The notes under the pieces are model-generated. The model ran no database searches, was not told the origin of the DNA, and was given only the letters and a program-made list of their open reading frames with translations. A program made the translations under genes and the position numbers. Source: Candidatus Gastranaerophilales bacterium (GTDB lineage: Bacteria > Cyanobacteriota > Vampirovibrionia > Gastranaerophilales > Gastranaerophilaceae). From it: a stretch of DNA of 64,000 nucleotides. Shown piece by piece: positions 1-64,000 of this stretch. The stretch spans positions 1 to 64,000 of the forward strand of contig CALVEB010000010.1 in NCBI GenBank assembly GCA_944326465.1. The letters are read 5' to 3'. The number at the start of each line of letters is the position of its first letter. Positions within the stretch are counted from its first letter, which is position 1.

Positions 1-594
1 TATGCTGATCCAATAGAGGATACAGGAAGTCAGGTATCCTGCATGGCATATATGGTGGATGTAAACGGAAAGAAAGGTCCGAATAGAGTTGGTAAAGATA
101 TTCAACTATCTTCCGGCGTAGCATTCTCAACCTGCGATAACCCGATAGGTGACATGTGCTGGTCAACAGAGTTCCAAGCGAATAGAGCAATTAACACTTG
201 TGCTGGAAGTGAATATGAAAATATGGAAGAAATGCATGGAAGCAATTGTTCTACAAACTATTGGGCAGGAGCGAAACTAACTTGTCAAGAAAAAGGAATG
301 GAACTTCCAACGAGAGCGCAACTTGCACAATTGGCAAGCAATCTATATGTAGATAGCGAAGGCAACGCAGTAACAATAGGAGCAAACGAGGATAAATCAG
401 GCCTCAAGGTAAAGGACGAATACACCCAAAATCCTCCAATCAAATACAATGGCTACGACTACTGGTCCAGTGAGGAGCGCAAAGCTGGCAGCGCGTACGG
501 CCAGACCTTCAACATTACCACCACGTACGGTAGTGACAATTACTGGATCTACAAGTACCACAGCGACGGCCGCGCTATATGTGTGTCGAACTAA
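1..594 (+). CDS. Prepilin-like variable surface protein, 3' part (copy 1)
   Basis: The reading frame is open from the first base, so the N terminus lies outside the window. It aligns almost residue for residue with the complete protein at 43908-44966, which begins with a type IV prepilin-like segment; the missing part is presumably the same. Visible are a conserved body with several cysteines and the motif MELPTRAQLAQLA, then a C-terminal module with YWSSEE, a central AYGQTF and a final RAICVSN, resembling Lcl/DUF1566 C-type-lectin-like domains. The last ~45 codons (about 454-591) differ strongly from the paralog and are richer in GC-ending codons than the body. A hairpin spans the stop codon. 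Probable role (inference): an exported, pilin-like protein with a variable ligand-binding tip. Confidence 0.85.
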   Translation, partial: YADPIEDTGSQVSCMAYMVDVNGKKGPNRVGKDIQLSSGVAFSTCDNPIGDMCWSTEFQANRAINTCAGSEYENMEEMHGSNCSTNYWAGAKLTCQEKGMELPTRAQLAQLASNLYVDSEGNAVTIGANEDKSGLKVKDEYTQNPPIKYNGYDYWSSEERKAGSAYGQTFNITTTYGSDNYWIYKYHSDGRAICVSN

Positions 595-618
595 GAGGCT
601 TCTGGCCTCTTAGTTCGA
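586..618. repeat. Perfect 14-bp hairpin spanning the stop codon of copy 1
   Basis: TCGAACTAAGAGGC (586-599), loop TTCTG, and GCCTCTTAGTTCGA (605-618) pair perfectly. The stop codon TAA (592-594) lies in the left arm. No T-run follows, so it is a poor intrinsic terminator. The same structure with compensating changes follows the paralog at 44958-44986. DGR variable regions of the Bordetella phage type have a hairpin just downstream of the variable region; the resemblance is an inference. Confidence 0.85.
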
Positions 619-740
619 AGTGATTGAGTGACTAAGTGATTAAGTGAATTTCATAATTGGGCAATGCAAAATTTAAGCGTTGCCTCTTTTAGGGGAATAA
701 GGGAATAAGGAAATAGGGGAATAAGTTCGTTAATAGAATC

Positions 741-776
741 AGGCAATGCAGGATTTTCCGCGTTGCCTCTTTTTTT
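741..776 (+). terminator. Hairpin with T-run, likely terminator
   Basis: AGGCAATGC (741-749) pairs with GCGTTGCCT (760-768) with one G-T pair, followed by a run of T. It is one of several related GCAATGC hairpins downstream of the prepilin-like genes (also 660-684 and 45035-45060) and is the best terminator candidate for copy 1. Confidence 0.55.
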
Positions 777-842
777 AAAGGAGGGTTCGGGAACGTAGTT
801 CCTGATTACTCGTTCATTTCAAACGCGTGTTTTTCTTTTTCG

Positions 843-887
843 GTTCACTTTTTCTTTTTGCGTCGCAATCAAAAAGAAAAAGTGAAC
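843..887. repeat. 18-bp perfect inverted repeat
   Basis: GTTCACTTTTTCTTTTTG (843-860) and its exact complement (870-887) flank a 9-nt spacer. There is no coding context. It resembles in style the T-rich palindromes downstream of tRNA-Lys and near tRNA-Leu in this window. Confidence 0.8.
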
Positions 888-1425
888 ATTACATTTGTAA
901 TTAAAATTTATTTGAGATCCCGCAAGGTAACAATGCCCGTCGGACGCATACATCCACGTTGCGGGATGACGTAAAAGCATGTTGGACTGGATAGTCTTGT
1001 AGGGGCGTCATTTGGCGTGCCGATTGATTTTCTGGCGGATTAGTAAATCCGCCCTACATGGAGTGGCTGGATTGCTTCGCCTTAAGGCTAGCAATGACAT
1101 ATAATTAGGCAATGTTAAGCATATCACATTGACTAATAAATAATACCTCTTATTCCCTTATTTCCTTAATCCCTTATTCCCCTAAAAACACGCTTGTGAG
1201 ATTCCACACGTTGCCTTATTTTTTGTAAAGAACTTATTCCCTTATTCCCCTATTCACTCATTCCCTTTATATAAGCACTTAACGTCTTAGCGTCTTTTAC
1301 TTCCCGCGCTGCCTCTTTTAATATTCTTCTCTGTAACATTTTTTATTATTACCTTGCATTTATGCTATGTTGGTAATAGGATAAACAAACAAGTGTACAC
1401 AATACAATATTTGGATAAAGAGGTT

Positions 1426-2298
1426 ATGGCTTTAAATTTTCAAGAATTAGTTTTTAATTTACAAAAATTCTGGTCTGATTACGGATGTATTATACAACAG
1501 CCTTACGATATTGAAAAAGGGGCTTCAACTATGAATCCTGCGACGTTTTTACGGGCGCTGGGGCCGGAACCATGGAATACTGCAATGATTGAACCTTGCA
1601 GACGTCCAACCGATGCAAGATACGGAGAAAATCCTAATCGTCTGGGACATTATTTTCAGTTTCAGGTTATCCTGAAACCATCACCTGACAACGCTCAGGA
1701 ACTCTATTTAAGAAGCCTTGAAGCTATGGGGATTGATCTTAAAGAGCACGATGTAAGATTTGTTGAAGATAACTGGGAATCTCCAACTCTCGGTGCGGCA
1801 GGCGTCGGCTGGGAAGTTTGGCTTGACGGTATGGAAATTACTCAATTTACATACTTTCAGCAGGTCGGCGGTTTGGAAGTTAAGCCTGTTGCACTTGAAT
1901 TGACCTATGGACTTGAAAGAATCGCTATGTACCTTCAAAACAAAGAATCCGTTTATGATATTATGTGGAATGATACCCTAAAATATGGCGATATCTATCT
2001 GCAAAATGAAATTGAACAATCAAAATATAACTTTGAAGTGAGTGATGCAAAAGCACTATTCACTATGTTTGACCTCTATCAAAAAGAAGTTGATAATTGT
2101 GTTGAAGCCAAACTCGTATTGCCGGCTTATGACTATGTTTTAAAATGCTCTCATACCTTTAATCTGCTTGATGCAAGAGGTGTTATAAGTAAAGATGAAA
2201 GAATTAACTTTATAAATCGCGTCAGAACAATGGCGTCAGCCGTTGCAAAATTGTATGTAGCACAAAGAGAAGAACTCGGGTTCCCTCTTTGTAAATAA
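1426..2298 (+). CDS. glyQ: Glycine-tRNA ligase alpha subunit
   Basis: Alpha chain of the bacterial heterotetrameric (alpha2beta2) glycyl-tRNA synthetase, which activates glycine in the cytoplasm. The family start [12 protein letters not shown] and [10 protein letters not shown] follows directly. Other hallmarks are [35 protein letters not shown] and the internal [10 protein letters not shown]. The start at 1426 (MALNFQEL) fits the usual ~290-residue length; the upstream in-frame ATG at 1354 would add 24 unrelated residues. The beta subunit gene glyS, often adjacent, is not next to it; a permease follows after 19 bp. Confidence 0.95.
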
Positions 2299-2317
2299 CA
2301 AATATAAGGAAATATAA

Positions 2318-3913
2318 ATGGCAGTAAAATTTAATCGTGCAACTTTTAGCAGAAATTTTTTAAAAAAAATCACTAAAATCAAAGCTCCGGATGACATGCT
2401 TGCAGAGGCAAAAAATGCCGGATTAGAAAAAACGCTTGGCGCAATTGATTTAATTACACTCGGTATTGGTGCTATTATCGGCTCAGGTATTTTTGCGATT
2501 GTAGGTATTGCTGCAGCCGGAAGTGCTGATCAGCCGGGGGCAGGCCCTGCTTTAATGCTTTCAATGATTATTGCGGCTGTTGCATGTATTTTTTCAGCGC
2601 TTTGCTATACGGAATTTGCAACAATGATTCCGGTTGCGGGCGGCGCTTATATATATACATTTGCGACACTCGGTGAATTCGCAGCATGGATGGTAGGCTG
2701 GGTTTTGATGCTTGAATATGCTATTGGTTTTATTGCTGTTGCCTGTGCATGGTCAAATCATTTTGTACAGTTTATGAGCGGATTTTCCAATGTATTGCCG
2801 TCATGGCTTGCTAATCCGCCTGTGTGGCTGGTCAGTGATGTAAATACTGCTATAAAAACCGCAACTGATAACGGAATTAATCCGCACGATGTTATTCCGA
2901 CATTATTCGGCATGCCTGTATGTATAAACATCCCTGCAATTGTTATGGTGCTTTTAAGTACTATGATACTTGTCAAAGGAACTAAAGATTCAACCAAAAT
3001 GGCTGGAATTATGGTATTTATAAAACTTGCTGTAATAGCTTTGTTTGTGCTTGTGGGTGCGTTTTTTGTCAGACCTGAAAACTGGACGCCTTTTGCGCCT
3101 CACGGGTTTGAAGGTATTTTTGCAGGCGCATTTATAATTTTCTTTGCATATATCGGATTTGATGCTATTGCAACTGCGGCTGAAGAATGTAAAAATCCGC
3201 AAAAAGATTTACCGATTGGTATTATCGGATCGCTTGTTGCTACGACAATAGTTTATGTACTTGTTGCGTTAATCCTTACTGGTATGCAGGACACAAGCGG
3301 AAGTGTGCCGGCAGCATTTTTAGCGGCGCCAATGGCGTTTTGTATGAAGATGGCTCACCAAAACTGGGCTGCAGGTTTGATTTCTCTTGGTTCACTTGCT
3401 GGCTTAACATCTGTATTAATCGTTATGGAAATGGCTGCAACAAGAATTTTGTATGCAATGAGCCGTGATCACTTTATTTCAAAAAGATTTCAGGCTCTTC
3501 ACCCGAAATACAAAACCCCGCATGTATTGACATGGACTGTAGGGTTATTATCTATCCTCGGTGTTTTGACGCTTGATTTGAATGTAGCTGCTGAATTATG
3601 CAACTTCGGAACATTCACATCATTCATCGTTGTTTGTGTTGCTGTTCTTATTTTAAGACACACAGAACCGGATCGTCTGAGACCGTTTAAGGTACCTTTT
3701 TCACCGTGGTTTCCAGCATTGGGTATTATTTGCTGCGGCGGATTGATGATTTATAAATTACAGTCAGCATCAAGTTCTGCTTTATTATTCCCTGTTTGGC
3801 TCGGAATTGGCGCTCTGATCTATCTTTACTACGGATTTACGCGCAACCGCGCAAACGAAAACGAAATTCACAAAGAAATTGTACATAATAAACAACAGGA
3901 ACTCATAAAATAA
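2318..3913 (+). CDS. APC-family amino acid permease (first of tandem pair)
   Basis: A 531-residue integral membrane protein of the amino acid-polyamine-organocation superfamily, cationic amino acid transporter-like. The N terminus carries LGIGAIIGSGIFAIVGIAA, the unwound TM1 substrate-binding signature, after KTLGAIDLITLG. About 12 hydrophobic segments follow, with GFDAIATAAEECKNPQKD and RILYAMSRD typical of the YfnA/CAT subgroup. It probably imports amino acids by proton symport (family knowledge); the substrate cannot be read from the sequence. The next gene starts directly after its stop codon and encodes a close paralog. Confidence 0.92.
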   Translation: MAVKFNRATFSRNFLKKITKIKAPDDMLAEAKNAGLEKTLGAIDLITLGIGAIIGSGIFAIVGIAAAGSADQPGAGPALMLSMIIAAVACIFSALCYTEFATMIPVAGGAYIYTFATLGEFAAWMVGWVLMLEYAIGFIAVACAWSNHFVQFMSGFSNVLPSWLANPPVWLVSDVNTAIKTATDNGINPHDVIPTLFGMPVCINIPAIVMVLLSTMILVKGTKDSTKMAGIMVFIKLAVIALFVLVGAFFVRPENWTPFAPHGFEGIFAGAFIIFFAYIGFDAIATAAEECKNPQKDLPIGIIGSLVATTIVYVLVALILTGMQDTSGSVPAAFLAAPMAFCMKMAHQNWAAGLISLGSLAGLTSVLIVMEMAATRILYAMSRDHFISKRFQALHPKYKTPHVLTWTVGLLSILGVLTLDLNVAAELCNFGTFTSFIVVCVAVLILRHTEPDRLRPFKVPFSPWFPALGIICCGGLMIYKLQSASSSALLFPVWLGIGALIYLYYGFTRNRANENEIHKEIVHNKQQELIK

Positions 3914-5473
3914 ATGAATTATAAAAATATACTGGCAAACGCTTTATCGAAAAAAAGCCCCGATGAATTAATAGCGACAAGTAAAAAATCAGAACTGAAA
4001 AAGACATTAAATGTTTTTGACTTAATCATTATTGGTATTGGTGCAGTTGTCGGAACCGGTATTTTTACGATTATCGGTACCGCAATTCAGGGCGGACCCG
4101 AAAGTGTCGGCGCCGGCCCTGCTATTATAATCTCTATGATTTTAGCGGTCATTGCCTGCGTATTTTCAGCACTTTGTTATAGTGAAATCTCTGCAATGAT
4201 ACCTGTTGCCGGAAGTGTTTATACATACACTTATGCTACTATGGGTGAATTTATGGCATGGATGGTAGGCTGGATTTTGATGCTTGAATATGCTATCGGA
4301 AATATTACGGTTGCAAGCGCATGGACAGGATATTTTACACAATTTTTAAAAGGTTTCAGACATATTTTGCCGGATTTTATAGTTAATTTTCCATTGTGGC
4401 TCAGAAACGATTACAGATACATGTTTGCATATTGTGATAAATTCGGACTTGACCCGCATACGCAGATGCCGTTTATTTTTGATAAAATTCCGGTAGCGAT
4501 CAATTTACCGGCAATTGCAATCGTGCTTGTTCTAACATTACTTTTGATAAAAGGGGTTAAAGAATCAACGCGTGTTGCAAGTATAATGGTAGGTGTCAAT
4601 ATGTTTATGATACTGTCATTCATTATTGTCGGAGCATTTTATGTAAAACCTGAAAACTGGTCGCCGTTTATGCCGGGCGGGTTTGAAGGCGTATTTATGG
4701 GCGCGTTTTTGATATTCTTTGCATATATTGGATTTGATGCAATATCAACAACAGCAGAAGAAACCGAAAATCCGCAAAGAGATTTGCCTATTGCTATTTT
4801 AGGTACACTCGTTATTTGTACGATACTTTATGTCTGCGTAGCTCTTGTACTGACAGGCACAGTGGCTCCGGGGCATATTGATATTCAGGCGCCTATTGCG
4901 CATGCAATGCGTGCTATCGGAAAAGATTGGTTTGCTGGACTTATCTCAATCGGGGCGCTGTGCGCACTGACATCTGTTCTTTTGATTTATCAATTGGGAA
5001 CAACAAGAATTTTATACGCAATGAGCCGCGACAGATTTTTGCCAAAATCCTTGAGGTTAATCCATAAAAAATTCAGAACACCGCATGTTCTGACATGGAT
5101 ATCCGGTATTGTAGTAATTGTCTGCGCATTATTTATGGACTTGAATATTTCGGCGGAACTTTGTAATTATGGTACATTTACTTCATTTATAATTATTTGT
5201 ATTGCCGTGCTGATATTGAGAAAGACCGATCCGGATAGAGAAAGACCATTCAAGGTGCCGTTTTCTCCGCTGTTCCCGATTTTAGGTATAATTACCTGCG
5301 GCGGATTAATGGTTTATTCTATGAAATCCCTTACAACTTCATCAATATATTTTCCGCTGTGGATGCTAATGGGGCTTGCCATTTATGTAGGATACGGATA
5401 TAAACAAAAACGTTTGGAAGAAAAAATAAAAATGCAACGCCAGCCGCGTGCCCAGCAAAAGGTTAAGGTTTAA
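3914..5473 (+). CDS. APC-family amino acid permease (second of tandem pair)
   Basis: A 519-residue paralog of the preceding permease with the same architecture: IGIGAVVGTGIFTIIG in TM1, GFDAISTTAEETENPQRD and RILYAMSRDRF. The start codon immediately follows the stop codon of the first permease, so the two are translationally coupled. Divergence is largest in the extracellular loop around residues 145-190, which may reflect different substrates. The gene ends 1 bp from the convergent XRE regulator. Confidence 0.92.
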   Translation: MNYKNILANALSKKSPDELIATSKKSELKKTLNVFDLIIIGIGAVVGTGIFTIIGTAIQGGPESVGAGPAIIISMILAVIACVFSALCYSEISAMIPVAGSVYTYTYATMGEFMAWMVGWILMLEYAIGNITVASAWTGYFTQFLKGFRHILPDFIVNFPLWLRNDYRYMFAYCDKFGLDPHTQMPFIFDKIPVAINLPAIAIVLVLTLLLIKGVKESTRVASIMVGVNMFMILSFIIVGAFYVKPENWSPFMPGGFEGVFMGAFLIFFAYIGFDAISTTAEETENPQRDLPIAILGTLVICTILYVCVALVLTGTVAPGHIDIQAPIAHAMRAIGKDWFAGLISIGALCALTSVLLIYQLGTTRILYAMSRDRFLPKSLRLIHKKFRTPHVLTWISGIVVIVCALFMDLNISAELCNYGTFTSFIIICIAVLILRKTDPDRERPFKVPFSPLFPILGIITCGGLMVYSMKSLTTSSIYFPLWMLMGLAIYVGYGYKQKRLEEKIKMQRQPRAQQKVKV

Positions 5474-5474
5474 G

Positions 5475-5747
5475 TCACTGGTCAATAATATGAAATTTTT
5501 CGCCTAATTCAGTTTCTAGAGATTTAATTATTTGTGAAAGCGGAATACCGAGTGCTTCGGATATTCGCCATAGCATTGTGAGTTTCGGGTCAATTTGTCC
5601 CGACTCAATGCGGCTCAGATTACCTGAATCAAGGTCATATTCAAAAGCAAGTAAACGCTGAGACTTGTTAAGACTTTCTCTTTTTTGTCTTATGTTTGCT
5701 CCGAATTGTTTTATTAAATGTAACGTTTTTTCCGTTTTGTGTTGCAT
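5475..5747 (-). CDS. XRE-family helix-turn-helix regulator
   Basis: A 90-residue cytoplasmic DNA-binding protein. From MQHKTEKTLHL it has a Cro/CI-type helix-turn-helix: FGANIRQKRESLNKSQ, LAFEYDLDSGNLSRIESG (recognition helix) and PKLTMLWRISEALGIPLS. A longer reading frame extends upstream, but this start fits the family. It is divergent from the glycosyltransferase at 5813, with an inverted repeat between them, so autoregulation and control of that gene are plausible inferences. Confidence 0.85.
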   Translation of the reverse strand: MQHKTEKTLHLIKQFGANIRQKRESLNKSQRLLAFEYDLDSGNLSRIESGQIDPKLTMLWRISEALGIPLSQIIKSLETELGEKFHIIDQ

Positions 5748-5793
5748 ACATACAGTATAAAGGGTATGATAGTTTAAAATATATGTATGTATA
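5745..5793. promoter_or_regulatory. Inverted repeat, possible XRE operator
   Basis: CATACATAC (5745-5753) and GTATGTATA (5785-5793) form an inverted repeat in the gap between the divergent XRE and glycosyltransferase genes. The left arm overlaps the XRE start codon. Such placement fits an autoregulatory operator; binding is inferred. Confidence 0.4.
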
Positions 5794-5812
5794 CAGCACA
5801 GGGGGCTTAATA

Positions 5813-6850
5813 ATGACACAATTTTCAATACTTATTCCTGTTTATAATATGGAAAAATATTTAAAACAGTGTTTAGATAGTGTGCTTAATCAGACTTTTA
5901 AAGATTTTGAGGTTATTACTATTGATGATGGTTCAACTGATAGTTCACTGAAAATACTTGAAGAATACGCAAAATTAGATGAACGATTTAAGGTTTATTC
6001 ACAAAAAAATTGTGGTCTGGGAATTGTACGAAAAAATTTATTAAAAAATGCCTGTGGTAAATATATTGTTTTCGTTGATTCAGATGACTGGCTTGAAGAA
6101 AATGCTTTAGAATGTATAAATAACAAATTTATAGAAACGAAGGCTGAGGTTATTCAATTTGACTATCAGGATTATAATGAAAAGACCGGACGTGTATGTG
6201 TAAAATCACTGGCAAAAGATGTTTTAAAGGAAGGTATTGATTTAAACAAAAAATCGCATTTCAAATGGCAGGAATTGAATAAATCATTGTTATTATATGC
6301 TTCTCCAAATGTTTGGGCTAAAGCATTTTCCAGAGATTTTATATTGAAAAATAATATAGATTTTCCTGATACACGTTATTATGAAGACAGTATTTTTGCA
6401 CTCAAGGCTGCTGTACTTACAAATGAAATTTATTATATAAATAAAGTATTATACAATTACAGAATAGTAGCAAATTCATCCAGTAACAAATTCTATGATG
6501 AAAAAATTGATTTATGTGTTGATAACTTAAATCGTATAAAAGAATTTTTATCAAGTCAAAATATGTTCAAAGATGACATTATAAAAGAATTTAATGAATA
6601 CCAACTTGCTTGCTGGACTGCTGTTTATCCATTTATTGCAACAGATGAAGGGTATGATAAATTCTTTAACATCTGCAAGAATATGTTACAGCCGAAAGTT
6701 TTTAAACAGTTACAATCCAGAATAAAGTATGGAAATTTAACATTTTGGGAAAAGATTTTTTCTGTAAGAAATATTAGAGTAAAGCATGCACAACGCAAAA
6801 AAGTGTTAATTATTTTAGGTTTTATGATAGAGCTTAAATCGTATAATTAA
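5813..6850 (+). CDS. Family 2 glycosyltransferase
   Basis: About 345 residues with a GT-A fold. FSILIPVYNMEKYLKQCLDS and FEVITIDDGSTDSS form the nucleotide-sugar site, and VFVDSDDW carries the DXD-type metal-binding motif. It probably transfers a sugar to a cell-surface polysaccharide; donor and acceptor are unknown. The start at 5813 follows a purine-rich GGGGG ribosome-binding site; upstream in-frame starts would run into the regulator's gene. No other polysaccharide genes are adjacent. The following ~270 bp hold only the hppA promoter. Confidence 0.88.
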   Translation: MTQFSILIPVYNMEKYLKQCLDSVLNQTFKDFEVITIDDGSTDSSLKILEEYAKLDERFKVYSQKNCGLGIVRKNLLKNACGKYIVFVDSDDWLEENALECINNKFIETKAEVIQFDYQDYNEKTGRVCVKSLAKDVLKEGIDLNKKSHFKWQELNKSLLLYASPNVWAKAFSRDFILKNNIDFPDTRYYEDSIFALKAAVLTNEIYYINKVLYNYRIVANSSSNKFYDEKIDLCVDNLNRIKEFLSSQNMFKDDIIKEFNEYQLACWTAVYPFIATDEGYDKFFNICKNMLQPKVFKQLQSRIKYGNLTFWEKIFSVRNIRVKHAQRKKVLIILGFMIELKSYN

Positions 6851-7051
6851 CCGTTTTAAGTAGTCTTTTGCCGCATAGCAAATTATATATTCTATTAAAA
6901 GTGAAAAGTTGGACAAATAGTGATTTAAGTATTTCTCAGACTGGATGTTGAGGTTAACAAAGTGATTGTGAAATAAGAGATTAATTGTTCAACAAAAACA
7001 GTTAGTACAAAATTTTAACGTCGATTGATTTTTAAATTATTTGTTACAAAC

Positions 7052-7080
7052 TTGTATATTATTTATTTTTTTATTATAAT
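7052..7080 (+). promoter_or_regulatory. Promoter of hppA
   Basis: TTGTAT (7052-7057) and TATAAT (7075-7080) are separated by 17 bp and lie 39 bp before the hppA start codon, which has an AAGGAG ribosome-binding site. The rest of 6851-7050 shows nothing recognisable. Confidence 0.6.
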
Positions 7081-7119
7081 GCACTCGTTAAGTAGTGTTA
7101 CTTTAAGAAGGAGACTTTT

Positions 7120-9546
7120 ATGTTTAAAAACATGTTTTCGCTAAAAACATTGGCGGCTTTATTTGCAACTATGTTTTTAGGACTTTCTACATCTGCCTTC
7201 GCAAGTGAAGCTGACCTTATTGTTCCGAGCATTAAGGATGCAAGTCCGGATAGCTTTAATTTATTGCTTATCGGTATTTGTATTTCTGTTATCGGACTTA
7301 TTTTCGGCTTTATTGAATTCTTACGCATCAAAAAACTTGATGTACACAAAGCTATGGCTGATGTAGGAAACACAATTTTTGAAACTTGTAAAACTTATCT
7401 TATTCAACAAGGTAAATTTTTACTTGTGCTGGAAGTATTAATCGGTTTGTGTATCGCTTTTTACTTCGGTTATTTACAACAGATGGGACTATCAGGTGTG
7501 CTGACTATTCTTGCCTGGTCTGTAATAGGTATTCTCGGATCTTATGCGGTTGCATGGTTCGGTATCAGAATGAACACTCTGGCTAACTCCCGTACAGCAT
7601 TCGCTTCACTCAAAGGCAATCCGCTGAATATCATGAATATTCCTCTGAAAGCAGGTATGTCAATCGGTGTTTGCCTTGTATCTGTTGAACTTATTATGAT
7701 GTTGACAATTTTGTTATTTGTTCCGGGGCATCTTGCAGGCGCTTGCTTTATCGGTTTTGCTATCGGTGAAAGCCTTGGTGCATCTGCTCTTCGTGTTGCC
7801 GGCGGTATATTTACAAAAATTGCTGATATTGGTTCTGACTTGATGAAAATTCAATTCGGTATCAAAGAAGATGACCCGAGAAACCCTGGTGTAATCGCAG
7901 ATTGTACCGGTGACAACGCAGGGGACTCTATCGGACCTACTGCTGATGGTTTTGAAACTTACGGTGTAACAGGTGTTGCGCTTGTTTCATTCATCCTGTT
8001 AGCTGTTATGGGTACAGACAATCAGGTTCAGTTATTGACATGGATTTTCGTAATGAGATTCCTGATGATTGTAACCTCTGTTGTTGCGTACTGGATTAAC
8101 AGCGGTATTAACAGAATTTATGCTGCTAAAACAGCAAAATTTGATTTTGAAGCACCGTTAACTAACCTCGTTTGGTTAACATCTATATTATCAATTGCAA
8201 TGACTTTTGGTGTAAGTTACAAATTATTGGCTCCTATGGGCGGTAATTTATGGTTAGTACTTTCTTCAATTATTTCCTGCGGTACTTTAGGCGCAGCTTT
8301 AATTCCTGAATTTACTAAAATCTTTACTTCTCCAAAAGCAAAACATACAGAAGAAGTTGTTACTGCTTCCCGTGAAGGCGGTTCTTCGTTGACTATCCTT
8401 TCAGGTGTTGTTGCAGGTAACTTCTCTGCTTTCTGGATTGGTATGGTAATTGTTCTTTTGATGGGATTAGCATATTATGCAAGTCTCCATATTCCTGAAA
8501 CTACAATGATATATCCGTCTGTATTTGCATTCGGTCTTGTTGCATTTGGTTTTTTGGGTATGGGCCCTGTAACAATTGCAGTTGACTCTTACGGCCCTGT
8601 AACTGATAACGCTCAATCAGTTTACGAATTGTCTTTAATTGAAGAAATTCCTGATGTTAAAGGCGAAATTGAAAAAGATTTCGGCTTTACTCCTGATTTT
8701 GACAATGCAAAAATGTATTTGGAAGAAAATGACGGCGCAGGAAACACATTCAAGGCAACTTCAAAACCGGTATTAATTGGTACCGCGGTTGTTGGAGCAA
8801 CAACAATGATCTTCTCACTTATTCTGGTTATTAAAAATACTCTTGGTATTGAACCGGAAATGATTTTGAACACATTAAATCCATATACATTACTCGGTTT
8901 GTTGACCGGTGGAGCTGTAATTTATTGGTTCAGCGGTGCATCAATGCAGGCTGTTACAACAGGTGCATACCGTGCTGTTGAATACATCAAACACAATATC
9001 AAATTAGATGATGAAAGTTCAAAATCTGCAAACGTTGCAAATTCAAAAGAAGTTGTTAAAATTTGTACTCAATATGCACAAAAAGGTATGGTTAACATCT
9101 TTATTGCACTGTTTGCATTTGCTCTGGCACTGGCTTGCCTGTCAGCGCCAAACTGCACATCTTCAGCACCGGTAGCATTCTTTGTAAGCTATCTTGTAGC
9201 TATTGCCGTATTTGGCCTGTTCCAGGCAGTATTTATGGCAAATGCCGGCGGATGCTGGGATAACGCTAAGAAAATTGTTGAAGTTGATTTACAGGAAAAA
9301 GGCACACCGCTGCATGAAGCAACTGTTGTCGGCGACACTGTAGGTGACCCGTTCAAAGATACATCTTCTGTAGCTATGAACCCTATTATCAAATTCACAA
9401 CATTGTTTGGTTTGCTTGCTATGGAAATTGCAATCAATGAATCATTCAGAAGTATTGCTCCTATAGCCGGTTGGATATTCTTAGTAATTGCATTGATATT
9501 CGTAGTACGTTCATTCTATGCAATGAGAATTCCTACAAACAAATAA
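7120..9546 (+). CDS. hppA: Membrane-bound ion-pumping pyrophosphatase
   Basis: An 808-residue polytopic enzyme that hydrolyses pyrophosphate and pumps H+ (some relatives Na+) across the cytoplasmic membrane. Hallmarks are EDDPRNPGVIADCTGDNAGD and GPTADGFETYG (substrate and Mg sites), then VTDNAQSVYELS, and near the C terminus GGCWDNAKKIVE and ATVVGDTVGDPFKDT. GNTFKATSK near residue 545 has lysine where K+-independent enzymes do, but the loop is of the divergent type, so the ion subclass is uncertain. The N terminus reads like a signal peptide (LFATMFLGLSTSAFA). It suggests energy saving from PPi. Confidence 0.95.
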   Translation: MFKNMFSLKTLAALFATMFLGLSTSAFASEADLIVPSIKDASPDSFNLLLIGICISVIGLIFGFIEFLRIKKLDVHKAMADVGNTIFETCKTYLIQQGKFLLVLEVLIGLCIAFYFGYLQQMGLSGVLTILAWSVIGILGSYAVAWFGIRMNTLANSRTAFASLKGNPLNIMNIPLKAGMSIGVCLVSVELIMMLTILLFVPGHLAGACFIGFAIGESLGASALRVAGGIFTKIADIGSDLMKIQFGIKEDDPRNPGVIADCTGDNAGDSIGPTADGFETYGVTGVALVSFILLAVMGTDNQVQLLTWIFVMRFLMIVTSVVAYWINSGINRIYAAKTAKFDFEAPLTNLVWLTSILSIAMTFGVSYKLLAPMGGNLWLVLSSIISCGTLGAALIPEFTKIFTSPKAKHTEEVVTASREGGSSLTILSGVVAGNFSAFWIGMVIVLLMGLAYYASLHIPETTMIYPSVFAFGLVAFGFLGMGPVTIAVDSYGPVTDNAQSVYELSLIEEIPDVKGEIEKDFGFTPDFDNAKMYLEENDGAGNTFKATSKPVLIGTAVVGATTMIFSLILVIKNTLGIEPEMILNTLNPYTLLGLLTGGAVIYWFSGASMQAVTTGAYRAVEYIKHNIKLDDESSKSANVANSKEVVKICTQYAQKGMVNIFIALFAFALALACLSAPNCTSSAPVAFFVSYLVAIAVFGLFQAVFMANAGGCWDNAKKIVEVDLQEKGTPLHEATVVGDTVGDPFKDTSSVAMNPIIKFTTLFGLLAMEIAINESFRSIAPIAGWIFLVIALIFVVRSFYAMRIPTNK

Positions 9547-9559
9547 ATCCAATTATTGA

Positions 9560-9588
9560 GGGGCCGCCTCGTTTTACGAGGCGGCCCC
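9560..9588 (+). terminator. Intrinsic terminator after hppA
   Basis: A perfect 12-bp GC-rich stem GGGGCCGCCTCG / CGAGGCGGCCCC with loop TTTTA is followed by TTTATTTTAT. It lies between the convergent hppA and tRNA nucleotidyltransferase genes and is strongest on the + strand. Confidence 0.9.
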
Positions 9589-9607
9589 TTTATTTTATAT
9601 ATAATTT

Positions 9608-11020
9608 CTATCCAGATATTTCAAACTGTCTTATAAAATTTAAAGCTTCATCTTTGGTTGTAACATCACCGTTTATTTGAGCATCGTGCAGCGCATTCAA
9701 AATTTCGCCCAGTTTTGGTGAAGGTTGAATATTCAAAATTTCCATAACTTCGTTGCCGCTTAGAAGTTTTGGGAGCGGTTCTAATTTATCCCGAACGCTC
9801 AGATAAAAATCAAGCAGCCTGTTAAGATTTGAAATATTGTTTTTAACCATTTCATCAGATACAGCTTCGCCTCTTGCCGAAAGCCGGTCCGCCTGCGCAA
9901 GCAGTATGTTATCAATAGCGTTATCGCCGGATTTTCTGACATAGCGCATCATTATTTTTTCGTTTATTTCAGGCGCTGACATAACCTGCGACGGATATAT
10001 GTGGTTCCTTATCATTTGCGAGATATAATCTATCTGCTTATTAGAAAAACACATTTTTCTTAAAATGTCTGCTGCAATTTTTGCGCCAACTTCATCGTGT
10101 TTTATAAATCTGTGGCGTCCGGTATCTTCTTCTATTGTCCAGGTTGAAAATTTGCCTGTGTCGTGCAAAAAGGCAGCGAGTTTAAGATGCGCAATTCTGC
10201 TTGCCCCGCCAAAATCCACACGATTCATGTGGTCTTTAACTTCTGACGAAGAATTAGCAAAGATGCCTGATAACTGTTTTACTGTTTCAATAGAGTGGTG
10301 AAATAAATCAAGATGGTGGTGCGTGTTTGGCGGTACCTGTTTCAATTCCTTCACTATTGGAAAAATTTTCTCCAGAAGCCACGTTTTATCCATGTTGAGT
10401 AAAGCTTTGAATGCAAACGGGCCTGAAAACAGTCTTATTAATTCATAATTTATCCGCTCAACTGCAGGACGTGATATTAAGTCTGAATATTTGCAGACAG
10501 CTTCAATTACGGAATGGCTTAGTTCAAAGCCGTACAGCGCCTGAAACCGGTAAACTCTCAGAAGTCTTAGCGGATCATCAACAAAATTGTGTGTATTTAT
10601 ACAGTTTATAACGCCGTGCTGCAAGTCTGTTATACCGCCGCACATATCAACAACTTCGTAAGTTTTGAGATTAACCGCTATTGAGTTTATCGTTAAATCC
10701 CGACGCATCAAATCCTTTTCCAGAGAATTTTCAATAGGATTTGTTACATCGAGATAGTTGGTTTTATCAGGTAAAACAAGCCGGTAGATTTTATTTTCAT
10801 CATCCAGAGTTACAAATGTTGCATCAAAAAGTCCGGCGATTTTTTCAGCAAAGCTTTTTGCATCTTCATCAAGAACGATTAAATCGCGGTCATAAGTTGA
10901 TTTACCCAGCAAAAAATCACGCACAGCACCGCCGACCAGATAAATTTCATTATCAAATGTCCTGATTATTCGGGACAAAATTTCGTCTGATTTAATTTTT
11001 TCCGTGATTTTCGAATTCAT
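9608..11020 (-). CDS. CCA tRNA nucleotidyltransferase / poly(A) polymerase family
   Basis: 470 residues. The N-terminal class II nucleotidyltransferase head has LVGGAVRDFLLGKSTYDRDL, with the D-x-D metal site in YDRDLIVLDED, then RRDLTINSIAV and DPLRLLRVYRFQ. The C-terminal half contains an HD domain (AAFLHDTGKF, HDEVGAKIA). It adds or repairs the 3' CCA of tRNAs. Some tRNA genes here encode CCA (Glu, Lys) but tRNA-Leu does not, so CCA addition is needed. CCA-adding and A-adding subtypes cannot be told apart by eye. The start overlaps the rsmE 3' end by 29 bp, implying one operon. Confidence 0.88.
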   Translation of the reverse strand: MNSKITEKIKSDEILSRIIRTFDNEIYLVGGAVRDFLLGKSTYDRDLIVLDEDAKSFAEKIAGLFDATFVTLDDENKIYRLVLPDKTNYLDVTNPIENSLEKDLMRRDLTINSIAVNLKTYEVVDMCGGITDLQHGVINCINTHNFVDDPLRLLRVYRFQALYGFELSHSVIEAVCKYSDLISRPAVERINYELIRLFSGPFAFKALLNMDKTWLLEKIFPIVKELKQVPPNTHHHLDLFHHSIETVKQLSGIFANSSSEVKDHMNRVDFGGASRIAHLKLAAFLHDTGKFSTWTIEEDTGRHRFIKHDEVGAKIAADILRKMCFSNKQIDYISQMIRNHIYPSQVMSAPEINEKIMMRYVRKSGDNAIDNILLAQADRLSARGEAVSDEMVKNNISNLNRLLDFYLSVRDKLEPLPKLLSGNEVMEILNIQPSPKLGEILNALHDAQINGDVTTKDEALNFIRQFEISG

Positions 11021-11738
11021 AAATAATGTTTCCTAATGCAACTGTAACGGCTGTTTCAGCTTTTAAAATCAAGTTTCCAAGAGTAAGTTTCGGAATTTTG
11101 TATTTATCAAAAAGCGAGAATTCCTGCGGAGAAAATCCGCCTTCTGGGCCAATAATAACAAGCAGACTGTCTCCCTCATTAACAGGTGTCTGATTAAAAA
11201 AATCCCGAACGGTTAAATCTGCATTGCGCTCACAAAACGCAATAATTTTATCAAATTTTTTACTGTTAAGTATTGCGTCCAACGTTGTTTTTTCAAAGCA
11301 GTCCGGAACAATTGCTCTTTCACATTGTTTTGATGCTTCATACATTATTTTTTGCCATTTTTCGATTTTTTTGCCGATTATAGATGTGTTTAGCGCACAA
11401 TTATCTGTAACCACAGGGAAAATACCTCGTACCCCTAATTCGGTTGCTTTTTCTATAACAAAATTCTGGGCATCACTTCTCAATGGACTCTGTGCAAGGT
11501 ATAAATTGAATTTCAAGTCGCGTTCTGATTTGTAACTTTTTTCTATTTCGACTTCTATTTTATGTTTGTCGATATTTGTGATTATGGTTTCGTACTGTAT
11601 TTGTTTTTCATCAATTAAAAGTAACTTTTCGCCGCGTCTGGCACGGAGAGAACGCGCAATATGATTATAATTTTCATTATCAGAGATTATTATCTTATTG
11701 TCATTTCTGCTGCTTGAAGATATAAAGAAATGCGGCAT
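10992..11738 (-). CDS. rsmE: 16S rRNA m3U1498 methyltransferase
   Basis: 248 residues of the RsmE SPOUT family, which methylates U1498 of 16S rRNA using S-adenosylmethionine. The start MPHFFISSS is preceded by an AAAGGAG-like site; seven extra upstream codons are unlikely. Family marks are HIARSLRARRGE near the N terminus, KATELGVRGIFPVVT, the knot motif VIIGPEGGFSPQE and LTLGNLILKAETAV near the C terminus. It is the first gene of an operon with the overlapping tRNA nucleotidyltransferase gene and divergent from the DUF2229 gene. Confidence 0.92.
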   Translation of the reverse strand: MPHFFISSSSRNDNKIIISDNENYNHIARSLRARRGEKLLLIDEKQIQYETIITNIDKHKIEVEIEKSYKSERDLKFNLYLAQSPLRSDAQNFVIEKATELGVRGIFPVVTDNCALNTSIIGKKIEKWQKIMYEASKQCERAIVPDCFEKTTLDAILNSKKFDKIIAFCERNADLTVRDFFNQTPVNEGDSLLVIIGPEGGFSPQEFSLFDKYKIPKLTLGNLILKAETAVTVALGNIIYEFENHGKN

Positions 11739-11886
11739 ATTTACTCCTTTTTCAATCATTATAGCAAAGATATATGAAATTTGTGCGGGTAAAAATTTAT
11801 TAATAAATTATGTAAAGTTATGGCAAATTTTTCTTGTTTACATTATAATTGTAGTAGAAAACAAACTCTAAGGAACAAATAGGATT

Positions 11887-12966
11887 ATGGAAAACACAAA
11901 AACATCAAATGAAAACGTAATCGGTATACCGAGAGCAATGTCCTTTTATCACAATTATCCGTTTTATTACGGTTTTTTCACTGATTTAGGGATTAAAATT
12001 GTTCTATCTGATGTTACGACAAAACAAACAATGTCAGCAGGCTCTGCACTTGTGGTGACAGAAACATGTCTGCCTGTAAAAGTCTTTATCGGGCATGTTC
12101 TAAATCTTATCGACAAGGGTGTTGATAAAATCCTTGTACCTTCCTTACAGTCAGTATCACACAAAATTTATAACTGTTCAAAAATCAGAGGACTGCCTGA
12201 TTTAGTTAGAAATGTTGTGAAAAAAGATTTCACGCTCATTGAGCCGACTCTTGATAAGTCTGAAAAAAATCAAGGTTTGTATGAGTTTTTAAAAGAATGC
12301 GCTGCTCCGTTTGGCATTACTGATGAAGCACTTATAAAACGCGCTTCAAAAGCAGGCTGGAGAACTTATAACAATTTCCATATTATGTCGAAATCCGGTA
12401 TGAGTTATAAAAAGGCGATTAATTATGCATTGCAAGGCAAAGTATTTATTGAAAGCCAAACCAAAGAATCTCCTATTTCAATTGCTTTAATCTCTCATGG
12501 ATATAATATTTATGATGAACGTACTTCTATGAAGATTTTCGATAAGCTCGAAAAAATGGATGTGCGGGTATATACATCCTTGCAGCTTTCAAAAGAACAA
12601 ATGGAGGACGGTATTAAATCATTGGGTCAGGAATTATACTGGGCAAATGAATATGAAATGACAGGGGCTGCCGGCCACTATCTGAAAGAAAATAAAATAG
12701 ACGGGTTAATTACTGTGACTGCATTTGGCTGCGGACCGGATTCACTTATGATTGAAAGAATTACGCGCAAGGCAAAACGCTTTAACAAGCCGCTTTTAAA
12801 TTTGACAATTGATGAACAGACAGGCGAAGCAGGCTTTATCACCAGATTGGAAGCCTTTGTCGATATGTTGTTCCGCAAAAAACGCGCTAACATAATAAAT
12901 AATATTGAAATAAGTGAGCGTAATTCCTCTTACATCCCGAATACAAATTATATTGAAACCAAATAA
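11887..12966 (+). CDS. DUF2229 protein related to acyl-CoA dehydratase activases
   Basis: 359 residues. The opening IGIPRAMSFYHNYPFYYGFF and VTETCLPVKVFIGHVLNL match the DUF2229 domain found next to ASKHA-type activator domains in 2-hydroxyacyl-CoA dehydratase activases. Cysteines such as TETCLP and the later AFGCGPDS suggest iron-sulfur binding. The ATPase activator domain is absent, so this is a stand-alone version; such proteins occur widely in anaerobes with unproven function. It is followed by the bidirectional terminator shared with rpsU. Confidence 0.8.
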   Translation: MENTKTSNENVIGIPRAMSFYHNYPFYYGFFTDLGIKIVLSDVTTKQTMSAGSALVVTETCLPVKVFIGHVLNLIDKGVDKILVPSLQSVSHKIYNCSKIRGLPDLVRNVVKKDFTLIEPTLDKSEKNQGLYEFLKECAAPFGITDEALIKRASKAGWRTYNNFHIMSKSGMSYKKAINYALQGKVFIESQTKESPISIALISHGYNIYDERTSMKIFDKLEKMDVRVYTSLQLSKEQMEDGIKSLGQELYWANEYEMTGAAGHYLKENKIDGLITVTAFGCGPDSLMIERITRKAKRFNKPLLNLTIDEQTGEAGFITRLEAFVDMLFRKKRANIINNIEISERNSSYIPNTNYIETK

Positions 12967-12990
12967 ATATTTAAAACAAATTTATGACAG

Positions 12991-13029
12991 ACGCAAAAAG
13001 AGTCTTTTTAAAAAAAGACTCTTTTGCGT
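12991..13029. terminator. Bidirectional terminator
   Basis: ACGCAAAAAGAGTCTTTT pairs with AAAAGACTCTTTTGCGT with a single bulged A. A- and T-rich stretches make it usable in both directions. It separates the convergent DUF2229 gene and rpsU. Confidence 0.8.
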
Positions 13030-13045
13030 TACTTGCGTTTTATAA

Positions 13046-13219
13046 TTAAACTTTTCTTTTGCGTGCTGCTTCAGATTTACGTTTTCTTTTAACGCTTGGT
13101 TTTTCATATCTTTCGCGTTTTTTAACTTCTGAAAGAATGCCGGCTTTTTGAATTTTCTTTTTGAAACGTCTTAAAGCGCTTTCTATTGATTCGTTTTCGC
13201 CAACTTTAACTTCTGCCAT
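13046..13219 (-). CDS. rpsU: 30S ribosomal protein S21
   Basis: 57 residues, starting [19 protein letters not shown] and continuing with [20 protein letters not shown], the S21 family pattern, with a basic tail rich in Lys and Arg. S21 binds the small subunit near the 3' end of 16S rRNA and helps initiation. A GGTGGTG-type ribosome-binding site precedes the ATG. Length and composition are typical. It stands alone and is divergent from folC. Confidence 0.95.
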
Positions 13220-13383
13220 TTATATTTCACCACCTTAAAAACTTGTAGTACATTGTGTATTAATATAATAACAGAAAAAGAAAATTTTTTCAAGTCTTTT
13301 GCTTGATGTTATTGGATTTAAGCGGATAAGACGGCTGCGTATCAGTTTTTTTACTTGATTTTATCCGGTTTTTGCCATAACTT

Positions 13384-14574
13384 ATGAATATGAACAAATA
13401 TATAGAAGCAAAAAAATTACTTACATCTCAGGGAAAATTTTATATCAACCTCGGACTGGAGAGAATTTCCGCTATTTTAGATTTGCTTGGCAATCCGCAG
13501 GATGAATTAAAATGTATACACGTTGCGGGCACCAACGGTAAGGGGTCTGTTTGCGCAATTATTGAGAATATATTGAGAACCTACGGTATGAAAACAGGAC
13601 TTTATACAAGCCCGCATATCTTTGAATACACAGAAAGAATTAAGGTGGCAGGAAAAGATATTCCGGAAGAAAAATTTGCGCAACTCGTTTTCGAAATATG
13701 CCAAATTGCTGATAAAAACAACATTCACCTGACAGAATTTGAAATATTAACGGCAATGGCATTTAAATATTTTGCAGAACAGAACTGTGATGTTGTAGTT
13801 CTGGAAACAGGCTTGGGCGGCAGATTTGACGCAACAAATGTTATTAAGAGTAATTTATGTTCAATTATCACGCATATTGATCTTGACCATACTGAACGCC
13901 TCGGAAATACAAAAGATAAAATTGCATTTGAAAAAGCCGGAATAATTAAACAAAATTGTCCGATTTTTACCTCAGAAGGTTATGAAGCAATACGCGATGC
14001 TGCTGATGAAAAAAATGCACTTATGGTTATGGTAGCACCGTTTGAAGATACAACAGAACTCGCGCTTAAAGGACTTTGCCAGCAGGAAAATCTCTCACTT
14101 GCGCTGGCGGCTGTAAGGCATCTGTTTCCGCAAATCCCGCAATCTGTGATAGATGAAGCTTTAAGAACAGTGAAACATCCATGCCGTTTTCAGGTGTTTG
14201 AGGATAAAAAACTTATAATCGATGCCTCTCATAATCCTAATGGGGCACTGGCACTGCGTGACAGTCTTGAGATGTATTATCAGAATACAAGGCGCCGATT
14301 TGTGTTCGGATGTTTGAGAAATAAAGATTATAAAAAAATGATGCAAATACTTTTTACACAAGGGGATGAAATATATTTTTATCATTTTAACAACCCTAAT
14401 TCCTGCACGATAGATGAATTGAAAGCTGCATGTGAATTGCCGGCAAAAGAATTTGTTTCTTTAGAAAATTTATATAAAAATAATCCGCAGAATAATATTT
14501 GGACAATTATTTGCGGATCATTTTATATGTTAAACGAAGTTATTCCTGATAATTTTCGCTCATCTCTGACATAA
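13384..14574 (+). CDS. folC: Folylpolyglutamate synthase / dihydrofolate synthase
   Basis: 396 residues of the Mur ligase-like FolC family, which adds glutamate to folates and, in most bacteria, also to dihydropteroate. The P-loop is HVAGTNGKGSVCAI; then TGLYTSPHIFEYTERI, VVLETGLGGRFDATN, ITHIDLDHTERLG and KAGIIKQ. The C-terminal domain has IDASHNPNGALAL. It is slightly shorter than many homologs but complete. Its 3' end overlaps the convergent glycosyltransferase gene by 35 bp. Confidence 0.93.
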   Translation: MNMNKYIEAKKLLTSQGKFYINLGLERISAILDLLGNPQDELKCIHVAGTNGKGSVCAIIENILRTYGMKTGLYTSPHIFEYTERIKVAGKDIPEEKFAQLVFEICQIADKNNIHLTEFEILTAMAFKYFAEQNCDVVVLETGLGGRFDATNVIKSNLCSIITHIDLDHTERLGNTKDKIAFEKAGIIKQNCPIFTSEGYEAIRDAADEKNALMVMVAPFEDTTELALKGLCQQENLSLALAAVRHLFPQIPQSVIDEALRTVKHPCRFQVFEDKKLIIDASHNPNGALALRDSLEMYYQNTRRRFVFGCLRNKDYKKMMQILFTQGDEIYFYHFNNPNSCTIDELKAACELPAKEFVSLENLYKNNPQNNIWTIICGSFYMLNEVIPDNFRSSLT

Positions 14575-16102
14575 AATTTTCAACTTTACCCGGTTTAAAT
14601 TCAGAACAGGAATTCCAGATTAAAGTTTCTTTTGTTTCATTCAGAGCAGGACTCGGAAAATCACAGCAGCAGGTTCCTTTGAGCATGTTTTTAGAGCCGT
14701 CAGGAAGTGAATTGAAATACTCACAGCAGCTGCAAATTTTTATAACAAAGTTGTATTCATTTAATTTAAGTTTTAATTCTTGGAGCGCATCAATCATTCT
14801 CAGATGGCTGCGGGTTACGTATTTCTTTTTCTTGTAGATAAATTTAATTTTTGCAAGCCCGCTTTCTGAAATAAATTCAAGTCTGCAAGGTATATGGGTT
14901 TGATTTTTTCCTGCAAGAACCATAACATCTACGGCAAGTTTTTCAGTTCCTGCCGGAAGTTCTTCACGTTTAGCAATTTTATTTCTGATTGCACGTATCG
15001 GCGGAAAGTGCTTAATGATATGGCATATTGAGTATACAGGATAAAGACATAGTCTGATTGTTTCCATAAAACTTAATTTTGCATTAATCAAGCTTATACC
15101 AAATCCGACAAGCAAAAGAATAAAGGTAAATAAAACAATTCTGAAATCAACAAAGAAGTAGTAATTGTATGAATGTTTTAATACCAGCGCATAAACAAGT
15201 GCTATTAACCAGAAATTAGGGTATAGCAATGAGAATGTATGTTCAGCAAATGCAAAGTTGTTCGGTCTTATCTGTCTGAAACAATTCTTGAATAAATTGA
15301 TACGTGCAGAAAGCCGCGGCATTTTAAATTCGTAATTAAGTGTATCAACATAGGTTTGAATATTAGGATTGTATGTACAAGGGAAACCTATTTTTGAAAG
15401 TAAAAGACTGTATTTTAATTCAGTATTAATATCTTTAAAGTTAACCTCGCCAATTCTGTCTACAATATCTTTTTTGATAATGAAAACACCGGAATCCGCA
15501 CGTGCTGCAAGCCCGAATAGCGAGCGAGCTTGTCTGAGAAAATTCATGTGGTATTTTTGATATGCGGCTTTAATTTTATCTACAGGGCCTAAATTTTCTG
15601 TCAGCATTAATGTTTCACCGCTGATAACACTGTTTCTTGTTAGAGCCGCATTGACAATTGATAAAAAGTCAGCAGGAATACTTCTGTCCGCATCAATAAA
15701 TACATAAGAATCTATGCTCTGATCATTAGTAAGACGCTCAACTAGCATTGAGACCGCCTGATCTTTGCCGACAGTACCGACATTTTCTATATTGATAACT
15801 TTGATAAACGGTTCACGCTGAAATAATTCCTCTGAGCCGTCACAGCAATTATCAAGCAACACAAACACTTTAAAATTATCTATAGGGTAATCCTGCAATT
15901 TTAATTGATTAATCAGTTGCGCAAGAGTTGCTTTATTGTTATGTGCATAAATCACAACTGCTAAATTATCTTTTTCATCATAGTGAGAAAATCGTCTTTC
16001 ACGCTTAAACGGTTTATCGTTGAGATTTCTGAGTGCAAGCGCAAGAAAAAACAGTGTGTATAAAGCTACATAAATGTATAAAATATCTAAAATAATTTCC
16101 AT
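14540..16102 (-). CDS. Membrane family 2 glycosyltransferase
   Basis: 520 residues. An N-terminal membrane anchor (ILDILYIYVALYTLFFLALA) precedes a GT-A domain with LAVVIYAHNNKATLAQLI, VFVLLDNCCDGSEE and YVFIDADRSIP. Two or more hydrophobic segments around residues 290-350 follow. The C-terminal ~120 residues hold a cysteine-rich part (KICSCCEYF, KGTCCCDFPSP), unusual for the family and possibly metal-binding. The start at 16102 follows an AAAGGG site; a TTG five codons upstream is less likely. Donor and product are unknown. Confidence 0.85.
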   Translation of the reverse strand: MEIILDILYIYVALYTLFFLALALRNLNDKPFKRERRFSHYDEKDNLAVVIYAHNNKATLAQLINQLKLQDYPIDNFKVFVLLDNCCDGSEELFQREPFIKVINIENVGTVGKDQAVSMLVERLTNDQSIDSYVFIDADRSIPADFLSIVNAALTRNSVISGETLMLTENLGPVDKIKAAYQKYHMNFLRQARSLFGLAARADSGVFIIKKDIVDRIGEVNFKDINTELKYSLLLSKIGFPCTYNPNIQTYVDTLNYEFKMPRLSARINLFKNCFRQIRPNNFAFAEHTFSLLYPNFWLIALVYALVLKHSYNYYFFVDFRIVLFTFILLLVGFGISLINAKLSFMETIRLCLYPVYSICHIIKHFPPIRAIRNKIAKREELPAGTEKLAVDVMVLAGKNQTHIPCRLEFISESGLAKIKFIYKKKKYVTRSHLRMIDALQELKLKLNEYNFVIKICSCCEYFNSLPDGSKNMLKGTCCCDFPSPALNETKETLIWNSCSEFKPGKVENFMSEMSENYQE

Positions 16103-16199
16103 ACTTATCCCTTTCAATTAACTATTTTAGACAAAATCAAAAAAAATAGCTATTACATGTAAATAATTGTGTAGATGTGTTTACAGAACAGATATATAA

Positions 16200-16231
16200 G
16201 AGGGCGGCGCAAGTTAACTTGCGCCGCCCTC
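16200..16231 (-). terminator. GC-rich hairpin after ycf23
   Basis: A perfect 14-bp stem GAGGGCGGCGCAAG / CTTGCGCCGCCCTC with loop TTAA. It lies 20 bp past the stop of the minus-strand DUF561 gene. The following tract on that strand is only TTATATAT, so termination may be partial. Confidence 0.7.
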
Positions 16232-16251
16232 AAAACTTTTTTATCAATAAA

Positions 16252-17010
16252 TTAAACGAGTTCTAAAACATGTTGAGTATTTTTAGAAGCAATTTCAACC
16301 AATTGTTTAGCTGTAGCCATCATTGATAATTCTGAATCCATTTTGTTGATGCAAGAACCGCATCCGATAGCGCTTGCACCTGCTGCGAATGCAAATGAAG
16401 CGGTTGTAGGGTTGATGCCTGTTGCTGTCATTATCGGAAGATCGATGTTTCTTGCTAATTCAACAGTGTTAGAAAGTGTCAATTCTGCTCTTTCCATTAA
16501 TCCTCTGACACCTGCTGCCGGTGTTTCTTTAGAGAAGTGGCCTTCTGTCTGGATTAAATCAATACCCATTGTTTCCAATTTTCTTGCTAATTCTATTTGA
16601 TCAGCTACAGAGATTTCACCAGGGATTGTAACTGAGAAGAATACTCTTGTGTCACCTAACAATTCAAGAGTTCTGTTTACAAGTGAAAGAACATCTTCTG
16701 CTGTGAATGATGTACCTTTTTTGTAAAGAACATCAAAGTTGCCAAGTTCAATAGCATCAGCGCCCAATTCAACTGCTCTAACTAATTCTTCAGGAACAAT
16801 TGATGATACAAATAAAGGCATATCAGTCATTTCTCTGATTTCAGAAACGATTTTTTCATCAGCACAAATATCAATTGCGCTTGCTTGTGCTGTTTCTGCT
16901 GCTCTTACTACTTTTCTGATATTGTCGATATCAAAATTGTCGATACCTGCAATAACTTTTACTGCTCTCTTTTCAATTAAATGTTGTTTGAATAAGTCAA
17001 TTCTTGTCAT
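16252..17010 (-). CDS. ycf23: DUF561 / Ycf23 family protein
   Basis: 252 residues of a TIM-barrel-like protein. KVIAGIDNFDIDNIRKVVRA, ASAIDICADE, ADAIELGNFD and the late IMTATGINPTTASFAFAAGASAIGCGS match Ycf23/DUF561, known from cyanobacteria and plastid genomes with unproven function. The start at 17010 (MTRIDLF) is preceded by AAGGAG; a longer frame adds 11 residues. It is the best lineage marker in the window. I identify it by pattern memory, not by search. Confidence 0.8.
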   Translation of the reverse strand: MTRIDLFKQHLIEKRAVKVIAGIDNFDIDNIRKVVRAAETAQASAIDICADEKIVSEIREMTDMPLFVSSIVPEELVRAVELGADAIELGNFDVLYKKGTSFTAEDVLSLVNRTLELLGDTRVFFSVTIPGEISVADQIELARKLETMGIDLIQTEGHFSKETPAAGVRGLMERAELTLSNTVELARNIDLPIMTATGINPTTASFAFAAGASAIGCGSCINKMDSELSMMATAKQLVEIASKNTQHVLELV

Positions 17011-17166
17011 ATATATTCTCCTTTTTAAAAATGTACACTTCAACTTTTTCCTGAATTATACATTAAAGTTTTAATAATTTCAACAACTAAACCTCTATTT
17101 TTTTAAAAGGGGGTAATATTTTGTATTAAAAAGGGCTAATAATGTTGATAAATAAGGAGATTAGAT

Positions 17167-17874
17167 GTGAAAGCCATAATCAGATTTTTTGTAATATTTG
17201 TATTTTTAAGTTTTTCATCAGTATTAGCGTATAATTTTGCGCCTGATGAAAAGGTTAATATAAATGTTTACGAAAAAATAAATCCGTCAATTGTTGCGAT
17301 AGATGCGGAAATTGAGGACGGATTTTCAGCAGGAACAGGCTGTATTGTGCGTTCTGACGGGATAATTTTAACCGGCTCACATGTTATAGAAGGCAGTGAC
17401 AGTATTGAGGTAAAAACATCCGACGGCAAATTATATATGGCAAAAGTCATCGCTCTTATGGGAAAAGGTAAAGATCTTGCCTTACTAAAAATCAATACAG
17501 ATAAAAAACTTCCGGTAATACAGTTTGGCGATTCCGATGAAATAAAAGTCGGACAAAAAGTTCTTGCCATAGGTAATCCGTTTGGATTTGCGGGTACACT
17601 GACACAGGGAATAATCTCCCGTATTGATAAAACTAAAGGACGTATTCAAACTGATGCCTCCATAAATCCGGGATGTTCCGGCGGACCGCTTTTGAATACA
17701 TCAGGGGAAGTTATCGGAATAAGTCAGTCTATTTATAATCCTGACAACAATATATCCAATATCGGTATAGGATTTGCAATCCCTGTTAACGAAGCTAAAA
17801 AATTTCTTGCAGGTGCAAATTTACAGGAACAGCCGGCTAGTAATAAGAAAATACTTTTTAGAAGGCACAGATAG
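17167..17874 (+). CDS. Exported trypsin-like serine protease without PDZ domain
   Basis: 235 residues with a signal peptide (FFVIFVFLSFSSVLA) followed by an HtrA/DegP-type S1C protease domain. The triad is visible: His72 in TGSHVIEG, Asp103 in KDLALLKI and Ser171 in PGCSGGPLL. No PDZ domain follows; the protein ends about 30 residues after the core. A GTG start at 17167 with an AAGGAG site 7 bp before it is chosen. It probably processes or removes proteins outside the cytoplasmic membrane. A second protease of this type is at 49122. Confidence 0.88.
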   Translation: MKAIIRFFVIFVFLSFSSVLAYNFAPDEKVNINVYEKINPSIVAIDAEIEDGFSAGTGCIVRSDGIILTGSHVIEGSDSIEVKTSDGKLYMAKVIALMGKGKDLALLKINTDKKLPVIQFGDSDEIKVGQKVLAIGNPFGFAGTLTQGIISRIDKTKGRIQTDASINPGCSGGPLLNTSGEVIGISQSIYNPDNNISNIGIGFAIPVNEAKKFLAGANLQEQPASNKKILFRRHR

Positions 17875-17960
17875 CACTCTGCTTTATAATTCTTAAAATA
17901 CAAACTCTGTACATTATTGTTTATGTTAATATTTATTTATAAGTTTAGATAGGAGGTCTT

Positions 17961-18872
17961 ATGACAGAGTTTTATTTTATGAACGGGGACTATGTAGAAG
18001 CTTCTAAAGCTATGATACCTGCACGTACTCATGCTTTTCTATATGGTACAGCCGTGTTTGAAGGTATAAGAGCATACTGGAACGATGATGAAAAACAGCT
18101 TTATATTTTCCGCGCTCCTGAACATTATGAACGTTTAATCAGAAGCGGGAAAATCATGTATATGGAAAGTCCGTATACTGTTGAAGAATACTGTGAAATC
18201 ACGCGTAATTTATTAAAGAAAAACGGATATAAAGAAAACTGCTATATGCGTCCGAACCTTTACAAGTCAGCGCAAAAAGTAGGCCCGGGACTTTATGACA
18301 ACCCTGATGCCTTCATGATTATCCCGAACAAAATGGGTGATTATATTGACACATCAAAAGGGTTAAGAATATGCGTTTCCAACTGGAGAAGAAACAGTGA
18401 TAACGCTATTCCTCCGCGTGCAAAAGTTGCCGGCGGTTATGCAAATGCCGCTTTAATCAAAACTGATGCACATAATGCAGGCTTTGACGATGCAATTGTC
18501 CTTGATGAAGCAGGAAAAGTTACCGAAGGTTCTGCAATGAATTTATTCATTGTCCAAAACGGTAAACTTATCACAACTAAAACAACTGATGACATCCTTG
18601 TAGGTGTTACAAGAAATACAATTCTTGAACTGGCAAAAGATTTGGGCATTCAGGTTGAAGAACGTGCAATTGACAGAACTGAATTATATATCTCTGATGA
18701 AGCGTTCTATTGCGGAACAGGTGCTCAGGTCAGCCCTATTGTTTCAATTGATAACAGACAACTCGGTGACGGCAAAGTAGGCCCTGTTGCAACAGAATTA
18801 CAGAAATTGTATTTTGACGTCGTTTGCGGACGTGTCCCGAAATACAAAAAATGGTGCATGCCGGTTTATTAA
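17961..18872 (+). CDS. ilvE: Branched-chain amino acid aminotransferase
   Basis: 303 residues of fold-type IV PLP enzymes. GTAVFEGIRAYW, CYMRPNLYKSAQKVG, the PLP lysine in PPRAKVAGGYANAAL, TEGSAMNLFIVQNG and CGTGAQVSPI are diagnostic. It transfers the amino group between glutamate and the keto acids of valine, leucine and isoleucine. A strong AGGAGG site precedes the ATG. The MlaE-type permease begins 3 bp after its stop, so they are probably cotranscribed. Confidence 0.93.
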   Translation: MTEFYFMNGDYVEASKAMIPARTHAFLYGTAVFEGIRAYWNDDEKQLYIFRAPEHYERLIRSGKIMYMESPYTVEEYCEITRNLLKKNGYKENCYMRPNLYKSAQKVGPGLYDNPDAFMIIPNKMGDYIDTSKGLRICVSNWRRNSDNAIPPRAKVAGGYANAALIKTDAHNAGFDDAIVLDEAGKVTEGSAMNLFIVQNGKLITTKTTDDILVGVTRNTILELAKDLGIQVEERAIDRTELYISDEAFYCGTGAQVSPIVSIDNRQLGDGKVGPVATELQKLYFDVVCGRVPKYKKWCMPVY

Positions 18873-18875
18873 TAT

Positions 18876-19613
18876 ATGATTGATTTTTTAGGACTTTGTG
18901 TTCAAAACTTAATAAAATGTATTAAATACATATTTGCAAGACAGGTGAGATTTTCAGCAATTATTTCGCAGGCTGCTGCCATAAGTTATGATTCGCTGTC
19001 AATCTCACTTATCATTGCATTTATTGCTGCGGCGGTCATTGCAATACAGGTGTCGAAACAGTTTTTAATGTCCGGCGCCGATACTTATATTGGCGGTACT
19101 ATCGCAATTGTAATGATACGGGAAATAGCCCCCGGGTTCGTTGCTCTTGCAATAGGTGCGCGTGCAGGTACTGCAATTTCAGCAGAAATCGCTAATATGC
19201 AGGTTACATCTCAAGTGGATGCGATAAAAACCTTAAAAGTGGATCCTGTGGGATATTATTTCACCCCTCGAATTTTAGGGGCTGTGGTAACTGTTCCGAT
19301 GGTTGTGCTTATCGCGGAAGTTGTCGGAGTGCTGGGCGGAATGCTGGTTTCTAACGCCACAATTGATCTTCATCCGGCGCGGTATATGAATTCTGTCTGG
19401 TTATGGTTAAGTACGCGGGATATTTATATAAGCCTTTTAAAAGCTGCAATATTCGGCGGCTTAATCGCTCTTGTCTGTGCAACGCAGGGCTATGAAACGC
19501 GCGGCGGCGCAAAAGAAGTCGGTAATTCAACAACTCAGGCCGCAATTTTATCCACCGTCTATCTTTTAATGGCTGATTTTATAATTAATTTAATTTTTTA
19601 TATCGCAAAATAG
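18876..19613 (+). CDS. MlaE-family ABC transporter permease
   Basis: 245 residues with about five membrane segments. QAAAISYDSLSISLIIAFI, REIAPGFVALAIGARAGTAISAEIANM and VDAIKTLKVDPVGYYFTPR are the MlaE/TrgD permease pattern. In Gram-negative bacteria MlaE moves phospholipids between membranes, and in chloroplasts the relative TGD1 moves lipids, so an outer membrane is suggested. The ATPase and MCE-domain partners are not next to it. Confidence 0.92.
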   Translation: MIDFLGLCVQNLIKCIKYIFARQVRFSAIISQAAAISYDSLSISLIIAFIAAAVIAIQVSKQFLMSGADTYIGGTIAIVMIREIAPGFVALAIGARAGTAISAEIANMQVTSQVDAIKTLKVDPVGYYFTPRILGAVVTVPMVVLIAEVVGVLGGMLVSNATIDLHPARYMNSVWLWLSTRDIYISLLKAAIFGGLIALVCATQGYETRGGAKEVGNSTTQAAILSTVYLLMADFIINLIFYIAK

Positions 19614-19649
19614 CAAAAATTTTTTCGGGCATGTTTTAATAATTTTGTT

Positions 19650-20147
19650 ATGATAAAACCAATTACAGATTACATGCGAAAAAATGCTGCTTATTGTATT
19701 CAAGGCCCGGTACAAAAAGTTTTAGGCGATGCATTCCAGATAAAAGAAAAATATTTTTTAAACAAAAATCACGAAAAAATAGCGGATTTAGTCAGCATTG
19801 AAGTACAAAACAGGAACAAAAAGGTTACTAAAAACATTCTGCAAACAGCAAACGGGCTATATAAAATAACCGAACATCATATTGATCTTGTTAAACTTCA
19901 AAAGAACCAAAAGAAAACTCTCAAATTTCCATATATGATGACATCATCAGTTATTTACGATCTTGAAGAACCGGTACGCCGCACAATGTTTATGATAAAG
20001 CAGGGCGTGCAATTTTTAACTACTGACAAAGACGGGTTATTACTATATAAAAAACTGCCGAATTTTCAAGTTAAAAAATTGCAAATCCATACTGATGCAA
20101 CCACTGATGACTGCATTTTTGATATAAGCAAAGCTCTAAGAAATTAA
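19650..20147 (+). CDS. Hypothetical protein
   Basis: 165 residues, soluble and basic, with no signal peptide or membrane segment. I do not recognise a family. It reads as a mixed alpha/beta protein with a lysine-rich middle (KLQKNQKKTLKFPYMM). It follows the MlaE-type permease by 36 bp on the same strand and its stop codon overlaps that of the convergent hypothetical gene by 3 bp. Codon use matches the neighbours. Confidence 0.65.
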   Translation: MIKPITDYMRKNAAYCIQGPVQKVLGDAFQIKEKYFLNKNHEKIADLVSIEVQNRNKKVTKNILQTANGLYKITEHHIDLVKLQKNQKKTLKFPYMMTSSVIYDLEEPVRRTMFMIKQGVQFLTTDKDGLLLYKKLPNFQVKKLQIHTDATTDDCIFDISKALRN

Positions 20148-20485
20148 GCGGTAATAAATGCGGCTTCGGCTTTACCCAGATCAATCTTATCAAAAGGTTC
20201 ATCTGTATCTTCTGATCTGTAAAAATCGCCTGCCGTAAGGTTAACAGCTTCAGATAAAAATTTTTCAACATCAACAGCACTATCAGATTTAAACAAATAG
20301 AATTTGTTGACGTTTTTCATATATAAACCAAAAGTATTTGTCTGCTGCAAAGCTTTTAAGAATTCTTTTTTTATAGTTTGTTTATTAAAGCCGTCGAATG
20401 TATAATCTTGCATAGCGAATTTTTCTTTAGCATTTTCAAGAAGTACATAAGGCTCTATCCATTTTGTGATTATAAAATTTGTCAT
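20144..20485 (-). CDS. Hypothetical protein
   Basis: 113 residues, acidic at the C terminus, no membrane segment. The N-terminal MTNFIITKWIEPYVLLENAKEK leads into a possible helical core. No family recognised. It converges on the preceding hypothetical gene, the two stop codons overlapping. The 440 bp upstream to tRNA-Leu hold only repeats. Confidence 0.6.
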   Translation of the reverse strand: MTNFIITKWIEPYVLLENAKEKFAMQDYTFDGFNKQTIKKEFLKALQQTNTFGLYMKNVNKFYLFKSDSAVDVEKFLSEAVNLTAGDFYRSEDTDEPFDKIDLGKAEAAFITA

Positions 20486-20671
20486 TATAGCTCTGTTCCC
20501 TCTAAGTTTTGTACGGTTATTATTACATAAAAAAACTGAGTTTACAAAACAGTTGTATTAAATCAGGAAAAGTACACAGAGTATTGTTTTCTTCGGGTTA
20601 CTTTCTATTACAAGGGATAAATATAGTTTTCTATTTGGTTATTTTTTTAGTCGTATGGGCAACCAAAGTAT

Positions 20672-20722
20672 GATTTTCTTTTTGCCTACTTTTTTCTTTG
20701 TAAAGAAAAAAGTATGGTGGGC
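20672..20722. repeat. 51-bp repeat shared with the tRNA-Lys 3' flank
   Basis: Nearly identical to 62724-62774 (one T fewer in a T-run). It contains a perfect 13-bp palindrome TACTTTTTTCTTT / AAAGAAAAAAGTA with a 2-nt centre and ends in TGGT, which on the minus strand reads ACCA, the discriminator plus CCA of a tRNA. It sits beside the duplicated tRNA-Leu 3' end. Confidence 0.85.
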
Positions 20723-20925
20723 GTGAAGAGACCGCCTTGCTCACTCGCATTAAACGGGTCTACGGTTGGCGGCATAATGGCTTTGCCATTTTGCCGCCAA
20801 GCCTCCGCCCTCTGCTCGTTCGCGCTCAAACTCCTACAAGGCAAAGCCTTGTGGGAGTTCTCGTCTTTGTCACGCAAAACAAAAAAAAGAATTTAAGACT
20901 AAAGTCTAAATTCTTTTTACATAAC
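20718..20925. mobile_element. ~208-bp structured insert bounded by a tRNA-Leu 3'-end repeat
   Basis: The 15-mer TGGGCGTGAAGAGAC occurs at 20718-20732 and again as the 3' end of tRNA-Leu at 20926-20940. Between them is GC-richer DNA with two strong hairpins: GGCGGCA..TGCCGCC around 20767-20801 and ACTCCYACAAGGC/GCCTTGTGGGAGT around 20830-20860. The outer copy is followed by encoded CCA (minus strand), the functional gene is not. This pattern fits an element integrated at a tRNA 3' end. No integrase is present; short frames here are not convincing genes. Confidence 0.55.
20886..20917 (-). terminator. Terminator of tRNA-Leu
   Basis: AAGAATTTAAGACT and AGTCTAAATTCTT form a near-perfect stem, with a run of T on the minus strand after it. 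It lies just downstream of the minus-strand tRNA-Leu, at the edge of the inserted segment. Confidence 0.7.
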
Positions 20926-21004
20926 TGGGCGTGAAGAGACTCGAACTCCCATGCTTTCGCACTAGTTCCTAAGACTAGCGTGTCTACCATTCCACCACAC
21001 GCCC
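20926..21004 (-). tRNA. tRNA-Leu (anticodon UAG)
   Basis: The minus strand folds into a class II tRNA: acceptor GGGCGTG/CACGCCC, D arm GTG..CAC with GGTAGA, anticodon stem CTAGT/ACTAG with loop CTTAGGA (anticodon TAG), a long variable arm TGCGAAAGCA and T loop TTCGAGT. The T stem GGGAG/CTCTT has two G-T pairs. No CCA is encoded, unlike tRNA-Glu and tRNA-Lys in this window. Its last 15 bases are duplicated at 20718-20732. Confidence 0.95.
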
Positions 21005-21025
21005 AGAATAAGTTTATATTATCTG

Positions 21026-21184
21026 CTAAAGGTTATTTGTCAAGGGCTTGATATTCTCCGGATGCGCGGAATTAGACAGTATTATTTCATAATACTCATT
21101 CTTATCTATGTTTACACCCATAGTTTTTACATCTGCATAAACTTTTTTCTTTTTCTTTAATAATTTTTTGTAATCGCCTGCCAT
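21026..21184 (-). CDS. Small hypothetical protein
   Basis: 52 codons, starting MAGDYKKLLKKKKKVYADVK and ending KPLTNNL. AAAGGA touches the start codon, which is closer than usual. It ends 22 bp upstream of tRNA-Leu on the same strand and could be cotranscribed with it. No family recognised; the lysine-rich start and plausible composition are the only support. Confidence 0.4.
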   Translation of the reverse strand: MAGDYKKLLKKKKKVYADVKTMGVNIDKNEYYEIILSNSAHPENIKPLTNNL

Positions 21185-21349
21185 TCCTTTATTATATTAC
21201 AAAATCTTAAAAGCTACTTGAAATTTTAAATTATTTATACTAACATTAATCTACTAACGTGCGTCGGTGTGTTTTGTGTGGAAAAACGTTTTCACCGATT
21301 AAGGAATTTAGACTAAAGTACGAAATATAAAATATAAAGGAAAATTAAA

Positions 21350-21703
21350 ATGAACCCTATTATTAAAGAATTGGAAAAATCTTATTTAAAAGAAGAAATC
21401 GCTGACGTAAACCCTGGTGATACCGTTAAAGTTTTCGTTAGAATCGTTGAAGGTAATAAAGAAAGAACTCAGGCTTTTGAAGGTACTGTTATCAAAGAAC
21501 ACGGTGCTGGCTTGAACAAAACTATTACCGTAAGAAAAGTATTTCAAGGCGTTGGTGTAGAACGTGTATTCTTGCTCAACTCTCCAAGAATTGAAAAAAT
21601 TAACGTCCTCAGACGCGGTGATGTAAGACGTTCTAAATTATACTATTTAAGAGAACGTTCAGGTAAAGCAACTCGTATTAAGGAAAAAATTGAAAAAAGA
21701 TAA
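21350..21703 (+). CDS. rplS: 50S ribosomal protein L19
   Basis: 117 residues. [50 protein letters not shown] and [20 protein letters not shown] are the L19 pattern. L19 sits at the subunit interface of the ribosome. An AAGGA site precedes the ATG. The next gene, a ribosome-assembly GTPase, overlaps by 14 bp, an apt translational coupling. Confidence 0.97.
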
Positions 21704-22550
21704 ACTTCACATTCACTGGTATCCGGGACATATAGCTAAAGCTGAAAAACAATTGAAACAGCAGCTTTCACTGGTTGATGCAGTGATTGAAGTAGTCGAT
21801 GCGAGACTACCTTTATCAAGTACTTATGATAATATAACGGGGCTTTTAGGCGATAAGCCCCGTTTAATTTTGCTTAATAAAGCTGATTTAACCGATAAAA
21901 AAGAATTACAAAAATGGATTAATATACTGGAAGAAAAAACAAGATTTCCGGTAATCCCAACAGATGCTAAAAATTCAAAAGACTTAAATACAATTGTAAA
22001 AAAAGCAGTAGAGCTATCAGAACCGCGTATTCAGGCGATAATGGCAAAAGGACTCTTACGCAGACCCGCAAGGGTTATGGTTGTGGGCATGCCGAATGTG
22101 GGTAAATCCAGTATTATCAATAAATTAACACGCTCTTCTAAGACTAAAATCGGAGCAAAAGCCGGCGTTACCCGTCAACAACAATGGGTCAGAATTAACC
22201 CGCAACTTGAACTTCTTGATACTCCGGGGATTATCCCGATGAAACAGGAAGATCAGATAAGAGCCAAAAAATTGGCGTTTGTTAATGCCGTGTCTGAAAA
22301 CGCTTATTCTAATATTCCTGTAGCTAATGAACTTCTTACACTGCTGGAAAAAAGATATCCGGAACAGATTAAAACTTATTATAAAGTCGAAAATTTAACG
22401 GTTGAAGATATTGCACTTGCGCGCAACTGGATTATATCCGGAGGAGCGCCGGATCTGGAGCGTACGGCGATATATATTTTACGCGATTTTAGAGAGGGAA
22501 AAATCGGCAAATTCATACTTGATGAATTCACCGGCTATGAAAATGACTAA
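21690..22550 (+). CDS. rbgA: Ribosome biogenesis GTPase YlqF/RbgA
   Basis: 286 residues of the circularly permuted GTPases. [15 protein letters not shown] is the family opening, then G4 LLNKADL, and after it G1 GMPNVGKSS and G3 LLDTPGI, the permuted order. RbgA acts late in assembly of the 50S subunit. The start is TTG at 21690 with AAGGA upstream, inside the end of rplS. rnhB follows after 11 bp, the same rplS-rbgA-rnhB order found in Firmicutes. Confidence 0.94.
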
Positions 22551-22561
22551 AATTTAAACAA

Positions 22562-23236
22562 ATGAAAACAGATAACACGCACATAAAACAACTTTTTGAA
22601 TTTGATTATAATCAGGGAGAACTTGTGACGGGCACAGATGAGGCCGGCCGCGGGCCGGCAGCCGGAGGTGTTTTTGCGGCTGCAGTGTGTTTTGATACGC
22701 AGCCCGGCAAAGATCTATTAGAAAAACTGAGACCGCTCAATGACAGTAAACAGTTGAATAAGAAAAAGCGGGAAGCTTTATATGATATAATTCTTGAAAA
22801 TACCGTAAATTCAATTGTTTGTATTGAGGTAGAAGAGATTGAGAAAATAAATATTTTAAACGCCTCACTCAAGGCCATGCGTCTGGCATGCCTTGATGTT
22901 ATAGATAAATTGCCGCCTGATAACCGCGAAAATATTTTGACACTGGTTGACGGAAATAAGTTAATCAGAAATTATATATACCCGCAGCGATATGTGATTA
23001 AGGGGGATAGCAAATCTGCGGCAATTGCTGCAGCAAGTATTCTTGCCAAAGTCACACGTGACAGGTACATGGAAAAATTGGATGCTGAATATCCGCAATA
23101 CGGCTGGGCAAAAAATGCCGGATATCTGACCAAAGAACATCTAGACGCAATTGATAAATACGGCTTAACTCCCTATCACCGACCGTCATTTTTGAAAAAA
23201 CACTTCGCAAAACAGGAACAGTTGAGTTTGTTTTAG
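22562..23236 (+). CDS. rnhB: Ribonuclease HII
   Basis: 224 residues. TGTDEAGRGPAAGGVFAA carries the first acidic metal ligands (D, E), LNDSKQLNKKKREALYD, LVDGNK and VIKGDSKSAAIAAASILAKVTRD the others, and ending YGLTPYHRPSF is typical. It nicks RNA in RNA-DNA hybrids and removes single ribonucleotides. Last gene of the rplS operon, followed by a GC-rich stem. Confidence 0.95.
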   Translation: MKTDNTHIKQLFEFDYNQGELVTGTDEAGRGPAAGGVFAAAVCFDTQPGKDLLEKLRPLNDSKQLNKKKREALYDIILENTVNSIVCIEVEEIEKINILNASLKAMRLACLDVIDKLPPDNRENILTLVDGNKLIRNYIYPQRYVIKGDSKSAAIAAASILAKVTRDRYMEKLDAEYPQYGWAKNAGYLTKEHLDAIDKYGLTPYHRPSFLKKHFAKQEQLSLF

Positions 23237-23243
23237 ATATGAA

Positions 23244-23270
23244 GCGGGCGGAGGTTTCACCTCCGCCCGC
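23244..23270 (+). terminator. GC-rich hairpin after rnhB
   Basis: GCGGGCGGAGGT / ACCTCCGCCCGC, a perfect 12-bp stem with loop TTC. The T-run is weak on both strands, so it may act as an RNA-stabilising stem or a partial bidirectional terminator between rnhB and the convergent fragment. Confidence 0.6.
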
Positions 23271-23282
23271 TCTCCAATTAAA

Positions 23283-23617
23283 TTATAACTTATACGGGTA
23301 ATCGTCCTTGAATTCCCAGTTGTCCAACCGTATTAAATCTGAACAGTAGTATGCATTGGTTTCGCACTTTTCAAGAATCCAGTCTCGATAATTATCCTTA
23401 TTATAGGAATCATGCCAGCCGTATGTACTGAAGTATAATTTTGTCGTGTTAAAATGATTTTTTCGCTCAGTTATATCAGGCGAAAATAAAAATGTATAAA
23501 TATCATACCCTGACTTATTAGGGCCATTACCACCATTTACATCATAAATAAGCTCTATACATGAACCGTTTTTTGTGAAGAAAATTGCAGGCAGAAAATA
23601 ATCTTTTAAATTTCAAA
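23283..23617 (-). pseudogene. Remnant of a prepilin-like gene (C-terminal part)
   Basis: The minus strand is open for about 110 codons without a usable start. It reads AIFFTKNGSCIELIYDVNGG, NGPNKSGYDIYTFLFSP and ends NWEFKDDYPYKL. The DVNGxxGPNxxGxD motif and a DDYP ending match the prepilin-like proteins of this window (DVNGKKGPNRVGKD at 43908; WKIPDDYP at 52044). The N-terminal pilin half is gone; the frame begins at the TPR gene's end. This looks like a 5'-deleted copy. Confidence 0.65.
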
Positions 23618-25267
23618 CAACTTATGAAGTCTGTTCCTTACATCATCTTCATCAAGATCATGTGTTATTTTATTCAAATCAATCGCCATCTGATAGTAAT
23701 TTGCCGCATCATTAATAAAACCAAGAGTCTGGCTTGCACGGCCGGCATTGAAATAAGCCAGCGTGTAACTCGGGTTTAATTCAATTGCCTGTTCAAAATA
23801 TTCCAGCGCCTCTTCGGCATCACCGAGCCCGTCAAGATAAATTATTCCAAGATTGTTCTGCGCAAATTCATTGACAGGATTTAATTCAATTGCTTTATGA
23901 TAAGAAACAAGCGCTTCTTCAACATAATCCTTTTCCCATAAAGCAATACCTGCCTTTGAATAACCGCGGTAATTGTCAGGATTAAGAGTAATTGCATCAC
24001 AGTATGCCCGAATAGCACTATCTAAGTCGTATTCTGCCATGTGCACATCTCCGAGTGCAATATACAAATCGTAATTGTTCGGGTCTAAGATAATACCTGC
24101 CTGATATGTTGAAACAGCTGCCTCAATATTACCTTTAACTTCTGCATAAAGTGACCCTAAAGCATGGCAGACAATTGAAGTCCATTCAGCATCAGGATTA
24201 ATCGTAATTGCCTTTTTATAATGTTCTATTGCATCGTCGTACAATTCCGCTTTACTGTATGCATAAGCCAGTGAGTTGTTGTAGAACGGGTTTTCCGGAT
24301 CGCGTTCAAGCGCAAGTTTAAAGGCACTCACTGAATTAATCTTATCTTCTTTTCTCAAATAAAGATGGCCTAATTCATAATATATTTGAGCGCTATCAAT
24401 ATCAAACTCAAGAAGTTTTTCGTAGCAGTCAATAGCTTCATCAGTATTTTCAGGGAAGTAAGTCTGTAAAACCGTTGCAAGTTTTACCAAAACTTCGCGG
24501 TTTAAATTGTTTGCTTCAAGAACTTTCCTGTAGCAGTCCACAGTCAGTTCAAGATCATTATTTTTCAATGCCAGATCACCCATTTTGTTATAGAAAATTT
24601 CGTTATGATTGGTGTCTGAAACGGCTTTTTTATAAAGATTTTCAGCCGCCGGATAGAGTTTAAATGTTTCCATGAATTTTCCTACTGTATTATAAGTAAA
24701 CACGGAAAAATCATCTGACAAATTTTTATAAAACATTTTCATTGTCGGTCTGTCCCATGCGAGCATGAGGCTTCCTGAGAGGAAGTAATAAAGGAAATTT
24801 ATATAGTCACCGACAGATGCATTTTGAGAATTAATTTTCTGTAAAATGGTTTGAGAGAGCACTAAACGCGGACGTGCAGATTTAAGCCGGTTAGTTTTAA
24901 TTGCTTCTTTAAATTCTTTTTCAGCGGCTTTGTAATCTTCAGCGAGCTTCATAAAAAATCCCGTATAAAGATGCGCGTTCATGTTTTTAGGCGCAAGACT
25001 GATAGCAGTTTTGCATTGTTCAATGGCTGTATCAACACTGATTTGACCCTGCTCCCACATAAGGCTTGCAAGGCGATAGTAGCTTTCAGGAAGTGACGGG
25101 TCAAGCTTAACCGCATCAATATAATTGGTAATAGCTTCTTCCAGATCATCGTGATGCTGGCGGATAAGATAGCGTTCGTGTGCTAATCTTGCTTTTTCCA
25201 ATGATTCTTTTGCTTTACTTTCTTTTTTTTCGGCTGATATTGCCCTTGTTAAAATCTGTTCTGACAT
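23606..25267 (-). CDS. Tetratricopeptide-repeat protein
   Basis: 553 residues, almost all TPR units: for example SLPESYYRLASLMWEQGQ, AEWTSIVCHALGSLYAEVKG, NYDLYIALGDVHMAEYDLD, NYRGYSKAGIALWEKDY and NEFAQNNLGIIYLDGLGD. About 12 to 14 repeats of 34 residues can be counted. No signal peptide, so it is probably a cytoplasmic scaffold. The partner is unknown. The 230 bp upstream, up to the hydG 3' end, hold an unexplained structured stretch. Confidence 0.88.
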   Translation of the reverse strand: MSEQILTRAISAEKKESKAKESLEKARLAHERYLIRQHHDDLEEAITNYIDAVKLDPSLPESYYRLASLMWEQGQISVDTAIEQCKTAISLAPKNMNAHLYTGFFMKLAEDYKAAEKEFKEAIKTNRLKSARPRLVLSQTILQKINSQNASVGDYINFLYYFLSGSLMLAWDRPTMKMFYKNLSDDFSVFTYNTVGKFMETFKLYPAAENLYKKAVSDTNHNEIFYNKMGDLALKNNDLELTVDCYRKVLEANNLNREVLVKLATVLQTYFPENTDEAIDCYEKLLEFDIDSAQIYYELGHLYLRKEDKINSVSAFKLALERDPENPFYNNSLAYAYSKAELYDDAIEHYKKAITINPDAEWTSIVCHALGSLYAEVKGNIEAAVSTYQAGIILDPNNYDLYIALGDVHMAEYDLDSAIRAYCDAITLNPDNYRGYSKAGIALWEKDYVEEALVSYHKAIELNPVNEFAQNNLGIIYLDGLGDAEEALEYFEQAIELNPSYTLAYFNAGRASQTLGFINDAANYYQMAIDLNKITHDLDEDDVRNRLHKLFEI

Positions 25268-25498
25268 TTGAGCGCTCCAAATAATATGTTTAATATTATT
25301 GTCGTGAATGATTTTTCAAACTTTATTATTTGCATCAAATATCATATAAATGAAGTAGACAACAGGGGAATAAACAAATACCACCGGTGGCGGACGTAGT
25401 CACCTTCTCCCGTACAGAAGTATTCCAAGGAAATGATTTCCGAAACCATAGCGGAACCGGAGCCGGAGCGTTGTTGCGGAAATATTACAAGGTGACAT

Positions 25499-26917
25499 TT
25501 AGAACTTATAATCTCTGCCGCCTTGTACAATCTTTTCAAGATCTTCTATTACTGTTTTTTTGATATTTTCATCTTCGATTTTTTCAACTTCAGATGTAAT
25601 CAATTTTTCGCCGATAGCTTTTGTTTCTGCAGACGCATAATCTTCCAGATATTCTTTTAGTGTTAAAATTGCGTTCGGATGACAGAAATTATGGATTTGT
25701 TGTGACTTACATACTTCCATAAATCTGTCGCCTGTACGACCGCTTCTATAGCATGCTGTGCAGAAACTTGGCAGATATCCTAATTCCATAAGCCATTTTA
25801 AAACTTCATCAAGCGGACGTCTGTCGGAAATATCAAATTGTGCAGAATCTTCGTCTTCCGGCATAGGGTTAAAGTAGCCGCCGACACTTGTCTTAGAACC
25901 GCCGCTTATTTGTGACACACCGAGGTGCAGTAGTCTTTTACGGACTTCTTCGCTTTCACGTGTAGAAATTATCATGCCGGTATATGGTACAGCAATTCTT
26001 ATACACGCAACGATTTTTGCGAATGTATCATCGTCAATTCCGTTATCAAAAGCTGCCGGATCAATATCATCGGCTTTTCTGATACGCGGAACACTAATTG
26101 CATGAGGTCCGACGCCATAAGTTGCTTCAAGATGTTCAGCGTGCATCAGCAGTGCGGAAAATTCATATCTATAAAGTTCCAAGCCAAACAATACGCCTAA
26201 ACTTACATCATCAATACCTGCCTGCATTGCTCTGTCCATTGCTTCTGTATGGTATTTGTAATTGTGTTTCGGGCCTGTCGGATGTAATCTTTCATAGGTT
26301 TCTTTATTATAAGTTTCCTGAAACAGAATATATGTGCCAATACCGATATCGTGCAGTTTTTTGTAATTTTCTACTGTTGTAGCCGCAATATTTACGTTAA
26401 CGCGGCGGATTGAGCCGTTTTTGTGTTTGACACTGTATATTGTTTTTATAGATTCAAGTATGTATTCTATAGGATTATTTACAGGATCTTCTCCGGCCTC
26501 TATCGCAATGCGTTTGTGTCCCATATCCTGTAATGCTTCAACTTCTTTTCTTATTTCATCCTGAGTAAGTTTGCGGCGCGGAATATGTTTATTCTTTGCG
26601 TGATAAGGGCAATATACACATCCGTTTACACAGTAATTTGAAAGGTACAGCGGAGCAAATAAAACTATTCGGTTTCCATAGTAATCCTGTTTTATTTTTT
26701 CTGCAAGTGCAAAAATTTCTTTATTTTTTTCTTCTATATCACAGTCCAGCAAAACTGCTGCTTCGCGGTGAGTTAAACCTTTGCCAAGTTTTGCTTTTGC
26801 TAATATTTTGTCTATAACTTCAACATTATTTTTATTTTCTTCAGCGTATTTTAAAGAAGCCAACACTTCTTCGTGATCAATAAATTCTTCGGCTTGTTTT
26901 GATTTTGGATTATACAT
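25499..26917 (-). CDS. hydG: [FeFe]-hydrogenase maturase HydG
   Basis: 472 residues. The radical SAM cluster motif CVNGCVYC follows YLSNYC, and the C-terminal CTACYRSGRTGDRFM with a downstream Cys holds the second cluster characteristic of HydG rather than ThiH. HydG cleaves tyrosine to supply CO and cyanide for the H-cluster of [FeFe] hydrogenase, so H2 metabolism is implied. The start at 26917 follows AGAGGGG; the longer frame adds nine residues. HydE, HydF and the hydrogenase are not in the window. Confidence 0.9.
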   Translation of the reverse strand: MYNPKSKQAEEFIDHEEVLASLKYAEENKNNVEVIDKILAKAKLGKGLTHREAAVLLDCDIEEKNKEIFALAEKIKQDYYGNRIVLFAPLYLSNYCVNGCVYCPYHAKNKHIPRRKLTQDEIRKEVEALQDMGHKRIAIEAGEDPVNNPIEYILESIKTIYSVKHKNGSIRRVNVNIAATTVENYKKLHDIGIGTYILFQETYNKETYERLHPTGPKHNYKYHTEAMDRAMQAGIDDVSLGVLFGLELYRYEFSALLMHAEHLEATYGVGPHAISVPRIRKADDIDPAAFDNGIDDDTFAKIVACIRIAVPYTGMIISTRESEEVRKRLLHLGVSQISGGSKTSVGGYFNPMPEDEDSAQFDISDRRPLDEVLKWLMELGYLPSFCTACYRSGRTGDRFMEVCKSQQIHNFCHPNAILTLKEYLEDYASAETKAIGEKLITSEVEKIEDENIKKTVIEDLEKIVQGGRDYKF

Positions 26918-26972
26918 GATATTTTCCCCTCTCTGTTCTTTCATGATAAATCCGTAAAAAATAAATGTAAAG

Positions 26973-28025
26973 TTACATGCAAATCCAGCCGCCGCCGATT
27001 AAGTGCGAATCTGTAATATCATAAATGACACATGCCTGCCCCATTGTAATAGAATTAACAGGTTCATAAAATTCTATATCCAGACAATCACCGCACACGC
27101 AAATGTGTGCTTTCTTAGGCTGCATGTTGTAACGGATTTTTACCATTGCGTCAAATTCTTTTTTATTAAGCGGATAGATTAAATTCAAGTCTTTTGCTTT
27201 CAAATTCTTTTTGTAATTATCTTCTTCACGTCCAAGATAGACGATATTTTTTGCTGCATCTATATCAATAACATATAGAGGATAAGGGGCAGCAATACCA
27301 ATTCCTTTGCGCTGTCCGATTGTGTACTGGTAACAGCCGTTGTGTTCACCCCATTTTTTGCCGGTCAATATATCTATAAAATCACCGCGTTTTTCACCGA
27401 GTTTATCTATCAGATATTTTTTTGTCGTAAGCGGTTTATGGATAAAACAGATGTCCTGACTTTCTTTTGATGATTTTGGCGGAAGATCGTATTCATAAGC
27501 AAGTTTTCTTACATCTTCTTTTTGGTATTCTGAAAGCGGGAATACTGTACGTGCCAGTTGATATTGTTTTAGTCTATATAGAAAATATAACTGGTCTTTG
27601 TGTTCATCATCGGCCGGATAAAGTTTGTAAACATTGTCAACGAATTTAATTTTAGCATAATGACCTGTTGCATAGATATCCGCGCCTAAGTCTTTTATTG
27701 CGTAATCAAAAATGTCACCCCATTTGATAAACTGATTACATTTTATACAAGGGTTAGGGGTTTTGCCCTCTTCATAGGAAGTTTTAAAATAATTGATAAC
27801 TTCTTTTTTGAATTTTTCGGTTAAGTCAAGAACAATATGTCTAATGCCTAGTTTATCAGCAACCTCTTTTGCATTGCGGCAAATTGTATCCGCATTTACG
27901 GTATTAACCATTTTACCGGTAATCCCTATTACTTCATATCCTTGTTTTTGTAAAAGCAAGGCCGCGACAGAACTGTCAACTCCGCCGCTCAAGGCTACGG
28001 CTGCAATTTTCTTCTTACTTTCCAT
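26973..28025 (-). CDS. mnmA: tRNA-specific 2-thiouridylase
   Basis: 350 residues. The PP-loop is VALSGGVDSSVAALLL, the first catalytic cysteine is in KTPNPCIKCN and the second in SQDICFI; YTIGQRKGIGIA and the C-terminal beta-barrel follow. It makes 2-thiouridine at position 34 of tRNA-Lys, -Glu and -Gln; tRNA-Glu(UUC) in this window is a substrate by anticodon. Divergent from glmU with 63 bp between. Confidence 0.95.
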   Translation of the reverse strand: MESKKKIAAVALSGGVDSSVAALLLQKQGYEVIGITGKMVNTVNADTICRNAKEVADKLGIRHIVLDLTEKFKKEVINYFKTSYEEGKTPNPCIKCNQFIKWGDIFDYAIKDLGADIYATGHYAKIKFVDNVYKLYPADDEHKDQLYFLYRLKQYQLARTVFPLSEYQKEDVRKLAYEYDLPPKSSKESQDICFIHKPLTTKKYLIDKLGEKRGDFIDILTGKKWGEHNGCYQYTIGQRKGIGIAAPYPLYVIDIDAAKNIVYLGREEDNYKKNLKAKDLNLIYPLNKKEFDAMVKIRYNMQPKKAHICVCGDCLDIEFYEPVNSITMGQACVIYDITDSHLIGGGWICM

Positions 28026-28088
28026 ATCATAAGAATATCACAAAATATTCTTGTGGTAAAATAGTTACAGGAAGTTAAGGAGCAAATT

Positions 28089-29366
28089 ATGGAAATAAAA
28101 TCAGTAATATTAGCAGCAGGCAAAGGCACAAGAATGAAATCAAATACCCCGAAAGTTCTGCACAAAATCATGGATAAACCGCTTGTGGGATATGTTCTGG
28201 ATAATGTAAAAGGACTTGCCAATGAGTCTTACGTTATAGTAGGGCATCATGCAGAAGAAGTCAGCGAATATGTGATGAAAAATTACACTTGCGCAAAAAC
28301 AGTTCTGCAAACTCCGCAGCTTGGAACAGGTCATGCTGTCTCTATGGTTTGTCCTTATCTTGAAAATTTTGACGGTCTTGTGTTGATTCTTTACGGCGAC
28401 ACACCGCTTATTACTGAAACCACTCTGAAAAAATTTGTAGAATACCATATTTCTTGCGGTTCTGATCTGACTGTTATGAGTGCAATATTTGATGACCCGA
28501 CAAATTACGGACGGATTATAAGAGAAGAGGACAATTCTCTAAAATGTATTGTTGAAGAAAAAGATGCCTCACCTGAACAAAAAGCCGTAAAAGAAATCAA
28601 CGCAGGTATTTACTGTCTTGACTGGAAAAAAATCAAACCTGCCTTTTCGCAGCTTACAAGCAATAATACACAGGGCGAATACTATTTAACTGATATAATA
28701 TTCTGGGGCAAACAACAAAAACTTAATGTAAATGCATATATCTTAGAAAACAACGAAGAAATATACGGTATAAATTCACGACAGAATCTTGCGGAAGCCG
28801 CAAAGCTTATGAATACCCGTAAACTTAATACACTTATGGACAGCGGTGTTACAATAGTTGACCCGTCAAGCACATGGATCTCTGATGATACAGAAATAGG
28901 TCAGGATACAATCGTTTATCCTTCAACATATATAGAAGGTAAAAATAAAATCGGCCAGAATTGTAAAATAGGGCCTTGCGCACATTTAAGAGGCGGGGTT
29001 GAAGTTGATGATAATTGCAAAATCGGTAATTTTGTCGAAGTTAAAAAAGCAAAAATCGGACATAACACAAACGCCGGCCACCTGAGTTATATCGGAGATA
29101 GTGTTCTCGGCTCTCACGTAAATATCGGCGCCGGAACTATTACCGCTAATTTTAACCCGATAAATAATGTAAAAAGTCAAACTGTGCTCGGTGATAATGT
29201 TAAAATCGGTTCAAACACTGTTCTGGTTGCACCTGTCGAGGTTAAAGAGGGCGCTAATATCGGAGCCGGAAGTGTTGTCACTAAAAATATACCGGCATGG
29301 GCGCTCGGGTTAACGCGTGCCCCTTTAAGAATCATAGAAAATTGGGTTAAAGGGAATAGTAATTAG
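28089..29366 (+). CDS. glmU: Bifunctional UDP-GlcNAc pyrophosphorylase / GlcN-1-P acetyltransferase
   Basis: 425 residues, somewhat short for the family. The N-terminal pyrophosphorylase has ILAAGKGTRMKSNTPKVLHK, QLGTGHAV and LYGDTPLI. The C-terminal left-handed beta-helix has hexapeptide repeats and KKAKIGHNTNAGHLSYIGDS, INIGAGTITANF-like and VLVAPVEVKEGANIGAGSVV segments, including the acetyl-CoA site. It makes UDP-GlcNAc for peptidoglycan and lipopolysaccharide. It has an AAGGAG site. Confidence 0.94.
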   Translation: MEIKSVILAAGKGTRMKSNTPKVLHKIMDKPLVGYVLDNVKGLANESYVIVGHHAEEVSEYVMKNYTCAKTVLQTPQLGTGHAVSMVCPYLENFDGLVLILYGDTPLITETTLKKFVEYHISCGSDLTVMSAIFDDPTNYGRIIREEDNSLKCIVEEKDASPEQKAVKEINAGIYCLDWKKIKPAFSQLTSNNTQGEYYLTDIIFWGKQQKLNVNAYILENNEEIYGINSRQNLAEAAKLMNTRKLNTLMDSGVTIVDPSSTWISDDTEIGQDTIVYPSTYIEGKNKIGQNCKIGPCAHLRGGVEVDDNCKIGNFVEVKKAKIGHNTNAGHLSYIGDSVLGSHVNIGAGTITANFNPINNVKSQTVLGDNVKIGSNTVLVAPVEVKEGANIGAGSVVTKNIPAWALGLTRAPLRIIENWVKGNSN

Positions 29367-29373
29367 AATATAA

Positions 29374-30282
29374 TTACCGCCATAAACGCTTTTTATAAAG
29401 TTTTAAACCGCTCATTTCAAGCGCATTTCCATCCTTGCAGCCAATAACAAGTGTCATTGTTCTGGCATTTTTCGCAATAATTTTTCCGGCAGGTGCTTTT
29501 ACATTTGTTATAATGCGTAATTTATAAGGATTAGGTATAAAAAATTTATTCCCTATCGTCACATAACACGGCAGCCACGGATGCAGTGCTCTTATATGTG
29601 CATGCATTTCTAATGCAGTTTTCTGAGTAAAATCAAGCATCATTTCATCAGGTGAAATATTTGGATAATAGCTGGCATGGTTTTCATTCTGCGGTTGAGG
29701 TTTTATTATATCAAATTGCAGACGTTTTAGAACTTCTGTCATCAATATTCGTGCCGCAAAAACTGTTTTTTCTTTCAACTCTTTACCTGTATCGCACGGC
29801 AAAATATCAACTTTTTTCTGCGCAAGTATCGGTCCTGTGTCAAAATTTTCTTCAAGCAGGTGAAACGTTACACCTGAATATTTTTCAAGATGTTTGATTG
29901 TTTGTAAATACGGATTAGGCCCTCTATATGCAGGCAGCAGTGACGGATGTACATTAATACTTGCGATTACAGGCATGTCGTAAACAGATTTTTTAATCCG
30001 CTCATGCCAGGTTCCCACAAACATAACTTCTGCATTCAATCTTAACAATTCCCGCCGGAAGGCTTCTGAATTAGCCGAACGGCATTTTATTTCATGTAAT
30101 TTATACTTTTTTATAAGGGTTAAATCGTGTGATGTTGTAAAAAAATCATAAAAAAACAATTTCAAAGCCGAAAAACAAGTACGTTCATATCTAAAAACAC
30201 CGACAATTTCAGCACCGGTTTCTATTGCACCTTCTATAAGGTTAGCAAGCATTTCTCCTTTTCCAAGTAAGACAATTCTCAA
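29374..30282 (-). CDS. Formyltransferase-family protein
   Basis: 302 residues. The N-terminal formyltransferase fold carries INVHPSLLPAYRGPNPY, with the catalytic His and, in the second site, EENFDTGPILAQKK (Asp). A C-terminal domain of the Fmt type seems present (KAPAGKIIAKNARTMTLVIG). The HPSLLPAYRGPNP form differs from the usual HxSLLPRWRG of methionyl-tRNA formyltransferase, so a paralog acting on another amine (for example a sugar) is possible. It converges on glmU. Confidence 0.78.
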   Translation of the reverse strand: MRIVLLGKGEMLANLIEGAIETGAEIVGVFRYERTCFSALKLFFYDFFTTSHDLTLIKKYKLHEIKCRSANSEAFRRELLRLNAEVMFVGTWHERIKKSVYDMPVIASINVHPSLLPAYRGPNPYLQTIKHLEKYSGVTFHLLEENFDTGPILAQKKVDILPCDTGKELKEKTVFAARILMTEVLKRLQFDIIKPQPQNENHASYYPNISPDEMMLDFTQKTALEMHAHIRALHPWLPCYVTIGNKFFIPNPYKLRIITNVKAPAGKIIAKNARTMTLVIGCKDGNALEMSGLKLYKKRLWR

Positions 30283-30348
30283 TATTACAACCTCTGATTT
30301 CTACTTATTAAGTATTTTATAATTATATTTATCTTTTGGGCAAGTTTT

Positions 30349-30801
30349 TTACCATTTTATTTTTGATGCACGATCTATTTCGCGGTTAATGGTTTTCTTT
30401 GCAATATCATCACGTTTGTCGTGGAGTTTTTTACCTTTTGCAAGCCCTATTTCAATTTTTGCAAAACCGCGGGAAATAAACACTTCCAGAGGCACTATTG
30501 TGTAATTATCTTTTTTAACTTTTGTATGCATTTTTAGAATTTCTTTTTTGGTTAAAAGAAGTTTTCGAGTCCTGTCGGCTTTGTGGTTGTAACGATTGCC
30601 CTGTTCATAGGGTGAGATATGACAATTATACAGAAATATTTCTCCGTCCTCTATTTTACAGAAACTGTCTTTCAAATTTATTGCATTTTTGCGTATTGAT
30701 TTTATTTCTGTTCCGGTCAGCACAATACCGGCTACATATTTTTCCAGTATCGTGTAGTCGTGAAAGGCTTTTCTGTTAGTTGTTACAATTTTTCGTTCCA
30801 T
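30349..30801 (-). CDS. smpB: SsrA-binding protein SmpB
   Basis: 150 residues. NRKAFHDYTILEKYVAGIVLTGTEIKSIR, then LKDSFCKIEDGEIFLYNCHISPY and GLAKGKKLHDKRDDIAKK match SmpB. It binds tmRNA and rescues stalled ribosomes. No tmRNA gene is seen in the window. Next to an ABC transporter ATPase gene on the same strand. Confidence 0.95.
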   Translation of the reverse strand: MERKIVTTNRKAFHDYTILEKYVAGIVLTGTEIKSIRKNAINLKDSFCKIEDGEIFLYNCHISPYEQGNRYNHKADRTRKLLLTKKEILKMHTKVKKDNYTIVPLEVFISRGFAKIEIGLAKGKKLHDKRDDIAKKTINREIDRASKIKW

Positions 30802-30830
30802 AAGACAATAATATCATAAACAAAAAAAGC

Positions 30831-31802
30831 TTAGACATCCTGATTATTATATAAAAAGCATTTTACACAGCGCGTATTGTTTATTTGAATAACCGGCGGT
30901 TCTGTATTCCGGCAGACCGGCATAACTTTAGGGCAACGGGTATGGAATTTACACCCTTCAGGCAGGTTTTCAGGGGACGGCAGATCGCCTGTCAAAATAT
31001 TCCCTTGACTCATACGTTTCCCGATTTTAGGAACAGCATTCAACAATGCCTTTGTGTAAGGGTGTTTGGGATTGTTAAAAATACTGAACGTGTTTCCTAA
31101 TTCTACAATTTCTCCAAGATACATAATAGCAACACGATCTGCCAGATATTTTATAACACTCATATCATGGGTTATGAGTAAAAATGTCAGATTACATTTT
31201 TCTTTCAGTTCTTTAATTAAATTAATAATTTGAGCCTGAATGCTTACGTCCAGCGCACTGACCGGTTCATCGGCAAGTATAAAATCAGGGTTAAGAACAA
31301 GTGCACGCGCTATTGCTATACGCTGACGCTGCCCGCCTGAAAATTCATGCGGATAAAGACAAAGGCAGCTTTTATCAAGTCCGACCAGTTCTATTTTTTC
31401 TTCAACAATTCTTTCTATTTCTAAATCTGATAACTTTGTATTTATTTGTAAAGGTTCTTTCAAAGTATCAATAATTTTCATCTTTGGATTAAGGCTTGAA
31501 TATGGATTTTGAAAAACCATTTGTACGTGTTTTCTGAAATTTTTCAATTCTTGTTTGTTAAAGGCAAGTGCATTTTGTCCTTCAAATACGATTTCTCCGG
31601 ATTTTGCGTGTTCTAATTGTATTATTGCTTTTGCGAGAGTAGATTTACCGCAGCCTGATTCGCCGGCAATTGCCAGAATCTCTCCCTTTTTTATATCTAA
31701 AGAAACGCCGTTTACAGCATGTATTATTTGTTTTTTGCCGGAAATACCTTTATCTGTCCGGTATTCAACATATAAATCTTTTACGCTCAGTATATCGTTC
31801 AT
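30831..31802 (-). CDS. Oligopeptide/dipeptide ABC transporter ATP-binding protein (OppF-like)
   Basis: 323 residues. Walker A AGESGCGKSTLAK, Q-loop FQNPYSSLNPKMK, signature FSGGQRQRIAIARALVL, Walker B PDFILADEPVSALD and H-loop LITHDMS are present. The C-terminal oligopeptide module with PEGCKFHTRCP and conserved cysteines identifies the OppD/OppF group. It powers peptide import at the inner membrane. The permeases, binding protein and second ATPase are not adjacent. Confidence 0.92.
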   Translation of the reverse strand: MNDILSVKDLYVEYRTDKGISGKKQIIHAVNGVSLDIKKGEILAIAGESGCGKSTLAKAIIQLEHAKSGEIVFEGQNALAFNKQELKNFRKHVQMVFQNPYSSLNPKMKIIDTLKEPLQINTKLSDLEIERIVEEKIELVGLDKSCLCLYPHEFSGGQRQRIAIARALVLNPDFILADEPVSALDVSIQAQIINLIKELKEKCNLTFLLITHDMSVIKYLADRVAIMYLGEIVELGNTFSIFNNPKHPYTKALLNAVPKIGKRMSQGNILTGDLPSPENLPEGCKFHTRCPKVMPVCRNTEPPVIQINNTRCVKCFLYNNQDV

Positions 31803-31849
31803 AAACTAAGTATAACTTGCTTTTAACATAATAGCAATAGTTAAATATA

Positions 31850-32575
31850 CTAATATGCCTTGTTTATCAATGAATTATGCGTCTGATATTCAAGCCGGTC
31901 ATCAAGCTCTGAGAGTTTAATTTTGTCATTATAGCGTTTTTCCAGTGCCAGTTCTATTAAATAATCGGCAAAATGTGGATTTTTAGGAAGAAGTGACCCA
32001 TGGAGATATGTCCCGAAAACATTTTTATATCTTCCGCCTTCAGTTTTATCATCTCCGTTATTTCCGTTCCCTGTAGAAACCTTTGCCAGCGGAAGTGTCT
32101 CTCCCTGTAAATATGTCAGCCCGCTGTGATTTTCAAAACCGACTAAAGTTTCCGGCTGTAAAAAGTCTGTTACTGCAGTTACATTACCGATAAATCTTTT
32201 TTTACCCGCAACAGTATAAGCATCCAACAGGGAAATTCCATTGAGTTGTTCGGCATCAAACGGCCGGTAATAATGCCCCATCAGTTGATATCCGCCGCAA
32301 ATCCCCAGAAATACTGTGCCTTTGTCACGTTGGTCTGTTAAGTTATTTTTTTGCCGGTAAAGTTCACCCGCAACTTCAATCTGCTGTTTGTCCTGACCGC
32401 CGCCTATGAAATATAAATCGTGTTCTTTTATACTGTCACCCGTATTAATTTCGTCAAATTCAACTTCTATTCCGCGCCATTCACAGCGCTTTATAAGTGT
32501 AATAACATTACCTCTGTCCCCGTATAAATTTAACAGTTTCGGATATAGATGCGCAATTGAAATTTTAAGACTCAT
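31850..32575 (-). CDS. gatD: Lipid II isoglutaminyl synthase, glutamine amidotransferase subunit
   Basis: 241 residues of a class I glutamine amidotransferase-like (CobQ-type) protein. IAHLYPKLLNLYGDRGNVITL and GGGQDKQQ are GatD marks; the nucleophile Cys is in FLGICGGYQLMG and the His in FGTYLHGSLLPKNP. With MurT it amidates the glutamate of lipid II stem peptides. MurT, usually adjacent, is not here, so the two genes are separated in this genome. Confidence 0.88.
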   Translation of the reverse strand: MSLKISIAHLYPKLLNLYGDRGNVITLIKRCEWRGIEVEFDEINTGDSIKEHDLYFIGGGQDKQQIEVAGELYRQKNNLTDQRDKGTVFLGICGGYQLMGHYYRPFDAEQLNGISLLDAYTVAGKKRFIGNVTAVTDFLQPETLVGFENHSGLTYLQGETLPLAKVSTGNGNNGDDKTEGGRYKNVFGTYLHGSLLPKNPHFADYLIELALEKRYNDKIKLSELDDRLEYQTHNSLINKAY

Positions 32576-32628
32576 AACTTTCTCCGTATTGATTATAACA
32601 CAAACCTTGTGCGTGGTATAATTTTTTT

Positions 32629-33402
32629 ATGAGTAATATTCGATTAATTGATACGCATTCACATATTGATATGATTGAACAAATCAGTATTGATGAAGTT
32701 CTTGATAATGCTTCTGCAAATGATGTTGAAAAAGTAATTCTTCCCTGCGCTTATCCAAAAGACATTGACAGAATTATTGATATAACAGAAAAATATGACA
32801 ATGTATTTGCTTATCTTGGAGTGCACCCTTCAGAAGCACGTGATTGGGATGACAGTATATGTGAAAAAATAGAAAATCACGTTTCTTCCGGTAAAAAAGT
32901 CGTCGGAATTGGCGAAATAGGTTTGGATTATTATTGGGACAAAAGCTTTAATGATATCCAGAAAGATGTTTTTATCAAACAAATCAGTCTTGCAAACAAA
33001 CTAAATCTTCCCGTAAATATCCATGACAGAGAAGCGCATAAAGATACATTCGATATTATTCAGGCAAATAATAAAAATTCTACTGTGATAATGCACTGTT
33101 TTTCGGGCAGCGTTGAATTTGCGAGAGAATGTATTAAAGCAGGTCATTATATTGCGCTCGGCGGTGTTGTAACATTTAAAAATGCAATAAAAATGAAAGA
33201 AGTTGCGGCAGATATTCCTCTTGACAGACTTCTTCTGGAAACAGATGCTCCATATCTAACCCCTGTACCATACAGAGGGAAAGAAAACCAGCCGGCTTAT
33301 GTAAGATTTGTTGCAGAAGAAATAGCAAAAATTCGCGGTATGTCTTTAGAAGAGCTTGCTGGCATAACAACTCAAAACGCTGAAAGGATTTTTGGATTTT
33401 AA
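32629..33402 (+). CDS. tatD: TatD-family DNase
   Basis: 257 residues, amidohydrolase barrel. Metal ligands appear in DTHSHIDM, GEIGLDYYWD, NIHDREAH, MHCFSG and ETDAPYLTPVPYRG. TatD/YcfH enzymes are metal-dependent deoxyribonucleases. The ATG lies shortly after a TATAAT-like element; it precedes tlyA by 1 bp, suggesting coupling. Confidence 0.93.
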   Translation: MSNIRLIDTHSHIDMIEQISIDEVLDNASANDVEKVILPCAYPKDIDRIIDITEKYDNVFAYLGVHPSEARDWDDSICEKIENHVSSGKKVVGIGEIGLDYYWDKSFNDIQKDVFIKQISLANKLNLPVNIHDREAHKDTFDIIQANNKNSTVIMHCFSGSVEFARECIKAGHYIALGGVVTFKNAIKMKEVAADIPLDRLLLETDAPYLTPVPYRGKENQPAYVRFVAEEIAKIRGMSLEELAGITTQNAERIFGF

Positions 33403-33403
33403 A

Positions 33404-34213
33404 ATGAAGAAAGAACGTTTGGACAAATATCTTGTTGCTCTCGGCTACTTTGAAACAAAAAGTAAGGCATCTGCTGCAATACTTGCAGGTCATGTAAAGA
33501 TTAATGATGAATATATAACCAAAGCCGGTTTCCAGATTAACCCGCAAAAAGAATACGATATACAGGTAAAATCAATGCCTTATGTGTCCCGCGGCGGATT
33601 TAAACTACAAAAAGCGCTTGATACGTTTCCTGTTGTTGTGAAAGACAGAATTTGTTTTGATGCCGGAGCGTCAACAGGCGGCTTTACAGATTGTTTGTTA
33701 CAGCACGGTGCTAAATTCGTTTATGCAGTGGATGTAGGTTACGGACAGCTTGACTGGAAAATTCGTTCAGACGCCCGTGTAAAAACAATTGAGCGAACAA
33801 ACCTCAAAATCTGTTCTTATCAGGATATCTATTCAGATAACGAACAGGTTGCCGATCTGCTTGTAAGCGATCTGTCATTTATTTCGCTCACAAGAGTTCT
33901 TGCTAATCTTAAAAAATTACTTGCACCTGATTTTCATGAAATGATTTGTCTGATAAAACCTCAATTTGAAGCAGGCAAAGACAATGTAGAAAAAGGCGGT
34001 GTTGTTAAAGATAAAAAAGTTCACTGCAATGTTATAGAAAATGTTTTAGATTTTGCAAAACAAACAGGATACTGTATAAAAGGTTTAACTTTTTCATCTA
34101 TAAAAGGCCCTTCCGGCAACATAGAATATCTGGTCTGGCTTTCAACTTCCGGCGATAATATCCCATACGATATTGAAGATATCGTAAATACGGCTTTTGT
34201 AACTCTTAACTAA
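33404..34213 (+). CDS. tlyA: TlyA-family rRNA 2'-O-methyltransferase
   Basis: 269 residues. An N-terminal S4 RNA-binding domain (KKERLDKYLVALGYFETK, AILAGHVKIND) is followed by an FtsJ-like methyltransferase with FDAGASTGGFTDCLLQ, VYAVDVGYGQLDWKI and IKPQFEAGKD. TlyA methylates cytidines in 16S and often 23S rRNA; some are annotated as hemolysins. ATG 33404 is chosen; a TTG four codons upstream is closer to the AAAGGA, so the exact start is open. Confidence 0.9.
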   Translation: MKKERLDKYLVALGYFETKSKASAAILAGHVKINDEYITKAGFQINPQKEYDIQVKSMPYVSRGGFKLQKALDTFPVVVKDRICFDAGASTGGFTDCLLQHGAKFVYAVDVGYGQLDWKIRSDARVKTIERTNLKICSYQDIYSDNEQVADLLVSDLSFISLTRVLANLKKLLAPDFHEMICLIKPQFEAGKDNVEKGGVVKDKKVHCNVIENVLDFAKQTGYCIKGLTFSSIKGPSGNIEYLVWLSTSGDNIPYDIEDIVNTAFVTLN

Positions 34214-34632
34214 GAGCGTGCAGGTAATTGTGTCAAAGGTTCAAGAGAATTTAAATCAATATATTTAAACAGATTAAGTACAATTCCGGGTTGAAAATAG
34301 TAAATATTATCTGCAGGTGTCACCTTTAGTATCGAACGGTTGTTGTCAATTTTTATTATGCTTGCAAGAAACTTTTTTTCTACAGCCGTAAACAAAATAT
34401 ATCCGGTTTTTGTCTGAATTTCGTCCACTGTGAAACGATTAGCATTAATTCCTGCAATAGTAAAGTAAAACAGTTTTTCGGCAGGCATTTTGAATAACCG
34501 GTTGCATTCCTCCAAATTCATTCTCTGCGGCGTGACAAGGGTACTCAGACTCATTGCCTGCTCGCATCGTGCCGGTTGTATCAAGCAAAATAAACATATT
34601 ACAGTCACAAATATTTTAATTATTCTTTCCAT
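34210..34632 (-). CDS. Secreted hypothetical protein
   Basis: 140 residues with an N-terminal signal-like segment (IKIFVTVICLFCLIQPARC) ending in Cys, which could be a lipoprotein or a simple signal peptide. The rest has no recognised family. It overlaps the end of polA by 13 bp and so is probably cotranscribed from the polA side. It converges on tlyA with a 4-bp overlap. Confidence 0.6.
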   Translation of the reverse strand: MERIIKIFVTVICLFCLIQPARCEQAMSLSTLVTPQRMNLEECNRLFKMPAEKLFYFTIAGINANRFTVDEIQTKTGYILFTAVEKKFLASIIKIDNNRSILKVTPADNIYYFQPGIVLNLFKYIDLNSLEPLTQLPARS

Positions 34633-37451
34633 GTTTCTCCTGCATATATATCAACAACTAGAGGTACCTTAAATGGTTGTCCGCATTCCATAGCCTCTTT
34701 TACTATAGCTTTTGCAATATCAAGTTCTTCTTTGTATACTTCAACAACTATTTCATCATGTACCTGCAAAATCATTTTAGATTTTAAATTTTCTTCATTG
34801 AAACGTTTATGGCAGACAAGCATTGCTTTTTTTATCAAATCTGCTCCAGTACCCTGAATAGGGAAATTGATAGCTGCGCGTTTTGCAAACTCTTTTATTG
34901 GAGTGAAGCTGCTTTCAAATTCATTTGTCAGGTAGCGGCGCCGGCCGAAAAGTGTTTCGCAATATCCAATTTTTTTTGTTTTTTCAACTATTTTATCCAT
35001 ATATTTTTTAACGTTAGGATATGTACTTAAATAGCGTTTTATAAAACATTCAGCTTCTTCTGTTTTGATACCGAGTGCTTTTGCAAGTCCGTATTTTGAC
35101 TGTCCGTAAATAATTCCGAAATTAACAGCTTTAGCTTTATAACGCATTTCTTTAGTAATCTCGCCCATCGGCAATTCAAAGACTTTAGATGCGGTCATTG
35201 TATGGATATCAATTCCCTGTTTGAATGCCTCTATAAGGTTTTTGTCATTACTTATATGTGCTAGCAACCGCAATTCAATTTGTGAATAATCAGCTGACAT
35301 AATCAGGTAATTTTTTCTGTCACCAGGAATAAAAGCTTTTCTTATTTTACTGCCCTGTTCTGTTCTGACTGGAATACTCTGAAGATTAGGATTAGAAGAG
35401 GACAAACGTCCTGTCACTGTTGCTGTTAGATTGTATGTTGTATGAACACGGCTGTCCGAAGGTTCTATCAATTCAGTAATTCCGTCAACATATACTGTTT
35501 TTAACTTATGCTGTTTCCGGTAATCCAGTATTAATTTGCAAATCTTATGGTCTTTTGCCAGATCTTCCAGAATATCGGCTCCGGTTGTACGTTTTCGCCG
35601 CTCTATAAGTTTTAATTTGTCATAGATTATGTCTGCAATTTGTTTTGGTGAATTTAAATTAAAGACTTCACCTGCAATATGGTAAATTTTTCTCTCAACA
35701 TTGAACATATTTTTTGTCAGAGTATGTGCATATTTCTCTAATAATTCAAGATCAACTGCAGCCCCTGTAAACTCCATATCTGCAAGAACAAAAGATACCG
35801 GCAGATCTATTTCTTTCAACAATTTCCATTCGGCCTCACTGAGATTTTTTACCCAGAATTTTGTCAATTCTAAAATAGTTTCTGCAATGTCACCTGTATA
35901 TGTCTTGGCTCTGTCTATATCAACTTCGCTAAACACGACCTGCTCACGTTTTTTACCATGATAATCTGTATAATCAGCCATTGTATGACCTATATTTTCC
36001 AGCGCCTGATATATTAATTCGTGTTTCTTTGACGCATTTTTTTCATAACTGGCCAGTAAAATATCTATAACAAAACCTTCTGTATAAATCCCGATATCTC
36101 TCAAGATTCCGTATTGTGCCTTTGCATTATGCGTTGTCTTTTTTATTGCAGGGTTTTCAAGAATAGGTTTTAAAAGTTGTATTACACTTTCTAAACTTAA
36201 TTGTTTATCAAGATTTGTATGCGCAACAGGTATGTAATAAATTTTTGCCTGCTCTTTGTCTTGTTCGCAAACTATAATTTTATCATCTGCAAATTTTAAA
36301 GTATTTGTATAACCTAATGCAATACCGTACAGATGCGAATTTGTTATATTTTTCACAAGAGCTTCCGCATGTATGCTTATAAGTGATTGTTTTTCCAGAT
36401 CTTTAACCGCCGCTTCCAGTTGTTCCTGAGTTTGTAGCAGTTCAATATCATTTGTCTTTGTTTCCGTCTGTTCTGTAAAGAAATTCAATTGCAATTGTGT
36501 CTTTTCGACTGCGCTGTGTTTAATAATATCTTCCTCAGAACAAGGTATGCCGCTGTTAAAAATCGTCATCAAGTTATTTATATTTTTCAAAAACTTGTAA
36601 AATTCCATCTTCTTTAAGAAATCAGTAACAGCAGAAAGATCAGGAATTTGTATGCATGCTTTATCAAAATCAAAATCTATATCGACATTTTGTACAATAG
36701 TTGCAAGAACTTTGCTCAACTTTGCTATTTCAACACCTTCTTCAATTCTTTTTCTTAATGCAGGTTTTGTAATTTCAGAAGTTTTAGCCAATACATTTTC
36801 TAAATGTCCAAATTGAGAAAGCAGCAGAGCCGCAGTTTTTTCTCCAATTCCGTATATTCCCGGAATATTGTCAGAAATATCACCGCGTAACGCCTTATAA
36901 TCAACAATCTGATCAGGGTAAACCCCCATTTTTTCATAAACTTTATCCCAATCGTATGTAACTAATTCACCGCGGCTTGGAATTATAACCTTTACGCGGC
37001 CTTCTTTATCTATTAATTGAAATGCGTCATGGTCTCCTGTTAAAATCAATACGTTATGTCCTAATTCACAGGCGCGTTTTGATATTGTACCGATGACATC
37101 ATCCGCTTCAAAACCTTCTTTTGTATATATAGGGATACTGAAAGCTTTCAATCCTTCCTTTATAAGCCTTAACTGTTCACGCATAGCTTCCGGCATAGCC
37201 ATACGGTTAGATTTGTATTCCTTATACTTTTCAACGCGGAATGTATTATGACTAACATCAAAAGCAACTGCAATAGCATCTGTTGAAATTTTCTTTGTTT
37301 TTAGCAAATCAAATATAGCTTTAAAGAATCCAAAAACTGCCCAGCTTGGAGTTCCGGAAGAAGTACTCATGAATGTACGTTCTAATGCGTAATATTGACG
37401 AAATGCAAGTGCATGGCCGTCTATAAGAATAAGAGTCTTCTTCTTTGTCAT
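34620..37451 (-). CDS. polA: DNA polymerase I
   Basis: 943 residues. The 5' nuclease domain (1-290) has LILIDGHALAFRQYY, GFEADDVIGTI and ILTGDHDAFQL. The polymerase part has TVTGRLSSSNPNLQSIP, MSADYSQIELRLLAHIS and the motif C QVHDEIVVEV. In the middle 3'-5' exonuclease region (about 350-530) the metal ligands are changed: ISIHAEA replaces the DTE site and KAQYGIL the aspartate before GIL, so proofreading is probably lost. It acts in Okazaki fragment maturation and repair. Confidence 0.95.
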   Translation of the reverse strand: MTKKKTLILIDGHALAFRQYYALERTFMSTSSGTPSWAVFGFFKAIFDLLKTKKISTDAIAVAFDVSHNTFRVEKYKEYKSNRMAMPEAMREQLRLIKEGLKAFSIPIYTKEGFEADDVIGTISKRACELGHNVLILTGDHDAFQLIDKEGRVKVIIPSRGELVTYDWDKVYEKMGVYPDQIVDYKALRGDISDNIPGIYGIGEKTAALLLSQFGHLENVLAKTSEITKPALRKRIEEGVEIAKLSKVLATIVQNVDIDFDFDKACIQIPDLSAVTDFLKKMEFYKFLKNINNLMTIFNSGIPCSEEDIIKHSAVEKTQLQLNFFTEQTETKTNDIELLQTQEQLEAAVKDLEKQSLISIHAEALVKNITNSHLYGIALGYTNTLKFADDKIIVCEQDKEQAKIYYIPVAHTNLDKQLSLESVIQLLKPILENPAIKKTTHNAKAQYGILRDIGIYTEGFVIDILLASYEKNASKKHELIYQALENIGHTMADYTDYHGKKREQVVFSEVDIDRAKTYTGDIAETILELTKFWVKNLSEAEWKLLKEIDLPVSFVLADMEFTGAAVDLELLEKYAHTLTKNMFNVERKIYHIAGEVFNLNSPKQIADIIYDKLKLIERRKRTTGADILEDLAKDHKICKLILDYRKQHKLKTVYVDGITELIEPSDSRVHTTYNLTATVTGRLSSSNPNLQSIPVRTEQGSKIRKAFIPGDRKNYLIMSADYSQIELRLLAHISNDKNLIEAFKQGIDIHTMTASKVFELPMGEITKEMRYKAKAVNFGIIYGQSKYGLAKALGIKTEEAECFIKRYLSTYPNVKKYMDKIVEKTKKIGYCETLFGRRRYLTNEFESSFTPIKEFAKRAAINFPIQGTGADLIKKAMLVCHKRFNEENLKSKMILQVHDEIVVEVYKEELDIAKAIVKEAMECGQPFKVPLVVDIYAGETWKE

Positions 37452-37481
37452 ATCTTAACCCCTGTTTTTGTCGTATAAAAA

Positions 37482-38786
37482 CTAAGCAATGCTTTCGTTA
37501 GAATTGGCATTACCGGTCGGCAATTTTATAAGTTCAGCTTTGTTGCGGTTTTTGACCATTTCTTCTGTTACAACAAACTTTTTAATATCAGATTTTGTCG
37601 GGACATCATACATAACATCAAGCATGATTTCTTCGACAATAGAGCGTAGAGCACGCGCACCTGTCTTACGTTTCATTGCTTCCTGCGCAATCAAATCAAC
37701 TGCCGCCGGTTCAAATTCCAGATCTACACCGTCCATTTCCAATAAGCACTTGTACTGTTTGAGCACTGCATTTTTTGGCTCAGTCAAAATCATTTTTAAT
37801 GTTTTTTCATTAAGCTGATCCAGAACTGCATATATAGGAACACGACCGATAAATTCAGGTATTAAACCGAATTTCAAAAGGTCTTCCGGCTGAAGTTTTT
37901 TGAGCATTTTTACAGCATTAGCTTCTTTTTCAGCCTGAGTCAACGGAGCTTTAGCTCCAAATCCTACACTTGTACCTTCTCCGGCACGGCGTTCAACAAT
38001 TTTTTCCAATCCGACAAATGCTCCGCCGACAATGAATAATATATTGCTGGTATCTATTTCAATAAATTCCTGATGCGGGTGCTTTCTGCCGCCTTGAGGA
38101 GGTACATGAGCAACAGTACCTTCTATCATTTTTAATAATGCCTGCTGTACACCTTCACCGGAAACGTCACGCGTAATTGATGTATTCTCGGATTTTCTTG
38201 AAATTTTGTCAATTTCGTCGATATAAATAATGCCGCGCTCAGCCTTTGCAGAATCAAATTCTGCGTTTTGATAAAGGCGGAGCAGTATGTTCTCTACATC
38301 ATCACCAACATAACCTGCCTCGGTTAATGTTGTGGCGTCAGCAACTGCAAACGGCACATCCAGCATTTTAGCAAGAGTTTGCGCCAGAAGAGTTTTTCCT
38401 GAACCCGTCGGACCGACAAGAAGAATATTGGATTTTTGTATCTCAACACCTTCTTTATCGCTTGACTTGTTGTGTTTAAGCCTTTTGTAATGATTATAAA
38501 CAGCAACAGACAAAACTTTTTTCGCATCATCCTGCCCAACAATGTATTGATCTAAATATGCTTTAATTTCATGCGGTTTCGGAATTGGTTTTTCTGCCTT
38601 TTCTACGTTTTCTTCTCCGCCTTCTTTGTCCTTTGCTTCAAAAAATTCTTCATCAAGAATTTCGTTACAAAGTTCAACACATTCATCACAAATATACACA
38701 TCAGGTCCGGCAATCAGTTTTTTTACCTGATCCTGTGTCTTTCCGCAAAATGAACATTTTAGTCTGCTGTCGTCATGTTTTGGCAT
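37482..38786 (-). CDS. clpX: ATP-dependent Clp protease ATP-binding subunit ClpX
   Basis: 434 residues. N-terminal zinc finger CSFCGKTQ with CDECVELC, Walker [18 protein letters not shown], Walker [12 protein letters not shown], sensor and arginine-finger regions and [13 protein letters not shown] near the C terminus. It unfolds proteins, including SsrA-tagged ones, and feeds them into ClpP, encoded directly upstream. The order tig-clpP-clpX is the conserved bacterial operon. Confidence 0.97.
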
Positions 38787-38808
38787 TATTTATAATCTCC
38801 AGAATTAA

Positions 38809-39399
38809 TTATTTAATTTCATCGCGCGTGATTACTTTATCAATCATACCGTATTCAAGTGCTTCTTGCGGAGTCATGATATAATCACGGTCAGTATCTT
38901 TTTCAATTTTCTTTAAAGACTGGCCGGTATTAGATGCAAGAATTTCATTCAATGATTTTTTAATTCTTACAATTTCAGCGGCCTGAATTTCGATATCTGT
39001 AGCCTGTCCTTGCGCACCGCCTAAAGGTTGGTGGATTAATACACGGGAATGCGGCAGAGCTAAACGTTTTCCTTTAGCACCTGATGATAAAAGGAATGCC
39101 CCCATTGATGCTGCCTGTCCAAGACAAATTGTGGAAACATCTGCTCTGATATGCTGCATTGTATCATAGATTGCAAACCCTGCGGTTACACTTCCGCCCG
39201 GACTGTTGATATATAACATAATATCCTTTTCTGGATTTTCGCTGTCTAATAATAGCAACTGTGCTACTACAAGATTCGCTACCATATCATCAATCGGTGT
39301 GCCGAGAAAAATTATTCTTTCTCTTAACAATCTTGAAAAAATATCAAATGATCTTTCTCCGCGACTTGATTGTTCTATTACCACAGGTACAAAACTCAT
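38809..39399 (-). CDS. clpP: ATP-dependent Clp protease proteolytic subunit
   Basis: 196 residues. The catalytic Ser is in [14 protein letters not shown], the His in [17 protein letters not shown] and the Asp in [30 protein letters not shown] forms the substrate edge. It forms a tetradecameric barrel with ClpX or ClpC, both in this window. It lies between tig and clpX on the same strand. Confidence 0.97.
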
Positions 39400-39448
39400 G
39401 ATTTATTTCCCTTTCTTATTTCATTATAAAACTACTTTTTGATTTAGT

Positions 39449-40765
39449 CTACTTTTCTTCTTTTTTAGCAGGTTCAACAAATTCAACTTTGTTGTGCTCA
39501 GCAAGAAAATCTCTTACCTTGTCATTCAGTGCCTGTTGAGACATTGATGCCAGAAAATCAGGATTTTTACCAAAATGTTTGATTACATCCTGCGGCTGCA
39601 TTCCATAAGCACTGCCTAATTCGTAGAATTTCTTTTCTATATCAGACTGCTCAAGTTTTATATTCTCTTCTTTAGCAATTTTATCTATAACCAGAGAATT
39701 TTTAATTCTTACAGCAGCGTCTTCTTTAATATTTTTCAATATTTCATCTTCACCTTCGGATTTAACCAGAGTTTCCCAAGCAATACCTTGAGCCGCCAAT
39801 CTGTGTTTATAATCTTCGGTTAAAGAATCAGCTTCTCTGTCTATCATTGATTGAGGAATATCAACTTTAGCAGAATCAACTACTGTTTTAAACAATTGAT
39901 TTTCTGAATTTGTTTTATTTGTACGTTCTTTTTGCTGGTCTAAGTATTTTTGGATATCAGCTTTTAATTCATCAACTGTTTTAAAATTGCCAACCTTTTG
40001 AGCGAATTCGTCATTCAATTCAGGCATTTTTCTTTCTTTTATTTCATTGATTTTAATTTTGAAAGTTGCTTTTTGACCTTTAAGTTTTTCATCGTGATAT
40101 TCTTCAGGAAAAGTTACATCAATATCGAATTCTTCATTCAAATTGTGTCCGACAATCTGGTCGGCAAATCCCGGAATAAAGTTTGAATGTCCTAAATCCA
40201 GCGGATAATTTTTAGCTTCGCCGCCTTTAATTTTTTCGCCGTTAGAAAAACCTTCAAAATCAATAACAGCTGTATCTGTTGCATTAGCAGGTCTGTCAAC
40301 AACAAGCTCAAGGGTTGAGTGCTGTTTTAACAGAGCTTCAAGAGATTTATCCAGAGCATCTGCAGGAGTAACTGCATCTTCTACCTGAATTGTTAAATCT
40401 TTATATTGTCCGAGCGTTACTTCCGGTCTTAATTCTGCTTTAGCAACGACCTTTACATCTTCGCCGACATTAAAATCATAAGATGTAATGTACGGTTGAG
40501 CAATAACATCTAATTTATTTTCAATAATAGCTTCGCTTATAGCTTTTGGCATTAAGCGTTCCATAGCTTCCTGTTTAATTCTTTCGACACCGACATGTCT
40601 TTCAACAACTGCACGCGGTGCTTTTCCTTTTCTAAAACCATCAATATTAACATATTGAGATATTGTTCTGACAGCCTGATTATAAGCGTCTACGGCATCT
40701 TTTGCCGGAATTGTAATGTCTAATTTAACTAAATTTTCTTGTTCTTTTTCTAAAGTTACTTTCAT
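39449..40765 (-). CDS. tig: Trigger factor
   Basis: 438 residues. The ribosome-binding domain has VDGFRKGKAPRAVVERHVG-like sequence, the FKBP-type peptidyl-prolyl isomerase domain lies in the middle (DTAVIDFEGFSNGEKIKGG, FIPGFADQIVGHN), and the helical chaperone domain ends in AEHNKVEFVEPAKKEEK. It meets nascent chains at the ribosome exit. ATG 40765 follows AAAGGA; the longer frame adds seven residues. First gene of the tig-clpP-clpX cluster. Confidence 0.96.
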   Translation of the reverse strand: MKVTLEKEQENLVKLDITIPAKDAVDAYNQAVRTISQYVNIDGFRKGKAPRAVVERHVGVERIKQEAMERLMPKAISEAIIENKLDVIAQPYITSYDFNVGEDVKVVAKAELRPEVTLGQYKDLTIQVEDAVTPADALDKSLEALLKQHSTLELVVDRPANATDTAVIDFEGFSNGEKIKGGEAKNYPLDLGHSNFIPGFADQIVGHNLNEEFDIDVTFPEEYHDEKLKGQKATFKIKINEIKERKMPELNDEFAQKVGNFKTVDELKADIQKYLDQQKERTNKTNSENQLFKTVVDSAKVDIPQSMIDREADSLTEDYKHRLAAQGIAWETLVKSEGEDEILKNIKEDAAVRIKNSLVIDKIAKEENIKLEQSDIEKKFYELGSAYGMQPQDVIKHFGKNPDFLASMSQQALNDKVRDFLAEHNKVEFVEPAKKEEK

Positions 40766-40883
40766 TTCATAATCCTTTTTATACATGTATCTTTATAAAT
40801 AATACCGCAAAAAAGAATTTGTGCAAGTCATCACGGACATACGAAAGAGATGCCGCGGCATCCGGCGTTTTTGGAAATAATTA

Positions 40884-41465
40884 TCAGATCCAATTCGGGT
40901 AATAGTAAAGTTTTAGAGTGTGTTTAGGTTTTATAACAGCATCACCGCCGAATATAATATTTGTAAACGAGCCTAAAGGCGGCAGCGGAGTGAGCGCCCA
41001 TTTTAGCGGCAAAATCCATAGTGTTCTGTTTTGTCCACGCTTTGAAATAGGTTCCATTATCTGATATCCCGGAACATTTGGTATTTCAAAATCTGTTATA
41101 AACAATTCCCCCGGAATACCGGAAATCCCCTTGCCTGTTATTATATCTACGCGGGCTTTAATTTTTGTACCGGCCGGCACCACTATTTTGTGATTATAGA
41201 ACACATTTTCTTTAACTATAAATTCAAGCGGCATACCTTCATAAGCCCCGTATTTACCGGCTGATGAAATCTTTTTTGTTATCTGAATCGGTATCATAAC
41301 TCTATCGGTATCCTGATAATCATAATTCAGATTTGGCTCAGGTTTTATTAATTCTTTACCGGCAAGGGTTTGTTCAACAAACTCATCTTTTACCGGAGTA
41401 TTTGCAAACGCGCAGTTCACCCCGAGAACAACCGCCAGCACAAACAACATAATATATTTAATCAT
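40884..41465 (-). CDS. Secreted hypothetical protein
   Basis: 193 residues with a signal peptide (YIMLFVLAVVLGVNCAFA). The mature part has FYNHKIVVPAGTKIKARVD and ends KHTLKLYYYPNWI; it is rich in beta strands. The same 'bring in a property, keep it within VPAGT' style appears in the secreted protein at 50361, but similarity is weak. Its start overlaps the upstream M48-like gene by 8 bp, so the two are an operon. Confidence 0.7.
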   Translation of the reverse strand: MIKYIMLFVLAVVLGVNCAFANTPVKDEFVEQTLAGKELIKPEPNLNYDYQDTDRVMIPIQITKKISSAGKYGAYEGMPLEFIVKENVFYNHKIVVPAGTKIKARVDIITGKGISGIPGELFITDFEIPNVPGYQIMEPISKRGQNRTLWILPLKWALTPLPPLGSFTNIIFGGDAVIKPKHTLKLYYYPNWI

Positions 41466-42147
41466 ATTTTATCCTTTTAGTAGATCCTGTTTGAATTTTT
41501 TCTTTTAATTTTGCTCTATTTGCTACAGAATTAAGAAGAAAATTTTGATAATTTATATTGTTAATATAAGGATTATTTGCCAGATAATACGGATAATTGT
41601 TGTAAATATATTCATAAACAATAGCCATTCTTCTTGTCGGCGGATTGTGGAATATCAATTTATCAAGAACATTTTGCGGATATATCTTGTTTAAAAGAGT
41701 AATAAGCCCGATCGGGTTATATCCTGCATTTACCATATAATCAACCGCACGCTTATCTGCAAATATTTCATATTTTTTCGGCGCAAATTTAATCTGTGCA
41801 GAACTTACAAACCCGCCCCATTCTCCGCTAAAGGATTTGACGGCACGGGAGATCTGGTGTGCAAGAAATGCAGCCATTTCATCGTCGTTATCTATGTATT
41901 TAAAATATTCTTTATAAAAGATTATCTGACGTTTAGTAATCGTCGGATCATTCATTGTCTTTTTATATTCGTCTTTGTTATAAGTAAAGATAATATGTTT
42001 ATCTATTTTGTTGGCATTAAGTATTGTTGTGCCTATTTCATTTATATATTGCTGGCAGGATTTTTCTTTTAAAAGTGTAGCATCATCTACAGCCCAAACC
42101 ATTGAGCCTGTAAGAAGCAGCGCTAAAATCAGGATAAATCTTTTCAT
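41458..42147 (-). CDS. Secreted M48-like protein lacking the zinc site
   Basis: 229 residues with a signal peptide (FILILALLLTGSMVWA). NDDEMAAFLAHQISRAVKSF corresponds to the M48 metalloprotease helix, but HExxH is replaced by HQISR (residues 97-101), so both Glu and the second His are missing. The later FADKRAVDYMVNAGYNPIGL and FHNPPTRRMA match the third-ligand and HPPT regions of M48 enzymes. It is probably an inactive pseudopeptidase exported with the protein at 40884. Confidence 0.72.
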   Translation of the reverse strand: MKRFILILALLLTGSMVWAVDDATLLKEKSCQQYINEIGTTILNANKIDKHIIFTYNKDEYKKTMNDPTITKRQIIFYKEYFKYIDNDDEMAAFLAHQISRAVKSFSGEWGGFVSSAQIKFAPKKYEIFADKRAVDYMVNAGYNPIGLITLLNKIYPQNVLDKLIFHNPPTRRMAIVYEYIYNNYPYYLANNPYINNINYQNFLLNSVANRAKLKEKIQTGSTKRIKYD

Positions 42148-42208
42148 AAGTCCCCTTTCAACTACTCTGTAATTTTAGCGTATTTTAAAATTATTTTTTT
42201 GTCAACGA

Positions 42209-43543
42209 TTACTCTTTTATATAAATTGTCTGGAAAGTAAAGGCTTCAAGAGTATCAGATTTATAATTATACGGCATGCCTGCCTTTTGTTTAAGCGCCT
42301 CTAAAAATTCATGCTTATCCGGTAACTGCTCCCATACAACCGGTAGAAATACAGCCTGATAGTTTCTGTCGCGTATAATCAGCCCGTCAATTTCAGGACG
42401 TAATTTGTCAAGAAGTTCTTCTTCTGTCTTAAATTCAACACGTTTCGGGGCAGATAAAAGAGAAATACTTATTTTTATGTGAGGGAATTCCTCTACAGTA
42501 AGCGGTCTAAAACGCGGATCTGAAAATGCCGACGCATGCGCATTTTTATATAAATCGTTAATTAAGGGGCGATGAGCCATTATTGAGCCTATACATCCGC
42601 GCAGATTGTTGTTAATTTCCAAGGTTACAAAAGAGGCGCCGTTTTCTTCGAGAACGCAAGGGACATTTTTCGGCGGATAACTTCCTAATTGCAAACCGGA
42701 TTGAATACTTTCGCGGGCTGTTTTAATCAAAAAATCCGAATAATTATCTTTTATGTATTGATTTTTGTCACCTTCGTATAAAAACCAGCCGCCATAACCA
42801 ACAACGCGAGACGTGTCACCGGTTGCACGCGCTGATGTTGTAAGATCTGTTCTTATGAAGGTGTAATCATTTTGCGCGGCAAAATTTACGGCTCCGCAAA
42901 TTCCGACCGCGCCGCATGCCTGCTCTACTTCAAAATTTCTTATATCATTACTTTCAATCATACGTGCTGTATATTCATCAATTTTCGCAGCATCTTTTTC
43001 CGGATAATAGTGGCTTAAATCACTTGAGATTACAAATGCATTTTCTTTGTTTTGATAAAAACGCGAGATGCTTTCTGTTAAATTTTTAAAATTTTCACAC
43101 CCGTAGAGAACAGGTATGATTTTAGCATCCGGCAAAAAGTATTTTATAAACGGCAATTGGACTTCAAGGCTGTGTTCTTTCTCAAATGCCGCATCATTTA
43201 TATCACAATCACAAAATTGTTCAAACTCTTTAGCTAATTCTGTATTAACATTTAGGCTGCCTGATGGTGTTTCAAAAGAGTCATAACTGCTTGTAACGCA
43301 TCCATAAAGTCTTTCATAATGTGACGGAGCAAAAATAAAAATATTTTTAACAGATTTATCAAGAAATTTATAAGTATTAAACGCGGTCTGTCCTGAATAA
43401 ACATAGCCGGCATGGGGCACAATTATTATGCGGGAACTGTAATTTGCAACATGCCCGTTGTCAAACCTGTTGAATAAATTTTCTAAATTTTTTCTATTAT
43501 CGGGATAAAAAATCCCTGCCTGCGCTGCTTGTTTTATGTTCAT
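42209..43543 (-). CDS. AmmeMemoRadiSam system fusion: Memo-like plus AMMECR1 domains
   Basis: 444 residues. The N-terminal half is Memo-like (AmmeMemoRadiSam system protein B): AGIFYPDNRKNLENL, IIVPHAGYVYSGQTA, FAPSHYERL, EHSLEVQLPFIKYFL and SSDLSHYYPE. From about residue 260 comes AMMECR1 (protein A): VTLEINNNLRGCIGSI, DPRFRPLTVEEF and FLPVVWEQLPDKHEFL. The usual third partner, a radical SAM enzyme, is not next to it. Function of this system is unknown. ATG 43543 is chosen; TATAAT lies only 6 bp before it, so the mRNA may be leaderless. Confidence 0.88.
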   Translation of the reverse strand: MNIKQAAQAGIFYPDNRKNLENLFNRFDNGHVANYSSRIIIVPHAGYVYSGQTAFNTYKFLDKSVKNIFIFAPSHYERLYGCVTSSYDSFETPSGSLNVNTELAKEFEQFCDCDINDAAFEKEHSLEVQLPFIKYFLPDAKIIPVLYGCENFKNLTESISRFYQNKENAFVISSDLSHYYPEKDAAKIDEYTARMIESNDIRNFEVEQACGAVGICGAVNFAAQNDYTFIRTDLTTSARATGDTSRVVGYGGWFLYEGDKNQYIKDNYSDFLIKTARESIQSGLQLGSYPPKNVPCVLEENGASFVTLEINNNLRGCIGSIMAHRPLINDLYKNAHASAFSDPRFRPLTVEEFPHIKISISLLSAPKRVEFKTEEELLDKLRPEIDGLIIRDRNYQAVFLPVVWEQLPDKHEFLEALKQKAGMPYNYKSDTLEAFTFQTIYIKE

Positions 43544-43589
43544 AGATGCATTATACCCCAAAATAAAGTTCAGCGAATTACCGTGGTGA

Positions 43590-43799
43590 TTATTTTTGTA
43601 CGATTTTTAGTTCATACCCCAGATAATCTAAAATTTCTTGTACAGTTTCAAAGCGAATGCGCTTTTTTAATAGCCTGTCCGATAACCCGCTTTGAACAGG
43701 AATATCATACCCTTGCTCATGCATTAATTGAGCCAGTTTGCGGAAAGACAATCCGCGTCTGAATAGTAACAAATGTATTTCTTCTCTTATATCAAGCAT
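43590..43799 (-). CDS. Small helix-turn-helix protein
   Basis: 69 residues starting MLDIREEIHLLLFRRGLSF. RKLAQLMHEQGYDI then SGLSDRLLKKRIRFETVQEILDYLGYELKI reads as a compact XRE-like helix-turn-helix. A longer frame runs upstream but adds hydrophobic sequence unlike a regulator. It is divergent from the prepilin-like gene at 43908, with palindromes between the two. Confidence 0.7.
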   Translation of the reverse strand: MLDIREEIHLLLFRRGLSFRKLAQLMHEQGYDIPVQSGLSDRLLKKRIRFETVQEILDYLGYELKIVQK

Positions 43800-43810
43800 A
43801 GTTTTAATTG

Positions 43811-43879
43811 TAACGTCAGTTGCGTTACTTGACAAAAATATAAATAATTGATATATAATACATGCTAATAATATGTATT
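43811..43879. promoter_or_regulatory. Promoter and palindromes of prepilin copy 2
   Basis: TTGACA (43829-43834) and TATATA/TATAAT (43852-43859) form a promoter toward the prepilin gene. TAACG/CGTTA (43811-43827) and AATACAT/ATGTATT (43857-43879) are inverted repeats flanking it. Placement suggests operators for the divergent helix-turn-helix protein; that is inference. Confidence 0.5.
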
Positions 43880-43907
43880 GTATGTTAAATATGAATAGGA
43901 GGATTAT

Positions 43908-44966
43908 ATGAAAAAGATAAATATGCACTCAAGACAAGCTTTCACTCTCGCCGAGGTCTTAATAACTCTAGCTGTTATCGGCATTGTTGCCGCGTTAACC
44001 CTTCCGGGTCTCATCCAGAACCACAATGAAAAAGCATGGTCTACAGCGAAAGATCTCTGGGAAAAGAAGTTAACTGAAACAGTAAGACGCATGAACATTG
44101 ACGGAGTCATGACAGGACACGATACTACAGAGGATTTCATGAACACTTTCAAAAACTACATGAAAGTTATTAAAACCTGCGACAATAGCGACATTAATAA
44201 GTGCTACTCACCTAAAGTTGTCACAACAGGTAAGAACGATGCGTTAGAAGAAATTGAAACCGACGGTCTTACTTCTGCATCAAGCATGGGATTAAAAGAA
44301 TGGCAAACTAATACAAATACCATGTCTTTTGTAGTTGCGGACGGAACAACGGTAATTATGGCGTACCAGCCGGAATGCCCTTATGCAGATCCGATAGAAG
44401 ATACAGGAAGTCAAGTAAGCTGCATGGCATACATGGTAGATGTAAACGGAAAGAAAGGCCCGAATAGAGTTGGCAAAGATATTCAACTATCATCAGGTGT
44501 AGCCTTCTCAACTTGCGATAACCCTATAGGCGACATGTGCTGGTCAACAGATTTCCTAGCAAACCGTGCAATAGATACATGCGTTGGCAGCGAATATGAA
44601 GATATGGAAGAACAACATGGAAGCTACTGCTCTACAAACTATTGGGCAGGAGCAAAACTAAGCTGCCAAGATAAAGGCATGGAACTTCCAACGAGAGCAC
44701 AATTAGCACAACTAGCTAATGAATTATACGTAGACAGCAACGGTAATGCAGTAGAGATAGCATATAACGAAGACAAATCAGGAATCAAACTCAAAGACGA
44801 ATACAGCCAAAATCCTCCTCTTACTCTTGGCTACGTCTACTGGTCCAGTGAGGAGTACCGTGCGAATCTCGCGTACTATCGGAACTTCTACACTACGGGC
44901 AGCAGTAGCAGGAACAGCACCAGCAAGAACTTCAGCCACCTCCGCGCTATATGTATATCGAACTAA
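43908..44966 (+). CDS. Prepilin-like variable surface protein (copy 2, complete)
   Basis: 352 residues. The N terminus RQAFTLAEVLITLAVIG is a type IV prepilin/pseudopilin cleavage-methylation motif (F after the cleavage site, E at +5) followed by a hydrophobic helix, so it probably passes through a pilin-type export system. The body has many cysteines and DVNGKKGPNRVGKD. The C-terminal module has MELPTRAQLAQLANELYV, YWSSEEYRANLAYYRNFY and RAICISN, Lcl/DUF1566-like. Codons after about 44829 are richer in NNC and differ from copy 1, while the last block and stop hairpin are conserved. An AGGAGG site precedes ATG. Confidence 0.88.
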   Translation: MKKINMHSRQAFTLAEVLITLAVIGIVAALTLPGLIQNHNEKAWSTAKDLWEKKLTETVRRMNIDGVMTGHDTTEDFMNTFKNYMKVIKTCDNSDINKCYSPKVVTTGKNDALEEIETDGLTSASSMGLKEWQTNTNTMSFVVADGTTVIMAYQPECPYADPIEDTGSQVSCMAYMVDVNGKKGPNRVGKDIQLSSGVAFSTCDNPIGDMCWSTDFLANRAIDTCVGSEYEDMEEQHGSYCSTNYWAGAKLSCQDKGMELPTRAQLAQLANELYVDSNGNAVEIAYNEDKSGIKLKDEYSQNPPLTLGYVYWSSEEYRANLAYYRNFYTTGSSSRNSTSKNFSHLRAICISN

Positions 44967-44986
44967 GGGCTCTGCCCTTAGTTCGA
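44958..44986. repeat. Perfect 13-bp hairpin spanning the stop codon of copy 2
   Basis: TCGAACTAAGGGC (44958-44970), loop TCT, GCCCTTAGTTCGA (44974-44986). The stop TAA is in the left arm. Compared with 586-618 the stem changes from AAGAGGC/GCCTCTT to AAGGGC/GCCCTT on both sides, so pairing is conserved. Confidence 0.85.
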
Positions 44987-45397
44987 CGTGATTAAGTGAT
45001 TGAGTGACTAAGTGATTAAGAGGATTTCATAATTGGACAATGCAAAATTTATGCGTTGCCTCTTTTAAAAGACTATAAGTCGTTAAGACGCTAAGACGTT
45101 AAGTTCGTATCATTAAGCGGTTTTGGTGAAATTCGTACATTACCACTTTTTGTAAAGCACTTAACGTCCTATAGTCTTATAGTCTTAACATCTTTTACAG
45201 GCTGGATTGCTTCGCCTTAAGGCTCGCAATGACACATAATTAGGCTATGTGATGAGCATATCACGTTGACTAATAATTGATAACTCTTATTCCCTTATTT
45301 CCTTAATCCCTTATTCCCTTCTAAAAAAATAATTTGGTTCAATAAATTGCACCCTACATTTACCAGACACAGTCCGCTTATAGCAAGTTCTCCAATG
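44987..45397. repeat. Gene-free repeat region matching 619-1350
   Basis: AGTGATTA-type octamers (44987-45020), a GCAATGC/GCGTTGC hairpin (45038-45058), GTTAAGAC/GCTAAGAC-type octamers (about 45070-45105), their inverted forms (about 45159-45192), the segment 45201-45320 homologous to 1066-1186, and inverted GGGAATAA repeats (45286-45320). No gene seen. The shared arrangement suggests that the prepilin gene and its 3' region were duplicated together. Confidence 0.75.
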
Positions 45398-46846
45398 TTA
45401 TGCTTGCGTATTTAGTTCCTTTTCAAGATCTTGTTTTACCTGAAAATCTTTATTTCCGCTCAGGCATCTTACTGCTATCATAATAAGCGGTACGGCAACT
45501 CCTAATGCAGCAACGCAGCTTCCCAGATTTATCTTTACTGCATTCCGTTTATGCTTTTTAACCATATTCAAGAACTCATCAAGTCCCTTGTCAGAAGATA
45601 AATATTCCTTATAAAGATTATTGAGTTTTGTATGAATACCTTTTACGCCGCTTTTCGCCTCTGCATCGCCGATATCAAGATATCTTCTCGTATCAATCGC
45701 ATCTTTATCCTGAATTTCAAGGTATGGAAGATGCAAGAATTTTTTCGCCTTATTAACCCAGTTATCAGATGCGCCCAGTGTGATAATCTCATCGGATTTC
45801 TTCGCCATCTTAACAACCACGTTATCAGGATTTTTGTGTAAAAATTCGTATATTTCAACATCAGTTCCGTTTACCGGGAAAGCTTTCATTTGTTTTTCAA
45901 ACTCAACCTTATTTGCAAAAGCTTTTCTCAAATCTTCACTTTCTATAACTCTTGCATCAAGATCAATAGAATGATTGTATTTTTTAACAGATCTGTTTTC
46001 AAGGAATTTCTGTATAGGCTTGCTTGCAAAATACATAAATCCCCATGTCGCACCTTCTTTTATTGAATAACCTATGAATTCCTGTTTGTTTCTGGAATCA
46101 GAAAGTCTTTCTGCCGTAATCGTACCGTCTACAATCATCAAGTTCTGAACCGGATCAAACATAAAGTTTTGGAGTTTATTCGCTGCCTGTGCCGCGAAAT
46201 TTCCAAAGCCTGTAAAAGCAGGTGAATGTTCTTTAGATCTGTCCGCCGGTTGTGCGTTGTTCAAAAATGACTGCAAAGAAGGTTTGTTTAGCGGGAACTG
46301 TTTTGCCGCCTGTTCTCTCTGTCTTTGTGCCAGAATTTCTTTTTTCGCTGCTTCTCTTGTCTTTTTGTGTCTGTATTTAGTAAGGCTTGCATAAGAGAAA
46401 ATCGTCAACAGGGTTGCAATACCGAATTTACTAATCATAAGAGTTTTAGAGAATTTCGGATTATTTTTCATGGCAATAAGACCTTCTTTGAGTATATCGT
46501 GTTTAGGTCTTGCGCCCTGTTTAACAACATACGGTGAAAGTTCGATTGCTTTGTCAAGTAAATCAGGATGTTTCAGCATTCTGACATCGACTTTAGGGTC
46601 AATTTTTAAAGCTCTGTATAGTGTAAGGTCAGTAATTGTTTTGTAAACAGGGAGTCCGAAAAGCCATATTGCCTGTGTACCGAACTCGTCTAAAAATCTG
46701 TCTTTGCCTTCTAAAGAGTCGCCTGTGACATAAGAACCGGCTGTTAAACCGAGACTGTTTGCGACATCTTTGACTGCCAGGGGTACTAATGAACTGTTAT
46801 TTCCTAATGTTGAATATATAGCGCTTGCTGTAAGTTTTGGTATCAT
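45398..46846 (-). CDS. Hypothetical membrane protein
   Basis: 482 residues. Hydrophobic segments occur around residues 145-160 (TLLTIFSYASL) and near the C terminus (CVAALGVAVPLIMIAV). Between them is a charged linker rich in Gln and Ala. I recognise no family; such large proteins with ATWGFMYFASKPIQKFLENR look lineage-specific. Its leader (46847-47225) contains a short frame and an attenuator-like terminator. Confidence 0.7.
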   Translation of the reverse strand: MIPKLTASAIYSTLGNNSSLVPLAVKDVANSLGLTAGSYVTGDSLEGKDRFLDEFGTQAIWLFGLPVYKTITDLTLYRALKIDPKVDVRMLKHPDLLDKAIELSPYVVKQGARPKHDILKEGLIAMKNNPKFSKTLMISKFGIATLLTIFSYASLTKYRHKKTREAAKKEILAQRQREQAAKQFPLNKPSLQSFLNNAQPADRSKEHSPAFTGFGNFAAQAANKLQNFMFDPVQNLMIVDGTITAERLSDSRNKQEFIGYSIKEGATWGFMYFASKPIQKFLENRSVKKYNHSIDLDARVIESEDLRKAFANKVEFEKQMKAFPVNGTDVEIYEFLHKNPDNVVVKMAKKSDEIITLGASDNWVNKAKKFLHLPYLEIQDKDAIDTRRYLDIGDAEAKSGVKGIHTKLNNLYKEYLSSDKGLDEFLNMVKKHKRNAVKINLGSCVAALGVAVPLIMIAVRCLSGNKDFQVKQDLEKELNTQA

Positions 46847-46894
46847 TTTATCCTTAACCTTCTGCGGAAAAAGTTTTCCGCCTCAATCTGTGTA

Positions 46895-46978
46895 CTACAA
46901 GCCCCAGATTAAATTCTGTAATCTGACGATCGGGGCATTCGCCTTTATGATTGAGTTTCGTCGTAATTCTTTTTTCAT
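46895..46978 (-). CDS. Possible leader peptide
   Basis: 27 codons, starting MKKELRRNSIIKANAPIVRL and ending IWGL, 48 bp before the 482-aa gene. The ribosome-binding site is weak (AAGG 16 bp upstream). Its position between an attenuator-like hairpin and the structural gene is the reason for listing it. Confidence 0.3.
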   Translation of the reverse strand: MKKELRRNSIIKANAPIVRLQNLIWGL

Positions 46979-47063
46979 AATCTTGCCTTACACCTTTCTT
47001 TATAAAACTTGTAAAAATAATAATTGCTGAATTTTAATCTTATTTTAACGTTTTTTTACAAAA

Positions 47064-47094
47064 AACAAGACCTTTCTTTCTGAAAGGTCTTGTT
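47064..47094 (-). terminator. Intrinsic terminator in the leader of the 482-aa gene
   Basis: AACAAGACCTTTC and GAAAGGTCTTGTT form a 13-bp stem, followed by a T-run on the minus strand. On that strand an upstream stretch (47136-47146, reading AAAGGCTTGTT) could pair with one arm and act as antiterminator. It may instead end a small RNA starting near 47190. Confidence 0.65.
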
Positions 47095-47197
47095 AAATCT
47101 CTATTCCGACAGTAAGCAGCGGGACTTATTGAATAAACAAGCCTTTCTTAAAATCTCTGCATATACGTCGGTATTGGATTAATCTAATCATATCTTT

Positions 47198-47225
47198 ACC
47201 ATACCATAAGAAAAAAAATTGTAAA
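47198..47225 (-). promoter_or_regulatory. Promoter for the leader RNA
   Basis: On the minus strand TTTACA (47220-47225) and TATGGT (47198-47203) are 16 bp apart. The transcript would run through a stretch with CCGAC..GTCGG pairing to the terminator at 47064. Confidence 0.45.
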
Positions 47226-47230
47226 GAGGA

Positions 47231-47395
47231 TTAGCGGTAGCGATTAAGAATATTTTTAAGCTGCTGCGTAACATCTTGCACAGAATTGCCTCTTATTTGA
47301 AACAACTACCAACCTTGCGGGATAGGCTTATTATTCGGCTCGTATACATGTATAGATAATTTTTCTAGGTTTTCATAAAGTTTTATTTTATCCAT
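47231..47395 (-). pseudogene. Short gene interrupted by in-frame TAG
   Basis: ATG 47395 has a strong AAGGAG site and encodes MDKIKLYENLEKLSIHVYEP and NNKPIPQGW, then TAG (47306-47308), after which the same frame continues LFQIRGNSVQDVTQQLKNIL for 24 codons to TAA. This looks like a truncated gene with a nonsense change, or a 29-residue peptide. It is divergent from the small membrane protein genes. Confidence 0.4.
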
Positions 47396-47429
47396 AATTT
47401 TCTCCTTATTTTTGTAATATAATTGTTGT

Positions 47430-47774
47430 ATGAATCCGTTCAAAATAAATCAAAATTTAACATTTAATATTTATGCACTAAATGGATATGTTTCCTTAAT
47501 ATTAATTTTGCTTTTATATAATCACAGATATTCATTATATTTTTTTGAGATCTTTATATTGTATGTACTTATATCACATATTATTTTTGTTATTGTTTTC
47601 ATTGTTGAAATTATAATTAACAAAAAAATTTTGTGGAAATTCAATGTAGAATATAGTAATAATCTATTTGCAAAAAGTTATTTTTTGTTTAGCCTAATAT
47701 TAAATATTTGTTTTTATTGTTTTTTGTATGTAGAAATAATAAGACCAATTCTAATATTTGTTTACTGGAATTAA
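47430..47774 (+). CDS. Small membrane protein, tandem paralog 1
   Basis: 114 residues. The start MNPFKINQNLTFNIYALNGY is shared by three of four tandem genes. Three to four hydrophobic segments with a conserved loop EIIINKKILWKFNVEYSNN between the middle ones. No known family recognised. A+T-rich codon use, even compared with its neighbours. Confidence 0.72.
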   Translation: MNPFKINQNLTFNIYALNGYVSLILILLLYNHRYSLYFFEIFILYVLISHIIFVIVFIVEIIINKKILWKFNVEYSNNLFAKSYFLFSLILNICFYCFLYVEIIRPILIFVYWN

Positions 47775-47795
47775 TTTTTGTGCTAAATTTTATCA

Positions 47796-48140
47796 ATGAA
47801 TCCGTTCAAAATAAATCAAAATTTAACATTCAATATTTTTGCATTCAGTGGCTATGTTTTGGGTGTATTGAGTCTATTAGACATTGCATATTGTAAGTAT
47901 TCATCTATGGATTCAATGTTCTTATCGTTTTTACCTATCATTTGTTTAATAATTTTTTATCCTTGTATTATATTTTTATTTATTCTAGAAATCATAATAA
48001 ATAAAAAAATTTTATGGAAGTTTACTATAGAGTATAGTAATAGTTGGTTTTCAAAAGCATATTTTTTTTATGGTATATTGTTACATATTTATTTTTGCAA
48101 ATATGTTTTTGATAATATAATAATTGCAATGTTGATATAA
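47796..48140 (+). CDS. Small membrane protein, tandem paralog 2
   Basis: 114 residues. Opening MNPFKINQNLTFNIFAFSGY and loop EIIINKKILWKFTIEYSNS are nearly the same as paralog 1; membrane segments between differ. It starts 21 bp after paralog 1. Duplicated start regions extend into the upstream non-coding sequence, showing recent duplication. Confidence 0.72.
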   Translation: MNPFKINQNLTFNIFAFSGYVLGVLSLLDIAYCKYSSMDSMFLSFLPIICLIIFYPCIIFLFILEIIINKKILWKFTIEYSNSWFSKAYFFYGILLHIYFCKYVFDNIIIAMLI

Positions 48141-48181
48141 ATTCTATGTCATATTATTAAATCTCATGTTAAACTTAATTT

Positions 48182-48655
48182 ATGAACGTATTAAAAATAA
48201 ACAAATCACTAACTCTAAACATAGCAGCATTGGTTGGCTGGATAAATCTGGTTGCCCATATTTTTGTCTCAATAATTGTCTATTTTGATTTATTTCAAAT
48301 TGAGAAAGAAGACGGATCTGCCATTACTGGATTTTGGATTTCACTTATCGTACATTGGGTGATTTTGTTAGGTGTTCTTGGCGTGCTTGTAGTGCTTGTC
48401 TTGTTAGAGTTAATCTTACGGTTATTAATTCAGCGAAAATTGTGCTGGGGATTTAATGAAGAGTACAAGCATAATTCACGTGCTTTTATGTACTTTTATA
48501 TCGGACTATGGGCCAACTTCTTTACCTTCCTGACGCCGTTTATTTGCGAACTGTTGTTTAGAGAAAGTTATTTTGTTGCTCGTGTAATATTTTATGGAAT
48601 TTTAATCATTTCACTTCTCTCATACTGTGTTTATAAGTTAAAAAAGAGGAAGTAA
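48182..48655 (+). CDS. Small membrane protein, tandem paralog 3
   Basis: 157 residues, the longest and most divergent member. MNVLKINKSLTLNIAALVGW matches the family start and LELILRLLIQRKLCWGFNEEYKHN the central loop. About four membrane segments and a C-terminal basic tail (YKLKKRK). Function unknown. Confidence 0.72.
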   Translation: MNVLKINKSLTLNIAALVGWINLVAHIFVSIIVYFDLFQIEKEDGSAITGFWISLIVHWVILLGVLGVLVVLVLLELILRLLIQRKLCWGFNEEYKHNSRAFMYFYIGLWANFFTFLTPFICELLFRESYFVARVIFYGILIISLLSYCVYKLKKRK

Positions 48656-48691
48656 TCTTTACTCTTAAGCTTTTTGTGGTTTAATGTTTTT

Positions 48692-49039
48692 ATGAATCCT
48701 TTCAAAATAAGTCAAAATTTAACATTTAATATTTATGCATTTAATATATATGTAGTGGCGTTAACGCACATTATCAGTTATTGTTCATCTGCTTCGGCTC
48801 TTATGTTCAGGACTGAAGCTCAGAGCTTTGCCTTTTCATATCTCGTATTTTTTGTGCTTCTGTTTTTACCAAATATCTTTTTTCTGGAAATAATAATCCG
48901 CAAAAAATTCGTCTGGAAATTCAATGAGGAATATAGGCATAATAAATTTGCACTTGCATATTTTTGGGGCGGCGTTTGCTTGAACCTGATTTATTATTTT
49001 CTGATTTATAAGATTATTGTCGTCTGGAAATTTAGTTAA
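48692..49039 (+). CDS. Small membrane protein, tandem paralog 4
   Basis: 115 residues from ATG 48692 (MNPFKISQNLTFNIYAFNIY); an upstream in-frame ATG would add six residues foreign to the paralogs. The loop EIIIRKKFVWKFNEEYRHN is conserved. It closes the array and is followed after 80 bp by a secreted protease gene. Confidence 0.72.
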   Translation: MNPFKISQNLTFNIYAFNIYVVALTHIISYCSSASALMFRTEAQSFAFSYLVFFVLLFLPNIFFLEIIIRKKFVWKFNEEYRHNKFALAYFWGGVCLNLIYYFLIYKIIVVWKFS

Positions 49040-49121
49040 CTTAAATATTTAAAGAACAAAGCTTGCAAAATTATTAAAAATATGTTATGCTTTATTAAAG
49101 TTTGGAAAGGTGAAATTGATT

Positions 49122-50267
49122 ATGCTGAAAAAAGCACTGTGGGGATTTTTATTTATTATTTTTTTAGGTCAAATTGCATTTGCTGCAGGTAGTAGTAATG
49201 TTTTATCGGCTTCAGAGCTATATAAGAAAAAAGTCCCTTCTGTCTTGTTTATTGCGACTCAGGATAGTTCAGGCAGCGGTGCAATTCTTAAAGATGACGG
49301 GACTTTTGTTACTTGTTTTCATGTTATAGCTAATGCAGACTATATATTCGCTAAATCAGAAGATGGTGCAATATATTATGTTAATGGATACAGATATCTT
49401 GATCCCAAAACCGATGTGGCGATATTAACACTGGATACTAAACGTAAATTTATCCCATTTTCGCTAAATCCTTCCAATAATATAAAGATTGGCGAAAAAA
49501 TATATGCAATATCTAACCCGCAGACTTTACAATTTGTACTTTCTGACGGGATTATAAATCAGTTTACCAATAATTATATTCAATTTTCAGCGCCTGTGTC
49601 TCAGGGCTCCAGCGGCGGGGCGCTATTTAATACTCAAGGAAAATTACTCGGCATTATAACCTCACTGTTAGACCCTTCTGAGGCACAAAATATAAATTTT
49701 GCTCTTCCAAATTCATTTTATGCTGAAAAAATGAATGCTCCGGTTGTAATTAATACTCAAAAAGTTGATTGGACGGAATTTATGATTTCACAGCTTGATA
49801 TTGATAAATTTGAGGAGTTTACACAGTTTGCGACAGACCAGCGAAATTCTGCGATGTTTTATAAATATATGAATGCATATATAAAAAAGAAAGGAATGCC
49901 GGATCATTTCTACAATATATTGGGCTTTCTGGCAATGCTTGCCTACATGGACTCCGGAGAACAGACTTTTTTAGATGATGCAATAAAATGGTATAATTTA
50001 TCCTATAAAGATAACACTGCAAAAGAAGAATCCATTATCGCGCTTATTTATTTAAAAAGTTTGAAGAATGAATATGGAGATTTGGCAGATTTGTTTTCGC
50101 AATTAGAGAAAAAATATAAAAAGTCATATATTAAGCTTAACCAAATCTTAAATGAAACAAATAAGTGTCAGAGTGATGATGACGAGTGTTTTACGTACGT
50201 AGGGGCAAAATATATGAACTTTTTAATGAAAATACACTATAGTACATCAAAGTCACAAAAGGAGTAA
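49122..50267 (+). CDS. Exported trypsin-like serine protease with C-terminal helical domain
   Basis: 381 residues with a signal peptide (ALWGFLFIIFLGQIAFA). The S1C protease domain has His67 (TCFHVIANA), Asp98 (KTDVAIL) and Ser164 (QGSSGGALF). From about residue 210 there is a helical part with TPR-like spacing (HFYNILGFLAMLAYMDSGEQ) instead of a PDZ domain. ATG 49122 is preferred over a GTG at 49110 overlapping the AAAGG site. It opens a run of exported proteins (49122-51785). Confidence 0.82.
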   Translation: MLKKALWGFLFIIFLGQIAFAAGSSNVLSASELYKKKVPSVLFIATQDSSGSGAILKDDGTFVTCFHVIANADYIFAKSEDGAIYYVNGYRYLDPKTDVAILTLDTKRKFIPFSLNPSNNIKIGEKIYAISNPQTLQFVLSDGIINQFTNNYIQFSAPVSQGSSGGALFNTQGKLLGIITSLLDPSEAQNINFALPNSFYAEKMNAPVVINTQKVDWTEFMISQLDIDKFEEFTQFATDQRNSAMFYKYMNAYIKKKGMPDHFYNILGFLAMLAYMDSGEQTFLDDAIKWYNLSYKDNTAKEESIIALIYLKSLKNEYGDLADLFSQLEKKYKKSYIKLNQILNETNKCQSDDDECFTYVGAKYMNFLMKIHYSTSKSQKE

Positions 50268-50360
50268 ACTAACATCTATTGTAAGTAATTTTCAATAATA
50301 ACTTGATATTTTAAAATAATAGTGATATAAATATCAATGTTGAATAAAATTGAGGTAATG

Positions 50361-50981
50361 ATGAAAATAATGCAAAAAAGATTTTGGGTGATGTTTTTTT
50401 GTTTAATACTTACAGGAGTCCTGAGTGCAGAAGCGCTGACAGATACACGCATTTCTTCAACTGCTTACAGCAGGCAGTATAAACAACATAGTTATGCAGC
50501 TAAACCTCAAACGCAAAATCAACCGTCTACAAATAATTTTGTATCTGTCCCGCAAGATTACCCGATACCTTTTATAATTACTGAAAATTGTTCAAGTGAG
50601 GAAGTCAATCCGGGTGAACAAATTGAAATTCAGATTGCAAAAGATATTTACATTAGCGGTGTTCTTGTGTTTAAGAAGGGCGGCAAAGGGTCTTTGATAG
50701 TGAAATCTGTAAAACCGGCAAGAAATTTAGGAAAAGGCGGGTATATTATTTTTAGAAATGGATATATAAATGACACAACAGGTATATTGCGTGAAATTAC
50801 ATTTAGGAAAAAATATTCAGGAAAACGCTGCCAGTGGGCCGGTATAATAGGGCATGCTATGATTTGGAATCCGGTTGGCTGGGTTGTTGGACTAAAAGAG
50901 GGTGAACCGATTAGTATTCCGGCCGGAACAGAAGGGGTTGCTACTCTGAAAAACGGATTTCAGATTAATAAAAAGATCTAA
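50361..50981 (+). CDS. Secreted hypothetical protein
   Basis: 206 residues with a signal peptide (FWVMFFCLILTGVLSAEA). After a low-complexity Gln/Thr-rich stretch it has PFIITENCSSEEVNPGEQIE and ISIPAGTEGVATLKNGF, a beta-rich layout like the secreted protein at 40884. ATG 50361 is chosen because GAGG lies 5 bp before it. No family recognised. Confidence 0.65.
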   Translation: MKIMQKRFWVMFFCLILTGVLSAEALTDTRISSTAYSRQYKQHSYAAKPQTQNQPSTNNFVSVPQDYPIPFIITENCSSEEVNPGEQIEIQIAKDIYISGVLVFKKGGKGSLIVKSVKPARNLGKGGYIIFRNGYINDTTGILREITFRKKYSGKRCQWAGIIGHAMIWNPVGWVVGLKEGEPISIPAGTEGVATLKNGFQINKKI

Positions 50982-51005
50982 AAGCTAAGATATTGGTGGT
51001 ATTGT

Positions 51006-51785
51006 ATGGTGAATTTTAAAAAGAAAGTAATCTTATTTATTTTTATATTTATGTGCTGTTATCTATACACGAGGGCGGACGAGATAAGGCTTCCGCGTAT
51101 AGAAGGCAAAGAGTCATATATACTGGTCGCACCCCCAATCACTAATAAAGACGTAGAGAAACCTACCGAGGAGCAGCTGACTTATTTTGATGATTATATG
51201 AGGGATTTACAAAAGACTATTAAGTCAAACTGGCATCCGCCTATAGATAGCACAAGCAACCGTGTAACATTGTTGTTTTCGATAGATAAAGAAGGAAATA
51301 TTCATTCAATTCAACTCAAGAAATCATCAGGGTTACCAGCAACAGATATATCTGCAATAAGGGCAGTATCAGAGCTCAAAAAATTCCGTCCGCTTCCAAA
51401 AGAATATGATGTGAATGAGATAACTATTGAATTTAATTTTGATTTTAATGTTTATGGAATGCCTGTTGATTTATGTAATTATGGTAAAATAAACAAGTAT
51501 TTATACGCAGCAAATAAGAAAAATTTTATCAAAGAGGAAAATTATATTTATTTTAATGCTGTTGAATTTATTCCGCATATTCCGATGGCAAAACTCATGG
51601 AATGCAAGATAGATTGCGCTCAAAAGTTAATAGGAGTTAAAAAATCAGACTTAGAATCAACGTTTTCAGGAGTGCGCAAACTTGATAGTGCGCCAGATGT
51701 TAAGTCTGCTGACACTGCCCGATTGGTCCCTGTCAGCAAGAAAAAGTATTACAAACAAATCTACAATTATGCCTGTAAGCCTTAG
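51006..51785 (+). CDS. Exported TonB C-terminal domain protein
   Basis: 259 residues with a signal or anchor segment (VILFIFIFMCCYLYTRA). SNWHPPIDSTSNRVTLLFSI, DKEGNIHSIQLKKSSGLPAT and AVSELKKFRPLP are the TonB C-terminal pattern, with the family's Gly and Pro turns. No long Pro-rich spacer is present, so it is a short TonB-like protein. The C-terminal 100 residues are unassigned. Confidence 0.75.
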   Translation: MVNFKKKVILFIFIFMCCYLYTRADEIRLPRIEGKESYILVAPPITNKDVEKPTEEQLTYFDDYMRDLQKTIKSNWHPPIDSTSNRVTLLFSIDKEGNIHSIQLKKSSGLPATDISAIRAVSELKKFRPLPKEYDVNEITIEFNFDFNVYGMPVDLCNYGKINKYLYAANKKNFIKEENYIYFNAVEFIPHIPMAKLMECKIDCAQKLIGVKKSDLESTFSGVRKLDSAPDVKSADTARLVPVSKKKYYKQIYNYACKP

Positions 51786-51842
51786 TGGGAAAGGCGTTTA
51801 ATCTAACAATCATAAAATCAATTTCTAATTTATGTATAAATT

Positions 51843-51871
51843 AAAAAGACGCTTTTATAAAGCGTCTTTTT
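51843..51871. terminator. Bidirectional terminator
   Basis: AAAAAGACGCTTT and AAAGCGTCTTTTT pair with loop TATA. It serves the minus-strand tRNA-Glu and probably the + strand TonB-like gene. Confidence 0.85.
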
Positions 51872-51873
51872 AA

Positions 51874-51949
51874 TGGTACTCCCAGGGGAATTCGAATCCC
51901 CGTCTACACCGTGAAAGGGTGTTGTCCTAGGCCTCTAGACGATGGGAGC
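51874..51949 (-). tRNA. tRNA-Glu (anticodon UUC)
   Basis: Cloverleaf on the minus strand: acceptor GCTCCCA/TGGGAGT (G-U first pair), D arm TCTAGAGGCCTAGGA, anticodon stem ACACC/GGTGT with loop CTTTCAC (anticodon TTC) and T loop TTCGAAT. The discriminator A is followed by an encoded CCA. Confidence 0.96.
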
Positions 51950-52043
51950 ATGTATATTTCTTTCACAAGTCTTATCTTATTATAACCAAAATTAAATGTC
52001 AACCATTTTGTTTTATTTTTTGCAAAAGAAATACAATAATGCT

Positions 52044-52784
52044 TTAGTACCTTATTTTTCTCGGATAATCATCAGGAATTTTCCAGCCGTTTTTGGCAAT
52101 TATTGCAGTACAGTAGCCCCCGCTTGCACTTGATATACTACAACCTCTGTCCTGATCATTATATAAACTTTTAACCTCACCATCCCAACGATGCAGTGTC
52201 GGCTCTAATCCTTTTCCCATTAAGTACTTCCATGTCCAATCAGTATTTGATGACATTGAGATATTAACAGGATAAAATTCAAATGCAAAAGAACAAATGC
52301 CCAGACGCTCTTTTTTTTCTGCAAAGGTAATGCAATTTTCAGCTTTATACGGGAAAAACTCCCAATCGCGTATTTGATGATATACATATGCAAAAGCACT
52401 GCCATCCGGGAAAAAATATAAAAATCTCTTATTCCCTTCAAAATCAATTACTTCCTTTTTAGAAATGCCCTTCAGATATGGAGCAATGTATTTTTGGAAG
52501 GCAGCATCTGTTGCATCTGATTGATTTATTAAATTATCTTCATCATCATATTCGTCTGTCACCCAGTAATCCCATGTTTCCGGCGCTCCGTTGTCAACTT
52601 TTGACATTTGTATTGCCTGATTCATCATTGAATAGAATTTCGCAAGCCTTGCTTCGGTCATTTTTTCTGTGTATTGCTGTAATATTCCAGGAATTGTTAA
52701 TGCAGCGACTACTCCTATAATTGCAATGGTAATAAGAACCTCTGCAAGTGTAAACGCAAATTTTAAATTTTTAATATATTTCAT
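52044..52784 (-). CDS. Prepilin-type N-terminal cleavage/methylation protein
   Basis: 246 residues from MKYIKNLKFAFTLAEVLITI, a type IV prepilin/pseudopilin motif (cleavage before F, Glu at +5), with a hydrophobic helix. The body belongs to another subfamily than copies 1 and 2: it has no YWSSEE module and ends KNGWKIPDDYPRKIRY. GGAGGT lies 7 bp before the ATG. It is divergent from an XRE regulator. Confidence 0.85.
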   Translation of the reverse strand: MKYIKNLKFAFTLAEVLITIAIIGVVAALTIPGILQQYTEKMTEARLAKFYSMMNQAIQMSKVDNGAPETWDYWVTDEYDDEDNLINQSDATDAAFQKYIAPYLKGISKKEVIDFEGNKRFLYFFPDGSAFAYVYHQIRDWEFFPYKAENCITFAEKKERLGICSFAFEFYPVNISMSSNTDWTWKYLMGKGLEPTLHRWDGEVKSLYNDQDRGCSISSASGGYCTAIIAKNGWKIPDDYPRKIRY

Positions 52785-52817
52785 AAATTTTACCTCCAAT
52801 AATTATTATACCTAAAA

Positions 52818-52834
52818 ATGGATTTAAAATCCAT
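52818..52834. promoter_or_regulatory. Palindrome between prepilin and XRE genes
   Basis: ATGGATT TAA AATCCAT, a perfect 7-bp inverted repeat with a 3-bp centre, lies between the divergent start codons at 52784 and 52867. It is a likely operator of the XRE protein. Confidence 0.5.
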
Positions 52835-52866
52835 TCATGTAACAAAATATATTAGATTATATTTAA

Positions 52867-53079
52867 ATGAATGAAAAAATTATTGATACCTTTAAGAAAA
52901 ATCTGACCGGTTTACGCAAGCGTTACGGCTGTACAAGTAAACAGCTTTCTGAACTAATCGGCTGCGATTCTTCATATATCAGCAAGGTAGAAAAAGGACG
53001 ACTTGTCCCGTCACTTGATAAGCTTATTGCAATTGCTAATTTTTTTGAGATAGATTTTGTTGATTTATTTAAAGATTAA
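52867..53079 (+). CDS. XRE-family helix-turn-helix regulator
   Basis: 70 residues: LTGLRKRYGCTSKQLSELIG, then CDSSYISKVEKGRLVPSLDK as the recognition helix and IAIANFFEIDFVDLF. Compact Cro/CI fold with no ligand domain. Divergent from the prepilin gene, 82 bp between the starts. Upstream of clpC on the same strand. Confidence 0.88.
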   Translation: MNEKIIDTFKKNLTGLRKRYGCTSKQLSELIGCDSSYISKVEKGRLVPSLDKLIAIANFFEIDFVDLFKD

Positions 53080-53097
53080 TTTAATCCCTTAAACGCC

Positions 53098-53125
53098 TTG
53101 AAAGTTTTTGTTTTTTGTGTATAAT
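53098..53125 (+). promoter_or_regulatory. Promoter of clpC
   Basis: TTGAAA (53098-53103) and TATAAT (53120-53125) with 16 bp between, about 38 bp before the ATG. A second TATAAT follows at about 53130. Confidence 0.6.
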
Positions 53126-53162
53126 ATGTATATAATAAGAAGTAGAGTACAGGAGTCATTTA

Positions 53163-55691
53163 ATGTTTGAACGTTTTACGGAAAAGGCTATAAAAGTAAT
53201 AATGCTCGCACAGGAAGAGGCACGCCGATTAGGTCATAACTTTGTCGGCACAGAACAGGTTCTTCTCGGGCTTATAGGTGAAGGCACCGGAGTTGCCGCT
53301 AAAACCCTTAAATCCATGGGGGTAACCTTAAAGGATGCCAGAGCAGAAGTTGAAAAAATAATAGGCCGCGGTTCAGGTTTTGTTGCTGTAGAAATCCCGT
53401 TCACCCCGCGCGCCAAAAGAGTTCTTGAACTTTCATGGGATGAAGCAAGACAATTAGGACACAACTATATTGGCACAGAACACTTACTTCTCGGTCTTAT
53501 CAGAGAAGGTGAAGGCGTTGCTGCCCGCGTTTTAGAAAATCTCGGGGTTGATTTAAATAAAATCAGAAGCAATGTTGTTAAAATGCTCGGAGAATCAAAA
53601 CCTCAAACTGTTTCATCAGGCTCTTCAAGTTCTTCCTCTAGTTCCTCAGGCGGAAAAACAAAGACTCCTAGTCTGGATGAATTTGGCCGTGACCTCACAC
53701 TGGCGGCTCAGGAACTCCGTCTTGACCCTGTTGTCGGCCGAGAAAAGGAAATTGAACGTGTAATTCAAATTCTTGCACGACGCACAAAAAACAATCCTGT
53801 TTTAATCGGTGAACCCGGTGTTGGTAAGACAGCCGTTGCCGAAGGGTTAGCTATAAGAATTGTTAATGCGGAAGTTCCTGATATTCTGGATGGTAAAAAA
53901 GTTATTCAGCTTGATATGGGGCTGCTTGTTGCAGGAACAAAATACCGCGGTGAGTTTGAAGAACGTCTTAAAAAAATCATGGACGAAATTCGTCAGGCCG
54001 GAAATATTATTCTTGTAATCGATGAAATGCATACACTTATCGGTGCTGGTGCAGCTGAAGGCGCAATTGACGCAGCTAATATATTAAAACCGGCACTTTC
54101 AAGAGGTGAAATTCAGGTTATCGGTGCAACAACTCTTGACGAGTACAGAAAATATGTTGAAAAGGATTCTGCTTTGGAACGCCGTTTCCAATCTGTAATT
54201 ATTGAAGAGCCGTCTGTCGATGAATCTATTGAGATTATCAAAGGGCTGCGTTCTAAATATGAAGAACATCACGGATTAAATATCTCTGATGAGGCGATTG
54301 TCGCTGCAGTTCAGTTATCAAGTAAATATATTACTGACAGATTTTTGCCGGACAAAGCAATTGATGTAATTGATGAAGCATCATCTAAAGTTCGTCTGAA
54401 AGTTTCTACTCTTTCTCCTGAAGGCAAAGAATTAGAAAAAGAATTGCGCGCTTTAATAAAAGAAAAAGAAGATGCAATTCGTAATCAGGAATTTGAAAAA
54501 GCATCTCAATTGCGTGACGAAGAAGCCGAAATGAAAGACCGTATACGCGAAATGTCTCTTCGTTATAAAGAAGAACACGAAGCGAACAAACCGACTGTTA
54601 CAGCGGAAAATGTGGCTGAAGTTATCGCGACAATGACCGGTGTTCCTGTTACTAAATTGACAGAAGGAGAAAGCGAAAGACTGCTTAATCTTGAAAAAAC
54701 TTTACACGAACGTGTAATCGGACAAAACGATGCAGTTGTGGCTATTTCAAAAGCTATAAGACGCGCAAGAGTAGGTTTGAAATCGCCAAACAGACCTATC
54801 GGAAGCTTTATCTTCTGCGGACCTACCGGTGTTGGTAAAACTGAATTGGCAAAAGCACTTGCAGAAGCTGTATTCGGCTCTGAAGATAATATGATAAGAG
54901 TTGATATGTCAGAATTTATGGAAAAACATTCAACTGCAAAACTTATCGGTTCTCCTCCGGGGTATGTCGGCTATGATGACGGCGGACATTTGACAGAACT
55001 CGTACGTAAAAAACCTTATTCAGTAATTCTCTTTGATGAAATTGAAAAGGCTCATCCGGACGTGTTCAATATAATGCTGCAGATCCTTGATGACGGACGT
55101 TTAACCGACTCTAAAGGACGTCATATTAACTTTAAAAACACAATCATCATTATGACCTCTAACGTTGGGGCAAGCATGATTACAACAACATCACGTCTTG
55201 GCTTCTCAACATCAAGTGATGAAAGCAAGGATAAATACGAAAAACTTAAGGAAACCGTTACAGAAGAAATGAAAAAAGCATTCAGACCGGAATTCCTGAA
55301 CCGTATTGATGAAACAATCGTATTCTCTCATTTGAACAAAGAAGAAATCAGACAAATTGTTGACTTGATGTTAAAAGATTTGTTCAAACGTCTTGCGGAA
55401 CGTGAATTGTCAATAGAGGTAACAGATGAGGTTAAAGATCATCTTGCAGAGGCAGGATATTCAGAAGCCTATGGTGCAAGACCGCTGAGAAGATTAATTC
55501 AACGCAAGATAGAAGATATGCTTGCAGAAGAAATTCTTTCCGGTAAGTACACTGCAGGCGATACTATCCGATTGACACTTGTTGACGGCAAGATTACCTG
55601 TGAAAAGGCCGGTAAAACAAGACGTTCAAGAACTAAAACAGAAAACGAACCGGTAGAAAATCCGCCGGAAGAGCAAGAAGTTACGCAATAA
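53163..55691 (+). CDS. clpC: ATP-dependent Clp protease ATP-binding subunit ClpC
   Basis: 842 residues. Two N-terminal Clp repeats ([40 protein letters not shown]), a Ser-rich linker, AAA-1 with [13 protein letters not shown], a coiled middle with the UVR-like motif, and AAA-2 with [17 protein letters not shown] and the arginine finger region. The last 30 residues are charged. It unfolds proteins for ClpP. The gene stands alone and lacks the Firmicutes ctsR operon, as in cyanobacteria. Confidence 0.95.
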
Positions 55692-55699
55692 ATATTAAA

Positions 55700-55727
55700 G
55701 CGGCAGGTTTTATAAAACCTGCCGCTT
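55700..55727. terminator. Bidirectional terminator after clpC
   Basis: AAGCGGCAGGTTTT and AAAACCTGCCGCTT form a 14-bp stem followed by ATTTTAT. It separates clpC from the convergent small gene. Confidence 0.85.
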
Positions 55728-55730
55728 ATT

Positions 55731-56000
55731 TTATGCCTGTAAATCAATCATATTGTCTGTCGTCAAAGCTTTGTTCCATGCTTCATCAAAAGTTTTCTTG
55801 TCAATTTTTCTTACGTGATAAATAATGTTGTCATCAGTGTAGACTCTTACAACATTTTTTCTAAATTGTGTAGTTCTGATGATTTTTTCAGGATTTAGAG
55901 TGTAATCTTTGTTTCTGTTTTTGTTTGCAAAATTCCAGCGCGAAATGTCGCCGTGAACATGCAGTACGCCGGTAAAATTTGGTTGGATGCCATTAATCAT
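55731..56000 (-). CDS. Small hypothetical protein
   Basis: 89 residues from MINGIQPNFTGVLHVHGDIS, with AAGGAG 7 bp upstream; a longer frame adds 16 unrelated residues. The INGIQPNFTG start resembles small lineage-specific proteins whose first residues are IxxxNPxFxG. The rest is basic and soluble. No family recognised. Confidence 0.65.
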   Translation of the reverse strand: MINGIQPNFTGVLHVHGDISRWNFANKNRNKDYTLNPEKIIRTTQFRKNVVRVYTDDNIIYHVRKIDKKTFDEAWNKALTTDNMIDLQA

Positions 56001-56083
56001 AATCTTTCTCCTTAGTTTTAAGACAGCACAATGTTTATAATTATACAATACTACAAAAATTTAAAAATTGCAGTTTTAGAATA

Positions 56084-56674
56084 TTAATCAATAATTGTTA
56101 CGCCTGTTGTAGCGCCTCGACGTGTGTTATGGCGCCGCCAGCCGTGATTTGTCCTGATATCACGGTATCTGCCGGCATTATTAAGCCGCATTGCGTTTCT
56201 TTCAGCTTCAAAATAATCCATATATGCAGGATCCATTTGCGGTGTTATACCGGTTGGCACTCCACCCATCATATAATTCCCGAATGAATGCAGCATGCTT
56301 TTCCAACCGCTGCCTGATACTATTGGCGGCGTGTAATAGTTATCATAGCCGGAATACCCGTATGAATAAACAGGAGCCTGAGCCGCTATTTTAGAGCTTG
56401 CTTTTTTTAAAGTTGCAACTCTTTTTTGCAAGTCGCCTGATTGCGCGGCACCGAACATTTCTTCTTCAAGTCTTGTAACCCGTTCTTCCGGTGTATCTGT
56501 ATCAAAAGTCCGGCTAAAAATTTTATTTTCAAGCCGCGATATGTTACGATTCTGGTTTGCAAAACTGCAATATTGCCCGGGATATTCAGGAGTATAAGTT
56601 GTTACATAACGCGTTTTTGCAAATCCGTGCTGAACATTAAGCAATAAAACTAAAATCAGTATAAATCTAATCAT
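56084..56674 (-). CDS. Secreted hypothetical protein
   Basis: 196 residues with a signal peptide (FILILVLLLNVQHGFA). ISRLENKIFSRTFDTDTPEE and RVTRLEEEMFGAAQSGDLQK form a repeated RLE-type segment, as in some small surface proteins where the motif links to coiled coils. The rest is Gly/Tyr-rich and ends in an Arg-rich stretch. Function unknown. Confidence 0.68.
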   Translation of the reverse strand: MIRFILILVLLLNVQHGFAKTRYVTTYTPEYPGQYCSFANQNRNISRLENKIFSRTFDTDTPEERVTRLEEEMFGAAQSGDLQKRVATLKKASSKIAAQAPVYSYGYSGYDNYYTPPIVSGSGWKSMLHSFGNYMMGGVPTGITPQMDPAYMDYFEAERNAMRLNNAGRYRDIRTNHGWRRHNTRRGATTGVTIID

Positions 56675-56767
56675 ATAAAGCTCCTCACTCTATCTGAAAA
56701 TTTATATCATTTATAAAAATAATACATTACCGCACCGGCTTATACGGGAAGACGAATTATCAATAAA

Positions 56768-56790
56768 AAAGAGGTTGCTAAGAACCTCTT
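56768..56790 (-). terminator. Terminator after the Met-rich gene
   Basis: AAGAGGTT and AACCTCTT pair with loop GCTAAG, followed on the minus strand by TTTTTTATTG. It ends the minus-strand gene at 56825. Confidence 0.75.
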
Positions 56791-56824
56791 ACACACTATA
56801 TTCACACTGATTATTTTATACTGA

Positions 56825-57688
56825 TTAATGTGATGCTGCATCACCGGTTTGTATACCTTCTGCATGAACATCTTTATTTAAACTTGTTTTAGGTCCTGCG
56901 CCTAATGCTGCCAATCCTGCAAGTACTGCACCTGCTGCAGCGACAAGCAATGGCTTGCTCTTTCCGAGGAATTTGAAATATTTACTGAAACTCAACAGAT
57001 ACGCACCTGTTCCGCCTAATACCGCACCACCTGCTGCGCGGCCTAAAATCTTTTTGGTTTGATCGCCACGGCCGACCGGTTGACCTGTAATATCTGCAAT
57101 GTTTTCTTCTGCTGTTTTATTATCTGCCAATCCCAATGTTACTGCCTGAATAAAACCTTGCGTAAATGCATCTTTTCCGTTTGCACGGATGTCATCTACA
57201 AGATCTGTATGGAATTGCTGTTCATACATACTTCTTGCGCGGTTCAATACATCGGCATCTGTTCCGTCCGGATAAGCTGCTTTTACTGCTGCTACATAAT
57301 GTGACAATGCCGGAAGAATCTGTTCCTGCTCATCTTTATGGATTTTTTCGTTCAAGACTCTTGCTGCTTCTGCTATACCTTCCATCGGAGAATTTAGACG
57401 CAAGTCAGCACTTCTTGATTTTTCCTGATATCTTACCCGACGATCAATTGAATAATCCTGCCATTTATCCATCTGCTGCATCCATTGCTCATTATTCATT
57501 CCCGTAAAAGAAGGAAACATTGAATACATTCCCATACCGCTAAATAAACTGCCGTTCATGCTCATAGGATTTGTCATGTACATATCTTCAAACATATCAT
57601 TCATCGCAATCTGGTTTGAATACATATTCATCATCCACGGATTCATACCACCGTATGCACCGATTGCGCCAATGTTTTCACCTGACAT
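56825..57688 (-). CDS. Hypothetical protein with Met/Asn-rich N terminus
   Basis: 287 residues. The first 80 are rich in Met, Asn and Gly (for example MNPWMMNMYSNQIAMND). A helical middle with KSRSADLRLNSPMEGIAEAA and a C-terminal part with two glycine-rich hydrophobic segments (GRAAGGAVLGGTGAYLLS and VAAAGAVLAGLAALGAGP). No family recognised. The tail suggests membrane insertion. Confidence 0.65.
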   Translation of the reverse strand: MSGENIGAIGAYGGMNPWMMNMYSNQIAMNDMFEDMYMTNPMSMNGSLFSGMGMYSMFPSFTGMNNEQWMQQMDKWQDYSIDRRVRYQEKSRSADLRLNSPMEGIAEAARVLNEKIHKDEQEQILPALSHYVAAVKAAYPDGTDADVLNRARSMYEQQFHTDLVDDIRANGKDAFTQGFIQAVTLGLADNKTAEENIADITGQPVGRGDQTKKILGRAAGGAVLGGTGAYLLSFSKYFKFLGKSKPLLVAAAGAVLAGLAALGAGPKTSLNKDVHAEGIQTGDAASH

Positions 57689-57845
57689 AACCTAACCTCC
57701 AATAAATTGAGTTTAACCTACCTTACTTATATAAACAAATTCCGTCCTGCTAAATTGCGCTTAATAGATTTTTTGTAAAGTTTTCGTAACATTCACCGTA
57801 AAACAACTGTCCTGACAGCGCATAACTTGATGTTTTTTAACATAT

Positions 57846-57874
57846 TTGCCAGTTATACGGGTTGCCGCTATTAT
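57846..57874 (+). promoter_or_regulatory. Promoter of the TPR-permease operon
   Basis: TTGCCA (57846-57851) and TATTAT (57869-57874) with 17 bp between, 22 bp before the TTG start with AAGAGG. Confidence 0.5.
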
Positions 57875-57896
57875 ATTATAAGAAGAGGTTAAAAAG

Positions 57897-59003
57897 TTGA
57901 AGAAATTTCTTTCATTTTTAGCATTTATAATAGTTTGCGCACTTATTGCAGGACTTGTGTATTTGTTCCCGAACTTTTTCGAACGGCAGATACACAAAAT
58001 TCAGGGCATGTATTACGTGCACAAGGGAGATGTTTCATATCGCAAAATGAAACTCCAAAAAGCTATAGACTATTACAACAAGGGGCTGCAGCTTTATCCG
58101 GAGCATTATAGTGCATGGTGTAACTTAGGTAATCTGTACGTAGTTTTTGAGGATTATTATTCTGCGGTTGATGCGTATGAACAGGCTATTGAACACAATC
58201 CTAAATTTGTCAAAGCCAGAATGAATTACGGAATAGTTTCAGCTGAAAAGTTAGGTGATTTTGACGGCGCAATTCAACAATATAACGCAATCCTTACAAC
58301 AAAACGCCACCTGCTATCAATACCTTTTATTTATAACAACAGAAGAAGTACAAAAATAAATAAGGGCCGCGCTTATTACAATATGGGTATTGCTTACAAG
58401 CAAAAATCACTTTATCTGGCCGAAGATGACTGGGGGCTGAAGCATAAATATTTAACAGATGCGCTTAATGCATACAAAAATGCTGTTAAAATTCTCAAAA
58501 AAGACTATGATGCAAGATACAACCTTGCGCTTACCTATCACCTGCTGGGGGATTACCACAATGCTGGTTTGACCTATTGTAAAGCAATCCAGCTTTCTCC
58601 GATGAGTTATGAAGCGCATTACAATCTCGCCGTTCTTTTAAGGCATTTAAAATACTACAAAGAAGCGCTTGATGAAATGGAAAAAGCAACCTCTCTAATT
58701 ACAGACAGTCAGGGAGCAACCAACCGTCAGCGATATATTTTTGATGTTATGAATGATGTTACGCGGGAATATATGCAGCAAAAAGGTTCTCAATACTTTG
58801 TTGAAGCGCTTGATAAAGCCGAACTTCTGGATAAAAATCTTACTTACGTTGACGGCCGGCTGGTTTCTGCTGATGAACTTGATAAAACTATGCTAAAGAA
58901 CTTGAAAACCTGCGGTTCTAAACAAATATTCTTAGAAGATATTGATGAAGATTATGTAGAAGCACAGGACAGAGGAAGAGTATTCCTGCCGCCTATGGAG
59001 TAA
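57897..59003 (+). CDS. Membrane-anchored TPR protein
   Basis: 368 residues. An N-terminal anchor (FLAFIIVCALIAGLVYLFP) is followed by TPR units such as AIDYYNKGLQLYPEHYSAWC, SAVDAYEQAIEHNPKFVKAR and DYHNAGLTYCKAIQLSPMSY. TTG start at 57897 with AAGAGG 8 bp before. It precedes two sugar-type ABC permease genes by 5 bp, so it may belong to their operon, an unusual pairing. Confidence 0.82.
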   Translation: MKKFLSFLAFIIVCALIAGLVYLFPNFFERQIHKIQGMYYVHKGDVSYRKMKLQKAIDYYNKGLQLYPEHYSAWCNLGNLYVVFEDYYSAVDAYEQAIEHNPKFVKARMNYGIVSAEKLGDFDGAIQQYNAILTTKRHLLSIPFIYNNRRSTKINKGRAYYNMGIAYKQKSLYLAEDDWGLKHKYLTDALNAYKNAVKILKKDYDARYNLALTYHLLGDYHNAGLTYCKAIQLSPMSYEAHYNLAVLLRHLKYYKEALDEMEKATSLITDSQGATNRQRYIFDVMNDVTREYMQQKGSQYFVEALDKAELLDKNLTYVDGRLVSADELDKTMLKNLKTCGSKQIFLEDIDEDYVEAQDRGRVFLPPME

Positions 59004-59008
59004 AATAA

Positions 59009-59881
59009 ATGTTTAAATATTACGGGAAATACGCACCATATCTTTTTTTACTGCCCGCGGGAATAGTCTTACTCGTATTCTTTTTCATCCCGTTTTTTCA
59101 AACATTCATCCTGAGTTTTCTGGATTATTCAAACAATATTTATTCACCTGTTGCATGCGGATTACAAAATTATATAAACCTTTTTCATAATCCTGTTTTT
59201 TACAAAGTTTTAATAAATACTTTTTTGTATCTAATTCTTGCAGTGCCGGTTCTTGCTGTAGTACCGCTGTTTCTTGCAATATTAATTAACCAGAAAATTA
59301 GAGGAATAACTTTATACAAAATCCTCATTTATTTACCGGTAATTGTATCTATTGTTGTTGCAGCCATAGCGTTTAAGTGGCTTTATGCAGATCAGGGAAT
59401 TTTGAATTACCTTGTCACATCTTTAGGGGGTGAAAAAATCGGCTGGCTTACGGATACAAGATGGGCGCTCCTTTCAGTTGTAATCGTCACGATCTGGAAA
59501 GGTATCGGATATTATATGATAATTTATCTTGCGGCATTAATGAGTGTACCTAAAGAGCTTTATGAAGCCTGCGACATTGACGGGGCAAACTTTTTGACAA
59601 AACATCTGACCGTCACAATTCCGCATATAATGCCGACAATTGCGCTGGTCACAACAATCAGCGCGATTTCAGCGATGAAAGTTTTTGCAGAAATTTATGT
59701 TATGACCAAAGGCGGTCCGCTAAATTCAAGTAAAACTATAGTTTATTATATTTATGAAAAAGCATTTGAAAATCTTGATTTAGGATTAGCATCAGCCATG
59801 GCGGTTGTTTTACTTGTTATTGTTATGGCGTTTTCTCTTGTTAATATATTTTGTTTTGAAAAGAACAGGTATCAGATATGA
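59009..59881 (+). CDS. Sugar ABC transporter permease (MalF/UgpA type)
   Basis: 290 residues with six membrane segments. The EAA loop reads ELYEACDIDGANFLTKHLTV. It forms a heterodimeric channel with the product of the next gene, overlapping by 4 bp (ATGA). Family members import oligosaccharides or glycerol-3-phosphate. No binding protein or ATPase gene is nearby, so those parts must come from elsewhere. Confidence 0.9.
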   Translation: MFKYYGKYAPYLFLLPAGIVLLVFFFIPFFQTFILSFLDYSNNIYSPVACGLQNYINLFHNPVFYKVLINTFLYLILAVPVLAVVPLFLAILINQKIRGITLYKILIYLPVIVSIVVAAIAFKWLYADQGILNYLVTSLGGEKIGWLTDTRWALLSVVIVTIWKGIGYYMIIYLAALMSVPKELYEACDIDGANFLTKHLTVTIPHIMPTIALVTTISAISAMKVFAEIYVMTKGGPLNSSKTIVYYIYEKAFENLDLGLASAMAVVLLVIVMAFSLVNIFCFEKNRYQI

Positions 59882-60732
59882 AGTTAGACAGTATAAAAAA
59901 ACATATATCAGGATTTTGGATTCACTCTGTATTGATTTTTGTATCACTACTATCAATATTTCCTTTTATCTGGCTGATTTCAACATCCTTAAAGGGAAAT
60001 GCCGAGAATATTTTTGCCTACCCGCCGAATATTATTCCGCAGGATTTTACCTGGGCTAACTATTCCGGAGTCTGGGATAAAGTTGATTTTATCGGGTATT
60101 TTGTAAACAGTATGATAGTTGCCGGCGGAACAGTTTTATTAAATCTTATCCTGTCATCACTTGCAGGGTATCCGCTTGCAAGAATGGAATTCAGGGGGAA
60201 AAAGATAACTTTTTTTGCGATACTCGCTACAATAATGATACCGTTTCAGGCAATAATGCTGCCGGTTTATTTGATAACAATAAAATTACATCTGGTTGAC
60301 AGCGTGAATAATTTTGCCGGATTTGTGGGGCTTATAATGCCATTTGCGGTAAGCGCTTTTGGGATATTTCTGATGCGGCAGGCGTTTTTAGGAATACCTA
60401 AAGAAATGGAAGAAGCCGCAATAATTGACGGCTGTAATGTGTTTCAAGTGTTTTTAAAAGTCCTTTTGCCCATGGTGAAGCCGTCGCTTGCCGTACTTGC
60501 AATATTTACATTTATTGGCTCGTGGGGGGAATTTTTATGGCCGAGTATTGTTCTGACCAAAGAGGCGATGTACACACTGCCTGTCGGGGTTAATAATTTG
60601 CAGGGAATGTTCAGTTCAAACTGGCGTTTTATCGCGGCCGGTTCTATACTTTCAACAATCCCGATTATAATATTCTTTCTTGCAATGCAGAGATATTTCA
60701 TCTCCGGTGAAAATGAAGGCGCCGTTAAGTAA
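59878..60732 (+). CDS. Sugar ABC transporter permease (MalG/UgpE type)
   Basis: 284 residues, six membrane segments. EMEEAAIIDGCNVFQVFLKV is the EAA loop and PLARMEFRGKKITFF a family motif in the N-terminal half. Partner of the preceding permease. Its 3' end overlaps the convergent XRE gene by 8 bp. Confidence 0.9.
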   Translation: MKLDSIKKHISGFWIHSVLIFVSLLSIFPFIWLISTSLKGNAENIFAYPPNIIPQDFTWANYSGVWDKVDFIGYFVNSMIVAGGTVLLNLILSSLAGYPLARMEFRGKKITFFAILATIMIPFQAIMLPVYLITIKLHLVDSVNNFAGFVGLIMPFAVSAFGIFLMRQAFLGIPKEMEEAAIIDGCNVFQVFLKVLLPMVKPSLAVLAIFTFIGSWGEFLWPSIVLTKEAMYTLPVGVNNLQGMFSSNWRFIAAGSILSTIPIIIFFLAMQRYFISGENEGAVK

Positions 60733-60931
60733 ATATTTTCAGGTCAACATTAAATAATTCCGACATTTTTACAACCATAAAAAATTTAGGATGCTGCAAA
60801 CCGTTTTCTATAAGACTGATGGTTCTTGTTGAGACTCCGAGTTTTTCTGCTAAATCTTCTTGCGACCAGTCGTTACGAATGCGTTCGATTTTTATTGTTT
60901 TGCCTAATTTTTTTAATTTTTCATTGAACAT
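60725..60931 (-). CDS. XRE-family helix-turn-helix regulator
   Basis: 68 residues: LGKTIKIERIRNDWSQEDLA, EKLGVSTRTISLIENGLQHP (recognition helix) and VVKMSELFNVDLKIF. Divergent from the third long prepilin-like gene with 106 bp between starts. The arrangement repeats that at 43590/43908 and 52784/52867. Confidence 0.88.
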   Translation of the reverse strand: MFNEKLKKLGKTIKIERIRNDWSQEDLAEKLGVSTRTISLIENGLQHPKFFMVVKMSELFNVDLKIFT

Positions 60932-60986
60932 AACATCATATTAAATGCTTGACTTTTATTATACAATGTACTAAATTTATAATTAC

Positions 60987-61002
60987 ATGATATTTTTATC
61001 AT
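60987..61002. promoter_or_regulatory. Palindrome before prepilin copy 3
   Basis: ATGATA..TATCAT, 6-bp arms 4 bp apart, lies between the divergent XRE and prepilin genes. A TTGACT with TATACA just upstream could be the promoter. Operator role is inferred. Confidence 0.4.
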
Positions 61003-61037
61003 ATAATTATAATTAAATATCAAAGGAGAAAATGTTT

Positions 61038-62105
61038 ATGTTTAAAAAAGCTTTTACGTTAGCTGAAGTCTTAATAACTCTAGCAGTTATTGGCATCGTT
61101 GCCGCGTTAACCATCCCAAAATTTATCCAGAATAACAACCAGAAAGCATGGGATACAGCAGCAGATGTCTTTAACAAACGCTTAGAAGTCGCAGCCCGTG
61201 TCATGAATACACAGGAAACCTTAGCAGGATATTCAAACACCAAAGACTTTGTTACAGAACTTAAAAAGCACATCAAAATAACAAGAATATGCGATAACGA
61301 TGAATTAACAAAATGTTTCCCAGAAAAAGTATTCTGGGGCGCAGAGCAAGAAGAAATAGACGTAGACAAGGATATTAAAAGCGCTAAAAACATGGGACAG
61401 GATGACTGGGGAACAGAGGTAATCGGTGCACAGTTTGCAAACGGCATTGACGCACTTATTGCTTATGACCCGAATTGCACCCAAGACCCATATAACAACC
61501 AGATACAGGCATCAAACTGCATGGCAATATTATATGATGTCTCTGCCAAAAAGAACCCGAACAGCTATGGCAAAGACCTTCGTGCAAATGGTAACGTTCT
61601 TTCTTTAGGTGGTATTGAATGTGTTTTTGAAGTAAATGGAACATGTTATACTAATCCTACATTGCCAACACCAATGACACTTGCAGAATGTGAACAGGCT
61701 GTAGCAGAAGGCACATTAGGAATAAAAACTTGCGAATATGATAACGATTACTGGGCGGGTGCCGTAAAACACTGCGGCGGAGTTCAGAATATGCCAACAC
61801 CTACACAACTAGCAGAGATAGCAACGGATTTGTATGGAGATCATGGTTTTAGTAGCACTAACGATGGAACAACGTATGGCTTAACCATGGACAAGACAAA
61901 GCCATACGTATCAATCCTTAATGCCATATACGGCGACATGGCAGGAATCTCTGACAGAACTTTCTCGATTTGGTCAGGTCAAGAGTACAGTCGGTACAGT
62001 GCGTACAATCGTTTCTTCAATTCTACCTCTACGTACTTGGGCTACAACGGTGGTTCCGGCTACCGTGGTCTTAGCGACAGACTCGCGGTATGTATTAGCC
62101 ATTAA
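61038..62105 (+). CDS. Prepilin-like variable surface protein (copy 3, divergent)
   Basis: 355 residues from MFKKAFTLAEVLITLAVIG, a prepilin motif. The body shares with copies 1 and 2 a DV(S/N)xKKxPNxxGKD segment, YWAGAxxxC, and MPTPTQLAEIATDLYG. The C-terminal module reads SIWSGQEYSRYSAYNRFF then a Gly/Tyr/Ser stretch and DRLAVCISH. It has the same Lcl/DUF1566 outline but is not a recent duplicate. GGAG is 9 bp before ATG 61038; ATG 61032 is closer than usual. Like the others it is divergent from an XRE gene. Confidence 0.85.
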   Translation: MFKKAFTLAEVLITLAVIGIVAALTIPKFIQNNNQKAWDTAADVFNKRLEVAARVMNTQETLAGYSNTKDFVTELKKHIKITRICDNDELTKCFPEKVFWGAEQEEIDVDKDIKSAKNMGQDDWGTEVIGAQFANGIDALIAYDPNCTQDPYNNQIQASNCMAILYDVSAKKNPNSYGKDLRANGNVLSLGGIECVFEVNGTCYTNPTLPTPMTLAECEQAVAEGTLGIKTCEYDNDYWAGAVKHCGGVQNMPTPTQLAEIATDLYGDHGFSSTNDGTTYGLTMDKTKPYVSILNAIYGDMAGISDRTFSIWSGQEYSRYSAYNRFFNSTSTYLGYNGGSGYRGLSDRLAVCISH

Positions 62106-62117
62106 GAGGACTGCCCC

Positions 62118-62162
62118 GTAAATTTAACCGGTGCGTCGAAACGATACACAGGTTAAATTTAC
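62118..62162. repeat. 12-bp inverted repeat after copy 3
   Basis: GTAAATTTAACC (62118-62129) and GGTTAAATTTAC (62151-62162), with a 21-nt loop that itself contains CGTCGAAACG. It lies 13 bp past the stop, unlike the stop-spanning hairpins of copies 1 and 2. No long T-run follows. The next 160 bp show nothing recognisable. Confidence 0.75.
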
Positions 62163-62328
62163 CGGCAAATTAGAACAATTAGGTGCAAAAAATTGTACTC
62201 TACCATTAATTTGATTGTTTAACGTATATTTATAGTTAAAGTCTTGATTACAATACATCCATCGAAATGTATTTGCTAAATATATTTATTTACGCTATCT
62301 TAAAAGAAAAAATTAAAGGAGCCTGTAT

Positions 62329-62589
62329 ATGAAGTGTGAACCGGTCTGTAATCACAGAATACCAAAACTTTCTGAACAAACAATGAAACTAATTTCCAAC
62401 TCAACTAAATTATCAGAAGATGAATTAAAGTATCAATCTCTGGATAATCAGATAAAATTAATGGAACAGCGGGGCAGCATTAGAAAACAGAATCCGGTGA
62501 AAAAATTTATTGCCAAACAGTATAGAAAACTTGGTGAAAAATTAGGTTTATTGAATAAAGAGTATAATATATATACAGACATAGATTAA
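62329..62589 (+). CDS. Small hypothetical protein
   Basis: 86 residues, soluble, basic in the second half (KKFIAKQYRKLGEKLGLLNK). AAAGGAG precedes the ATG. No family recognised; helices are likely. It stands alone between prepilin copy 3 and tRNA-Lys. Confidence 0.6.
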   Translation: MKCEPVCNHRIPKLSEQTMKLISNSTKLSEDELKYQSLDNQIKLMEQRGSIRKQNPVKKFIAKQYRKLGEKLGLLNKEYNIYTDID

Positions 62590-62723
62590 TAATATTTTTA
62601 TTGGGGTAGCCCCCCAACTTACAACTTTTTATAATTTGATTTTCTTTTTTGCCTATTTTGTCGGGAATTCTTATCTGGTTTTCTTTTGGATTAACTTTTT
62701 CTGTTGTAGGGACGTCAGTGTTC

Positions 62724-62774
62724 GATTTTCTTTTTTGCCTACTTTTTTCTTTGTAAAGAAAAAAGTATGGTGGG
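62724..62774. repeat. 51-bp repeat at the tRNA-Lys 3' flank
   Basis: Second copy of the repeat at 20672-20722, with the palindrome TACTTTTTTCTTT / AAAGAAAAAAGTA. Here it runs into the tRNA-Lys 3' end, sharing TGGTGGG. Weaker relatives of its T-rich part occur at about 62638 and 62678. It may act as a tRNA terminator. Confidence 0.85.
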
Positions 62775-62842
62775 TGCGGTGGGATTCGAACCCACGACCA
62801 ATTGATTAAGAGTCAACTGCGCTACCACTGCGCCACACACCC
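62768..62842 (-). tRNA. tRNA-Lys (anticodon CUU)
   Basis: Minus-strand cloverleaf: acceptor GGGTGTG/CGCACCC (one U-G pair), D arm GCGC..GCGC, anticodon stem GTTGA/TCAAT with loop CTCTTAA (anticodon CTT) and T loop TTCGAAT. The discriminator A and CCA are encoded. Confidence 0.95.
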
Positions 62843-62986
62843 GAAAGCCTTTAATATTTATATTATTCACAACAATTAGCATATCACCTAAAAAAAGAAA
62901 AATCAAGTAAATAATCCTCAAACAATTTGCAAGATATATTTTTTTGTGTCAGAATAATAATAGTTACAAAAAGAAGGGACTATTTA

Positions 62987-63985
62987 ATGAAGGCAATGAT
63001 AATGGCAGCAGGTGTCGGGTCAAGATTAGATCCTGTAACCCAGAGTATACCTAAACCTCTTGTACCTGTTGCAAACCGGCCGGTTATGGACATACTTCTG
63101 GAAAACCTTTCTCAAATCGGCGTCAAGGAAGTCATTGCCAATACTTATTATCTCGCGGACAAGATTATTAAAAGGTATTCGAAAAATCCGTATGGAGTTG
63201 AGTTTAATTATATTAGAGAAGAAAATCTGTCCGGTACAGCCGGCGGTTTGAAAAAATGTCAGTTTTTCTTTGATAGAAATGAAGATTTTGTTGTACTTTC
63301 AGCAGACGGACTTTCTAATGCGGATTTGGAAAAAGGTATTAAAATTCACAGAGCATCCGGCGCTATTGCGACAATCGGAATTAAGAAAGTTCCGATGGAA
63401 GATATTCCGAATTTCGGAGTTGTTGTGACTAATGAAAACGGGTTTATAACAGAGTTTCAGGAAAAACCGTCGATTGAAGAGGCGAAGAGCAATTTTATTA
63501 ATACCGGAATTTATATTTTTAATTACAGAATATTTGAATTTATTCCGAAAAATACATTTTATGATTTTGCCAAAAATGTTTTCCCCGTACTGCTTTCAAT
63601 AAATCAGATTAATACTTTTGAGATAGAAGGGTACTGGAGTGACATTGGAACACTGCAGCAGTATAAACAATCCACACAGGATTTGTTTAACGGATTATGT
63701 CATTTTAGTCATTCAAAAATAAATGAGACTGACAACGGACGGTATATTACGGCCACTCCTAATATTAACGCAAAAATTCTCGGGAATTGTACTATCGGAT
63801 GTAATTGCAGTTTTGGTGAGAATGTTGTACTTGAAAATTCTATTATTCTGGATAACGTAAAAGTCGGCGACAATGTCAAAATAAAAGACAGTATAGTTTC
63901 ATCAAACTGTTTTGTAGGGGTGGATTTGTATTCACAGGTTATCGGGGCAAATCAGCATCTGGAAAATGAACGCGTAAATGTTTAA
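62987..63985 (+). CDS. Nucleotidyltransferase with C-terminal hexapeptide repeats
   Basis: 332 residues. MKAMIMAAGVGSRLDPVTQS is the nucleotide-sugar pyrophosphorylase motif, followed by IPKPLVPVANRPVMD, LSGTAGGLKK and VLSADGLSN. From about residue 255 left-handed beta-helix repeats appear (ILGNCTIGCNCSFGENVVLE, VKVGDNVKIKDSIV). It probably activates a hexose-1-phosphate (mannose or glucose) for surface polysaccharides; the sugar is not clear. ATG 62987 follows AGAAGGG. The window ends 15 bp later. Confidence 0.9.
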   Translation: MKAMIMAAGVGSRLDPVTQSIPKPLVPVANRPVMDILLENLSQIGVKEVIANTYYLADKIIKRYSKNPYGVEFNYIREENLSGTAGGLKKCQFFFDRNEDFVVLSADGLSNADLEKGIKIHRASGAIATIGIKKVPMEDIPNFGVVVTNENGFITEFQEKPSIEEAKSNFINTGIYIFNYRIFEFIPKNTFYDFAKNVFPVLLSINQINTFEIEGYWSDIGTLQQYKQSTQDLFNGLCHFSHSKINETDNGRYITATPNINAKILGNCTIGCNCSFGENVVLENSIILDNVKVGDNVKIKDSIVSSNCFVGVDLYSQVIGANQHLENERVNV

Positions 63986-64000
63986 GCATTCCATAAAGCT

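Follow-up and report, generated by a model that had tools for sequence, protein, structure and literature searches.

A putative trans-acting diversity-generating retroelement with dispersed prepilin targets in a Candidatus Gastranaerophilales genome

Diversity-generating retroelements (DGRs) usually hold their reverse transcriptase (RT), template repeat (TR) and target in a single cassette, although this layout is not obligatory, and an inverted repeat or hairpin after the variable region (VR) has been reported in most of them. In BPP-1, such a structure is required for efficient retrohoming (PMC3240598). Among the cyanobacteria, 121 DGR-diversified genes have been described over 21 genomes and tied to signalling (Vallota-Eastman 2020, PMC7517822). 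Our literature search found no paper joining Gastranaerophilales with retroelements. The window analyzed here, a stretch of 64 kb, is the start of contig C10 in a genome that comprises 52 contigs and 2.07 Mb. A first-pass annotation had read the variable 3′ end of a prepilin gene at the contig start as a DGR target. This reading is borne out by the genome, in which RT, Avd, templates and adenine-confined changes are all present, and the sequences make it highly probable that a trans-acting DGR diversifies a dispersed prepilin family.

The gene in question (copy 1, positions 1-594, plus strand) is cut at its 5′ end by the contig start (base 1) and encodes a putative C-terminal lectin-like domain that ends in a VR (451-582, plus strand; GGCTACnnC TACTGG ... 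CGCGCTATATGT). A second prepilin gene of the window (copy 2, 43908-44966, plus strand) encodes an N-terminal methylation motif (PF07963, E 7.7e-6, over the cut-off; also matched by TIGR02532) and a C-terminal variable domain with its VR at 44829-44954 (plus strand). The N-terminal part that would hold this motif is missing from the truncated copy 1. The protein match between both copies is 78% identical over 197 aa. The bodies of the two genes, which had been called almost identical, share 83% of their DNA and 86% of their protein sequence, so that this wording was too strong; the described divergence of the ends, which rejoin at RAIC(V/I)SN, is correct. In their variable parts, the copies are 75% identical in DNA over the ungapped columns, with 16 gap columns. 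The variable region is also GC-richer than the body, as had been stated (0.55 vs 0.42, with 0.36 for the window).

The genome encodes one DGR-type RT (C9:49537-50670, minus strand), which shares 32% identity with BPP-1 Brt (E 7e-49), its IGNLTSQ being aligned to IGSLTSQ of Brt, and has 8ub7 as its best PDB relative (E 6.8e-40); its placement in the DGR clade is based on these pairwise comparisons, not on a tree. Many records of its relatives carry the names Candidatus Gastranaerophilales or Melainabacteria. Two Avd-like proteins, as expected for a DGR, score over the cut-off of the Pfam bAvd family (PF22296, E 8.8e-13 and 2.6e-12), and neither gave a BLAST alignment with BPP-1 Avd. One bAvd gene adjoins each of the two templates described below. 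The components are distributed over three contigs, with the RT on C9, TR1-avd on C12 and VR-avd-TR2 on C19. The RT is adjacent to neither template, and a search for a TR beside it on C9 found none. Given this separation, the RT could serve these loci only by acting in trans. Genes for a prepilin peptidase and for a T2SSF protein resembling PilC are also present. A second RVT_1 protein (C49, L002:1138-2562, minus strand) was rejected as a DGR RT because it is DRT2-like (NCBIfam DRT2, E 1.7e-107, below the equivalog cut-off; PADLOC Drt2, E 2.5e-122); the same genome thus carries a DRT2-like defence reverse transcriptase.

With copy 1 as the query, 47 places in the genome were matched. At least 34 prepilin genes possess TR1-type ends, namely 31 distinct aligned sequences, the C15 gene, the C32:65 gene and a C30 duplicate, and three further prepilin genes possess TR2-type variable ends, which amounts to at least 37 targets, a minimum since the VR count derives from searches. 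Several genes of the family sit at contig ends, as repeats would. The template TR1 (C12:10073-10195, minus strand) was detected by scanning the 3′ ends of the target family; it lies in a short intergenic stretch and is non-coding and adenine-rich, with AAC or AAT at the variable codons. Among the 31 VRs aligned with it, 13 show no change at all at non-A positions (0/960), while 267 of 633 adenines (42%) are changed. The concentration of substitutions at template adenines, which the annotation had proposed, is thus strict in these VRs and only a bias in copies 1 and 2. The changed adenines fall almost all in AAC or AAT codons. Rates were taken from the 11 VRs that align without gaps and carry no more than one non-A change; there, the first adenine of AAY codons is changed in 65% and the second in 47% of cases, compared to about 1.5% for the adenines of other codons. 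This gap probably reflects selection on the scaffold, and a context effect of the RT may also be behind it. About a dozen VRs besides copies 1 and 2 have at least five non-A changes relative to TR1. The second template, TR2 (C19:12688-12807, plus strand), is likewise non-coding and adenine-rich. It matches the end of the neighbouring C19 prepilin with changes at 0/80 non-A and 19/40 A positions and that of a C22 prepilin with 1/80 and 18/40, respectively; the fit to a C11 prepilin is poorer (12/80 and 16/40).

Although two non-coding template repeats of the anticipated kind were found, copy 1 itself is not a clean match at the non-A positions. Compared to TR1, 19 of its 49 adenines and 7 of its 74 non-A positions are changed. 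Of the 26 differing positions, 19 coincide with adenines of the template, whose share of all positions is 40% (permutation p = 0.0001); the adenine-directed nnC codon pattern noted in the annotation is therefore not a chance pattern. Three of the seven non-A differences are common to VRs of the sister species G117 (GCG to GCT, the third base of the next codon, and TCC to ACC) and four are private, which is why we regard copy 1 as probably the VR of an older or different template that has drifted since. Judged from its sequence, it is a genuine but ageing, partly decayed VR of a large DGR family. Copy 2 (19/47 A and 6/70 non-A changed, 6 gap columns) belongs to a short subfamily that is two codons shorter than TR1 and in which the pattern ACT ACG xxC AGT recurs in several copies. 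TR1 does not fit this subfamily, and no other template came out of BLAST, of the leader-RNA model described below or of a TR2 scan, with adenines masked, across the retrieved loci. By these alignments, copies 1 and 2 represent separate VR subfamilies, and neither can be derived cleanly from TR1. This accounts for the third-position changes and the length difference between them, which are real and had led the annotation to caution that one shared template is insufficient.

The window contains a third prepilin gene (61038-62105, plus strand) whose variable end has diverged and is of the WSGQE kind seen in TR2 and in the same-genus genome G017. Since its ungapped non-A matches are poor (46/80 to TR2, 52/78 to the G017 template), this end appears to be decayed or to stem from another, unseen template. 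A further prepilin-like gene at 52047-52784 (minus strand) has no recognisable variable end. Outside the genus, a prepilin of G090 (C20:27323-28372, L124) is 83% identical to copy 2, which suggests transfer or contamination.

In 27 of the 31 distinct TR1-type targets, an inverted repeat of 10-15 bp spans the stop codon 3′ of the VR, while shuffled sequences average about 3.8 bp. Copy 1 carries such a repeat at 586-618 (14 bp stem, 5 nt loop; shuffle stem mean 3.8), a candidate DGR target hairpin or cruciform, and copy 2 at 44958-44986 (13 bp stem, 3 nt loop). In some copies the stem varies on both arms (TCGAAC/GTTCGA, TCCAAC/GTTGGA). The TR loci are without the stop-codon repeat, and no inverted repeat of 10-15 bp was found in the TR2-type targets. 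The repeat may also act as a transcription terminator, with no T tract after it. A further signature lies in the substitutions themselves. The first A is changed to T in 67 of 150 changed AAC codons vs 2 of 21 changed AAT codons (p = 0.0017, in a test that assumes independent codons and to whose outcome selection could contribute), and the commonest outcome is Tyr for AAC and Gly for AAT. This agrees with the published context bias of bRT, i.e. towards Tyr for AAC and towards Gly or Asp for AAU (PMC12875486).

An element of about 91 nt is located upstream of nine templates, TR1 and TR2 among them. We describe it as a leader RNA (L045:10265-10357, minus strand; L048:3529-3620, plus strand) that is covarying and conserved 5′ of DGR templates. 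Its consensus contains 20 pairs, 15 of which are changed on both sides, and 91.5% of the cells pair vs 35-43% with a slid partner, a comparison that favours the proposed structure because the latter came from the tested alignment itself. Searched with the leader model, the window's genome gives two hits and no more, at TR1 and TR2; RT loci of relatives that had no part in building the model are matched as well. A search of Rfam gave no match to the leader RNA. A hairpin followed by a T tract, resembling an intrinsic terminator, lies 3′ of TR1. One leader stem weakly matches the BPP-1 spacer RNA (10.3 bits, E 0.1 in 6 kb, L238:2857-2879), and we leave the equation of both RNAs, which rests on this one stem, as a lead.

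The AlphaFold model of residues 205-352 of copy 2 reached a pLDDT of 88.7 and a pTM of 0.85. Its nearest PDB folds in Foldseek are the C-terminal domains of Bd2740 and Lcl (best E 0.016, none individually significant), followed at weak E-values by a Bacteroides fimbrial protein and by intimin, FGE, link and C-type lectin domains. The model hence suggests a C-type-lectin-like fold of the C-terminal domain. The Lcl or C-type-lectin likeness proposed in the annotation is retained at the level of the modeled fold, within the limits of these E-values, and does not extend to a DUF1566 Pfam match, none being found for copy 2.

On contig C23 of G017, target, avd, TR and RT are arranged in canonical order on one contig, the single-cassette layout that the window's genome lacks. 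The G017 RT is 56% identical to the one described here, and its template matches 18 of 20 aligned VR loci with zero to two non-A changes (overall 1.8% of non-A and 45% of A positions changed). Where relatives have retained the cassette, only about 45-65 nt separate TR from RT. Four of six same-genus species (G053, G080, G105 and G117) gave no matches for a DGR RT or Avd and retain expanded pilin arrays. These species may have lost the DGR and kept frozen targets, and many VRs in the group may be frozen.

We propose the following course for the diversification. RT and Avd would bind the template RNA, which would be copied with random bases incorporated opposite its adenines, and the cDNA would then replace the VR of any target that has the common 3′ CGCGCTATATGT block and the inverted repeat. 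The products would be type IV pilin-like proteins that show a ligand-binding domain of lectin fold at the cell surface. Copy 1 (454-594) would have been diversified in this manner in the past, probably by a template variant now absent from the assembly. Retrohoming, expression and current activity of the system are inferred here from sequence. On balance, we favour a genome-wide trans DGR in which one RT serves leader-bearing template RNA genes, at least TR1 standing alone with its own terminator, and some 35-40 dispersed pilin lectin tips are rewritten independently. Each cell would thereby have a combinatorial adhesin repertoire, and older VR subfamilies, those of copies 1 and 2 among them, would be remnants of a turnover of templates between species.

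A divergence of paralogs without any RT, or antigenic variation by gene conversion, with AAC-like codons resulting from selection on the lectin loops, could be considered for a large dispersed paralog family whose targets are unlinked to the RT. It is hardly credible, since the genome holds a non-coding template that has A exactly where the targets vary and from which the clean VRs show 0/960 changes at all other sites, together with an RT of DGR type, Avd proteins and another, independent pair of template and target; for the clean VRs, the template match refutes it. It is also conceivable, although improbable, that every VR subfamily has its own extant template that the draft assembly missed, so that copies 1 and 2 would be active too. 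The three non-A differences that copy 1 has in common with G117 VRs, the recurrence of ACT ACG xxC AGT in the short subfamily of copy 2 and the contig breaks at these repeats would fit this idea, but the assembly is 99.7% complete, the leader-RNA model gives TR1 and TR2 only, and four of the non-A changes in copy 1 are private.

Somewhat less probable again is that the DGR is now inactive and that the VRs are frozen past products, which drift apart through ordinary mutation and through gene conversion between paralogs. This would agree with the RT standing by itself, with the same-genus species that still have arrays without RT or Avd, and with the finding of five or more non-A changes in copies 1 and 2 as well as in roughly a dozen further VRs. 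Long inactivity would however add non-A changes, and their complete absence from 13 VRs in which 42% of the adenines are changed argues against it, as do the intact RT, both Avd genes and both leader RNAs. For old subfamilies including copies 1 and 2, inactivity may be the right explanation. If the clean copies are active, a small gut relative of cyanobacteria keeps dozens of surface proteins that are independently hypermutated from one template, a DGR repertoire unusually large for a 2 Mb genome, and the diversification of gut adhesins or receptors becomes directly testable in metagenome reads. The leader RNA upstream of the template offers a starting point for studying the recruitment of template RNAs in trans.

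Compared to the BPP-1 DGR (mtd-avd-TR-brt), the system shares the RT family with its IG-LTSQ motif, the Avd family, an adenine-directed VR and an inverted repeat 3′ of the VR near the stop codon (PMC3240598). It differs in that a single RT would act in trans, with two templates, on at least 37 targets dispersed over the chromosome, in its longer stems (10-15 bp) with loops mostly of 3-5 nt that are not of the GRNA type, in the TR-RT gap of the cassette-keeping relatives and in the structured RNA 5′ of the TR, unlike the BPP-1 spacer element. The G017 DGR has the same prepilin target family, Avd, leader RNA, TR and RT, and differs in its intact cassette. Cyanobacterial DGRs with remote variable proteins likewise have dispersed paralogous CLec targets with the VR at the 3′ end, whereas at least 37 prepilins are found here in a single genome of 2.07 Mb (Vallota-Eastman 2020, PMC7517822). 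In Thiohalocapsa PB-PSB1, targets also equal a remote TR at all non-adenines, which was read as diversification in trans, while its nine DGR loci have conflict-system targets and no pilins (PMC10907252). The pilus-tip DGRs of Bacteroides, also gut bacteria, similarly diversify a pilus protein in its binding domain; their targets are type V lipoprotein tip pilins, in contrast to the prepilins with an N-terminal methylation motif in Melainabacteria/Gastranaerophilales described here (PMC12632263).

What the first reader, a model, noticed from the sequence alone, without database searches (positions are those of the whole stretch)
47430..49039. Array of four small membrane paralogs of unknown family
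Four genes in a row share (M)NPFKINQNLTFNI, and the loop E-I-I-x-x-K-K-x-x-W-K-F-x-x-E-Y-x-x-N. They are lower in GC than the surroundings and lie between a broken gene and a secreted protease. Possibilities include immunity proteins, channel proteins or surface accessory proteins. I know no family with this motif.
Basis: partly seen in the sequence, partly recalled or inferred. Interest (0 to 1): 0.55.

Follow-up and report, generated by a model that had tools for sequence, protein, structure and literature searches.

The report
Orphan immunity array beside dead lipase
Four look-alike membrane protein genes in a gut bacterium are most likely antidotes against a lipase toxin whose own gene, next door, has been reduced to a scrap; close relatives keep the toxin and the antidotes side by side, pointing to a little-studied form of warfare between gut bacteria.

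Summary
The array is real: four adjacent plus-strand genes (114-157 aa; one modelled, as three membrane helices) share an N-terminal block and a loop motif. No Pfam, NCBIfam, PADLOC or PHROG family and no solved structure matches them. The 'broken gene' upstream is the key. It is the remnant (first ~31 and last 23 codons) of a divergently transcribed class-3 lipase. In relatives (Gastranaerophilales MAGs) that lipase is intact, with an invariant Ser-Asp-His triad, and sits start-to-start with members of this family, up to 7 in a row.

Across 146 relatives, 27 of 33 close lipases have a divergent small multi-span membrane gene, against 1 of 37 remote lipases and 8 of 344 control ORFs. The C-terminal tags of these lipases are shared with DUF6973 proteins (19 of 31 with such a partner) and with a PBECR1-nuclease protein. 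Partner sequence follows the toxin domain, not the tag.

Best reading: polymorphic effector-immunity pairs. The window holds an orphan, recombining immunity array, like S. aureus tsaI/esaG strings but with no detected sequence relation. Toxicity, protection and delivery are inferred, not shown. No T7SSb (YukC) or T4SS (TraG-type ATPase) match passed its cut-off in the window's genus.

The parts
47430..47774 (+). Paralogue 1 (114 aa), small polytopic membrane protein, putative immunity protein
   Evidence: family profile
47796..48140 (+). Paralogue 2 (114 aa); orthologue at 96% identity in L034 14901-15245
48182..48655 (+). Paralogue 3 (157 aa), long form with extra turn and C-terminal extension; relatives 82-85% identical in L033 and L034
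48692..49039 (+). Paralogue 4 (115 aa from ATG); AlphaFold2 model with three long helices 10-31, 34-70, 85-114 (mean pLDDT 84.9)
47234..47395 (-). Remnant of the divergent class-3 lipase gene: about the first 31 codons run into a stop and then directly into the last 23 codons; the catalytic middle is missing
   Evidence: intact in L033 5506-6579 (357 aa) and L034 11622-12719 (365 aa)
47396..47429 (.). Short divergent intergenic region; extended -10-like element ending a few bases before the ATG of paralogue 1, no Shine-Dalgarno for that gene
49110..50267 (+). Trypsin_2 protein downstream of the array; also downstream of the arrays of G003 and G004, not of those of G001 and G002; a neighbour, not a part
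45398..46846 (-). Conserved 482-aa flank gene that marks the same chromosomal slot in G001-G004; a neighbour, not a part

Best explanation
The four genes are orphan immunity genes. The family protects the cell membrane against a lipase effector of the Lipase_3 / Mbeg1-like alpha/beta-hydrolase kind. The effector has its catalytic domain at the N-terminus and a C-terminal tag, and is transcribed divergently from the immunity genes. Shown: the lipase is intact beside the family in relatives, its triad is invariant, and the window copy has lost its catalytic middle. Shown statistically: partner sequence follows the toxin domain and not the tag. Inferred: the lipase is delivered into neighbouring cells and hydrolyses phospholipids; the immunity protein sits in the inner membrane with the conserved N-tail and K/R-rich loop inside and the variable H1/H2 turn outside, and blocks the lipase there. 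Copies are kept after toxin loss because they protect against toxin variants of neighbours, and they diversify by duplication and recombination.
For: Divergent slot: intact lipase at 8 of 17 family loci (one runs off its contig, one has a ~0.5 kb spacer), truncated or broken at 5, none detected at 4. Wider scan: a start-to-start small multi-TM ORF at 27 of 33 lipase ORFs with E<1e-22 but 1 of 37 weaker ones (that one matches by its tag), and 8 of 344 control ORFs. Independent hit: in G029 a weak family member found by the family profile lies next to a lipase found by the lipase profile. Shared tags: lipases and DUF6973 proteins share C-terminal tags (two tag clusters, both mixed); DUF6973 ORFs have such a partner in 19 of 31 cases; a PBECR1-nuclease protein carries the same tag ending. 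Specificity: over 28 lipase pairs the partial correlation of partner with N-domain given tag is 0.595 (0 of 2000 permutations), with tag given N-domain 0.086 (129 of 2000); 10 partner clusters, none mixed by toxin type (0 of 5000 shuffles). Enzyme: Ser121 conserved in all 27 rows, Asp171 and His214 in all 26 that reach them; model matches class-3 lipases at E down to 5e-10, among them a T6SS lipase effector, 9cys. Family: dN/dS 0.10-0.33 in 10 pairs, 8 with window copies; mosaic paralogues.
Against: No toxicity, protection or binding has been shown. The lipases show no obvious secretion signal by eye, and no delivery machine was found: T7SSb YukC 0 of 146 over cut-off, T4SS TraG-type ATPase none over cut-off in genus g1; a phage sheath occurs in G000 and G004 but not in lipase-bearing G002 and G003. 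4 of 17 family loci have no lipase trace and 6 of 33 close lipases have no divergent TM partner by the criterion. At a looser threshold (1e-4) most partners of both toxin types fall into one cluster, so a shared non-immunity role of the common N-terminal segment is possible. Permutations ignore shared ancestry, and tag-given-N-domain (129 of 2000) is close to the 5% level.
Confidence: 0.72

Rival explanations
1. The membrane proteins are delivery or anchoring partners of the effectors (a membrane adaptor that recognises the C-terminal tag), not antidotes.
For: Partners of lipases and of DUF6973 proteins share an N-terminal segment (roughly h-x-N-I/L-h-x-x-x-G-Y/W, by eye) and most merge into one cluster at a loose threshold; tags are shared by toxins of different kinds; no other delivery component was found.
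Against: Partner similarity follows the toxin domain, not the tag: three lipases in L121 have 99-100% identical tags but partners 29-34% identical, and L117/L121 lipases with tags 47% identical have identical partners. Copies persist where the lipase is gone.
Confidence: 0.13
2. A cell-internal toxin-antitoxin or abortive-infection module: the lipase stays inside the producing cell and attacks its own membrane, for example on phage infection; the membrane proteins are antitoxins.
For: No evident signal peptide on the lipase; two-gene divergent units; no secretion system found.
Against: No PADLOC hit for the four proteins or three lipases; mix-and-match tags and multi-copy immunity arrays with dead toxins are typical of polymorphic effectors (established knowledge; PMC9484751). 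No match of the family in phage or plasmid records, nor of the lipase in phage records.
Confidence: 0.12
3. Neighbourhood without function: low-GC islands collect small membrane genes near lipases by chance, and the array is decaying.
For: Array is AT-rich and the family is found in only 15 of 288 genomes of the taxonomic family.
Against: 27 of 33 against 8 of 344; purifying selection; same pairing in several genera; co-variation.
Confidence: 0.03

Closest known systems
S. aureus TspA / TsaI (DUF443) locus (PMC7456083, PMC9484751; passages)
   Same: Strings of non-identical polytopic membrane immunity genes beside a polymorphic toxin; a single conserved block at the 5' end of the immunity genes; a toxin fragment in the array
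   Different: TsaI is DUF443 with five predicted TM segments, N-out C-in; TspA is a membrane-depolarising T7SS toxin, not a lipase; no DUF443 or YukC match here
S. aureus TslA / TilA (PMC10730906; passages)
   Same: N-terminal phospholipase domain and C-terminal targeting part ('reverse' order); variable numbers of immunity homologues at the locus
   Different: TilA is a DUF576 lipoprotein, not a polytopic membrane protein; TslA needs two small helical partners and a T7SS; here no YukC was found, small helical partners were not sought, and the genes are divergent
T6SS lipase effector-immunity pair of Enterobacter cloacae (PDB 7ubz, 9cys)
   Same: Class-3 lipase effector with cognate immunity protein; fold match E 2.9e-6 at 20% identity, the highest identity among the 50 rows listed
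   Different: Its immunity protein is not a three-helix membrane protein (recalled); T6SS genes were not sought here beyond the sheath search
EsaD / EsaG arrays (PMC9484751; passages)
   Same: Orphan tandem immunity genes kept where the toxin is missing; recombination between paralogues through conserved blocks
   Different: EsaG counteracts a nuclease toxin; sequence relation not tested here beyond the absence of any Pfam hit

Membership tests
Polymorphic effector-immunity systems (general kind) | Different toxin domains joined to a shared trafficking/tag domain | tested here: met
   Lipase_3, DUF6973 and PBECR1 proteins share C-terminal tags
Polymorphic effector-immunity systems (general kind) | Cognate gene beside the toxin, co-varying with the toxin domain | tested here: met
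   27 of 33 close lipases, 19 of 31 DUF6973 ORFs; co-variation
Polymorphic effector-immunity systems (general kind) | Toxin is delivered out of the producing cell | not testable with these tools
   No delivery machine identified
Polymorphic effector-immunity systems (general kind) | Toxin kills or inhibits, immunity protein neutralises | not testable with these tools
   Needs expression assays
TspA/TsaI (DUF443) immunity | Tandem, non-identical polytopic membrane protein genes | tested here: met
   4 copies in window, 7 in G003:C36
TspA/TsaI (DUF443) immunity | DUF443 sequence family | tested here: not met
   No Pfam family at E<=1 for P0001 and P0004; only unrelated sub-cut-off hits for P0002 and P0003
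TslA/TilA | N-terminal lipase domain of class-3 type with catalytic triad | tested here: met
   Lipase_3/Mbeg1-like above cut-off in L039, L122 and L119 lipases; Lipase_3 below cut-off in L033 and L034; triad; fold; phospholipase activity itself untested
TslA/TilA | DUF576 lipoprotein as immunity protein | tested here: not met
   No DUF576 (or other above-cut-off) Pfam match; three-helix membrane model
TslA/TilA | Type VIIb secretion system | tested here: not met
   YukC (PF10140) over cut-off in 0 of 146 genomes; control B. subtilis rings
Known anti-phage defence systems (PADLOC-DB 2.0) | Component matches a defence model | tested here: not met
   0 hits for the four proteins and three lipases; only E 0.033 for a DUF6973 protein
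T6SS lipase effectors (Tle type) | Class-3 lipase fold closest to a T6SS effector | tested here: inconclusive
   9cys_A at E 2.9e-6, among many fungal class-3 lipases of similar or better E

The most novel reading that the evidence does not exclude
Gastranaerophilales (non-photosynthetic relatives of cyanobacteria in animal guts) run an undescribed polymorphic effector system. Effectors carry the toxin at the N-terminus and an interchangeable C-terminal tag (YTRxDGTxVxGYYRS, WVTINGNHVxI or QSG.IP/FxI type) read by a delivery machine not yet recognised. Divergent, possibly leaderless small membrane proteins of one large, fast-evolving superfamily serve as immunity, each with its own promoter. 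The window is an orphan immunity island of that system.
Probability: 0.35. Interest if true: 0.8.

Novelty: new variant of a known kind. Interest (0 to 1): 0.6.

Why it matters
It gives a function hypothesis to a family with no annotation, ties it to a lipase and a DUF6973 effector family (DUF6973: 0 papers in the held library), and points to a competition system in a largely uncultured gut order for which the text searches made here found none described. The shared C-terminal tags are a direct handle for finding the delivery machine.

Tried and rejected
Known-family searches for the membrane proteins: Pfam, NCBIfam, PADLOC and PHROGs gave nothing above cut-off; PDB sequence profile search 0 hits; Foldseek only E>6; VIA-align second look best Z 4.5 to unrelated helical proteins, not informative. 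Viral contigs: no relatives. Phage and plasmid records: no match for the family; no phage match for the lipase or for one tag. Genome-contig scan: three loci, all Gastranaerophilales MAGs, whose contig lengths equal those of G001, G002 and G003 contigs already found. Channel reading: no fold match; dropped. Holin reading: gene 3 has sub-cut-off Hol_Tox/holin hits (E 0.08, 0.62); dropped. Surface accessory to the protease: the protease is missing beside the arrays of G001 and G002; dropped.

First DUF6973 counts were flawed because some loci were not scored on the right ORF; one search replaces them. One search's 31 ORFs include two long proteins (L110, L111) that match mainly by tag and truncated ORFs. 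G153 (weak family hit) gave no family ORF and was left out of the 17 loci; G315 (weak) was kept and counts as 'none'. The fragment L035 9453-9731 was left out of alignment A2 (24 of 25 members used). The covariation test used 28 lipase pairs (ORFs over 250 aa, lipase E<1e-21, partner gap up to 350). The 20 comparison genes for start signals were hand-picked. The TM criterion is a plain Kyte-Doolittle count, not a trained predictor.

Full report
What is there. Four adjacent plus-strand genes encode small hydrophobic paralogues. Three have the MNPFKI(N/S)QNLTFNI start and the EIIxxKKxxWKFxxEYxxN loop; the third gene is a longer, diverged member. These are the only four copies in the genome at E <= 1 by the profile. 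The genome is a 2.07 Mb, 52-contig assembly; matching public contigs of relatives are titled Candidatus Gastranaerophilales bacterium.

Distribution. A profile of the four finds the family in 6 of 146 genomes (window genome included): G000-G004, i.e. five of the six genomes of the genus, plus one further genus. A profile of 24 members finds 15 of 288 genomes of the taxonomic family in 6 of 41 genera, three of them weak (E 4e-4 to 9e-4). No match in viral contigs, phages or plasmids.

Structure and topology. AlphaFold2 with 24 rows gives three long helices, mean pLDDT 84.9, pTM 0.75. The N-tail (entropy 0.59) and the loop before helix 3 (1.37, mean 4.5 K+R) are conserved and positive, so probably cytoplasmic; the H1/H2 turn is the most variable (2.88) and has no net positive charge. 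No known fold or family matches.

The broken gene. On the minus strand, with its start 35 bases before that of the first paralogue, about 31 N-terminal codons run into a stop and directly into 23 C-terminal codons of a lipase. In G002 (L033) the gene is intact with 357 codons and in G003 (L034) with 365 codons from its ATG, in the same chromosomal slot beside the conserved 482-aa gene. The own genome has no other copy of this lipase, only remote matches (best E 5e-5).

Family loci. Of 17 loci examined, the divergent slot holds an intact lipase in 8 (G254 runs off the contig; G265 has a longer spacer), a truncated or broken one in 5 (G000, G001:C15, G003:C45, G011, G215) and none in 4 (G001:C5, both G004 loci, G315). 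Damage is mostly on the toxin side; one membrane copy is also damaged (L035 9453-9731, a fragment).

The lipases. Lipase_3 and Mbeg1-like score above Pfam cut-offs in the L039, L122 and L119 copies; Lipase_3 is below its cut-off in L033 and L034. NCBIfam gives a partial SA1320-family match at E 1.5e-10 to 1.7e-13, below its cut-off. In an alignment of 27, Ser121 is invariant in all 27 and Asp171 and His214 in the 26 that reach them. The model (mean pLDDT 80.7; first 190 residues mostly 72-97, C-terminal part 44-83) matches class-3 lipases, including the E. cloacae T6SS lipase effector 9cys at 20% identity.

A general pairing. The lipase profile found matches in 44 of 146 genomes; I fetched regions for the listed matches (those already held not again). 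Among 70 lipase ORFs of at least 180 aa, 28 have a divergent start-to-start small multi-TM ORF. Split by E-value this is 27 of 33 below 1e-22 and 1 of 37 above; the control rate is 8 of 344 (split counted by me from its table). The single exception in the weaker set matches by its C-terminal tag: its N-terminal domain is DUF6973. DUF6973 ORFs themselves have such a partner in 19 of 31 cases. A 798-aa protein next to the L111 lipase carries a PBECR1 nuclease domain, a sub-cut-off LPD3 match and the same tag ending as the lipase.

Immunity or adaptor? If the partner read the tag it should follow the tag. It follows the toxin domain instead: partial r 0.595 for N-domain given tag (0 of 2000 permutations) and 0.086 for tag given N-domain (129 of 2000), 28 pairs. 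Examples: three lipases in L121 with 99-100% identical tags and N-domains 43-45% identical have partners 29-34% identical; L117 and L121 lipases with N-domains 95% and tags 47% identical have identical partners. Against this simple picture, the adjacent partners in L033 and L034 are only 31% identical although both lipase domains (76%) and tags (81%) are similar; there the array order differs. Ten partner clusters at E<1e-6 never mix toxin types (0 of 5000 shuffles), while both tag clusters do. At E<1e-4 most partners of both types merge, and profile comparison of the window family gives 91% probability with one other lipase-partner group and 83% with one DUF6973-partner group, but under 21% with several others, so one superfamily is likely for part of them only. 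Permutation tests ignore shared ancestry.

Evolution of the array. dN/dS is 0.10-0.33 in ten family pairs, eight with window genes, and 0.20 for the lipase pair (ratios computed by me from its dN and dS). Paralogues are mosaic: L034 13735 and 14517 are 58-77% identical over the middle and 100% over the last part; L033 6644 and 8043 are 88-100% identical apart from one 60-base block at 57%, near the H1/H2 turn, and the far 3' end. The first 60 bases are 82-100% identical in most of the short-form pairs listed there. This resembles esaG/tsaI strings, for which conserved blocks and recombination (esaG) or a single 5' block (tsaI) are reported (PMC9484751, passages).

Delivery. YukC (T7SSb) 0 of 146 over cut-off; TraG-type ATPase over cut-off in 13 of 146 genomes, none in genus g1; phage sheath in 18 of 146 over cut-off, with G000 and G004 but without G002 and G003. 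The route is unknown, which is the main gap.

Literature. No held paper mentions DUF6973. 'Melainabacteria' with 'polymorphic toxin' gave one paper, on cyanobacterial symbionts (listing only); 'Gastranaerophilales' with toxin and immunity gave 57 papers, and none of the ten listed is about bacterial effector systems by title. 'Lipase effector' with 'transmembrane immunity protein' gave none.

Verdict. Function by analogy: an orphan immunity array in a polymorphic effector system; probability 0.72. It works like TspA/TsaI and TslA/TilA but is not a member of either. New variant of a known kind.

Noticed in passing
window 47400-47430, 47770-47796, 48160-48182, 48670-48692 and 20 relatives: None of 24 family genes has a Shine-Dalgarno by a simple pattern; 15 of 24 fit an extended -10-like pattern just before the ATG (14 of 20 hand-picked comparison genes have a Shine-Dalgarno, 4 of 20 the -10 pattern). 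Suggests leaderless mRNAs with one promoter per copy.
   Followed up: partly
L111 7277-9673; L110 1871-3247, 3274-4728, 6450-7880: Long proteins next to lipase pairs share their start with each other; the two checked have a sub-cut-off LPD3 match, one also a PBECR1 nuclease domain, and end in the lipase's C-terminal tag.
   Followed up: partly
L145, L146, L151, L153: Remote lipase domains inside ORFs of 1704-2724 aa without divergent TM partner.
   Followed up: no
G000:C3:37577-38107: Phage tail sheath (PF04984, E 7.8e-27) in the window's own genome; prophage or contractile injection system not resolved.
   Followed up: no
window 43908-44966, 52044-52784, 61032-62105: Several pilin-like proteins with a start like FTLAEVLITLAVIGIVAALTIP and different remaining parts.
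   Followed up: no
window 47064-47094: Perfect 13-base inverted repeat with 5-base loop between the 482-aa gene and the lipase remnant, terminator-like.
   Followed up: no
L113 3538-6107: Two tandem related proteins (the one scanned is DUF3137) lie upstream of a weak family member on the same strand, so some relatives may have another partner.
   Followed up: no
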